From positions 1 to 35,389 of the forward strand of contig VBEG01000061.1 in assembly GCA_005882115.1 (NCBI GenBank): a stretch of DNA of 35,389 nt, given 5' to 3'. The position numbers and the translations under genes were made by a program. Below, piece after piece: positions 1-35,389 of this stretch; positions within the stretch are counted from its first letter, which is position 1, and each line of letters starts with the position of its first letter. This DNA is from Chloroflexota bacterium (GTDB lineage Bacteria; Chloroflexota; Dormibacteria; Dormibacterales; Dormibacteraceae). The notes below the pieces were generated by a model. The model was not told the DNA's origin and did not search any database. It worked only from the letters and a program-made list of their open reading frames with translations.

Positions 1-1689
1 CAGATGGAAGCGATCAAGAAGCAGCTCAACGAGGGGCAGACCGATGTGGTCTCGACCTATCGCGAAAGGATCGCAGCGGCCGGCATGCCGGAGGGCGTGC
101 TCACCGAGGTCAACCGCGAGCTCGACCGCCTGGAGCGGACAAGCGAGCAGAACCCCGAGTACGGCTGGATCCGCACGTACCTCGACTGGATGCTCGACAT
201 CCCGTGGAACGTGCGCTCCGAGGACAACTACGACCTGAAGAAGGCGCGCGAGATCCTCGACCAGGACCACACCGGCCTGTCGGACGTGAAGGACCGCATC
301 ATCGAGTTCCTGGCCGTGCGCAAGCTTCGGCAGGAGCGCGGGCTCGAAGTCCTCAGCGGCCGCGGTTCGGGCGCCATCATCACGCTCGTCGGACCTCCCG
401 GAGTGGGCAAGACCTCGTTGGGCGAATCCGTCGCGCGCTCCCTGGGCCGCAAGTTCACCCGCGTGTCGCTGGGCGGAATCCGCGACGAGGCCGATATCCG
501 CGGCCACCGCAGGACGTACGTCGGCGCACTGCCCGGGCGGATCGTCCGCGCGTTGAAAGACGCCGGCACGAAGAACCCCGTGATCATGCTCGACGAGATC
601 GACAAGGTCGGCAGCGACTGGCGCGGCGACCCATCCTCGGCTCTGCTCGAGGTGCTGGACCCTGCGCAGAACCACACGTTCCGCGACCACTACCTCGAGG
701 TCGACCTCGACCTCTCCGAGGTGCTGTTCATCCCGACGGCAAACGTGTCGGAGACGATCCCCGCGCCGTTGCTCGACCGCATGGAGCTGATCCGCCTCGA
801 CGGCTACACCGAAGAGGAGAAGGTCGCGATTGCTCGCGACCACCTGCTCAAGCGCCAGGTCAGGCAAGCCGGCCTGCTGCCGGAGGAGGTCACCGTCGAC
901 GACGCCGCGATCATGAAGGTGATCACCGAGCACACCCGGGAAGCGGGCGTCCGCAACCTGGAGCGCGAGCTCGGCAAGATCACGCGCAAGATCGCAACCA
1001 AGGTGGCCACGGACCAGATGACCCCGCCCGTGGCGATCACGCCCGACCGGGTGCGCGAGTTCCTCGGCAAGGCGAAGTTCGACAACGAAGTGGCCGCGCG
1101 CACCGCGGTGCCAGGCGTGGCGACCGGGCTCGCCGTCACCGGGATCGGAGGCGATGTCCTCTTCGTCGAGGCCACCGCAACCGACAGCAACGGCCACGGC
1201 AGCACGCTGACCCTGACCGGCCAGCTGGGCGACGTGATGAAGGAGTCGGCGCAGATCGCCCTCTCCTACGTCAGGTCCCATGTGGACGAGCTGAAGGTCG
1301 ACCACGACAGCATCAACAAGTCGTTCCACATCCACGTGCCCGAGGGCGCCGTGCCCAAGGACGGCCCGTCGGCCGGCGTGACGATGACGACAGCGATCGT
1401 GAGCCTTCTTACCGGCCGCCCGGTGCGCAACACCGTCGGCATGACCGGTGAGGTGACGCTTCAGGGTTTGGTGCTGCCGATCGGCGGTGTCAAGCAGAAA
1501 GTGCTCGCCGCTCACCGGATGGGCTTGACCGAGGTCATCCTCCCCCAGCGCAACGAGAAGGACCTCGACGATGTGCCGCAGAGCGTGCGCGAGGCGATGA
1601 CGTTCCACCTCGCGAGCCGAGTCGAGGAAGTACTGAAGTACGCGCTGGAGCCCGCCTCCACGAGCAAGTCCAAGACCGCGGCGGCCTAA
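1..1689 (+). CDS. lon: ATP-dependent Lon protease, 3' part (N-terminus outside window)
   Basis: Lon is a cytoplasmic homohexameric AAA+ serine protease that degrades misfolded and regulatory proteins. The frame is already open at base 1, so the gene starts upstream and the N-terminal substrate-binding (LAN) domain is missing from the window. Numbering from the first visible Met (base 4), the coiled helical region comes first, then Walker A GPPGVGKTS (130-138), Walker B VIMLDEID (193-200) and the C-terminal protease domain. The catalytic dyad is intact: Ser456 in PKDGPSAG and Lys499 in GGVKQK. Their 43-residue spacing equals Ser679/Lys722 of E. coli Lon. The protein ends in a short Ala/Lys/Ser tail. 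The gene is followed by a perfect inverted repeat and is unrelated to the sugar genes further right. Identity is certain; only the 5' boundary is unknown. Confidence 0.97.
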   Translation, partial: QMEAIKKQLNEGQTDVVSTYRERIAAAGMPEGVLTEVNRELDRLERTSEQNPEYGWIRTYLDWMLDIPWNVRSEDNYDLKKAREILDQDHTGLSDVKDRIIEFLAVRKLRQERGLEVLSGRGSGAIITLVGPPGVGKTSLGESVARSLGRKFTRVSLGGIRDEADIRGHRRTYVGALPGRIVRALKDAGTKNPVIMLDEIDKVGSDWRGDPSSALLEVLDPAQNHTFRDHYLEVDLDLSEVLFIPTANVSETIPAPLLDRMELIRLDGYTEEEKVAIARDHLLKRQVRQAGLLPEEVTVDDAAIMKVITEHTREAGVRNLERELGKITRKIATKVATDQMTPPVAITPDRVREFLGKAKFDNEVAARTAVPGVATGLAVTGIGGDVLFVEATATDSNGHGSTLTLTGQLGDVMKESAQIALSYVRSHVDELKVDHDSINKSFHIHVPEGAVPKDGPSAGVTMTTAIVSLLTGRPVRNTVGMTGEVTLQGLVLPIGGVKQKVLAAHRMGLTEVILPQRNEKDLDDVPQSVREAMTFHLASRVEEVLKYALEPASTSKSKTAAA

Positions 1690-1703
1690 GGGCCGACAGC
1701 CCT

Positions 1704-1735
1704 ATTCCGCACGGGACGGCCATCTCGTGCGGAAT
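1704..1735. terminator. Inverted repeat just downstream of lon, possible terminator
   Basis: ATTCCGCACG at 1704-1713 is perfectly repeated in inverse orientation at 1726-1735 around a 12-nt spacer, 15 nt after the lon stop codon. It can form a 10-bp hairpin. No T-run follows, so it is not a canonical intrinsic terminator. It could end lon transcription in another way, stabilise the 3' end, or be a protein-binding palindrome. Confidence 0.4.
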
Positions 1736-1825
1736 CACTGTCCGGATTTCGCATCGGAAGGGCCGTAGCGTGCCGAATTAACAGGCAGGGTTTGCGCCGG
1801 ACAGCCCTAGCGCGATGCTCAGCAG

Positions 1826-2722
1826 GTGGGTCGCACTCCAAGAGTTCCGCCCGAACTAAAGCTTGGTCCGTTTTCCCTCGAGGAAGCACGCGCTGCCGGA
1901 ATCTCGTTGAGCGCGCTGCGAGGGAAATCATGGCATCGCATCGGCGCGCGACTCTATCGATGGAAAGGAGCGTCCGGGGAGACCTGGGCGCTGATCGACG
2001 CCTTCCGCCGAACCTTACCTGCCTCGGCAGTGTTTGTTGGGCGAACCGCGGCTTGGATGCATCGCCTCGATGTGCAACCGGCCAACCCGGTTCAAGTGGC
2101 TGTGGCAGACCTTGAGTCCCGTGAGGGGCTTGAGGTCCGGCAGTCCGATGTGGGTGGCGAAACCGAGGAGATCAGAGGCGTAAGGGTCAGCACTCTTAAA
2201 CGGACACTGCTGGACTTGTGCGCATGGTTACCTGCTGTCGAGGCTTTGGTGGTGCTCGATATGGCGATCCTCGCACGGGGACTGAACAGATGCGCAAATA
2301 CGCCGATTCGGTGAATGGTCGGGCGGGCGCGTCGCGGTTGAGGCAGCTGGCTCAGGTTGCGGCGCCGGCGGAATCTCCGATGGAAACTCGACGGCGCTGG
2401 CTCTTGATCAAAGCCGGGCTCCCGTTGCCCGAGGTGCAGGTGGACCTGTACGACGACGCCGGCCAGTTTGTCGGGCGCGCAGATCTCTACTATCCGGCAG
2501 CACATCTCGTGATCGAGTTCGACGGCGGGGAACCGCCGCGACTGGGTCGTCAGCGACGACCGCAGGCAGAACTCTCTTGTCAGCGCCGGTTATCGTGTTC
2601 TCCGGTTCACCGTCGCGGACGTATACGGCCGCCCCGAAGCCATCGTCGGACAGGTTCGGGCGGGGTTATTCTCGCGCCGCCCTGCTGTAGCGATCAAGCC
2701 AAAGTCCCCACGCGGTCTCTAG
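1826..2722 (+). pseudogene. AbiEi/DUF559-like protein, interrupted by two compensating frameshifts
   Basis: Three consecutive reading-frame pieces make one protein of about 298 residues. The first piece (GTG at 1826 to about 2275) resembles the AbiEi-type N-terminal region, with SLSALRGKSWHRIGARLY. The second (about 2280-2525) carries ESPMETRRRWLLIKAGLP and VGRADLYYPAAHLVIEFDGG. The third (about 2530-2722) returns to the first frame with RRDWVVSDDRRQNSLVSAGY and VLRFTVADVYGRP, the usual end of the restriction-endonuclease-like DUF559 fold. The first shift acts like a missing base near the GGGG at 2277-2280, and the second like an extra G in the GGGG near 2526-2529. Conserved motifs on both sides mean that either decay is recent or the sequence has homopolymer errors. 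The family occurs as orphan genes in actinobacteria and Chloroflexota; its function is unclear. The 3' end overlaps the convergent DinB gene by 4 nt. Confidence 0.7.
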
Positions 2723-3228
2723 CGCTCGGGTCGGTAAGGCGCCATCGCTTCCAGGTTGCCGACGTATTCCGGCAAACGCCGCTGGCCGAGCATCTGACGG
2801 ATGGCCAGGATCTCACCGAGGTGGAACCAGTAGTGGAAGGTCAGCCGGCGGATCGCGTCAGCGACCGTCTGGCCCGACGCTTTGCCGTCCCGCGGCAGGT
2901 CGCGCATCAGGTCTTTCGTCTTCAGCGAGTCGAGGTACGGTTCCCCCTCTTTGGTGAGCGTGTTCCACGCAGCGCGCATCGTTTTGAGCGAGGGCGTACT
3001 CATGGGCGCGCCCGAGGCGAACTCCGTGTTCAGGTGGGGAAAGAGGACCACTTGGTGCGGCCGCTGAAAGAAAGAGCGCTGCTCGTGCCATGCGAGGTGG
3101 CCCACGATCCAGCCGATCGAGTTCATCTGCCCGAGGTGCCGCTTGGCGTCCTCCTCGCTGACCCCACGCAGCCCGCGCAGCCACTCAGAACGGGTGAAAC
3201 GCAGCTGATCGACGATCGGGTGCGCCAT
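2719..3228 (-). CDS. DinB-family protein
   Basis: The product is a 169-residue, probably four-helix-bundle protein of the DinB/YfiT metalloprotein superfamily. Members bind divalent metal through three His residues; some are thiol transferases that use bacillithiol or mycothiol, but most have no known substrate. Candidate ligands are His44 and His48 in GWIVGHLAWHEQ and His136 in HYWFHLGEI (His132 is nearby). The motif NSIGWIVGHLAWHE followed by a late FHLGE motif is typical, and the length is normal. The ATG at 3228 follows CAAAAT by exactly 7 nt, which suggests a leaderless transcript. The membrane-protein gene diverges 38 nt away. The family assignment is firm; the reaction is unknown. Confidence 0.8.
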   Translation of the reverse strand: MAHPIVDQLRFTRSEWLRGLRGVSEEDAKRHLGQMNSIGWIVGHLAWHEQRSFFQRPHQVVLFPHLNTEFASGAPMSTPSLKTMRAAWNTLTKEGEPYLDSLKTKDLMRDLPRDGKASGQTVADAIRRLTFHYWFHLGEILAIRQMLGQRRLPEYVGNLEAMAPYRPER

Positions 3229-3235
3229 AGGCGCT

Positions 3236-3241
3236 ATTTTG
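3236..3241 (-). promoter_or_regulatory. Candidate -10 element of a leaderless DinB-gene promoter
   Basis: CAAAAT on the minus strand lies 7 nt before the ATG at 3228, the spacing expected if transcription starts at or next to the start codon. No Shine-Dalgarno sequence is visible between them. This reading rests on spacing and hexamer similarity alone. Confidence 0.3.
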
Positions 3242-3266
3242 GCCGCCAGAGGACAATGCTCGCGCG

Positions 3267-3935
3267 ATGAGCGATCAGATCCTGCGCCTCGCGCGCCTTG
3301 GCGTATGGGCGCTCCCGATCTACGCTGCCACCCTGTTCGCCGGCACGATCACGCATCAGCCCCCGCCGCAGACGCAGCTCGCCGACTGGTCTCGCTACGT
3401 GACCACCAACGAGTTCCTGATCGGCCACATCGTCTTCAGCATCTTCGGCTCGATCTTCGGCGCCATCGGTGCCGTGGCGCTGGGCACCCTGCTCATCGAA
3501 CGCGGCTCTGTGAAGCTCGGACTGGCCGGCCTGCTCAGCGGTCTCAGCGCCAATGTCATCGGGACCTCGATCTTCGGCATCGCCGCCTTCGCCCAACCGG
3601 CGATTGGAAGGCTCTACCTCTCCGGCCAGACGCAGACCGCGCGCGACGTTTACTACGACGCGGCCCAGGGGACGCCAATGGTCGTCGTCGCCCTCGTCTT
3701 CATCGTCCTGCTGGTGGCAAGCTTCATCGTCTTCGGCGTCGCGTTCGCTCGCCTGGAGCTGATGCCGCGTTGGGCCGGAATCGGTTACGCGGTCTCCGGC
3801 CCGCTGTTCGCGGTCATCGGGTTTGCACTCGACAACTGGATCCAGAGCGTGGCGGCGATTCTAATGACCGCGAGCGCCGTCTGGATGGTCATTGCCCTGC
3901 GGCGTTTCGAATACCGACGCACCTCGCAAGGTTGA
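3267..3935 (+). CDS. Six-helix integral membrane protein of unknown function
   Basis: This is a 222-residue protein with about six hydrophobic segments, at roughly 12-30, 50-75, 82-110, 137-160, 168-186 and 190-208. The extracytoplasmic loop after helix 1 is Pro/Gln-rich (HQPPPQTQ). The C-terminus is short and basic (RRFEYRRTSQG), which favours a cytoplasmic end. I recognise no catalytic or transport motif and do not assign a family; the pattern resembles small DUF-type membrane proteins common in soil bacteria. It starts with ATG, diverges from the DinB gene, and ends 7 nt before the CoA-binding gene, so those two may be co-transcribed. Confidence 0.7.
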   Translation: MSDQILRLARLGVWALPIYAATLFAGTITHQPPPQTQLADWSRYVTTNEFLIGHIVFSIFGSIFGAIGAVALGTLLIERGSVKLGLAGLLSGLSANVIGTSIFGIAAFAQPAIGRLYLSGQTQTARDVYYDAAQGTPMVVVALVFIVLLVASFIVFGVAFARLELMPRWAGIGYAVSGPLFAVIGFALDNWIQSVAAILMTASAVWMVIALRRFEYRRTSQG

Positions 3936-3942
3936 ATTGAGC

Positions 3943-4356
3943 ATGCCCAGGTCACCCCAGGCGGTTCTCGAGCGCGCGACGACGATCGCCGTGGTCGGCG
4001 CCTCCCGCGATCCGATCAAAGCCGGCGGCTCGGTTCCCGAAGGCCTCCAGCGCCGGGGCTTTCGCATCATCCCCATCAACCCATTCGCGGACATGCTCTT
4101 TGGCGAGCGCGTCTATCGCTCGCTGCTCGACGTGCCCGAGAAGATCGATATCGTCGACGTTTTCCGGCCCGCCGCCGACGCACCCGAGATCGCGCGACAG
4201 GCAGCGTCTATCGGCGCCAGGGCGTTGTGGCTTCAGCTCGACATCAAGTCCGACGAGGCGCGACACATCGCTGAGGACGCGGGAATGGACTACGTGGAAG
4301 ATGAGTGCACCGCCGTGATCGCCTCGCTCTATCGAATCCGAAAGAGCGCGGCCTGA
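3943..4356 (+). CDS. CoA-binding domain protein (YccU type)
   Basis: The product is a 137-residue single-domain Rossmann-like protein of the CoA_binding_2 family, related to the nucleotide-binding domain of succinyl-CoA synthetase alpha. The glycine-rich first strand is TTIAVVGASRDP (about residues 14-25), followed by GRGF-type RRGFRIIPINP and by IDIVDVFRPA and ALWLQLDI. The ending EDECTAVI resembles the VVMDRC-type ending of the family. Members probably bind CoA or acyl-CoA; no reaction is established. I chose the ATG at 3943 because the longer frame from 3892 would overlap the membrane-protein gene by 44 nt and add residues not seen in the family. Confidence 0.85.
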   Translation: MPRSPQAVLERATTIAVVGASRDPIKAGGSVPEGLQRRGFRIIPINPFADMLFGERVYRSLLDVPEKIDIVDVFRPAADAPEIARQAASIGARALWLQLDIKSDEARHIAEDAGMDYVEDECTAVIASLYRIRKSAA

Positions 4357-4368
4357 CCCGCTAACCTC

Positions 4369-4995
4369 GTGGCCGTGGCACGGCGAAGGCTGCGGCCCAA
4401 GCGAGACCGCACCATCGAGTCGGAGCTCAAGTTTCGGGTCGCCGGCCCTCGTGACCACGCGACCCTGCGGACGATGCTTCGCAAACGCGAAGCCCAGCTG
4501 GTTGGACGCTACAAGGAAGAGAACTTCAGGTTCAGCGGACCCGGAAAATCCACGCGCAACACGACACTCAGGCTCAGGGTGCTCAACGGCGGACCTCGCG
4601 GCGTGCTGACCGCGAAAGGCCCGGCCACGTTCGTGGGTGGTGTGAAGATCCGCGAGGAGACCGAGGTCGAACTCGCCGACGTGCACGCCACGCTGGATCT
4701 CCTCCAGCAGCTCGGCTTCCGGGTCGGCTGGACGTATCCGAAGACGCGGTCGATGTGGATGCTCGACGGCGTCGCGGTCACTCTTGACGTCCTCGAATTC
4801 GGATGGTTCGTCGAGCTCGAAGGACCGACGACCGTGCTACCCGAGATGGCGCGTAGTCTCGGCCTCGACCCGAACAAAGCGCTCCGAGACAGCTACTCGG
4901 TGATGGCGAAAAAGCATCAGCAGCAGAAGCAACCCACGAAAGCGAAACCGACGCCGGTGGTTACTCCGCCCGCGGCGGCGGAGGCGCAGGCTTAG
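4369..4995 (+). CDS. CYTH-domain protein (class IV adenylate cyclase / triphosphatase type)
   Basis: The product is a 208-residue protein. The N-terminal part holds the CYTH signature ExExK as ESELK (Glu17, Glu19, Lys21). It is followed by the alternating charged strands of a triphosphate tunnel (TLRLRVLNGG, LTAKGPA, REETEVEL, VTLDVLEFGWFVELEG). Such proteins hydrolyse or cyclise triphosphates (thiamine triphosphate, tripolyphosphate, or ATP to cAMP); sequence alone does not tell which. The last 30 residues are a Gln/Lys/Pro/Ala-rich, probably disordered tail. It starts with GTG 12 nt after the CoA-binding gene, so it is likely in the same transcript. Its 3' end overlaps the convergent aldehyde dehydrogenase gene by 35 nt; that overlap is the low-complexity tail of both proteins. 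Confidence 0.85.
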   Translation: MAVARRRLRPKRDRTIESELKFRVAGPRDHATLRTMLRKREAQLVGRYKEENFRFSGPGKSTRNTTLRLRVLNGGPRGVLTAKGPATFVGGVKIREETEVELADVHATLDLLQQLGFRVGWTYPKTRSMWMLDGVAVTLDVLEFGWFVELEGPTTVLPEMARSLGLDPNKALRDSYSVMAKKHQQQKQPTKAKPTPVVTPPAAAEAQA

Positions 4996-6373
4996 CGCCG
5001 TCGGTCTTGGCCGGCCCCACCCACACCGTCTGGATATTGGTGAACTCCTTGATCCCATATTCCGACAGCTCGCGCCCGTAGCCCGATCGCTTGACGCCGC
5101 CGAACGGCAGGCGCGCGTCGGACGCGACCATGCCGTTGATGAAGACCAGCCCCGCCTCGACCTTCTCGGCGAGCTTCTTCCCGCGCTCGACGTCTGACGT
5201 CCAGATGTTGGAGCCGAGCCCGAAGTCGGTGTCGTTGGCGACCCGGAGGGCGTCGTCGGCGTCCTTGACGCGGATCACCGCGGCGACCGGGCCGAAAGTC
5301 TCCTCGTCGTACGCGGGCATCCCCGGCCTGACGTTCGCGAGCACCGTCGGCTCGTAGTAATAGCCATCGCCATGGATCCGGTTGCCGCCCACGAGCGGGC
5401 GAGCGCCGAGCCTGATGGATTCGCGGACCTGTCGCTCGAGCTCGTCGACGAGGTCAGCTCGCGCCAGCGGCCCGACCTGGTTCTGGCGATCCATCGGGTT
5501 GCCGACCTTGAGCGCGGCGACGGCGCCTGCGAACCGCGCCTCGAACTGATCGGCGACCGACTCTTCGACGATGAATCGCTTGGCCGCGATGCAGCTCTGT
5601 CCGTTGTTCTGGTTGCGTGCCCTGCACGCCACCGTCGCCGCCATGTCGAGGTCTGCGTCGGCGAGAACGACGAACGGGTCCGAGCCGCCGAGCTCGAGCA
5701 CGGTCTTCTTGAGGGCTTTGCCCGCCGCCTCGGCGACCGTCATCCCGGCCTTCTCGGAACCGGTTAGAGTCACACCGGCGACGCGATGGTCGGCGATGAG
5801 TCCCTCCACCCTTGCTGACCCGATCAACAGCGTCTGGAAGACACCCTCCGGCACGCCGGCCTCGCGGAAGACCTCCTCGATCGCGATCGCCGCCTGCGGC
5901 ACGTTGGACGAGTGCTTGAGCAGCATCACGTTGCCCGCGCTGAGAGCCGGGAGCCCGGCGCGAAACGCCTGCCAGAACGGGAAGTTCCACGGCATCACAG
6001 CGAGGATCACGCCGAGAGGTTGGAAGCGGACGTAGCTCTCAGTCGCTGTGCTTTCGACGGGCTCGTCGGCCAGCAGCCGCTCCGCGTTCTCAGCGATCCA
6101 GCCGGCCGTCCACGCGCACTTTTCGACCTCGGCCTCGGCCTCGACGATCGGCTTACCCATCTCCGAAGTCAGCAGCGCCGCGTACCGCGCTTTGTCCGCG
6201 CGAAGGACTCCCGCCACCGAGCGCATGAGAACGGCCCGCATCCCGACGCCGGCCTCCCTCCAACCATGCCGCGCGGCCCAGCCGCGCTCCAGAGCGGCTT
6301 CGACCGCGGATTCGTCCGCCTCGGGGAACATGGCCAGCTCCCGACCTGTTGCCGGATCGATGGATTTCAGCAC
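4961..6373 (-). CDS. gabD: NAD(P)-dependent succinate-semialdehyde dehydrogenase-like aldehyde dehydrogenase
   Basis: This is a 470-residue aldehyde dehydrogenase of normal length. The signature residues are present: Asn130 in AVMPWNFPFWQ, Glu227 in VLELGGSDPF and the catalytic Cys261 in NNGQSCIAAKRF. The C-terminal LPFGGVKRSGYGRELSEYG closes the fold. ADEPVE, the PWNFPFWQ context and KRSGYGRELS are typical of GabD1/Sad-type succinate-semialdehyde dehydrogenases, which oxidise succinate semialdehyde to succinate (GABA or alternative TCA route). It starts with GTG (6373) and diverges from glgE with only 28 nt between the proposed starts. The last 15 residues are Pro/Ala-rich and overlap the CYTH gene. 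Family certain, substrate likely but not proven. Confidence 0.88.
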   Translation of the reverse strand: MLKSIDPATGRELAMFPEADESAVEAALERGWAARHGWREAGVGMRAVLMRSVAGVLRADKARYAALLTSEMGKPIVEAEAEVEKCAWTAGWIAENAERLLADEPVESTATESYVRFQPLGVILAVMPWNFPFWQAFRAGLPALSAGNVMLLKHSSNVPQAAIAIEEVFREAGVPEGVFQTLLIGSARVEGLIADHRVAGVTLTGSEKAGMTVAEAAGKALKKTVLELGGSDPFVVLADADLDMAATVACRARNQNNGQSCIAAKRFIVEESVADQFEARFAGAVAALKVGNPMDRQNQVGPLARADLVDELERQVRESIRLGARPLVGGNRIHGDGYYYEPTVLANVRPGMPAYDEETFGPVAAVIRVKDADDALRVANDTDFGLGSNIWTSDVERGKKLAEKVEAGLVFINGMVASDARLPFGGVKRSGYGRELSEYGIKEFTNIQTVWVGPAKTDGAKPAPPPPRAE

Positions 6374-6401
6374 CCGCTCGAATCATGCCACGATTTGATC
6401 T

Positions 6402-8480
6402 GTGGCCCGAGCACCCGTGAAGAGGCGCGCAGCAGGCGCGTCCGTCAGGCCGGCAGGCAGCCCTTCCGTGGCCCCGGCCACGCCGACCGACGGGCTGAGG
6501 CGGGTCGCCATGGAGGCGGTCACACCGGAGATCGACGGCGGACGGTTCCCGGCCAAACGGGTCGTCGGCGAGACCGTGGTCGTCGAGGGGGATATCTTCA
6601 CCGACGGCCAGGACGCCCTGGCCGCCGTCCTGCGCTATCGGCACGAGGCCGCGACGCGATGGATCGAGACGCCGATGGCTCCCCTGGTCAACGACCGCTG
6701 GCGCGGTGAGTTCCCGGTCACCGAGCTCGGTCGCTACGTCTTCACGATCGAGGCCTGGGTGGACCACTTCGAGACCTGGAGCCGCCAGCTCGCCAAGCGC
6801 CTGGCGGCGGGTCAGGATGTACGCCTCGAGCTCGAGGTCGGCGCTCGCATGATCGAGGAGACGGCGGCACGCGCGGACGGGACGACCGCCGACTCGGCGC
6901 GACTGCGGGAGCTCGCCAAGTCGCTGCGCATTCCAAACCCCCACCCGGCGGCTTCGCCGCCGACCTCCCCGGCGAGCGGGGAGGTGAACGGGGAGCTGAC
7001 CACGCTTATGCGGCGCTACGCCGACCGCGCCCAGGCGACGACCTACGCGCGCGAGGTCGAGGTGTTCGTGGAACCTCAGAAAGCGCGCTTCAGCACCTGG
7101 TATGAGCTGTTCCCGCGCTCCACGGGCCCCGCAGGAAAGCACGGCACATTCAAGGATGTCGAGCGCCTGCTGCCGGAGATCGGGCGGATGGGCTTCGACG
7201 TCCTCTACCTGCCCCCCATCCACCCCATCGGCCGCACCCATCGCAAGGGCGCCAACAACAAGTCCGCACAGCCCGGCGAGCCGGGAAGCCCGTGGGCGAT
7301 CGGATCCGAGGAGGGCGGCCACAAGGCGGTGAACCCAGAGCTCGGCACCCTCGCCGACTTCCGCCGCCTGGTCAAGACCGCCGCGGGCGAGGGCATCGAC
7401 GTGGCGCTCGACATCGCGTTTCAGTGCTCACCCGATCACCCCTACACGCGCGAGCATCCCGAGTGGTTCAAGCACCGGCCCGACGGCTCGATCCAGTACG
7501 CGGAAAACCCGCCGAAGAAGTACGAGGACATCTACCCGTTCGACTTCGAGACCGAGCACTGGCGAGGGCTCTGGCAGGAGCTTCTGTCGATCGTCCTCTA
7601 CTGGGCCGAGCAAGGGGTCAGCGTGTTCAGGGTCGACAACCCGCACACCAAACCCTTCGCGTTCTGGGAGTGGCTGATCGCCGAGCTGCGGCGTGCGCAC
7701 CCCGAGGCGATCCTGCTTTCCGAGGCGTTCACGCGACCGAAGGTCATGTACCGGCTCGCCAAGGTGGGGTTCAGCCAGTCGTACACGTACTTCGCGTGGC
7801 GCAACACCGCGTACGAGCTGTACCAGTACTTCACCGAACTGTCCCAGCCGCCAATCCGCGACTTCTTCCGGCCGAACCTCTGGCCCAACACCCCCGACAT
7901 CCTCACCGAGTACCTGCAGACCGGCGGCCGGCCCGCGTTCCAGGCCCGGCTGATCCTGGCTGCCACGCTCGGCGCGAGCTACGGAATCTACGGCCCGCCC
8001 TTCGAAGCGCTGGAGGGCCGTCCGCGCGAACATGGCTCCGAGGAGTACGTGGATTCGGAGAAGTACCAGCTGCGAAACTGGAAGCGCGACCCGAGCATGA
8101 GTGAGCTCGTGGGGATCGTCAACCACATCCGGCGCGAGAATCCGGCGCTCCAGAGCGACCGCGGCCTGCGATTTCACTTCACCGAGAACGAGCAGCTCCT
8201 GGCCTACTCGAAGAGCACGCCCGACAATGCGAATGTGATCCTGACCGTCGTCAACGTGGACCCCCACCACGTGCAGCGCGGGATGGTCAACCTTCCGCTC
8301 GAGGAGCTCGGGATCGAGATTGACCGGTCCTATCAGGCGCATGAGCTCATCAGTGGAGCCCGCTACCTGTGGAACGGACCGCGCAACTTCGTCGAGGTCA
8401 ATCCGCAGTCGATGCCGGGCCAGATCTTTCGTTTCCGCCGTCGCGTGCGCAGCGAGCACGATTTCGAGTACTTCTTGTGA
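6402..8480 (+). CDS. glgE: Alpha-1,4-glucan:maltose-1-phosphate maltosyltransferase
   Basis: GlgE (GH13_3) transfers maltosyl units from alpha-maltose 1-phosphate to the non-reducing end of an alpha-1,4-glucan, releasing phosphate. The N-terminal domain starts at EAVTPEIDGGRFPAKRVVGE (about 38-57). The (beta/alpha)8 domain begins at WYELFPRS and contains YLPPIHPIGRTHRKG. The nucleophile Asp412 lies in FRVDNPHTKPF and the acid/base Glu441 in LLSEAFTRP; their 29-residue spacing equals D394/E423 of the Streptomyces enzyme. Residues 181-197 are a Pro/Ala/Ser-rich insert encoded by a palindromic repeat. I give the GTG at 6402 (692 aa); the ATG at 6510 (656 aa) is a strong alternative because it begins at the conserved domain and leaves room for a divergent promoter. 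The stop codon overlaps the next start (GTGA), which implies coupling with treS-mak. Confidence 0.96.
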   Translation: MARAPVKRRAAGASVRPAGSPSVAPATPTDGLRRVAMEAVTPEIDGGRFPAKRVVGETVVVEGDIFTDGQDALAAVLRYRHEAATRWIETPMAPLVNDRWRGEFPVTELGRYVFTIEAWVDHFETWSRQLAKRLAAGQDVRLELEVGARMIEETAARADGTTADSARLRELAKSLRIPNPHPAASPPTSPASGEVNGELTTLMRRYADRAQATTYAREVEVFVEPQKARFSTWYELFPRSTGPAGKHGTFKDVERLLPEIGRMGFDVLYLPPIHPIGRTHRKGANNKSAQPGEPGSPWAIGSEEGGHKAVNPELGTLADFRRLVKTAAGEGIDVALDIAFQCSPDHPYTREHPEWFKHRPDGSIQYAENPPKKYEDIYPFDFETEHWRGLWQELLSIVLYWAEQGVSVFRVDNPHTKPFAFWEWLIAELRRAHPEAILLSEAFTRPKVMYRLAKVGFSQSYTYFAWRNTAYELYQYFTELSQPPIRDFFRPNLWPNTPDILTEYLQTGGRPAFQARLILAATLGASYGIYGPPFEALEGRPREHGSEEYVDSEKYQLRNWKRDPSMSELVGIVNHIRRENPALQSDRGLRFHFTENEQLLAYSKSTPDNANVILTVVNVDPHHVQRGMVNLPLEELGIEIDRSYQAHELISGARYLWNGPRNFVEVNPQSMPGQIFRFRRRVRSEHDFEYFL
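6938..6994. repeat. Palindromic GC-rich repeat inserted in frame inside glgE
   Basis: Two adjacent perfect hairpins are present: CGGCGGC/GCCGCCG (6946-6952 and 6956-6962, 3-nt loop) and ACCTCCCC/GGGGAGGT (6963-6970 and 6978-6985, 7-nt loop). They are preceded by CCCCCACC. The region encodes GlgE residues 181-197, a Pro/Ala/Ser stretch in a linker of the N-terminal part. The same order of parts occurs in reverse orientation at 30730-30810, so this looks like a dispersed REP-like element that has become part of a protein. Confidence 0.6.
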
Positions 8481-11400
8481 TCACCACGCCCCAGCGCGCC
8501 AAGCGCAGGATCGAGACGTCGCAGCTCGAGGAGGATCCGCTCTGGTACAAGGACGCGCTCATCTACGAGCTCCACGTGCGGGCGTTCTACGACAGCGACG
8601 CCGACGGCGGCGGTGACTTTCGCGGCCTGGTCGAGAAGCTGCCCTACCTGCAGGAGCTCGGCATCAACGCGCTCTGGCTGCTGCCGTTCTATCCCTCGCC
8701 TCTACGCGACGACGGCTACGACATAGCCGATTACACCAACGTGAATCCGATGTACGGCACGCTGGGCGATGCCAACCAGTTGGTAAGAGAAGCGCACCGG
8801 CGCGGCATCCGGGTGATCAACGAGCTCGTGTGCAACCACACCTCGGACCAGCACCCCTGGTTTCAGCGCGCGCGGAGGGCGAAGCCGGGAACCGCCGCAC
8901 GTGACTTCTACGTGTGGAGCGAGACCAACCAGAAGTACCAGGACGTGCGGATCATCTTCAAGGACTTCGAGACGTCCAACTGGACCTGGGACCACGTCGC
9001 GAACGCCTACTACTGGCACCGTTTCTACTCGAGCCAGCCCGACCTCAACTTCGACAACCCCAAGGTCAAGGAGGCGATCTTCAAAGCCCTCGACTTCTGG
9101 ATGGACATCGGGGTCGACGGCGTCAGGCTCGACGCCGTGCCCTACCTGTTCGAGCGCGAGGGCACCAACGGCGAAAACCTGCCCGAGACGCATCAGTTCC
9201 TGCGCGAGCTGCGCCGCCATGTCGACAGCAACTACCGGAACCGCATGCTGCTTGCCGAGGCCAACCAGTGGCCCGAAGATTCGGTCGCCTATTTTGGACA
9301 GGGCGACGAGTGCCACATGTCGTTCCACTTCCCGCTAATGCCACGGCTCTTCATGGCGATCCGCATGGAGGACAGGTTCCCGATCGTCGACATCCTGGCC
9401 CAGACCCCCGCCATTCCCGACACCTCGCAGTGGGCGCTCTTCCTGCGCAACCACGACGAGCTCACGCTCGAGATGGTCACCGACGAGGAGCGCGACTATA
9501 TGTATCGCGCTTACACGCAGGACCGCCTCGCCCGCCTGAACCTCGGCATCCGGCGCAGGCTCGCACCCCTGCTCGGCAACGACCGCCGGCGCATCGAGCT
9601 GATGAACGGGCTCCTTTTCTCGCTGCCCGGCACCCCGGTCCTCTATTACGGGGACGAGATCGGCATGGGGGACAACATCTTTCTGGGCGACCGCAACGGC
9701 GTGCGCACTCCGATGCAATGGAGCGCCGACCGGAACGCCGGCTTCTCTCGCGCCAACCGCCAGCGCCTGTACCTGCCGGTCATCACCGACCCTGAGTACC
9801 ACTACGAGACCGTCAACGTCGAGGCCCAGCAGGGCAACCCGCACTCGATCTTCTCGTGGACGAAACGGCTGATCGCGCTGCGCAAGCGCCACCGCGCGTT
9901 CGGACGCGGCACACTCGAGCTGCTGCGGCCGGAAAACAGAAAGGTGCTTGCGTACGTCCGCAGCTACGAGTCAGAGCAGATCCTCTGCGTCGCCAACCTG
10001 TCGCGCTTCCTGCAGGCGCTCGAGCTGGACCTGACCAAGTGGAAGGGCCTCGTTCCCGTAGAGCTCTTCAGCAGCAACGAGATGCCGGTGATCGGCGACA
10101 ACCCGTACTTCCTGACCCTCGGCCCGCACGCCTTCTACTGGTTTGCCATGCAGCCGCGCGCGGCGGCGAGCATACAGAGCGACGGCGCCCAGGCGGCCGC
10201 CGTGCTGCCCGAGGTGCGTCTTGCCGGCGGTTGGGAGTCGGCCCTGGCCGGAGGCGCGAAGGAGCGGTTCGAGAGCGTGCTCGTCCGCTACATCCCGCAG
10301 CGGCGCTGGTTCGCGGGCAAGGCCCGGCGCGTGAAGACCGCGACGATCAGCGACGTCATCACCGTGCCCGGAGCGGAGAACTACGCGTACCTGACCTCGG
10401 TCGTGATCGGCTACGCGGACGGCGACCCCGACACCTACATGCTGCCCATCGCTTACGCCAATCCCGCCGAGGCGTCTCACATCATCGAGCGCTGGCCACA
10501 TGCGGCGATCGCGTGGGCCCGCAACCCAGGTGAGGAAGCGCGCGGATTGCTCTACGACGCCCTTGGACCGGCCAACTTCGCCGAGGCGATGCTCGGATCG
10601 ATCGCGCGCCACAAGCGTGCCGCCGGCGGCGCGGGGACACTGGTTGGCTCGACAACACGCGCGTTTGCGCGCCTGCGCGGGCCCGAGACGGTGCGCCTCG
10701 AGGCGCAGCTCTCGATCGCCGAGCAGAGCAACAACTCGGTGATCTTCGGCGAGCGCCTGATGCTGAAGGTCTTCCGCCGGCTTGAAGAGGGGGTGAACCC
10801 GGAGCTCGAGGTCGGGCGTTTCCTGACCGAAAAGACCAACTTCAGCCAGATCGCGCCGCTTGCAGGCACGCTCGAGTACCGCCGCCCGACGGGCGAACCG
10901 GTCAGCATCGCGATCCTCCAGGGCTACGTGCCGAACCAGGGCGACGCCTGGCAGCACACGCTGAACACGGTCGCGCACTACTTCAACGCGCCCGAGCTGG
11001 TGGGCATGCAGCCGCCCACGTTGCCCCGAAGCCTGCTCGAGGCAAGCCGGCTGGAGCCCTCCGAGCTGGCCGTGAAAGCGATCGGCGGCTACCTGGACTC
11101 GGCGCGTCTGCTCGGCCGCCGCACCGCCGAGCTGCACGCCGCGCTGTCCTCGGACCCGACCGATCCGGGGTTCGCGCCCGAGCGGATCTCGCCCCTCGAC
11201 CAGCGCTCGATCTACCAGTCGATCAGCGGTCTGTCAATGCGGGCTATCGACCTCCTCCGGACGCAGGTGAACAAGCTGCCGGCCGACGCGAAAGAGGAAG
11301 CGCGGAAGGTGCTGGAGCTCGACTCCCGGATTGCCTACTTGCTGAAAGCCTTCCTGGCCCGCCGCCTGAACACGACTCGCATCCGCGTGCACGGCGACTA

Positions 11401-11829
11401 TCACCTCGGCCAGGTGCTCTACACCGGGCACGATTTCGTGATCATCGATTTCGAGGGCGAGCCGACCAGGTCCCTGTACGAGAGGCGGCTCAAGCGCCTG
11501 GCCATGCGCGACGTGGCCGGGATGCTCCGGTCGTTTTCCTACGCAAGCCAGGCGGCGCTTCGCTCGCAAGAGATCGCCCCGGAGAGATTGCCCGAGCTGC
11601 ATGCATGGGCGCGCTTCTGGGTCGATTCGGTGTCCGCCGTATTCTTGAGGAGCTACCTGACGACCGCGGGCAACGCGTCGTGGGTATCGCAGAACCAGGA
11701 CGACCTCGAGCTCCAGCTCAACACCATGCTTTTGGAGAAGGCCCTGTACGAGCTTCGCTACGAGCTGAACCTGAGACCTGACTGGGTGCGCATCCCTCTG
11801 CGGGGCATCCTCGATCTTGTGACGCCTCC

Positions 11830-11833
<4 letters not shown>
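8477..11833 (+). CDS. treS: Trehalose synthase - maltokinase fusion (TreS-Mak)
   Basis: This 1118-residue protein has two enzymes. Residues 1 to about 560 are a GH13 trehalose synthase that interconverts trehalose and maltose: nucleophile Asp219 in GVRLDAVPYL, acid/base Glu261 in LLAEANQWPED, transition-state stabiliser Asp327 in FLRNHDELTLE. Residues from about 610 to the end are a maltokinase of the Mak/Pep2 type, beginning near VRYIPQRRWFAGKAR, with catalytic-loop Asp974 in RVHGDYHLGQV and Mg-binding Asp991 in IIDFEGEP. The kinase makes alpha-maltose 1-phosphate from maltose and ATP, the substrate of the neighbouring GlgE. I start at the GTG at 8477, which overlaps the glgE stop as GTGA; a longer frame from 8369 would run far into glgE. 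The fusion is known in many actinobacteria and other bacteria. Confidence 0.95.
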
Positions 11834-13752
<1,919 letters not shown>

Positions 13753-13762
13753 CCATCGGCGG

Positions 13763-15793
13763 TCAGGGCTGCGGCGACGGCATCCCCGCGCTGAACTTGT
13801 TGGTCGCTCCGGTCTCGGCGTGGATCACGTGCATCACCGCGTTGATCAGGGCCAGGTGCGAGAAGGCCTGCGGAAAGTTGCCGAGGTGCCGGCCGCTGCG
13901 AGGATCGATCTCTTCCGCGTACAGCTGCAGTGGGCTCGCGTAAGACAGCAGCTTCTCGCACAGCTCCCGCGCACGGTCGAGCTCGCCGATCTCGCACAGC
14001 GCTGACACCAGCCAGAACGAGCAGATCGTGAACGTGCCCTCCTCGCCGTGCAGGCCGTCGTCGGTCTCCTCGGGGCGGTAGCGAAGCACCATCCCGTCGA
14101 CCGTCAGCTCTTCGGCGATCGCGAGCACGGTCGCCCGCACACGCGGATCATCCGGCGGCAGGAAGCGGACCAGCGGGATCAGGAGCACGGACGCGTCCAG
14201 TGCCTTCGACCCGTAGCGCTGGACGAAGACGCCGCGGTCGTCGACCCCCTGCTCGCAGACGTCGGACTTGATCTCGTCCGCGACCGCCTGCCAGCTCTTG
14301 GCGAGCTCGAGATCGCCGTGCATCTCGGCCAATCGCGCGCCGCGATCCAGCGCCACCCAGCACATCAGCTTGGACGAGGTGAAATGCTGCGGCTCACCAC
14401 GCACCTCCCATATCCCACGGTCGGGCGTCTTCCAGTTTTCAATCGCGCACTCCACGGCGCGCTTCAGGATCGGCCACACGACCTCCGGCAGGTAGTCGCG
14501 CGACTTGGTGTGCAGGTACACCGAGTCGAGCACCGCGCCCCACACGTCGTGCTGCTGCTGGTTGTACGCGCCGTTGCCGATCCGGACCGGCTGCGAAGCC
14601 TCGTATCCGCTGAGGTAATCGAGAGTCTTCTCAGTTAACTCGTGCTCGCCGCCGATGCCGTACATGATCTGGAGGTCTTTCTTGCCGGCCGCGACGTCCG
14701 CGATGAAATAGAAGAAGTCGTTCGCCTCGCGGGCAAAGCCGAGCGTGTAAAGGCCCCACAGCATGAAGGTGCCGTCGCGGATCCACGTGTAGCGGTAGTC
14801 CCAGTTGCGCTCGCCGCCGATGGTCTCCGGCAGCGATGTGGTCGGCGCCGCAAGAAGCGCGCCGGTCGGGCTGTACGTGAGGCCCTTGAGCGTCAGCGCG
14901 CTGCGCTGGAGGTAGCTCTGCCACGGGTGTTCGGGGAAGTCGCCCCGGTTGATCCACTCGCGCCAGAAGTCCGCGGTGCGCTCGACGCGCTCGAACGCTT
15001 CCTCGACTGTGGCCGGCGCCGGGTGCTCGTCCCAGTACTCCTTGCCCGTCGAGTGGCGCGAGCGCGTCCACACCATGGCCACGTAGGCCTTCTCACCCTG
15101 GCGGAGGATCTTGGTCGCGTGGGCTCCAGGCCCTTCGAAACCGATCCGCAGGTCGGTGACCAGCTTGATCGGCACCTCGTCGGTGCCTCCGCTCGCGATG
15201 GCCTCGTTGTAGCTCTGCCCGGAGTACTCCCACCTGGCGGCCTTCTCGCCGTAGTCGAAGACCGGCTGGCAGTCAACGCTGATCTCGACGTTGCCGACCA
15301 CGCAGCGCGCGGTGCGGAGGAGGATGTGCTCGGCCTCGTAGTCGGATGGCGGACGGCGGTAGGTACCTGACCGCCGCTGGCTGTGATACCAGGGCCCGAT
15401 GCACATCGCGTCGCGCACGATCAGCCAGCCGTTTCGGGTGCGCCAGGTGGTCTCGAGGACAAGCGTGCCTGGGAGGTAGCGGCGCCCAGCGGGAACCTGG
15501 ACGCCGGTCGGCCCAAAGCGGAAGCTACCCGCCGCCCGGTCGAGCATGGCCGCGAAGACGCTTGGGCTGTCCGGCCTCGGGAGGCACATCCATTCCACCC
15601 GCCCGCTTGGCGCGACCAAACAATTGACCTCGCAGTCGGAGAGGAAGGCATACCCGGCAATGGGCGGAAACGAGCTGGAGACCCGTGGTTCGGCGACCTG
15701 CGGGCCGATCTCGGTGACAGTCGTCTGGCCGTCACCGTTCTGCGACGGTGCGATCGCTTGACCCAAGTCAGCCTGGCGGGCTTTTCTGGCCAC
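13763..15793 (-). CDS. GH15 family glycoside hydrolase (trehalase/glucoamylase type)
   Basis: This 676-residue inverting alpha-glucosidase releases beta-glucose from alpha,alpha-trehalose or from maltodextrin ends. The N-terminal beta-sandwich carries PPIAGYAFLSDCEVNCLVA and GRVEWMCLPRPDSPSVFA. The (alpha/alpha)6 domain contains GGERNWDYRYTWIRDGTFML and NGAYNQQQHDVWG. The likely catalytic pair is Glu463 in RGIWEVRGEP and Glu627/628 in LYAEEIDPRSGRHLGNFPQAF. The architecture matches mycobacterial-type GH15 trehalases and bacterial glucoamylases; I favour trehalase because of the setting, but glucoamylase is possible. The start is the GTG at 15793, 8 nt after the adk stop and 5 nt after AAGGA; the frame stays open further upstream only as a shadow of adk. 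It is the last gene of the importer transcript and would hydrolyse incoming disaccharides. Confidence 0.88.
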   Translation of the reverse strand: MARKARQADLGQAIAPSQNGDGQTTVTEIGPQVAEPRVSSSFPPIAGYAFLSDCEVNCLVAPSGRVEWMCLPRPDSPSVFAAMLDRAAGSFRFGPTGVQVPAGRRYLPGTLVLETTWRTRNGWLIVRDAMCIGPWYHSQRRSGTYRRPPSDYEAEHILLRTARCVVGNVEISVDCQPVFDYGEKAARWEYSGQSYNEAIASGGTDEVPIKLVTDLRIGFEGPGAHATKILRQGEKAYVAMVWTRSRHSTGKEYWDEHPAPATVEEAFERVERTADFWREWINRGDFPEHPWQSYLQRSALTLKGLTYSPTGALLAAPTTSLPETIGGERNWDYRYTWIRDGTFMLWGLYTLGFAREANDFFYFIADVAAGKKDLQIMYGIGGEHELTEKTLDYLSGYEASQPVRIGNGAYNQQQHDVWGAVLDSVYLHTKSRDYLPEVVWPILKRAVECAIENWKTPDRGIWEVRGEPQHFTSSKLMCWVALDRGARLAEMHGDLELAKSWQAVADEIKSDVCEQGVDDRGVFVQRYGSKALDASVLLIPLVRFLPPDDPRVRATVLAIAEELTVDGMVLRYRPEETDDGLHGEEGTFTICSFWLVSALCEIGELDRARELCEKLLSYASPLQLYAEEIDPRSGRHLGNFPQAFSHLALINAVMHVIHAETGATNKFSAGMPSPQP

Positions 15794-15801
15794 TTTCGTC
15801 C

Positions 15802-16377
15802 TTACCGAGAGGATATGACGATGGCCCGCCGTATGCGGTCGAAAACCTGCTCCGGCGTGCCCGTGCCGTTGATCCGCTCGAGCGCCACCCCCTGCCGGGC
15901 GTAGTGATCGAGCACGGCTTCGGTCAGCTTGTGGTACTCGTGCATGCGCTCGGTGATCGCCTTCCGGGTATCGTCGGCGCGGCCCTCGACTTTGGCGCGA
16001 TGCAGCAGCCGCTCGATCAGATCCCCTTCGGGAACCTCGAGTGCGATGACCAGATCCACCCGGTGACCCTCCTCGGCGAGCATGGCGTCCAGGGCCTGGG
16101 CCTGGCGCACCGTGCGCGGGAAGCCGTCGAGCAGGACGCCTGCTCCGGCCTCCGCCTCCGGCAGACGCCCCCGGACGATGTCCACGATCAGCTTGTCCGG
16201 CACGAGGTCGCCCGCGGCCATGATCCGGCCGGCCTCCTTGCCGATCGGCGTACCCCTTGCGACCTCGGCCCGCAGGATCTCGCCGGTCGACAGGTGTTTC
16301 AGGTTGAACTCGGCCTCGATGCGGGCCGCCTGGGTGCCCTTCCCGCTGCCGGGCGGGCCGAAGATGATCCCGATCAA
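15802..16377 (-). CDS. adk: Adenylate kinase, short form
   Basis: Adk catalyses ATP + AMP to 2 ADP. The P-loop GPPGSGKGTQ is at the N-terminus, followed by LSTGEILRAEVARGT (AMP-binding region), GVLLDGFPRTVRQAQAL and the short LID with GRADDTRKAITERM, without a zinc-finger insertion. I place the start at TTG 16377 (191 aa): it overlaps the upstream stop by 4 nt (TTGA) and begins exactly where the family begins. The ATG at 16413 (203 aa) would add MVGPPPQDTAAR and a 40-nt overlap. Bacterial adk usually sits in the ribosomal secY-adk-map region, so this copy between a ParB-like gene and a GH15 gene may be a second, pathway-specific paralogue, perhaps recycling the ADP made by maltokinase (inference). 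Confidence 0.9.
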   Translation of the reverse strand: MIGIIFGPPGSGKGTQAARIEAEFNLKHLSTGEILRAEVARGTPIGKEAGRIMAAGDLVPDKLIVDIVRGRLPEAEAGAGVLLDGFPRTVRQAQALDAMLAEEGHRVDLVIALEVPEGDLIERLLHRAKVEGRADDTRKAITERMHEYHKLTEAVLDHYARQGVALERINGTGTPEQVFDRIRRAIVISSR

Positions 16378-17264
16378 TCGTGCAGCTGTATCTTGCGGCG
16401 GCGGCCCCACCATGTCCGAGCGTTTTCCGCGAGCAGGGCATGGATCGCCGGGTCTGGACCGGCGGGCTCACCTTCCTGGCTCAGGGCGAGCCAGCGCCTC
16501 GTGATCTCGACGTAGAGGTCGGCCTCGGTCCAGCCCGGCAGCTGCTCCAGGACGTTGTGCTTGCGGATGGCGTCAGCGATTGGTCGGTAGACGTGGTCGT
16601 ACCAGCTCGCCGCCCCTTCCTGCAGGGGCACCTCGCGGTGCTGCTCGAGGCTGAGGAAGTAGCGATGGCCCGCGATGTGCTGGAGGATCTCGTCGTACCG
16701 TCCCAGGCGGCTGCACTCGAGGCGCGCCTCGGGCCGCGTGCGGTGGAGCTGCGTCACGTCGAGAAAAGCGGCGTACTCGGCGGCGCGGAGAAGGGAGGCT
16801 GCATCCGTCCCTTTCCCGAGCGGCGCGCGAGTCTTGACCTCGATCACGCGCGCGTTGAGGGTTGGCCGGCCCAGGTTGCGGGCGACCGAGACTCGGTGAT
16901 GGCCATCGATCACGTAATAGCGATCGTCGACCTTGTACACGTCGATGGGCGGCAGCTCATCGCCCTCGACCATCGCCTGGTAGATGCGGGCCCAGCGATC
17001 GCGCATCCTGCGGTTGACGGGAAGGAACATCGCGTCGAAATCCCCCGTCTTGGCATCGGGCGCGACCGAGCCGGCGATCTTGTCGACCGGGATCTCGTGC
17101 ACCCCGCCGAAGGCGCGGCCCTCCAATCCCGCTGCACGCAGCACCGGCTCGATCGACCGCAGTCGACCCGCGCGTCCGGTCAGGACCGAGCGCACGTTGC
17201 GCCAGAACGCGCGGGCGCGCGCGGAGTCGAAATCCTCGATGGCGCGGAAGCGCTCTAGGCCCAA
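16374..17264 (-). CDS. ParB/Srx-fold protein with long C-terminal domain (DUF4032-like)
   Basis: The product is a 296-residue protein. Residues about 53-145 match a ParB/sulfiredoxin-like fold: EIPVDKIAGSVA, LPPIDVYKVDDRYYVIDGHH and RVSVARNLG, with the nucleotide-site motif DGHHR at 120-124. The remaining 150 residues (YFLSLEQHREVPLQ, WYDHVYRPI, LYVEITRRW) look like the C-terminal region of actinobacterial proteins carrying DUF4032. There is no helix-turn-helix typical of a chromosome-partitioning ParB, so a role in DNA segregation is unlikely. The function is unknown; a nucleotide-binding switch or kinase-like activity is conceivable. It starts with TTG (17264), lies 28 nt downstream of the ATPase gene and overlaps adk by 4 nt. 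Sharing a transcript with a sugar importer, adk and GH15 suggests a link to sugar or energy metabolism. Confidence 0.75.
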   Translation of the reverse strand: MGLERFRAIEDFDSARARAFWRNVRSVLTGRAGRLRSIEPVLRAAGLEGRAFGGVHEIPVDKIAGSVAPDAKTGDFDAMFLPVNRRMRDRWARIYQAMVEGDELPPIDVYKVDDRYYVIDGHHRVSVARNLGRPTLNARVIEVKTRAPLGKGTDAASLLRAAEYAAFLDVTQLHRTRPEARLECSRLGRYDEILQHIAGHRYFLSLEQHREVPLQEGAASWYDHVYRPIADAIRKHNVLEQLPGWTEADLYVEITRRWLALSQEGEPAGPDPAIHALLAENARTWWGRRRKIQLHD

Positions 17265-17280
17265 AAGGGGAGGAGCCTAG
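17255..17280. other. Inverted repeat at the ParB-like gene start
   Basis: CTAGGC at 17255-17260 and GCCTAG at 17275-17280 form a 6-bp stem around a C/A/G-rich loop; the left arm covers the first codons of the ParB-like gene and the right arm its 5' leader. In the minus-strand mRNA it would fold over the TTG start codon at 17264, so it could lower translation of the gene. The stretch 17265-17292 between this gene and the ATPase stop holds nothing else except a short tRNA-T-arm-like string. Confidence 0.3.
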
Positions 17281-17292
17281 CGGGGATTCGAA

Positions 17293-18354
17293 CTAGAGAA
17301 GGGCCTGCTCGCTTTCGCCGTCGAAGAAGTGCAACCCTCGTGTGTCGAGGCCGAGGCGGACACGGTCACCAGGCGCCACCGCCATGCGGGGATCCACACG
17401 CGCGGTGAGCTGGTCGCCGCCGACCGAGCCGTAAAGGTACTGGTCGGAGCCAAGGCGCTCCACCACGTCGACCTTCATGTCGAGAGTCGTCCCGCCGTCC
17501 GTGGTGCGGTCCGTGACCGCTTCGGGACGGAATCCAAGAGTGCCCTTGGAACCAGCAGGTAGCGCCTTCGGCAGCTTGACCTCGAAGCCCGAGGCTTTGG
17601 CCGAGCCGTTGGTCACGTTGGCCGGGATGAAGTTCATGGTCGGCGTGCCGATGAAGCCGGCGACGAAGAGGTTGGCCGGGTGGTCATAGATCTCACCCGG
17701 GGTGCCCACCTGCTGCAGGATGCCCGCGTTCATGATCGCGATCCGGTCGCCCATCGTCATGGCTTCGACCTGGTCGTGGGTGACGTAGATGAACGTCGTC
17801 TGGAGGTCGCGGTGCAGCTTCTGCAGCTCGACGCGCGTCTGGCCACGCAGCTTGGCGTCCAGGTTCGACAAAGGCTCATCGAGCAGGAACACCTTAGGGC
17901 TGCGCACGATGGCCCGACCCAAGGCGACGCGCTGGCGCTGGCCGCCCGACAGGGCTCGAGGCTTGCGCTTGAGGAAGTTGTCGAGTCCGAGAATGCGCGA
18001 CGCGTTGCGCACCCGCTTGTCGATCTCCGACTTCTTCATGTGCGCCATCTGAAGCGGAAAAGCCATGTTGTCGTACACGCTCATATGCGGGTACAGGGCG
18101 TACGACTGGAAGACCATGGCGATGTCGCGGTCCTTGGCGGCGACATTGTTGACGACGCGGTCGCCGATGAGGATCTTGCCTTCGGTGATCGCCTCCAACC
18201 CGGCGAGCATCCGGAGCGCGGTCGATTTGCCGCAGCCGGAAGGACCGACAAGGACCATGAACTCCTTGTCCTTGATGTCGACGTTGAAGTCCTTGACGAC
18301 GGTGACATCGGCCGTGTAGCGCTTGACGACGTGGTCATAAGTTACTGATGCCAT
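17293..18354 (-). CDS. ugpC: Sugar ABC transporter ATP-binding protein (MalK/UgpC/AglK type)
   Basis: This 353-residue ATPase energises an alpha-glucoside-type importer at the inner face of the membrane. It shows Walker A GPSGCGKST (37-45), Q-loop Gln83 in MVFQSYALYPHMSV, signature LSGGQRQR (135-142), Walker B VFLLDEP (155-161), D-loop SNLDAKLR and the H-loop His in YVTHDQVEA. The C-terminal part after about residue 235 is the MalK-like OB-fold regulatory domain (FIPANV, GFRPEAV, DVVERLGSDQYLYG). The ATG lies 4 nt after the permease stop, with AGAGAG just upstream. Such ATPases are often shared between several sugar importers, so the symbol describes the family, not a proven glycerol-phosphate role. 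Confidence 0.93.
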   Translation of the reverse strand: MASVTYDHVVKRYTADVTVVKDFNVDIKDKEFMVLVGPSGCGKSTALRMLAGLEAITEGKILIGDRVVNNVAAKDRDIAMVFQSYALYPHMSVYDNMAFPLQMAHMKKSEIDKRVRNASRILGLDNFLKRKPRALSGGQRQRVALGRAIVRSPKVFLLDEPLSNLDAKLRGQTRVELQKLHRDLQTTFIYVTHDQVEAMTMGDRIAIMNAGILQQVGTPGEIYDHPANLFVAGFIGTPTMNFIPANVTNGSAKASGFEVKLPKALPAGSKGTLGFRPEAVTDRTTDGGTTLDMKVDVVERLGSDQYLYGSVGGDQLTARVDPRMAVAPGDRVRLGLDTRGLHFFDGESEQALL

Positions 18355-18358
18355 CTCT

Positions 18359-19051
18359 CTATCCCTTCACAGAACCGGCAAGAATGCCGCGGACGAAGTA
18401 ACGCTGGAGGCTGAGGAACACGATCAGCGGCACGATCATCGAGAAGAAAGCCGCGGCCGTCAACAGGTTGGAACCGGCGCCCAGCGAAGTCGTCAGGTTC
18501 GCAAGGTTCACCGTCATCGGCGCCACCTCGGCCGAGCTCCCGACGTAGATCAGGGCCACCAGCAGGTCGTTCCACACCCACAGGAACTGGAAGATCACCA
18601 GCGAGGCGATCGCCGGCACTGAAAGGGGCATCACCAGCCGGAAGAAGACCGTCAGGGTGCCCGCGCCGTCGATCTCCGCCGACTCGAAGAGGTCGCTGGG
18701 AAGCGCCCTGAAGAAGTTGGCCAGCAGATAGATCGAGAACGGCAGCCCGTAGCCGGCGTGGGCAAGCCACAGCGGCACCCAGGGCAGGCCGGGGATTCCT
18801 GTTGCCTCCAGGTTATCGGTCGTCCAGTGGAGGTTCTGGACGTAGAAGTGGAGGACCGGGATAAAGGTCAGCTGAAGCGGTACGGCAAGCAGACCGACCA
18901 GCGCAAGAAAGATGTAGTTGCGGCCCGGAAAGTTCATCCATGCGAATGCGTAGGCGGCGAACGCGCCAATCGTCACCGGGAGGACCGTGGCTGGGATCGC
19001 GATCATGAAACTGTTGAAGAAGGCCTGGCCAAGGTTGCTCTGCTCGAGCAT
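18359..19051 (-). CDS. Sugar ABC transporter permease, AglG/MalG-like (5' end disrupted)
   Basis: This 230-residue open frame contains most of a MalG-family inner-membrane permease. The EAA loop that contacts the ATPase is ESAEIDGAG (123-131). The stretches FAAYAFAWMNFPGRNYIFLA, VPLQLTFIPVL, WLAHAGYGLPFSIYLL and QFLWVWNDLLVALI, and the ending RYFVRGILAGSVKG, are close to the AglG alpha-glucoside permease of rhizobia. Five membrane helices remain. The family has 45 or more further N-terminal residues with an extra helix. The frame does continue upstream with GWWSAFSNPTQFTIDNYTAM, exactly the expected sequence, but contains no ATG, GTG or TTG and no hydrophobic segment. The annotated ATG 19051 is therefore only the first in-frame start of a damaged gene. 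The importer may be non-functional unless the break is an assembly error. Confidence 0.8.
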   Translation of the reverse strand: MLEQSNLGQAFFNSFMIAIPATVLPVTIGAFAAYAFAWMNFPGRNYIFLALVGLLAVPLQLTFIPVLHFYVQNLHWTTDNLEATGIPGLPWVPLWLAHAGYGLPFSIYLLANFFRALPSDLFESAEIDGAGTLTVFFRLVMPLSVPAIASLVIFQFLWVWNDLLVALIYVGSSAEVAPMTVNLANLTTSLGAGSNLLTAAAFFSMIVPLIVFLSLQRYFVRGILAGSVKG

Positions 19052-19188
19052 CGCCGTGTAGTTGTCGATCGTGAACTGGGTCGGATTCGAGAACGCGCTC
19101 CACCAACCCGTGACGCGGACAGACGGTCCGCGATCCAGCGGGGCGAGAAGGTTGTCGGCACGGGCCGCGCGGCGGCCGCGACGGTCAT
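19052..19188 (-). pseudogene. Remnant 5' end of the AglG-like permease gene, out of frame
   Basis: The ATG at 19188 overlaps the stop of the preceding permease gene by 4 nt (ATGA), just where the AglG start should be. Its frame reads MTVAAAARPVPTTFSPRW and then an Arg/Ser-rich nonsense tail. The rest of the permease (LLAPLDRGPSVRVTGWW, then SAFSNPTQFTIDNY) continues in a different frame. Neither frame encodes the first transmembrane helix, so a deletion whose length is not a multiple of three is the simplest explanation, located somewhere between about 19135 and 19160. Confidence 0.6.
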
Positions 19189-20204
19189 CGGCGCGCCTCC
19201 ACGGCGCGGAACTGTCTCAGGTTGAAGATCAACACCGGAACCACCGCGATGAGCAAGATGATAGCCACAGCGCTTGCGCCTCCTGAGTTGCCCGCAGTGT
19301 ACAGCTGGTTGTACATGCGGTAGGCGAGTACATCGGTGCCATAGTTGCCGGCCGTCATCACGTACACGACGTCGAAGGCCTTGAGCGCAAAGATCACAAG
19401 CGTGGTACCCACGACGACGATCGTCGGCATCATCAGCGGAAAGATCACGCGCCGGAATATGGTCAGCTCCCCGGCGCCATCAACGCGCGCGGCTTCCAAC
19501 AGGTCGGCGGGGATGCCTTTCAGCGCCGCTGAGAGGATGACCAACGCAAAGCCCGTGATGCCCCACGTCGCGGCGCCGATCAACGCCAGGTTGTTCAGAA
19601 TGTTGAACGTCGGCGTGGGCCATTGGTCTTGGAGCCAGGACACAGGGTCGTGATGCAGGACGAACGTGACCAGGGCGTTCATCGTGCCCAGCTGCGATTC
19701 ACCTGGGGACTGGTACTGGTACATGAAGTTCCAGATCACGCCCAGGGCTACCGATGAGATCGCCATCGGCATAAAGATCAGCGACTTCACGATGTTCTCG
19801 TACAGGACGCGGTCAAACAGAACGGCGAGGATTAGGCCAAACGCAAGTGTGAACAGCGTGTAAAAGATCAGCCAGAAAAAGACGTTGTTGCGGATGGCGA
19901 CCCAAGCACCGCCGGTTGGGAAATTCGCGAACTGTGACTCGTAGTTCCCGAGCCCGATGAAGTTACCGTTGTTGTTCTCGAAGCTCTGGAACACCGTGCC
20001 GATCGCCGGCAACAGAAGATATGCCGCAACCAGGAAAAGGGCAGGCCCGACCCAGAACCAGGGCCGGACCTGCGGTCGACGTTTGTCGGACAAGCGGCGT
20101 ACGAGGAACTCGCTGCCGACGATGTAGGCCCCGATCAGCGCCGGTACGCCGAGGATGACCACCACGAGCGTCGGTAGGTCGGTCAGCAGTACGCCGAAGT
20201 CCAC
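19185..20204 (-). CDS. Sugar ABC transporter permease, AglF/MalF-like
   Basis: This 339-residue inner-membrane permease has about eight hydrophobic segments (roughly 10-32, 50-70, 106-130, 140-160, 205-228, 254-276, 305-327). The coupling EAA loop is EAARVDGAG (237-245) followed by FRRVIFPLMMP. The N-terminal helices and the conserved SLIFMPMAISSVALGVIW and YQYQSP agree with AglF-type alpha-glucoside permeases. The GTG start at 20204 has a clear AGGAGA 8-9 nt upstream, one of the few good ribosome sites in the window. It lies 18 nt after the solute-binding protein gene and overlaps the AglG remnant by 4 nt. It should pair with the AglG-like permease to form the channel. Confidence 0.92.
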   Translation of the reverse strand: MDFGVLLTDLPTLVVVILGVPALIGAYIVGSEFLVRRLSDKRRPQVRPWFWVGPALFLVAAYLLLPAIGTVFQSFENNNGNFIGLGNYESQFANFPTGGAWVAIRNNVFFWLIFYTLFTLAFGLILAVLFDRVLYENIVKSLIFMPMAISSVALGVIWNFMYQYQSPGESQLGTMNALVTFVLHHDPVSWLQDQWPTPTFNILNNLALIGAATWGITGFALVILSAALKGIPADLLEAARVDGAGELTIFRRVIFPLMMPTIVVVGTTLVIFALKAFDVVYVMTAGNYGTDVLAYRMYNQLYTAGNSGGASAVAIILLIAVVPVLIFNLRQFRAVEARR

Positions 20205-20222
20205 GCTTTCTTCTCCTACACC

Positions 20223-21527
20223 TCAGGACGATTTATAGGCGGTGGCCTGAACCTGATCCAGGGTCGCCAGGATGCTGTCGAGCTTGCCCTGGTTGGTGAC
20301 GAAGTCGAGGCAAGCCTTCCATGCGGCCGATCGCATATCGGCCGGCATCAAGTCGGTCGCGTCGTACTTGCCGATCTTGGTGTCGACCAGGATCTGGGCG
20401 CTCTCCTTGGAGATCGGGTCCGGGTATGAGTCGAGCGGTGTCTGCTTGTTCGGCGAGATCTTGCCGCCCTTCTTCACCCAGATAACCTGCGCGTTGGCCG
20501 TGGTCAGATAGTTGAGCAGCTTGCGGGTCTGAGGCGAGTCGTGGAACATCGACCATGCATCACCCGAGACGACGTGGGCGCCCGCATAGGAAGCGGTGAT
20601 ATCGGGAAGCGGGAAGAAGTTGAAATCGGTCACAGGCTGGAGGTTCGGATTCGCCTCCTGGAAGAACGTCGTGATGAACGACGCCTGGTTGTGCAAGTAG
20701 CACTTCGGCGGGTTAGTGAACAAGGGGTTGCCTCCCGTCTTGAAGCTCGTATTGGTGATCCCCTTGCTGCCGCCAAACACGTTGCTGTCGTCGCCCGGCC
20801 CAAGGACCTTGCCCCAGGTCGTGAACGCTGCCTTGATCTCAGGCGAGGACCACTTCTGGGTGCCCGCGACCCACTTGTCGTAGACGTCGGGACCGGACTG
20901 GCTGAGCACGATCTCCTTGAGCCAGTCGCTTCCTGGCCATCCATCGTCCGCACCACCACTCTTCAGGGCGACGCACCACGGGGTGGTGCCCGTGCCCTTG
21001 ATCTGGCTTTGCAGCGTCACCATGTCGTCAAACGTCTTGGGCACGGTGTAGCTCTTGGCCTGGAATGCCTTGACGTTGTACCAGATGAGTCCCTTTAGCG
21101 AGACCCACGAGTAAACCTGGTACAGCTTGCCGTTGATGGTGCCCAGGTCGATCCAGCTCTGCGAGTAGTTCTGCTTCAGCTGGCTCATATCGATCTTGTC
21201 ATCGAGCGCGATGACCTTGCCCTGCTGCGCGAACTGGGTCAGCAGCTGTGGGTTGGGAGCGGCCGCAAGGTCAGGCGGATTGCCAGCCGCAACACGCGTT
21301 CTCAGGACCGCGGAAAGGTCCCGGGTCGACTCGTACTGGACCTTGATGCCAGTCGAGTCTTCGAATGGTTTCAGCACTGACAAGAAATTGGCCTGCTCAG
21401 TGCTGGCCCATTCCGCTATGACCTTCACCGAGCCTGCGTTTTGCGTCGAGCCTCCCGCGCAGCCGACGGTCACGAAGAGTGCCATCAACGGCACAATCAG
21501 GCTGCGCCTATACCACTTAGCGCGCAT
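20223..21527 (-). CDS. Sugar ABC transporter solute-binding lipoprotein (AglE-like)
   Basis: This is a 434-residue extracytoplasmic binding protein. The signal peptide MRAKWYRRSLIVPLMALFV ends in a lipobox-like VTVGC with Cys23 as the lipidation site, followed by an AGGSTQNAGS linker. The mature protein has the cluster-B sugar-binding fold (VIAEWASTEQANFLSVLKPF, GIKVQYE, NPPDLAAAPNPQLLTQFA, DLGTINGKLYQVYSWVSLKG, VVSGDAWSMF). The length and the order binding protein-F-G-K match AglEFGK, importers of trehalose, maltose and sucrose-type alpha-glucosides. The ATG has GGGGGA about 8 nt upstream. The 87-nt gap after lacI contains a TAGAAT (21587-21582) that could be a weak -10, but no good -35 and no copy of the lacI operator, so the importer probably depends on the lacI promoter. 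Confidence 0.92.
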   Translation of the reverse strand: MRAKWYRRSLIVPLMALFVTVGCAGGSTQNAGSVKVIAEWASTEQANFLSVLKPFEDSTGIKVQYESTRDLSAVLRTRVAAGNPPDLAAAPNPQLLTQFAQQGKVIALDDKIDMSQLKQNYSQSWIDLGTINGKLYQVYSWVSLKGLIWYNVKAFQAKSYTVPKTFDDMVTLQSQIKGTGTTPWCVALKSGGADDGWPGSDWLKEIVLSQSGPDVYDKWVAGTQKWSSPEIKAAFTTWGKVLGPGDDSNVFGGSKGITNTSFKTGGNPLFTNPPKCYLHNQASFITTFFQEANPNLQPVTDFNFFPLPDITASYAGAHVVSGDAWSMFHDSPQTRKLLNYLTTANAQVIWVKKGGKISPNKQTPLDSYPDPISKESAQILVDTKIGKYDATDLMPADMRSAAWKACLDFVTNQGKLDSILATLDQVQATAYKSS

Positions 21528-21614
21528 GGTTTTTCCCCCAATCCGATACGAGGTGGACGGCGTGTGTCTGCCTTAGTGACAATTCTATTTACCTCCCCTG
21601 AATGCTGCCGGAAG

Positions 21615-22664
21615 CTAGGTCTGGCGGCTGACCACCTCCTTGGCTTTGGAGGTCGAGCCGCGAACGACGAGGCTCGTCGCCAGCGGCTGCGGCGACTCGA
21701 CCTTACGGCCGTTCATGCGGTCGATCAGCAACCGTGCGGCGAGGCGACCTTTCTCGACGATCGGCTGGTGGACCGTGGTCAGCGGCGGGTATGTCCAGGC
21801 CGCCATGGGCAGGTCGTCGAACCCGACGACCGAGAGATCGGCAGGTACCCGGAGCCCAGATGCACGCGCCGCGGACATGACCCCGATCGCGGCCATGTCG
21901 CTCATCGCGAGCACCGCTGTGGGACGGCGAACGCCCTCTCGGAGCTGGTGAAACGCGCGGGCACCTGCCTCGACGGAGATGCCCGCCGTGACGCACTCCG
22001 GTGCGGGCGCCCCGGCGCCCGCGATCGCTGCCTCGTAGCCCGCCATCCGCCGTGCCGCGGTCGGTGTCGTCTCGAGCTGCGAGCGTGTGGGCGGCAGCAC
22101 GATGATCGCCAGCTGCGTGTGGCCGAGCTCGAGCAGGTGCCTGGCCGCCTCCTCCGCCCCACCCCTGTCATCGACGTTGACCACGGGATGCTCGGGCGAC
22201 GGATCCGAGTCGACGAGCACCGTGGGGATGCCGTTGCGGTCCAGCAATCTGAGGGCCTTGTCGTCGGGGCTGAGGCCGAGGCTGATGAAGCCGTCGACGG
22301 ACGCCTGCCTGATCGCGCTCTCCAGTGATCCGTCCAGCGGCGGCACCAACAGCAAAGTCAGGTCGTGCTCCTCGCACTGTTCGCCAAGGCCCTGCATCAG
22401 CTCGCTCAGGAAAGGGTTCGCGAAGACCGTGGACAGCCGCTGCGGGATCAAGACGCCCATGGTTCCGCTGCGCCGCATCGAAAGGGCGCGTGCGGCCGGG
22501 TGCGGCGCGTAGCCGAGGTCGCGGGCGACGCGCAGCACGCGTTCGAGGGTCGCCTGGCCCAGGTTTTCGGGGTTGTTGAACGCGAACGACACGGCCGTCT
22601 TCGAGACGCCCGCCGCGATCGCGACGTCAGCGATTGTGACCCGGGAAACCGGCGTTCCTGTCAT
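21615..22664 (-). CDS. LacI-family transcriptional regulator
   Basis: This 349-residue repressor has an N-terminal helix-turn-helix (VTIADVAIAAGVSKTAVSFA, about 9-28), a hinge helix ARALSMRRSGTMGVLIPQ and a periplasmic-binding-protein-like effector domain (VDGFISLG, PVVNVDDRGGAEEAARHLLE, VVGFDDLPMAAWTYPPLTTV). The effector is probably an imported sugar or its metabolite. The gene lies between a GH2 glycosidase and an alpha-glucoside importer. Its ATG is preceded by GGGGGG at 7 nt, and the leader contains a mirrored double operator just downstream of a strong promoter. This argues for autoregulation and control of the downstream importer, ParB-like, adk and GH15 genes. Confidence 0.93.
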   Translation of the reverse strand: MTGTPVSRVTIADVAIAAGVSKTAVSFAFNNPENLGQATLERVLRVARDLGYAPHPAARALSMRRSGTMGVLIPQRLSTVFANPFLSELMQGLGEQCEEHDLTLLLVPPLDGSLESAIRQASVDGFISLGLSPDDKALRLLDRNGIPTVLVDSDPSPEHPVVNVDDRGGAEEAARHLLELGHTQLAIIVLPPTRSQLETTPTAARRMAGYEAAIAGAGAPAPECVTAGISVEAGARAFHQLREGVRRPTAVLAMSDMAAIGVMSAARASGLRVPADLSVVGFDDLPMAAWTYPPLTTVHQPIVEKGRLAARLLIDRMNGRKVESPQPLATSLVVRGSTSKAKEVVSRQT

Positions 22665-22683
22665 GGGCTCGCCCCCCAGCGAT

Positions 22684-22708
22684 TAAACCGCTTTACTAAA
22701 GCGGTTTA
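22684..22708. promoter_or_regulatory. Double LacI-type operator in the lacI leader
   Basis: TAAACCGCTTTA (22684-22695) and TAAAGCGGTTTA (22697-22708) are exact inverted copies separated by one base, giving a perfect 12-bp inverted repeat. Each half is itself a near palindrome with a central CG, one change from TAAAGCGCTTTA, the usual shape of a LacI-family site. It therefore reads as one long palindrome or two operators on adjoining faces. It covers about +1 to +25 of the predicted promoter, a position suited to repression. Confidence 0.75.
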
Positions 22709-22714
22709 GAGGCG

Positions 22715-22743
22715 ATCCTATGTCGTACCAGGCGATCTGTCAA
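22715..22743 (-). promoter_or_regulatory. Predicted sigma-70-type promoter of lacI and the importer genes
   Basis: A perfect -35 box TTGACA (22743-22738) is separated by exactly 17 nt from TAGGAT (22720-22715, four of six consensus bases). Transcription would start near 22708, at the edge of the operator. The -35 lies inside the end of the GH2 gene and the -10 covers its stop codon. This is the best promoter match I found in the window. Confidence 0.65.
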
Positions 22744-24400
22744 GCAGCGAGTTGGGGCGGCGTTTGGTCGCTTGTGTGAGCGGGCGAAGCAGCGCTGGGT
22801 CCACCTTCGGCACGCGCTCTGCCGTCAGCAGCCCGTTCTGTTCTTGCTCCACGTCGGAAAGCTGCGTGTAGCAAAAACCCACCACCGGCCCGGCGCCCAT
22901 CAGCGCATCGATGAGCGCGCCATACGCCCCGACGAATGCGTTCTCGTCCGAGACCTCGAGCCAGCCCCATCCGCCCGATCCCGCAACGCGCAGACCCCCA
23001 AACTCGCTGACGATCACGGGCTCGCCGCGGTAGCCGTAGCCGGGGCCGTAGACGACGTGGCCGCTGGCGCTGCCGTCAAGGGCGGCATCGAGGTCGCGGT
23101 AGCGCCGCGCGAGCTGGGCCGGCTGCGTGTAGTCGTGAACCGTGCACATGTCGCTCAGCGTGTGCTCCCAGCCATCGTTGGAGATCACCGGTCGCGTGCC
23201 ATCGAGGGCGTGCGTCCGGTGGTACAGGTCGTCCAGGAACCGAGCACGGACAGAGGGATCGATGTGGTCGAGGCCGAAGCTCTCGTTGGCGACCACCCAG
23301 GCCACGATCGACGGATGGTCGCGGTCGCGTCTCACCAGCTCGCTCCATTCGGCCGCCAGGCGGCGCTCGGCCTCCAGTGAATGCTCATGAAAGCTCGGCA
23401 TCTCGGACCACACGAGGAACCCGAGCCGGTCCGCCCAGTAGAGCCAGCGTGGATCTTCCGCCTTCTGGTGCTTGCGAGCCCCGTTGAACCCAAAGGCCTT
23501 GGCGAGCTCGACGTCGCGTCGCAGGTCTTCATCGCGCGCCGCGGTCATCCCGCCGCCTGGGAAATAGCCCTGGTCGAGGACGAGGCGCTGGACGTAGGGC
23601 TGTCCGTTCAGCAGGAACTGCCCGTCCCTCGTCTCGATCTTGCGCATTCCGAAATAGCTCTCGACGCGGTCTGCCTCCACGCCGTCCAGGCCCAGCAATC
23701 GGATCTCGAGGTCGTAGAGGACAGGCGAATCGGGCGACCACGGGGCGACCGCATCCAGCTGCATACGACCGTCGCCGGGCCGCCCGGACCAGGTTCCGAC
23801 GACTTCCCCATCCAGCCTCGCGACCAGCTCGATGCCGCCTTCCCCGCCAACCCCGAAGAGGACAGCACCTTCGGAAAAGTCCGGGCTGACCCGGATGCCC
23901 GTGATGTGGCGGTCGGGCAGCGGCTCGAGCCACACCGGCTGCCAGATTCCTGTCGTGGGTGTGTAGAAGATTCCCTCCGGCCCGGGGCCCCAGTACTGCT
24001 TGCCGCGCGGAATGGTTTTGTCGGTGAGCGGGTCCTCCGCGCGGACGACCAGCTGGTTGTCGCGCGCGCGCGACATCTCTGTGATGTCGGCGGTGAATGG
24101 GACATGACCGCCCTCATGACGCGCGACCTCGACGTCGTTGACCCAGATGGTCGCGCGGTAGTCGACCGCCCCGAAGTGGAGCACCAGGCGGTCGGCCGCC
24201 GGTGCGTCGAACCGGCGCCGGTACCAGACGACATCGCGGGGGAGCTCATGCAGCCCGGACAGCTCGGACTCTGGGCAGAAAGGAACCACGATCTGGCGGT
24301 CGAAGCTCGGCCTGGTACCGGTGCCAAACTCCCATTCGCCGTTCAAAGTCATCCACCGGGACCGGCGAAAGTTGGGCCGAGGATATTCGGCTCGAATCAT
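22718..24400 (-). CDS. GH2 family beta-glycosidase
   Basis: This is a 560-residue retaining glycoside hydrolase. The sugar-binding domain (WMTLNGEWEFGTG, WYRRRFDAP, LHFGAVDYRATIWVNDVEVA) comes first, then an immunoglobulin-like domain (about 165-262) and the catalytic TIM barrel. Catalytic residues are Glu373 in AWVVANESFGLDH (acid/base) and Glu466 in VIVSEFGGL (nucleophile). It lacks the long C-terminal domains of LacZ and no signal peptide is visible, so it acts in the cytoplasm. Its specificity (beta-glucuronidase, beta-galactosidase, beta-mannosidase or other) cannot be read from the sequence. It starts with ATG at 24400, divergent from the Gfo/Idh-ThuA operon, and sits 53 nt upstream of lacI. 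Confidence 0.9.
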   Translation of the reverse strand: MIRAEYPRPNFRRSRWMTLNGEWEFGTGTRPSFDRQIVVPFCPESELSGLHELPRDVVWYRRRFDAPAADRLVLHFGAVDYRATIWVNDVEVARHEGGHVPFTADITEMSRARDNQLVVRAEDPLTDKTIPRGKQYWGPGPEGIFYTPTTGIWQPVWLEPLPDRHITGIRVSPDFSEGAVLFGVGGEGGIELVARLDGEVVGTWSGRPGDGRMQLDAVAPWSPDSPVLYDLEIRLLGLDGVEADRVESYFGMRKIETRDGQFLLNGQPYVQRLVLDQGYFPGGGMTAARDEDLRRDVELAKAFGFNGARKHQKAEDPRWLYWADRLGFLVWSEMPSFHEHSLEAERRLAAEWSELVRRDRDHPSIVAWVVANESFGLDHIDPSVRARFLDDLYHRTHALDGTRPVISNDGWEHTLSDMCTVHDYTQPAQLARRYRDLDAALDGSASGHVVYGPGYGYRGEPVIVSEFGGLRVAGSGGWGWLEVSDENAFVGAYGALIDALMGAGPVVGFCYTQLSDVEQEQNGLLTAERVPKVDPALLRPLTQATKRRPNSLLDRSPGTT

Positions 24401-24448
24401 CGCGTAAGGGAGATGAAACGGCGTTGCAAGGCGACATCATTGTCGGCC

Positions 24449-25495
24449 GTGACGGCGCTGCGACTGATGCAAGTTGGCCTCGGAGGTCACGGCCGCAACT
24501 GGGCCAGGCGCATCGTCCCAGACGTCGACGAGGTCGAGCTTGTCGCGTACGTCGACTCCGATCCGTACACGCTGGACATCGCCCGCGAAGAGCTGCGCGC
24601 GCCCGCCGGCATGTACTTCGAATCGATCAGGGAGGCGATCACGGCCACCCGGCCGGAAGCGGTCCTCAACACCACCGCGCTGGCGGGTCATGCGCCCGTG
24701 ACGCGCGCGGCCCTCGACGCCGGACTGCACGTCCTGGTCGAGAAGCCGTTCGCGGCGACCCTCGGCGCTGCGCACCAGCTGGTCGACGTCGCCGCCAAAG
24801 CCGGCCTCGTCCTGATGGTCAGCCAGAACTACCGCTACTTCCCCGCACCGAGGGCCATCGCCGAATTCGTCCGGGCGGCGCCCCTGGGCAAGCTGCACGA
24901 GGTCTCGATCGACTTCCGCCGTTACTCGATGGCCGGGCCGTCGGGACGCGGCCGTCACCACCTCGAGGAGCAGCCTCTGTTGGTCGACATGTCGATCCAC
25001 CACTTCGACCTCCTTCGCCTGATCCTCGGCTCCGAGCCGGAGCGCATCTACTGCGAAGCGTGGAATCCGAGCTGGACGGACTTCAGCGGCCCGTCTGTCA
25101 CGGTCGCCTCGATCCTGTTTCCGGGCGTCGTGGTCAGCTACCGCGCCAGCTGGGTCACCGCCGGACATCTGACTCCATGGGCCGGCGAGTGGCACCTCGA
25201 GTTCGAGCGCGGCGAGGTCGTCTGGGCGAGCCGCGACGATGACATGAACGAGGACCGCGTGATGATCCGTCCGCGCGGCGGCAGGTCGCGAACCGCGACG
25301 CTGCGCCCGATGGCGAGGACAGGTCCGGCTGGGACTCTGACCGAGTTTGCGCATGCGGTGCAGTCGGGCTGCGAGCCGGAGACCTCAGGCCGTGACAACC
25401 TGGGCACGGTCGCGTTCGTCGCGGCCGCGGTCGAGTCCGCGTCTGTCCACGAGCCTGTATCGATCTACCGGACCGGCGAAGCGCTTCCCATCTGA
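24449..25495 (+). CDS. Gfo/Idh/MocA-family oxidoreductase (first copy)
   Basis: This is a 348-residue NAD(P)-dependent sugar dehydrogenase. The Rossmann motif VGLGGHG lies at about 9-15, EKP at 98-100 with Lys99 the usual catalytic lysine, and the substrate-site block [18 protein letters not shown] (177-194) supplies Asp180, His184/185 and Asp187. The family oxidises or reduces hydroxyls of pyranosides and inositols. I chose GTG 24449 because the first beta-strand ([10 protein letters not shown]) starts before the alternative ATG at 24467 and because CATCAT lies 8 nt upstream, consistent with a leaderless start. The stop overlaps the next ATG by 1 nt (TGATG). The partner genes suggest a role in making 3-keto glycosides, as proposed for ThuB. 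Confidence 0.88.
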
Positions 25496-26250
25496 TGCTG
25501 GCTCGTCGCCAGCTTCGCGTCACGATCTGGAACGAGTACGTCCATGAGCGGCGCGAGCCTTCTGTCCAGGCGATCTATCCGGACGGAATGCACGCGCCGA
25601 TCGCCGAAGGCATCCGCCGCGAGCTGGGCGACGCCGTCACCGTGCGCATCGCGACGCTCGAGGAGCCAGAGCATGGTTTGACCGAGGCCGCCCTCGCCGA
25701 GACCGACGTCCTGACCTGGTGGGGTCACGCCGCGCACGACCAGGTTGCGGACGAAGTCGTGGAGCGCGTGCACGCTCGCGTGCTGGACGGCATGGGCATC
25801 GTCGTTCTGCATTCGGGGCATTACTCGAAGATCTTCAAGCGCCTCATGGGTACGTCCTGCTCGCTGCGCTGGCGCTCCGAGGAGGGCGGCGAGCGCGAGG
25901 TCATCTGGACCGTCAATCCCGCCCACCCGATCGCGGCCGGCGTCCCGCAGCCGATCGTCGTCGCGCACGACGAGATGTACGGCGAGTACTTCGACATCCC
26001 GCCTCCCGATGAGCTCGTCTTCATCAGCTCTTATGAAGGCGGCGAAGTTTTTCGCAGCGGGTGTTGCTTTTACCGCGGCGCCGGCCGCCTCGCGTACTTC
26101 AGCCCCGGCGACCAGGAGTTTCCGGTTTATCACCAGCCCGAGATCCAGCGCGTCATCGCCAACTGCGTCGCGTGGTGCGGCGGCGCGAGCCAGCCGAACG
26201 ACGGTCCATCCGCACGAGAGGGCAACTCGAAGCGAAACTGGTACCTGTGA
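25495..26250 (+). CDS. thuA: ThuA-like domain protein (trehalose utilization family)
   Basis: This 251-residue protein belongs to the ThuA group of the class I glutamine-amidotransferase-like fold. The conserved blocks are [11 protein letters not shown] (9-19), [13 protein letters not shown] (72-84), [20 protein letters not shown] (105-124), the acidic/aromatic DEMYGEYF and the ending GDQEFPVYH. In rhizobia ThuA works with the Gfo/Idh protein ThuB in catabolism of trehalose and related disaccharides through 3-keto derivatives. There is no glutaminase triad. Length and motif order are typical. It is linked by stop/start overlaps to Gfo/Idh genes on both sides (TGATG before, GTGA after), so the three proteins should be made together. 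Confidence 0.92.
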
Positions 26251-27416
26251 GGTCGTTCGCCGAAATCGGGGCGGCTGTGGTGGGGACCGGGTTTATCGGC
26301 GCCGTCCACGTCGAAGCGTTGCGCCGTCTGGGCGTGCAGGTGCATGGCGTGGTCGGATCCACGCGCGAGCGGGCCGCCGCGAGGGCGGTGGAGATTGGCC
26401 TGCCCCAGGCCTATGGCAGCTTCCAGGCGATGCTCGACGACCCGCGCGTCGATGTCGTGCACGTCACCTCGCCCAATCATTTGCACCACGAGCACTCGAG
26501 GGCCGCCCTTCGCGCCGGCAAGCATGTCGTGTGCGAGAAGCCGCTCGCCATGACGCCGGCCGAGTCAGCCGACCTGCTCCAGATCGCCGAGCACAGTGGG
26601 CTGGTGCACGCGACCAACTTCAACCTGCGCTTCTACCCGGTCGTCCAGCACGTGCATGGCATGGTCCGCGAGGGCGCGCTGGGCGAGGTGCGACTGGTGT
26701 CCGGCCATTACCTGCAGGACTGGCTGCTGCTCGACACCGACTGGAACTGGCGGCTCGAGCCCGAACTGGGCGGCGTCCTCCGCGCCGTGTCCGATATCGG
26801 TTCGCACTGGATGGACCTGACCACGTTCCTGACGGGCAAGCGGATCGTCGCCGTGATGGCGGACCTCGCGACGTTCATCAAGAAGCGACGGCAGCCGTCG
26901 GGCCCCATGGAGACGTTCGCCACCGGCCGCGGAGTGAAGACCGTGGAGCGCGATATCTCGACCGAGGACTGCGCGACGATCCTGCTTCGCTACGAGGACG
27001 GCACGCGCGGCGCCGTGACGGTCTCTCAGATCAGCGCCGGCCGCAAGAACTCGCTGCTGTTCGAGGTCGACGGCTCGACCTCCGCCGTAGGCTGGAACTC
27101 GGAACGGCCCGACGAGCTCTGGATCGGGCATCGCGGGCGCCCCAACGAGCTCCTGCTGCGCGACCCCGCGATCCTCAACGAAGAGGGGCGTCGCGCCGCG
27201 AGCCTTCCCGGTGGCCACGCCGAGGGATTCGCCGACACCTTTCGCGCGCTGTACGCCGCGGTGTATCGAGCCGTAAGCGCAGGCAAGCCGTCGGAGGGCT
27301 ACCCCACCTTTGCCGACGGCCACGACGAGATGCTCGTCTGCGACGCGGTGGCACGCAGCCATCGCGAGCAGAGGTGGGTCGAGGTCGAGCGCGCCGTGAG
27401 GTCGGCGGCCAGGTGA
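26247..27416 (+). CDS. Gfo/Idh/MocA-family oxidoreductase (second copy)
   Basis: This is a 389-residue dehydrogenase with VVGTGFIG (11-18), CEKPLA (Glu97-Lys98-Pro99) and the substrate-site block [18 protein letters not shown], in which Asp183, His187 and Asp190 are the usual contacts. It differs clearly from the first copy in length and C-terminal half ([51 protein letters not shown]), so the two are not a recent duplication and probably use different substrates or work in opposite directions. The GTG at 26247 overlaps the thuA stop, and its own stop overlaps the next GTG, both as GTGA. The last motif type is common in ThuB-like and 1,5-anhydrosugar or 3-keto-glycoside dehydrogenases. Confidence 0.9.
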
Positions 27417-28321
27417 AGCTCGGACTGCTGACCGCCGCGTTTCCGGATCTCACCCTCGAAGAGATCGCGATCTGGGCGCACGACAACGGCTTCGAGGCGC
27501 TCGAGATCGCCTGCTGGCCGTCGAGCGGGAGCGAGCATCGCCGCTACGCGGGCGTCGCCCACGTCGATGTCCACGATTTCAACGCGAAAGAGGTGCGGAA
27601 GCTCCTGGGTCGTTACGACCTGGAGATCTCATCGCTCGCGTACTACCCGAACAACCTCGACCCCGACGCGGACGCCAGGCAGGCCGCCAACGATCACCTT
27701 CGTCGCGTAGTCGAGGCGGCCCAGCTGCTCGGGGTGGAGACGGTCGGCACCTTCGTCGGTCGCGATCAGCGGCGCTCGGTCGCCGAGAACCTCGAAGACT
27801 TCAAGCGTGTATGGCCGCCTCTCGTGCGGCATGCGCGCGAGCATGGTGTCCGGATCGCGATCGAGAACTGCCCGATGATCTTCTCGGCTGACGAGTGGCC
27901 CGGCGGGCGCAATCTCGCGTACTCCCCCGCGCTCTGGCGCCAGATGTTCGAGATCATCCCCGACGAGAACTTCGGCCTCAACTTCGACCCCTCTCACCTC
28001 GTATGGCAGTTCATCGATTACACGCGTGCGGTCCGCGAGTTCGCGCCGCGCATCTTTCACGTCCACGCCAAGGACATGGAGATCGACCGCGACGGGCTCT
28101 ACGACGAAGGCGTGATGTCCCTCGGCCTCGGTTGGCAGGTGCCACGCCTTCCGGGCCTGGGTGAGGTTCGCTGGGATCGCTTCATCAGCGCCCTGTACGC
28201 GATCGGCTACGACTGGGTCGTATCGATCGAGCACGAGGACCGCAACTTCGAAGGCGAGCTGGAGCTCGTGCAGCGCGGCTTCCTCCTCGCCCGCAACACG
28301 CTCCGGCCTCTCGTCGTCTAG
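27413..28321 (+). CDS. Sugar phosphate isomerase/epimerase-type TIM barrel (AP endonuclease 2 fold)
   Basis: This is a 302-residue protein of the xylose-isomerase-like TIM barrel superfamily. It starts [19 protein letters not shown]. Probable metal ligands and catalytic residues are Glu151 in IAIENCPM, Asp192/His195 in [10 protein letters not shown], His217/His219 in FHVHAKDME and Glu273 in [10 protein letters not shown]. Relatives act as sugar epimerases, inosose isomerases or lyases of 3-keto glycosides. The GTG start overlaps the preceding stop (GTGA), making this the last gene of a four-gene coupled operon. Together with two dehydrogenases and ThuA it fits a route that oxidises a glycoside at C3, cleaves or isomerises the keto sugar and reduces the product (inference). 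Confidence 0.88.
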
Positions 28322-28343
28322 CCGCGGCGCTACTGCGCCGCGG
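28322..28343. terminator. Hairpin between convergent genes, possible bidirectional terminator
   Basis: CCGCGGCGC (28322-28330) and GCGCCGCGG (28335-28343) form a perfect 9-bp stem with loop TACT, directly after the stop of the isomerase gene and overlapping the last codons of the convergent MFS gene. No T-run follows on either strand, so termination is plausible from position but not canonical. Confidence 0.4.
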
Positions 28344-29475
28344 TACGTCGTGCCGCGACGAAGAACGTGATCGACATACCGATCGCGACCACGGCCAGCA
28401 CCGCCGGCGCCCAGCTCACTCCGGCCTGCGCGATCACGATCCCGATCGCACCCGGGCCGGCGATGCCGCCGATCGACGCCGCGGGAAAAAGCCACGACGT
28501 CGCCCGCGAATCGCCAGGGCGCAGCTTTGCCAGCCAAACGATGCCGGTCGGAAAGATGGGGGCGAGCGCGAGACCCGTCACTAGGTAGGCCCACGGCGCC
28601 AGGATGCCGGCGGTCGCGGCGAGCAGCCCGACCGCGGCCATGCCCGCACCGGTGAGCACGATCGTGCCCTCGGGGACAGAACGTGGAACAAGCGTGATGA
28701 GCAGGCGGCCTGTGACCAGGGCCAGCCAGAAGCCTGATGTCACGGTCGCGGCCTGGGTCGAACGAAGGCCGACCGACTCGAGGTGTGAGGTCATCCAGCC
28801 TCCGGTGCCGTTCTCGATCGCGACGTAGAGCACGAAAGCGAGGATGAAAATCCACACAAGGCTACCCGGGCGCACGCGCGAGCCGGCGGAGACCGGAAGG
28901 CGGCCCGTGATGCCAATCGCGGCTGGAATCAACGCGAGCCACACCGCGGCGAAGACCAGGTAGAGCGGCGAAAAGTGCTCGCCGGCGAACGTGGCGACGA
29001 GGATTGGGCCGCCGACCGCACCGGCCGAATACGCGCCGTTCAACGCGTTGAGAAGCGCCGTTCGCCGCCTGCTCTCGCTGTAAGCGACGAGCTGGTTCAA
29101 CCCAAGGACGAGGGCGCCGAAGCCGAGGCCGACGATGAAGACTCCAAGCAGGAATGCCGGCCAGACGAAAGCGATCGCGATGATCACCAGCCCAAAGCCC
29201 ACGGTGGCCGTGGCGATCATCACGGTGACGCGGCCGGGAAGCCTTTCGAACGAACGCATCGCGATGAAGACCCCAGGCAGGGAGCCGGCGAAATGCACAC
29301 TGATCGTCGCGCCCGCAACGGGGAGGCTCACGCCGAACCGGCGGATGAGGTGCTCGAGGAGCGGGCCGTAGCCGGCGACGATCATCCCCATCAGCAAGAA
29401 CGTCGTCGCGATGCCGGCGATCGACGCCCGGGAAAGGACGACTCGAGTGGTTGGGACCTCAGTGATCGGATGCAA
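28330..29475 (-). CDS. MFS transporter
   Basis: This is a 381-residue integral membrane protein with about 12 hydrophobic segments in two halves. The segments include IATTFLLMGMIVAGYGPLLE, VIIAIAFVWPAFLLGVFIVG, LVWIFILAFVLYVAIENGTG and MAAVGLLAATAGILAPWAYL. ENGTGGWMTSHLESVG after helix 7 and IFPTGIVWLAKLRPGDSR are typical of sugar-transporting MFS proteins related to the FucP and Tsg groups. It probably imports a mono- or disaccharide by proton symport; the substrate is unknown. The proposed start is TTG at 29475; no ATG or GTG fits upstream of helix 1. The gene diverges from the GH1 gene, suggesting import of the sugar that the beta-glycosidase acts on. Confidence 0.85.
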   Translation of the reverse strand: MHPITEVPTTRVVLSRASIAGIATTFLLMGMIVAGYGPLLEHLIRRFGVSLPVAGATISVHFAGSLPGVFIAMRSFERLPGRVTVMIATATVGFGLVIIAIAFVWPAFLLGVFIVGLGFGALVLGLNQLVAYSESRRRTALLNALNGAYSAGAVGGPILVATFAGEHFSPLYLVFAAVWLALIPAAIGITGRLPVSAGSRVRPGSLVWIFILAFVLYVAIENGTGGWMTSHLESVGLRSTQAATVTSGFWLALVTGRLLITLVPRSVPEGTIVLTGAGMAAVGLLAATAGILAPWAYLVTGLALAPIFPTGIVWLAKLRPGDSRATSWLFPAASIGGIAGPGAIGIVIAQAGVSWAPAVLAVVAIGMSITFFVAARRTAAQ

Positions 29476-29508
29476 TGCGGCCGGCCGATTGTCGGCGAAA
29501 GGAGGACT

Positions 29509-29514
29509 TAGACT
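29509..29514 (+). promoter_or_regulatory. Candidate -10 element of a leaderless GH1 promoter
   Basis: TAGACT (29509-29514) lies exactly 7 nt before the ATG at 29522. Transcription would begin at the start codon. The AGGAGG at 29500-29505 is 16 nt from the ATG, too far for a normal Shine-Dalgarno site. No clear -35 is visible. Confidence 0.35.
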
Positions 29515-29521
29515 CCGCCAG

Positions 29522-30826
29522 ATGACTGACTCCCCGCGGTTTCCTGACAGCTTTCTCTTCGGCGCTGCGATCTCCGCCTACCAGACGGAGGGCGGCAACG
29601 TGAACACCGATTGGTGGTGGTGGGAGCACATCGAGTCCACACCATGCCAGGAGCCGTCCGGCGACGCATGCGATTTCTACCACCGCTACGCCGACGACGT
29701 TGCGATGCTCGCGAGCTCCGGGCTCAACTGCTTCCGCTTCGGCATCGAGTGGGCGCGCATCGAGCCGGCTGAGGGCGAGTTCTCCCGTGCGGAGCTAGCC
29801 CACTACCGCCGCATGCTCGACACCTGCGACGAGCATGGAGTGGCCCCGATCGTCACCTTCCACCACTTCACGGTCCCGAGATGGCTGCACGAGCAGGGAG
29901 GGATCGCCTCGGAGAAGTTCCCTGCCCTGTTCGAGCGCTACTGCGATCGCGCGGCGCAGGCGCTCGGCGACCGGATCGCCTACGCCTGCACGATCAACGA
30001 GCCGCAAGGCTTAGGTTCGAGCGGATGGCTGCTCGGGGTCAACCCGCCCGGGCACACCGACGACCGCGATGGCGCCCAGCGCGCGGTTGACAACCTGCTC
30101 GAGGCGCACCGGCGCGGCGCCGCCGCGATCCGCTCCCACGCGGGCGTTCCGGCCGGCGTGACACTCGCCATCCCCGACATCCAGTACGAGGATGGCGCCC
30201 AGCCGGGTTCGAGCTCGCTCGAGCTGGAATCCCGCATCAACGACTGGTTCTTGCAGCTGGCGAGTCAGGATGACTTCATCGGGGTTCAGACTTACACGCG
30301 ATTCCGATACGGGCCGGAAGGTGCGCGCAGCCCCGGCCACGACTGGAGCGACACCACGCGCGAGCTGGCGGAAACCGACCAGACAACGCAGATGGGCTAT
30401 GAGTACTACCCGCGGGCGCTGGGCGGCGCGATCCGCCGCGCTCAGCGCGCCTGCCCCGGCGTACCCATCCTGGTCACCGAGAACGGGATCGCCACCGGCA
30501 ACGACGACAAGCGGATCGCGTACATCGACTCCGCGATGCGAGAGGTCCTCGCATGCCTTGCCGAAGGGATCGACGTCCGCTCCTACATCTACTGGTCGCT
30601 GCTGGACAACTTTGAGTGGGCGCTGGGCTACGCGCCGAAGTTCGGCCTGGTGGCCGTGGACCGGCAGACATTCGCGCGGCACCCGAGGCCAAGCCTGGCG
30701 TGGCTGGGCCAGGTCGCACGAGCCAAACTCCTCCCCACTCGTGGGGAGGTGGAACTCTCCCCCGTTCATGGGGAAGTACCCGGCGTAGCCGGGGGCCGGG
30801 GCAGCGCCGGTGGGGCATCCGTGTGA
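29522..30826 (+). CDS. GH1 family beta-glycosidase
   Basis: This is a 434-residue retaining beta-glucosidase-type enzyme. It begins FPDSFLFGAAISAYQTEGG, the usual start of GH1. Acid/base Glu160 is in CTINEPQ and nucleophile Glu320 in ILVTENGIA; SYIYWSLLDNFEWALGY and KFGLVAVDR complete the active-site framework. The core ends about residue 402. The following 32 residues (starting LLPTRGEVE, ending SAGGASV) have no counterpart in the family and are encoded by a palindromic repeat, which seems to have replaced the original stop. No signal peptide is present, so it acts on imported beta-glucosides in the cytoplasm. It diverges from the MFS gene and lies 13 nt upstream of the GAF-dehydrogenase gene, so the two are probably co-transcribed. 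Confidence 0.93.
   Translation: MTDSPRFPDSFLFGAAISAYQTEGGNVNTDWWWWEHIESTPCQEPSGDACDFYHRYADDVAMLASSGLNCFRFGIEWARIEPAEGEFSRAELAHYRRMLDTCDEHGVAPIVTFHHFTVPRWLHEQGGIASEKFPALFERYCDRAAQALGDRIAYACTINEPQGLGSSGWLLGVNPPGHTDDRDGAQRAVDNLLEAHRRGAAAIRSHAGVPAGVTLAIPDIQYEDGAQPGSSSLELESRINDWFLQLASQDDFIGVQTYTRFRYGPEGARSPGHDWSDTTRELAETDQTTQMGYEYYPRALGGAIRRAQRACPGVPILVTENGIATGNDDKRIAYIDSAMREVLACLAEGIDVRSYIYWSLLDNFEWALGYAPKFGLVAVDRQTFARHPRPSLAWLGQVARAKLLPTRGEVELSPVHGEVPGVAGGRGSAGGASV
30730..30810. repeat. Palindromic GC-rich repeat forming the 3' end of the GH1 gene
   Basis: The parts are a perfect 9-bp hairpin CCTCCCCAC/GTGGGGAGG (30730-30738 and 30741-30749), a weaker CCCC/GGGG hairpin (about 30757-30774), the perfect hairpin CCCGGC/GCCGGG (30779-30784 and 30788-30793), and a GC-rich end GGTGGGGC. 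Read on the minus strand the order is CCCCACCGG, GC hairpin, TCCCC hairpins, the same as the element inside glgE. It encodes the last ~30 residues of the GH1 protein and ends shortly before the next gene. Confidence 0.6.
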
Positions 30827-30839
30827 TGATCGCCCTGCA

Positions 30840-33800
30840 TTGATCCGCCCGCCGGTCGAAGCCAACTCCGGTCTGGCCGCGGTCCTCCGCGGTGTGATCG
30901 CCGACTTCCAGCACGCCTCGGGGGCGGAGATCGTGTCCGTCTTCCTTTATGACGAGTCGACCCACACCTACTACGCCCCGTTCGCGACCGGCCAGCCACA
31001 GGAGAGCCTGCTCGACTCGCTGACCGACATGCGCGAGCAGCTGGCCCGATACCTGAACGACGAGAGGCAGGGCAAGGCGCCTGACGAGCTGGGGGTCCAC
31101 CAGTACGGCTCGACGGTCTGGCTGACCGTCACCCGGCAGCGGCTCGTGGCCCGAGACGCGCCGGCGGAGATCGATTCGACGTTCATCCGCCGTTACCAGG
31201 TGCAGTCGACGATCGGGCTGCCCCTGCTTGCCGGCGAGAGGTTCCTCGGCCTGGTCTACCTGAACTACCGAAGCAAGGAGCGCGCGCCGGACGACAACAA
31301 GCTGCGCGAGCTCGAGCGCCGGGCCGGGACCGCGGCGGCGCTCATCCAGAGCGCGCTCGAGGGCGCCGAGCGCACGGCGCTCGAGGGCTTGTCGCGCCTT
31401 ACGTCGCTCCTCACGACGCCGGTCGGCGACGCCCGCACCGACGCCAAGGAGCTGCGTCGACTGCTGTCGATTGCGCTCGCCGACCTGCTGATGGCGAGCA
31501 ACCTCGACGGCGCTGCGATCTACCAGTTCGGCCACCAGCGCTCGCACCTCGAGCTGGTCACCGCGCACCTCCGGGTGGCTGCACCGGCGCGCGTCGAGCG
31601 GGGCGACCCATCGACCGCGTGGGAGGCAGCCCTCAGCAAGACAGTCGGCGAGACCACGGCCGAATCCGACCTACATCCCGTCGCCACGTACGCGCTCGGC
31701 CAGCCCGACGAGCCTCACGGCTACCTGATCGTCGTGAGCCGCGACAGTCTTGCCACCGTCAGGCGCGCGCATGCCACCGACGAGATGCTCAAGGCGGGAG
31801 CCCAGCTGATCGGAAGCGCGCTCGCGTCACAGCGCTTGATCGCCGAGCTGGAGAACAGCAACAGGCTGCTCAGCGCGCTGGGCGACATGACGGCCGCGAT
31901 GCTGAAGCCTGGCGCGAGCCGCCACGAGGTCATCGACGCGGTGGTCGGCCACCTCACCGATTCCGAAGTCCCGGAGTTCGACTTCAACTTCGCCACCGTC
32001 TATCTGCTCGACCAACGGGAGGACGACGCCACCGTGGTGCGCATGGCGGCCGGCGCCGCCACCGCGGCGTCGATCGAGGGAACAGCACCCCACGCCGGCA
32101 AGAAAGTCCCGCGATGGGCTCTGGAGGAGGACCGCCTGCTCGCCGAGAGCGACGTCCTCGTCTACGTAGCGCGCACCTGGCAGACCGTCATCGTCGGGCC
32201 GCTGCCCGCGGGCGATCACGGGGACGTGATCTCGGGCGGCGTGCCCGTGCAGTCGACCTGGACTGAGGTGCCGGTCGTCTACACGAACGGCATGGTGCTG
32301 GGCAACGTGCTCGCGTCCCTGATCGGCGAGAAAGAGCGCGCCCGAGGCGAGGAGCCGGCGCCATTCACGCTCGCGGGCGAGGTCTTCGATCGAGGCGGGC
32401 ACAAGGACCTCATCCGCGTCTTCGTGCCATTCGGGAGCGACGCCACGGGGCGGGCGACGGGCGTGCTCGAGGTCGGTTATCACCGTTCGGACCAGCGCCG
32501 CCCGGACTGGGGCCAGGTCGAAGCACTCCGCGCGGCCGCCGGACAGCTCGCGGTCGCCGTCGAGACGGCGCGCCTGTATGAAGATGCGCAGCGCCACGCC
32601 GAGCAGCTCGAGCTCGTCGCCGACGTCAGCAAGGCGATCGCCAGCTCGATCGACCTCGAGCAAACGCTGACGCTCGTCGCCCAGAACCTGGCCCGTCTGG
32701 TCGACGCCTCGCTGTGCCAGATCGCGCTCTATGAAGAGGACCACGAAGGCTGGTACGGCGCCGCAGCCTCGGACCTCCAGGACCTCTGGCACCGGGAGCA
32801 TGCGGAACGGTCGGAAACGACATTCCTGTTCGATGTGCTGGACCGCGAGCAGCCGATCGTGGTCGACGACACGTCCACCAGCTCGCAGGTCGATCCCAAC
32901 TACGTGCGCACGTTTGGCGTGAAGTCGCTGATGGCGCTCCCCCTCATCGCCGACGAGCAGGCGATCGGCGCGGCGATCCTGGCGGAACGCACCCGCCATC
33001 GCCGCTTCACGCCTGAAGAGGTGCAGCGCGCGCAGGCGCTGGCGGTGCAGGCGGCTGTGGCGATCAAGAACGCGCGGTTGCACGCGCTGGCCGAAGAGGA
33101 GCGACACCTGCAGAAGGACTTCGTCCTGATCGGCTTCGGCCAGTGGGGCCAGAAGGCGTACCAGCACCTGCTCACGCTCAAGCAGTTCTTCAACTTCCGC
33201 ACACACGTGGTCGAGCAGGACTCGCCCGGATCGCGCGACCGCCTCGGCGTGAAAGAGGAGGAGGTGCGCACCCACGGCGACACGTTCTACTGGGACAGCC
33301 ACGGCTCCCCCGCGCGCGACCAGCTGGAGCGCGAGCTGGAGTCGAGCTCGTACGTGATCACTTACATCGCCACGCCGGCGGCCACTCACCTGCCGACGCT
33401 GGCGCGCTACTACGACCTGAGCGACGTGGTCCTGATCGAGAAGCCACTCGGCGCACCGCCGGACGACTACCGCAAGTTTCTGGACACGGCGCCAGGAGGC
33501 GTCGAGATCGTGGCCGCCGACCATTACTACTTCAAGCTCGAGGTTCGGCTGCTCGCGATGCTGCTCACCGAGGAGCGCACGCTGCGGAACTTCCTCGACA
33601 GCGTCGAGGAGATACGGATCGAGATCCTCGAGGAACAGCCGCTGACCGGCGCCGCGGCGGACATCGGCGTCATCGCCGACCTGATCCCCCACGCCTTCGC
33701 GATCATCTCGCTGCTGACGCCGATCGACCGGATCAAGCTCGACGCGACAGCTCCCCTCCTCATCGGCCGCCACGAAGGCCTGGCTGGGCAACGCGAGAGC

Positions 33801-34238
33801 TACGCGCGCATGAACGCCACCTTCGAATATCACGGCCGGTCGGTGCGGCTTGTCGCCGACGTCGGCAAGGGTGCGGAGAACGCGAAATGGATCAAGCTCA
33901 GCGGCGAGAAGCGCGCGGCCGGACGCAGCCCCAGCTACAAGTTCGACTTCGGCAAGGGGGAGGCCATCGACGGCACGCAGGCGACCGTGCGCGCCGCCGT
34001 GCGGAGGATCCGCGAGCCTGGAGTGCCCGACAACGCGCACCTCAACATGCTTCGTCACGTCATCGAGAAGCGCCACCCCGCGGTCGGCATCCTGTCGATC
34101 CGCGAGGCGATTCGCGCCAACCAGCGGGTGCGCGAGCTCGAGGCGATGGCTTCTGAGCTGCTGGCGCGCAAGGAGTGGACGGACTACCCGCTGGGCAGCC
34201 GGCCGGTGTTCGAATCCGCCGGGGTGCGCGTCAGCTGA
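30840..34238 (+). CDS. Four-GAF sensor fused to a Gfo/Idh- and G6PDH-like dehydrogenase
   Basis: This is a 1132-residue cytoplasmic protein. Four GAF-like modules are recognisable at about 1-180 (IGLPLLAGERFLGLVYLNYR), 185-340, 345-580 (with a long insertion) and 590-750 (SLMALPLIADEQAIGAAILA, then RRFTPEEVQRAQALAVQAAV), joined by helical linkers. From residue 760 a dehydrogenase follows: LIGFGQWG (Rossmann GxGxxG, 763-770), a strand with ATPAATHLPTLA, IEKPLG (866-871), ADHYYFK (Asp894, His895) and IADLIPHAF (Asp947, His951). These three resemble EKPxG, IDHYLGK and RDMVQNH of glucose-6-phosphate dehydrogenase. No kinase, cyclase or DNA-binding output domain is present. A ligand bound by the GAF part may control oxidation of a sugar or sugar phosphate (inference). 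The start is TTG 30840; GTG 30810 inside the repeat is less likely. Its 3' end overlaps the convergent GT4 gene by 8 nt. Confidence 0.8.
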   Translation: MIRPPVEANSGLAAVLRGVIADFQHASGAEIVSVFLYDESTHTYYAPFATGQPQESLLDSLTDMREQLARYLNDERQGKAPDELGVHQYGSTVWLTVTRQRLVARDAPAEIDSTFIRRYQVQSTIGLPLLAGERFLGLVYLNYRSKERAPDDNKLRELERRAGTAAALIQSALEGAERTALEGLSRLTSLLTTPVGDARTDAKELRRLLSIALADLLMASNLDGAAIYQFGHQRSHLELVTAHLRVAAPARVERGDPSTAWEAALSKTVGETTAESDLHPVATYALGQPDEPHGYLIVVSRDSLATVRRAHATDEMLKAGAQLIGSALASQRLIAELENSNRLLSALGDMTAAMLKPGASRHEVIDAVVGHLTDSEVPEFDFNFATVYLLDQREDDATVVRMAAGAATAASIEGTAPHAGKKVPRWALEEDRLLAESDVLVYVARTWQTVIVGPLPAGDHGDVISGGVPVQSTWTEVPVVYTNGMVLGNVLASLIGEKERARGEEPAPFTLAGEVFDRGGHKDLIRVFVPFGSDATGRATGVLEVGYHRSDQRRPDWGQVEALRAAAGQLAVAVETARLYEDAQRHAEQLELVADVSKAIASSIDLEQTLTLVAQNLARLVDASLCQIALYEEDHEGWYGAAASDLQDLWHREHAERSETTFLFDVLDREQPIVVDDTSTSSQVDPNYVRTFGVKSLMALPLIADEQAIGAAILAERTRHRRFTPEEVQRAQALAVQAAVAIKNARLHALAEEERHLQKDFVLIGFGQWGQKAYQHLLTLKQFFNFRTHVVEQDSPGSRDRLGVKEEEVRTHGDTFYWDSHGSPARDQLERELESSSYVITYIATPAATHLPTLARYYDLSDVVLIEKPLGAPPDDYRKFLDTAPGGVEIVAADHYYFKLEVRLLAMLLTEERTLRNFLDSVEEIRIEILEEQPLTGAAADIGVIADLIPHAFAIISLLTPIDRIKLDATAPLLIGRHEGLAGQRESYARMNATFEYHGRSVRLVADVGKGAENAKWIKLSGEKRAAGRSPSYKFDFGKGEAIDGTQATVRAAVRRIREPGVPDNAHLNMLRHVIEKRHPAVGILSIREAIRANQRVRELEAMASELLARKEWTDYPLGSRPVFESAGVRVS

Positions 34239-35325
34239 GCGGCTGCTCGCTGTACCGCGACTGCTCGATCGCGCGCTCGTAGATGCTCTCGTAGCCGTCC
34301 GCCATCCTGGCCGGACCGAATCGCTTGGCCGCCACCTCGGCGCAGCGCGCGAGGTCGATCTCCTTCAAGCGCTCGTATGCGGCCACCATCTCGTCGGCGT
34401 CCCGGGCCAGGAAGCCCGTGACTCCAGGTTCCACGATCTCCGGCGCGGCGCCACGCGGAGACGCGATCACAGGTGTGCCGCTCACCATCGCCTCCACCAT
34501 CGCCATGCCGAACGGCTCCTCCCACTGGATCGGAAACAGCAACGCTTTGGCATGAGCCAGCAGCTTGGCCTTCTCCTGGCCTTGCACGTTCTCGCGCCAC
34601 GTGACCTGGCGGTTGAGATTCGGCTTGATCTTCTCCTCGAAGTAGCGCTGTGCCGTTGCGTCGACCTTGCCGGCGAGCACGAGCGGCACGTTCAGGCGCT
34701 TGGCCACCTCGATCGCGACATGCTGGCCTTTGTCCGGGTTGATGCGCGCCAGTGAGACGAGGTAGTTCTCTTTTTCTTCTGGTTTGGTGACCGGTGAGTA
34801 CTCCGCGGGATCGATGGCGTTGTGCACGACACCGCGCCACTCGACACCAGCGACCATCGCCTGTTGGGCGCGGCTGATCGCAACGAGATGCACCTGCCGA
34901 GCAACCGTCCGCAAGAAGTCGCCCTCGGATTCCCTTAGCGCGCCATGCAGGGTCGCGACGACGGGTGCCTGCAGTCGTGCCTGCGCGGCGACCAGGATGC
35001 CCGTCAGGCCGGAGTTGTCGTGGATGATGTCGAACGCGCGCCTGCGGACAGTCTCGTACGCCCGGTAGAGGAACAGGTTTTGACGCGGCAGCTCATCGAG
35101 CGTGCCCAGCTGCGACGTCCAGCTCTCCGGCGCGAGAGCGAGCGATTCGAACGGTCCCCGTGATCCTTGCCCACCGAGGATCGTGACCTGGTGGCCGCGA
35201 TTCGCCAGCTCGCGCCCGAGGTTGTAGGCCATGAGCTCGATCCCGCCGTAACCGCTGGGAGGAACTGGGTACCAGGGGCTGACGATGATGGCGATCCGGC
35301 GACGCTCCACATGGATATAGAACAC
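34231..35325 (-). CDS. GT4 family glycosyltransferase
   Basis: This 364-residue GT-B enzyme transfers a sugar from a nucleotide donor with retention. The N-terminal acceptor domain starts RRIAIIVSPWYPVPPSGYGG and IELMAYNLGRELANRGHQV; the C-terminal donor domain has LVSLARINPDKGQHVAIEVA and the EX7E-type block EEPFGMAMVEAM, followed by GTPVIASPRGAAPEIVEPG. Acceptor and product cannot be told; it is not a close match to glycogen synthase GlgA or to the maltose-1-phosphate synthase GlgM. I report the GTG at 35325; the GTG at 35310 (MERRRIAIIV) is equally possible and lies just after a TATATC. It converges on the GAF-dehydrogenase gene with an 8-nt overlap. Confidence 0.88.
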   Translation of the reverse strand: MFYIHVERRRIAIIVSPWYPVPPSGYGGIELMAYNLGRELANRGHQVTILGGQGSRGPFESLALAPESWTSQLGTLDELPRQNLFLYRAYETVRRRAFDIIHDNSGLTGILVAAQARLQAPVVATLHGALRESEGDFLRTVARQVHLVAISRAQQAMVAGVEWRGVVHNAIDPAEYSPVTKPEEKENYLVSLARINPDKGQHVAIEVAKRLNVPLVLAGKVDATAQRYFEEKIKPNLNRQVTWRENVQGQEKAKLLAHAKALLFPIQWEEPFGMAMVEAMVSGTPVIASPRGAAPEIVEPGVTGFLARDADEMVAAYERLKEIDLARCAEVAAKRFGPARMADGYESIYERAIEQSRYSEQPLS

Positions 35326-35389
35326 CCGAGTCGCGGCGAGCCGCAGGAACGCAATGGACGGACGAAGTTATCAGTCCGGTCAGCCCCTC
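35326..35389. other. Right end of the window, no feature recognised
   Basis: These 64 bases lie upstream of the GT4 gene and should hold its promoter. I see no convincing -35/-10 pair, no inverted repeat and no open frame of note; the region continues beyond the window. Confidence 0.5.

Follow-up and report, generated by a model that had tools for sequence, protein, structure and literature searches.

Does the organism whose draft genome is described here possess a complete sugar importer? The window (the whole 35.4-kb stretch of DNA analysed) contains a minus-strand cluster in the order LacI regulator, sugar-binding protein, permease 1, permease 2 and ATPase, in which the gene for permease 2 has a start signal and a permease core in different reading frames (Table 1). 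A sequence-only reading of this DNA left the choice between a recently inactivated importer and a segment lost during assembly, and this either/or stands: both explanations fit the data presented below and no third reading fits them better. The draft genome (G000) comprises 147 contigs with 3.36 Mb of sequence and has a completeness of 96.5% and a reported contamination of 2.29%.

Structure of the damaged permease gene

The loss of the first helix and of the reading frame between 18359 and 19188, as described in the sequence-only reading, was recovered with the same coordinates and frames. The start codon ATG 19188 overlaps the stop codon of the upstream permease gene (ATGA) and is preceded by a GGAGG ribosome-binding site with a duplex energy of -9.3. 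The frame that it opens leaves the permease, as had been claimed, and forms an ORF of 61 codons (19003-19188) with its stop at 19003. The permease frame itself reads TGWWSAFSNPTQFTIDNYTAM..., and is open from just past a TGA at 19219 down to the stop at 18359. It was said to have no start codon upstream of ATG 19051, and indeed no ATG, GTG or TTG occurs there in this frame; CTG (19138) and ATC (19069) are present. The further claim that no frame in between encodes a transmembrane helix agrees with a search of all six frames of 19052-19190 for a hydrophobic helix, in which the best 19-residue Kyte-Doolittle mean was 0.38.

Table 1. Features of the importer cluster and of the damaged permease gene (window coordinates).
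Feature	Position	Strand	Remarks
LacI-type regulator of the cluster	21615..22664	-	intact
Sugar-binding protein of the importer	20223..21527	-	intact, 434 aa; SBP_bac_1
First permease of the importer	19185..20204	-	intact, 339 aa
Second permease gene	18359..19188	-	damaged
Intact 5' end of the second permease gene	19117..19188	-	ATG 19188 and codons for MTVAAAARPVPTTFSPRWIADRLS (24 codons); resembles ortholog N-termini
Inverted repeat	19114..19132	.	perfect, 7 bp with 5-nt loop; arm 19114-19120 overlaps the deletion junction
Deletion junction	19111..19117	-	100 nt net missing; left flank ends at ~19117, right flank starts at ~19111
Intact 3' part of the second permease gene	18359..19111	-	TGWW... 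to stop; frame other than that of the start codon
230-aa ORF from internal ATG 19051	18359..19051	-	part after helix 1
ATPase of the importer	17293..18354	-	intact, 353 aa; passes NCBIfam NF008653 (UgpC subfamily), 481 bits vs 432

The 230-aa ORF contains the core of a type I sugar ABC importer permease, with the domain BPD_transp_1 (PF00528) matching residues 26-223 (E 3.4e-15) at 56.7 bits, above the curated cut-off of 26.4. The N-terminal helix 1 that precedes this core in six-helix permeases of the MalG/SugB type is missing from the window gene. The distance from a conserved N-terminal W to the GWW motif is 43 codons (129 nt) in each of the 15 anchored rows of orthologs, which come from 14 genomes, as compared to 29 nt in the window gene; the 23 rows considered consist of these 15, four that were set aside with a second W as anchor, and four unmatched rows including the window. 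Judged by this spacing, the net loss would be 100 nt if the ancestor of the strain had the usual length, which sharpens the 60-100 bases estimated in the sequence-only reading. A loss of this size takes out helix 1 and, 100 not being a multiple of three, shifts the frame. Both flanks and the start signal are intact, no N interrupts the contig at the junction, and 5 nt between the flanks can be assigned to neither of them. When the N-terminal part of the nearest ortholog was searched against the draft genome itself, the two flanks at the locus and a weak paralog (E 0.065) were the only matches, which speaks against a displaced copy of the missing segment. The closest paralog of the permease in this genome is 35% identical.

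Comparison with orthologs

The region upstream of the permease core was read in 124 hits, which represent 101 distinct upstream sequences. Rows with an identity of at least 68% number 22 without the window (23 genomes), and 21 of these (22 genomes) possess helix 1, which has a mean hydropathy of at least 2.1 in the intact close orthologs. A relative with the same short permease, as the sequence-only reading suggested looking for, was not found among these 23 genomes. In the remaining one, G021 (L127, 3308-3327), which belongs to the same family, a run of 20 N lies inside the helix-1 coding stretch at a place where about 62 nt belong, as counted from the usual spacing. This run could be coincidental, and since a few stretches of the sequences are masked as N, it could also stem from masking, which looks no different from a gap in the scaffold. 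Orthologs of 67-71% identity in G044, G048, G052 and G060 fall outside the helix-1 comparison, and more distant upstream rows were left unscored, several of them having a long insertion before the core, with the consequence that helix 1 may fall outside the 100 residues examined.

The importer genes surrounding the lesion were described as intact in the sequence-only reading, and this was borne out for the LacI regulator, the binding protein, the first permease and the ATPase. The order of binding protein, two permeases and ATPase is kept in all eight relatives fetched, with the ATPase of G023 cut by a contig end; compared with all eight, the binding protein and the first permease have their full or almost full length, and the same holds for the ATPase in seven of the eight. 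A LacI match of at least 65% adjoins the operon in five of the eight, and none was found in the stretches fetched from G018 and G031. Together with G024, the latter two carry orthologous operons that are among the closest known systems: they have the same gene order as the window, their permeases are 88-91% identical to the window gene over the permease core, and they encode helix 1, whereas the window gene does not.

Selection on the remaining coding sequence

The remaining 230 codons contain no stop codons, and dN/dS values were calculated for the permease core by the method of Nei and Gojobori. The window core gave 0.089 with G024, 0.097 with G018 and 0.096 with G031, and the values for G024 with G018 and G031 are 0.082 and 0.079. 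With the distant sequences of G035, G030 and G026, the window core gave 0.196, 0.179 and 0.222, as compared to 0.162 and 0.186 for the intact distant pairs G024-G035 and G018-G035. Because the values with distant relatives are slightly above those of the two intact pairs, a slight relaxation of selection on the permease core may have occurred. Among 223 amino acids, the number of residues that differ where six others agree is 6 for G000, 3 for G024, 11 for G030 and 0 or 1 for the rest. By these measures the remaining permease and the other importer genes appear to be without clear decay. The lesion is either very recent or absent from the organism, and a deletion of very recent date would not yet show as relaxed selection in any case.

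Other lesions in the same genome

A similar deletion was found in ychF, which encodes a YchF-type GTPase and is the only homolog of this gene in G000. It is a frame-breaking deletion of 110 nt at contig C33 ~158536-158540 (L156 ~18536-18540) and falls in the C-terminal domain PF06071 (residues 253-335 of the intact G005 protein). In 30 other genomes, G005 included, YchF is essentially full length in 26, partial in three and without a match in one; the three partial matches keep the C-terminal part. Among the genomes with a YchF match (29 others), G000 alone has two pieces in different frames.

Such lesions were counted in a DNA comparison of 435 kb of G000, window included, with 1.8 Mb of G005, a genome of the same genus. 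It covered 137 gene pairs in each direction with 45,046 and 45,936 aligned codons, an untallied number of pairs with too short a subject stretch being skipped; the permease itself is outside this count, since its best G005 match is just 56% identical. Four events were obtained in G000 and three in the reverse direction. Two of the former (1 nt and 23 nt) lie at gene boundaries, as read from the alignments, and a third (-58) lies near the end of an ORF, which leaves ychF as the one confirmed case of a like lesion in the 137 pairs. Two of the reverse events mirror lesions of G000 (ychF and the DUF559-type gene described below) and the other (-163) is near an ORF end. No internal frame-breaking deletion was confirmed in G005 over the 137 pairs; several candidates in both genomes stand outside the set that was examined more closely. 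The presence of a second like lesion does not separate technical from real deletions.

Two other counts were set aside. A tblastn gap count, with 6 of 157 groups in G000 and 5 of 173 in G005, proved unreliable. Its six G000 groups include ychF and the DUF559 gene, which stand, a CYTH gene, which is a false case, and three others, two in L154 and one in L158; two of the five G005 groups reflect the broken DUF559 ORF of the window itself. The CYTH gene (window 4369-4995) is in fact intact; its match was to a shadow frame of the adjacent gene. Indels of at least 25 nt between G000 and G005 numbered 18, with genic and intergenic cases unsorted and the ychF event absent from the set.

The window holds one more broken gene, at about 1826-2690 on the plus strand, which is split over frames 2, 1 and 2 by frame shifts near 2280 and 2528 and is a single open frame in G006, a genome of the same genus. 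The label DUF559 was taken from its G005 homolog. This lesion is smaller and says less than that in ychF, because DUF559-type genes are often lost.

Sequence at the deletion junctions

The inverted repeat at the permease junction is one of 43 with a stem of at least 7 and a loop of 3-10 in the window, and the ychF junction likewise lies at a perfect 7-bp inverted repeat. Arms of inverted repeats with a stem of at least 7 and a loop of 3-15 cover 2.5% of 400 kb of the genome, and both of the two confirmed junctions are located at one. This coincidence is suggestive, being a post hoc observation that was noticed afterwards and does not amount to a test. Either an obstacle to sequencing or a genuine fold-back of the DNA may lie behind the repeats; short repeats are frequently seen where genuine deletions occur. 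A hairpin or an extreme in G+C content was considered as the cause of a coverage hole and rejected, as the interval is average in seven relatives, where the corresponding 110 nt have a G+C rank of 0.17-0.67 and a folding rank of 0.03-0.77.

Origin of the deletion

Assembly deletion is probably the explanation of the 100-nt loss and the best one available, because the rest of the gene is without clear decay and a second frame-breaking deletion occurs in ychF; this deletion and the run of N that G021 has at the corresponding position tilt the balance toward the assembly. We infer that the losses arose in the assembly and not in the organism. An ordinary six-helix sugar ABC importer permease of the MalG/SugB type would have lost the 100 nt encoding helix 1 during draft assembly, 110 nt in ychF may have been dropped likewise, and the living organism most likely carries an intact six-helix permease gene. 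A study on pseudogenes in public assemblies (PMC11017572) attributes many apparent cases to assembly errors; it concerns frameshifts and internal stops in RefSeq assemblies, leaves out metagenome-assembled genomes, and describes spurious pseudogenes which, like the gene discussed here, have a single frame-breaking lesion in an otherwise conserved sequence. What counts against assembly deletion is that the junction is without N and that the interval is unremarkable in G+C and folding, so that nothing of a general kind emerged that would explain a coverage hole. Such deletions are also infrequent, with one other confirmed in 137 gene pairs, and YchF could be truly broken too. The same continuity of the contig, together with the inverted repeat at the junction, would fit a genuine recent deletion of 100 nt, which ranks second and which we regard as rather unlikely. 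Translation from ATG 19188 would then end at 19003, no second permease would be made and the transporter could not assemble; there is no close paralog to replace the permease, and the two frame shifts in the DUF559-type gene make real gene decay in this genome possible. A genuine deletion has to be reconciled, however, with the lack of clear decay in the remaining permease and the other importer genes, with the similar loss in the widely conserved ychF, which suggests a technical cause, and with the N run of G021. It is scarcely credible that both deletions are real and stem from one process, in which the end of a DNA strand would fold back at an inverted repeat of 7 bp, prime the synthesis of a few bases and then be rejoined at a distance of about 100 nt, so that each junction is left with a perfect 7-bp inverted repeat.

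The 230-aa protein might also be made from ATG 19051 and function as a five-helix permease without helix 1, and the Pfam core domain indeed lies wholly within this ORF. MetI-type permeases with five helices exist, and MalF has been reported to tolerate the loss of its first helix. Literature searches on helix-1 loss in MalF/MalG and on Dormibacterota yielded nothing usable on the former and nothing on this locus in the latter. A functional short permease is nevertheless very improbable in view of the start codon: ATG 19051 is without a ribosome-binding site (duplex energy +0.3, as compared to -5.4 to -9.7 for five other starts tested), and it sits within the overlapping 61-codon ORF. Moreover, a methionine is found at the same position inside the longer intact proteins L012, L013, L014, L019 and L028 (four genomes, L014 and L028 belonging to one), which makes it an inherited residue rather than an evolved start, and helix 1 is present in the close orthologs of all 22 genomes that could be read. 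Equally improbable is a mixed source population in which some cells have the deletion and the assembler took that path; a draft genome with some reported contamination would allow it, but neither a second copy of the locus nor a fragment with the missing segment was found in the assembly.

From the contig alone, the importer should not be called lost, nor should a five-helix permease be claimed. With ychF there is a concrete second site for testing whether errors of this kind occur in the assembly. A real deletion would abolish the second permease and hence the importer, an ordinary loss of one sugar importer; what the observation describes is ordinary.

Family assignment and genomic setting of the importer

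The sequence-only reading called the permease AglG-like. The sugar permease part of this assignment agrees with the BPD_transp_1 core, whereas the AglG label is loose and does not appear established for this protein: no NCBIfam model reaches its cut-off, with GlcU, UgpE and MalG as the best, and the best-scoring relatives of solved structure are SugB proteins. The structures 8ja7_B and 7cad_B of SugB, the permease of the trehalose importer LpqY-SugABC, align with residues 8-230 (E 2.5e-24) and 9-230 (E 5.2e-24) of the short ORF, respectively. The SugB system consists of the same parts as the system described here, i.e. a binding protein, two permeases and an ATPase, and SugB has 62-67 further N-terminal residues before the aligned part, which is the part that is cut in the window gene. 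MalG of E. coli (PDB 2r6g_G) belongs to the same family and shares the core, with ORF residues 12-230 aligned to 86-296 (E 9.6e-10) and 85 N-terminal residues ahead of the aligned part; the NCBIfam MalG model gives the window permease 67.6 bits, far under its cut-off of 261.

The closest permeases come from other genera (91% identity in G024, 88% in G018 and G031). In 16 genomes of the same genus that were searched, the identity is 55-57% in 14, 79% in G012 and 31% in G015. In the window, a GH1 gene (29537-30733) and a GAF-domain gene (30834-34217) encode proteins that share 84-85% identity with those of the same-genus genome G005. Because the permease is nearer to other genera while these two genes match the same genus, an exchange of the importer operon (window 17293-22664) may have occurred here.

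The window also encodes GlgE, a ThuA domain protein and a GH15 enzyme whose N-terminal domain is trehalase-like, and such neighbours would fit trehalose or maltose-type substrates for the importer. Apart from this, it was observed that three genes are adjacent to one another at 6402-13752, one for GlgE, one for a protein of 1154 amino acids that has alpha-amylase and maltokinase-cap domains, and one for a GlgB-like protein, and that, besides the sugar importer and ThuA, the window holds GFO/IDH/MocA genes.

Follow-up and report, generated by a model that had tools for sequence, protein, structure and literature searches.

A conserved fusion of a GAF array with an oxidoreductase domain placed between G6PDH and Gfo/Idh in Chloroflexota: a candidate sensor-gated sugar dehydrogenase

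Descriptions of GAF arrays almost always place them upstream of kinases, cyclases, phosphodiesterases or sigma-54 activators. The DNA analyzed here, referred to as the window, is the entire contig C140 (35,389 nucleotides) of a Dormibacteria genome of 3.36 Mb in 147 contigs. In a first-pass annotation, made from the sequence alone, one of its genes had been read as a single protein of 1132 residues, starting at position 30840, in which four GAF modules precede a sugar dehydrogenase with active-site motifs resembling those of G6PDH. The locus raises two questions: whether the fusion is genuine, and what a GAF array may do in front of a metabolic enzyme. The features involved are the following.

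29411..30826, + strand: GH1-type glycosidase immediately upstream of the fused gene, named from its sequence and from the first-pass annotation
30840..34238, + strand: complete fused gene of 1132 codons and a stop codon, beginning with TTG; open frame, start position common to relatives
30864..31415, + strand: module 1 (residues ~9-192), a GAF domain whose C-terminal helix is long; Pfam PF01590, hhalign, model
31416..31901, + strand: module 2 (residues ~193-354), probably a degenerate GAF; predicted helix-strand order only
31902..32642, + strand: module 3, GAF/PHY-like with insertions (residues ~355-601), ending in the long helix 557-601; superposition
32643..33074, + strand: module 4, GAF domain (residues 602-745), carrying the sole cysteine, C626; Pfam, superposition
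33069..33119, + strand: coupling helix NARLHALAEEERHLQKD, from GAF4 to the first Rossmann strand; spacer of constant length
33108..34238, + strand: NAD(P)-dependent oxidoreductase domain of the G6PDH/Gfo-Idh superfamily (residues ~757-1132); profile, motif and model comparisons
34231..35325, - strand: putative GT4-like glycosyltransferase, convergent neighbour; family name inferred from sequence

The reading frame is uninterrupted over positions 30810-34238 (+ strand). The codon aligned with TTG 30840 is ATG, GTG or TTG in relatives, and in several of them it immediately follows a stop codon; TTG 30840 was therefore accepted as the start, in agreement with the first reading. Promoter and terminator signals were sought, and none exceeded chance. 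The 1132-residue protein is intact in the Dormibacteria genome, and the frame extends over more than 1100 residues in the relatives, save at contig ends or MAG frameshifts. Frame breaks were found in the loci L060 and L061, at residues ~633-664 and ~1056-1069, away from the junction. According to the first-pass annotation, its reading would fall if a sequencing error near base 33100 had fused two separate genes. Such an origin, or a fault of assembly, has practically no probability left, because dozens of independent MAGs, belonging to several groups and lineages, share the same fusion with a junction of identical length.

Searching for other carriers, as had been suggested at first reading, revealed the fusion elsewhere in the class and in distant Chloroflexota. 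Within the class, 33 of 110 genomes carry the fused gene, every one of them from the family to which the window belongs. Matches to the C-terminal domain were identified in 31 of 61 near relatives (including some weak matches to ordinary Gfo/Idh proteins), in 28 of 400 genomes of the phylum (25 of full-length type) and at 36 public loci. Relatives are Dormibacterota, frequently deposited as 'Chloroflexi' soil MAGs; distant carriers include two loci titled Thermomicrobiales (67-69% identity) and further Chloroflexota at 64-67% identity. The C-terminal domain was never seen as a stand-alone protein in the 110 class genomes, the 400 phylum genomes or plasmids. The scan of the genome collection relied on short exact peptides and could have missed distant stand-alone relatives outside Chloroflexota. 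Weak matches in other genomes, considered as stand-alone homologues, were rejected as ordinary Gfo/Idh proteins. A record named 'Acidobacteria bacterium AA35' (L045) holds a fused gene at 86% identity, and is probably a mislabelled Dormibacteria bin.

Profile searches and structure prediction, proposed in the first-pass annotation for each half of the protein, recovered GAF domains in the N-terminal half and a G6PDH/Gfo-Idh fold in the C-terminal half, as its domain reading implied. Modules 1 and 4 are certainly GAF domains. Module 1 matches PF01590 at 27.7 bits (cut-off 22.4) within the first 170 residues; module 4 also passes the PF01590 cut-off, with a Pfam GAF match at residues 605-742 (9e-24), and the two modules match each other with 96% probability in hhalign. 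GAF matches were obtained by Pfam in 20/20 family members. The full-length AlphaFold2 model (pLDDT 76.5, pTM 0.42) features four alpha/beta modules, with long helices at residues 152-192, 311-354, 557-601 and 725-752 between them. Module 3 (residues 355-601) has no Pfam match, but is assigned to the GAF fold by superposition of the model: modules 3 and 4 together (residues 341-757) superpose on the tandem GAF of PDE5A (Z 21.2, rmsd 5.4 Å, 329 residues) and likewise on the GAF-PHY regions of both Cph1 and Cph2. Module 2 (residues 193-354) matches neither Pfam families nor, in hhalign, the other modules, and is a probable degenerate GAF on account of GAF-like secondary structure in the predicted model. 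Of the four GAF modules first annotated three are thus recovered, two by Pfam and one by superposition, the remaining one being only probable. Module 4 is closest to the GAFs of DevS, the nearest by sequence, and PtsP (Z 18). A haem-GAF of the DevS type was rejected, as residues 602-745 contain no conserved histidine. No conserved motif was recognized in the array as a known GAF ligand signature, and inspection of module 4 by eye revealed no NKFDE motif of the cNMP-binding GAFs.

The C-terminal domain combines traits of two families, G6PDH and Gfo/Idh, which have a common fold and little common sequence. At ~375 residues it is shorter than Zwf G6PDHs (~490-540 residues) and of Gfo/Idh-like length, as noticed at first reading; its NAD-binding motif is likewise Gfo/Idh-like. 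No match to the G6PDH models PF02781/PF00479 was found at E<=1, whereas PF02781 picked up the true G6PDH of the genome at 1.7e-125. Scores against PF01408 (Gfo/Idh/MocA) were 20.6 and 19.1 bits, below the gathering cut-off of 24; 17 of 20 relatives yielded a Gfo/Idh match in Pfam at E<=0.01. Profile-profile comparison scored best with Gfo/Idh (97%, 1e-10), G6PDH reaching 75% (2.5e-5) by pairing IEKPLG with VEKPFG, ADHYYFK with RIDHYLGK, and GVIADLIPHAF with GALRDIVQNHA. All four motifs listed in the first-pass annotation (GFGQWG, IEKPLG, ADHYYFK, IADLIPHAF) are present and conserved. Its comparison with G6PDH holds for EKPLG and DHYxxK, which also follow the G6PDH motif order, but not for IADLIPHAF, which has the D-x3-H spacing of Gfo/Idh instead of the D-x4-H of G6PDH. 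In a motif count, EKP[LF]G and DHYxxK occurred together in 27/27 relatives and 25/25 G6PDHs, and in none of 21 Gfo/Idh proteins sampled, which are of ordinary length and devoid of GAF arrays. Conversely, GA[TS]GDL and RDxxQNH, typical of G6PDH, are each found in 0/27 relatives; GFGQWG and D-x3-H take their place, so that the GxGxxG, the EKP lysine and the D-x3-H pair of Gfo/Idh are all carried by the domain.

Structural comparison leans towards G6PDH. The C-terminal domain was modelled with moderate confidence (pLDDT 69, falling over the final 65 residues). In VIA-align, its best 46 matches are without exception G6PDH or H6PD (Z 17.3-19.9, rmsd ~4.6 Å, ~340/365 residues; 337/365 aligned with Zwf at Z up to 19.9), G6PDH chains coming first at Z 17.4-19.9, and the best Gfo/Idh ranks at Z 17.0, a small margin at the lower end for a model of moderate confidence. 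Gal80 is among the fold matches. Since motifs, profiles and fold draw on both families, the domain is placed between them: it belongs to the G6PDH/Gfo-Idh superfamily, but is a member of neither family.

Both halves of the protein, and every module, evolve under purifying selection, with dN/dS values of 0.05-0.10 in the dehydrogenase and 0.09-0.32 in the GAFs. Across the deepest split, represented by the family f17, identity is 24-35% in modules 1 and 2, ~50% in GAF4 and 63-68% in the dehydrogenase. Invariant columns in the latter number 103 of 361, and 15 motif residues are never substituted in the 37 sequences; K868, D894, H895, Y896, K899, D947, H951 and K1010 are among them. In G6PDH, the histidine, tyrosine and lysine of DHYxxK touch the sugar phosphate, and the histidine of QNH is the base. 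By analogy, the corresponding residues point to an active enzyme which would use a phosphorylated sugar, and the presence of DHYxxK makes a phosphorylated hexose (glucose-6-phosphate or similar) the most likely substrate.

All 37 sequences place GxGxW of the first Rossmann strand at the same distance, 26 residues, from the NAR motif at the end of GAF4; module 3, by comparison, varies from 226 to 298 residues in the aligned segment. A fixed helical spacer leading into the catalytic domain is the usual way in which GAF and PAS sensors drive their outputs. Long helices and GAF modules N-terminal to a catalytic domain are likewise found in PDE2A, PDE5A, the CyaB2 cyclase and PtsP, but these have a nucleotide-signalling enzyme or a phosphotransferase as output, not an oxidoreductase. 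The outputs listed in a survey of signalling helices are kinases, cyclases, phosphodiesterases and AAA+ proteins, and neither 'dehydrogenase' nor 'metabolic' appears in its text (PMC1592074). A parallel in concept is the cyanobacterial OpcA-G6PDH system, in which a disulfide-using sensor gates a sugar-phosphate dehydrogenase in glycogen catabolism (PMC13071761). OpcA, however, is a separate and unrelated protein relying on disulfides, whereas here the sensor modules are covalently attached GAFs and the protein has one cysteine, the conserved C626 of GAF4. An OpcA-like intramolecular thiol-disulfide switch was rejected for this reason, and the redox signal envisaged at first reading is, in its thiol-disulfide form within one chain, impossible. 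No precedent was found in the literature on GAF combined with G6PDH, Gfo/Idh, dehydrogenase or Rossmann.

Genes flanking the fusion have a common theme, sugar metabolism, but no constant partner, and neighbours shift between lineages. The GH1 gene of the window lies directly upstream, as first annotated; of the 27 loci whose upstream sequence is long enough, 14 have a GH1 gene no more than three genes upstream, in close relatives only, the linkage being absent in distant ones. In close relatives the fusion resides in a glycan-use island, comprising GH1, a sugar ABC transporter, a LacI regulator, debranching-type glycosidases and the GT4-like glycosyltransferase; two debranching-type genes and a lactate permease were checked by Pfam among the conserved neighbours, the other names coming from reading of the sequences. 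A glucoamylase-like gene lies downstream of the fusion at two other loci. The distant f17 lineage has one locus, L150:4782-9430 (- strand), where the fused gene is directly followed by a same-strand transaldolase gene, a single-case hint of a link to the pentose-phosphate pathway, and another with a GH130 neighbour. Canonical G6PDH was detected in 27/27 genomes tested, 24 carriers of the fusion among them. The idea that the fused protein substitutes for a missing G6PDH was therefore rejected, and a second glucose-6-phosphate oxidase needs a reason.

We consider it reasonably likely that the protein is a sensor-gated metabolic enzyme, an active NAD(P)-dependent sugar or sugar-phosphate dehydrogenase under GAF control. 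Three to four GAF-type modules, linked by long helices and probably dimeric, would bind at least one small ligand from the cytosol; the fixed-length helix after GAF4 would pass the resulting change in conformation on to the first Rossmann strand, raising or lowering activity. The putative active site would include K868, D894, H895, D947 and H951, and the enzyme would work alongside ordinary G6PDH, oxidising glucose or glycans in a branch subject to regulation. The proposal is supported by the persistence of the fused architecture across deep divergence; ligand-gated catalysis is plausible in view of the invariant spacer, the invariant catalytic residues and the absence of stand-alone copies.

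Other readings share part of this evidence. GAF arrays are usually part of signalling proteins, Gfo/Idh-fold pseudo-enzymes exist, as the match to Gal80 recalls, and carriers already possess a canonical G6PDH; the C-terminal domain could accordingly be a catalytically silent sensor of NAD(P)H or sugar, and the whole protein a multi-input sensor or scaffold acting via a partner. We regard this as unlikely, as a pseudo-enzyme has no need of the K868, D894, H895, K899, D947 and H951 residues kept in all 37 sequences, and no output or partner gene is consistently linked. Similarly improbable is a structural or oligomerising role of the GAF modules, which would bind no ligand and be attached to a constitutive enzyme. 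The rapid divergence of modules 1 and 2 in f17 and the failure to recognize a ligand motif would fit, but selection on all modules, the fixed length of the coupling helix and the good conservation of GAF4 over the deepest split argue against it.

The nature of the substrate is a closer matter. It is quite conceivable, though we lean against it, that neighbouring glycosidases release an unphosphorylated sugar or glycoside, on which the dehydrogenase acts by Gfo/Idh-type chemistry, the DHYxxK likeness to G6PDH being incidental. Profile similarity, GxGxxG and the D-x3-H spacing are all on the Gfo/Idh side, and GH1, GH2-like, glucoamylase-like and GH130 genes are neighbours in several lineages. 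Against it stand the joint occurrence of EKPLG and DHYxxK, constant in G6PDHs and missing from the Gfo/Idh sample, the fold match favouring G6PDH, and the changing gene context.

Under the preferred reading of a GAF-controlled dehydrogenase, sensing and flux control would share one polypeptide, and the conserved output of the array would be central-metabolism chemistry; oxidative sugar metabolism could be controlled by a small-molecule signal through one protein. The domain architecture is conserved and apparently hitherto undescribed. Chances are about even that it defines a new class of allosteric enzymes, a compact oxidoreductase family between G6PDH and Gfo/Idh switched by covalent GAF sensors; its C-terminal domain bridges the two families. 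As the lineage is uncultured, an expressible protein with an NAD(P)H read-out would be a rare route to the signal governing sugar oxidation in these soil bacteria.

Additional features were noted in the window and in related genomes. Genes for GlgE, a TreS-maltokinase fusion and GlgB lie in a row at 6402-13752 (+ strand) and make up an alpha-glucan pathway of the GlgE type, starting from trehalose. Two further genes, at 24473-24823 and 26268-26612 (+ strand), encode ordinary Gfo/Idh oxidoreductases. In the 3' tail of the GH1 gene lies a dispersed repeat of ~60-80 bases (30735-30815, + strand) with 28 matches in the genome and no unusual RNA fold (z 0.14); comparable repeat-coded peptides precede the fused gene in L034, L042 and L066. 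Genome G029, of the same family as the window, has six canonical G6PDH matches of two score sizes, suggesting an expansion of G6PDH paralogues.
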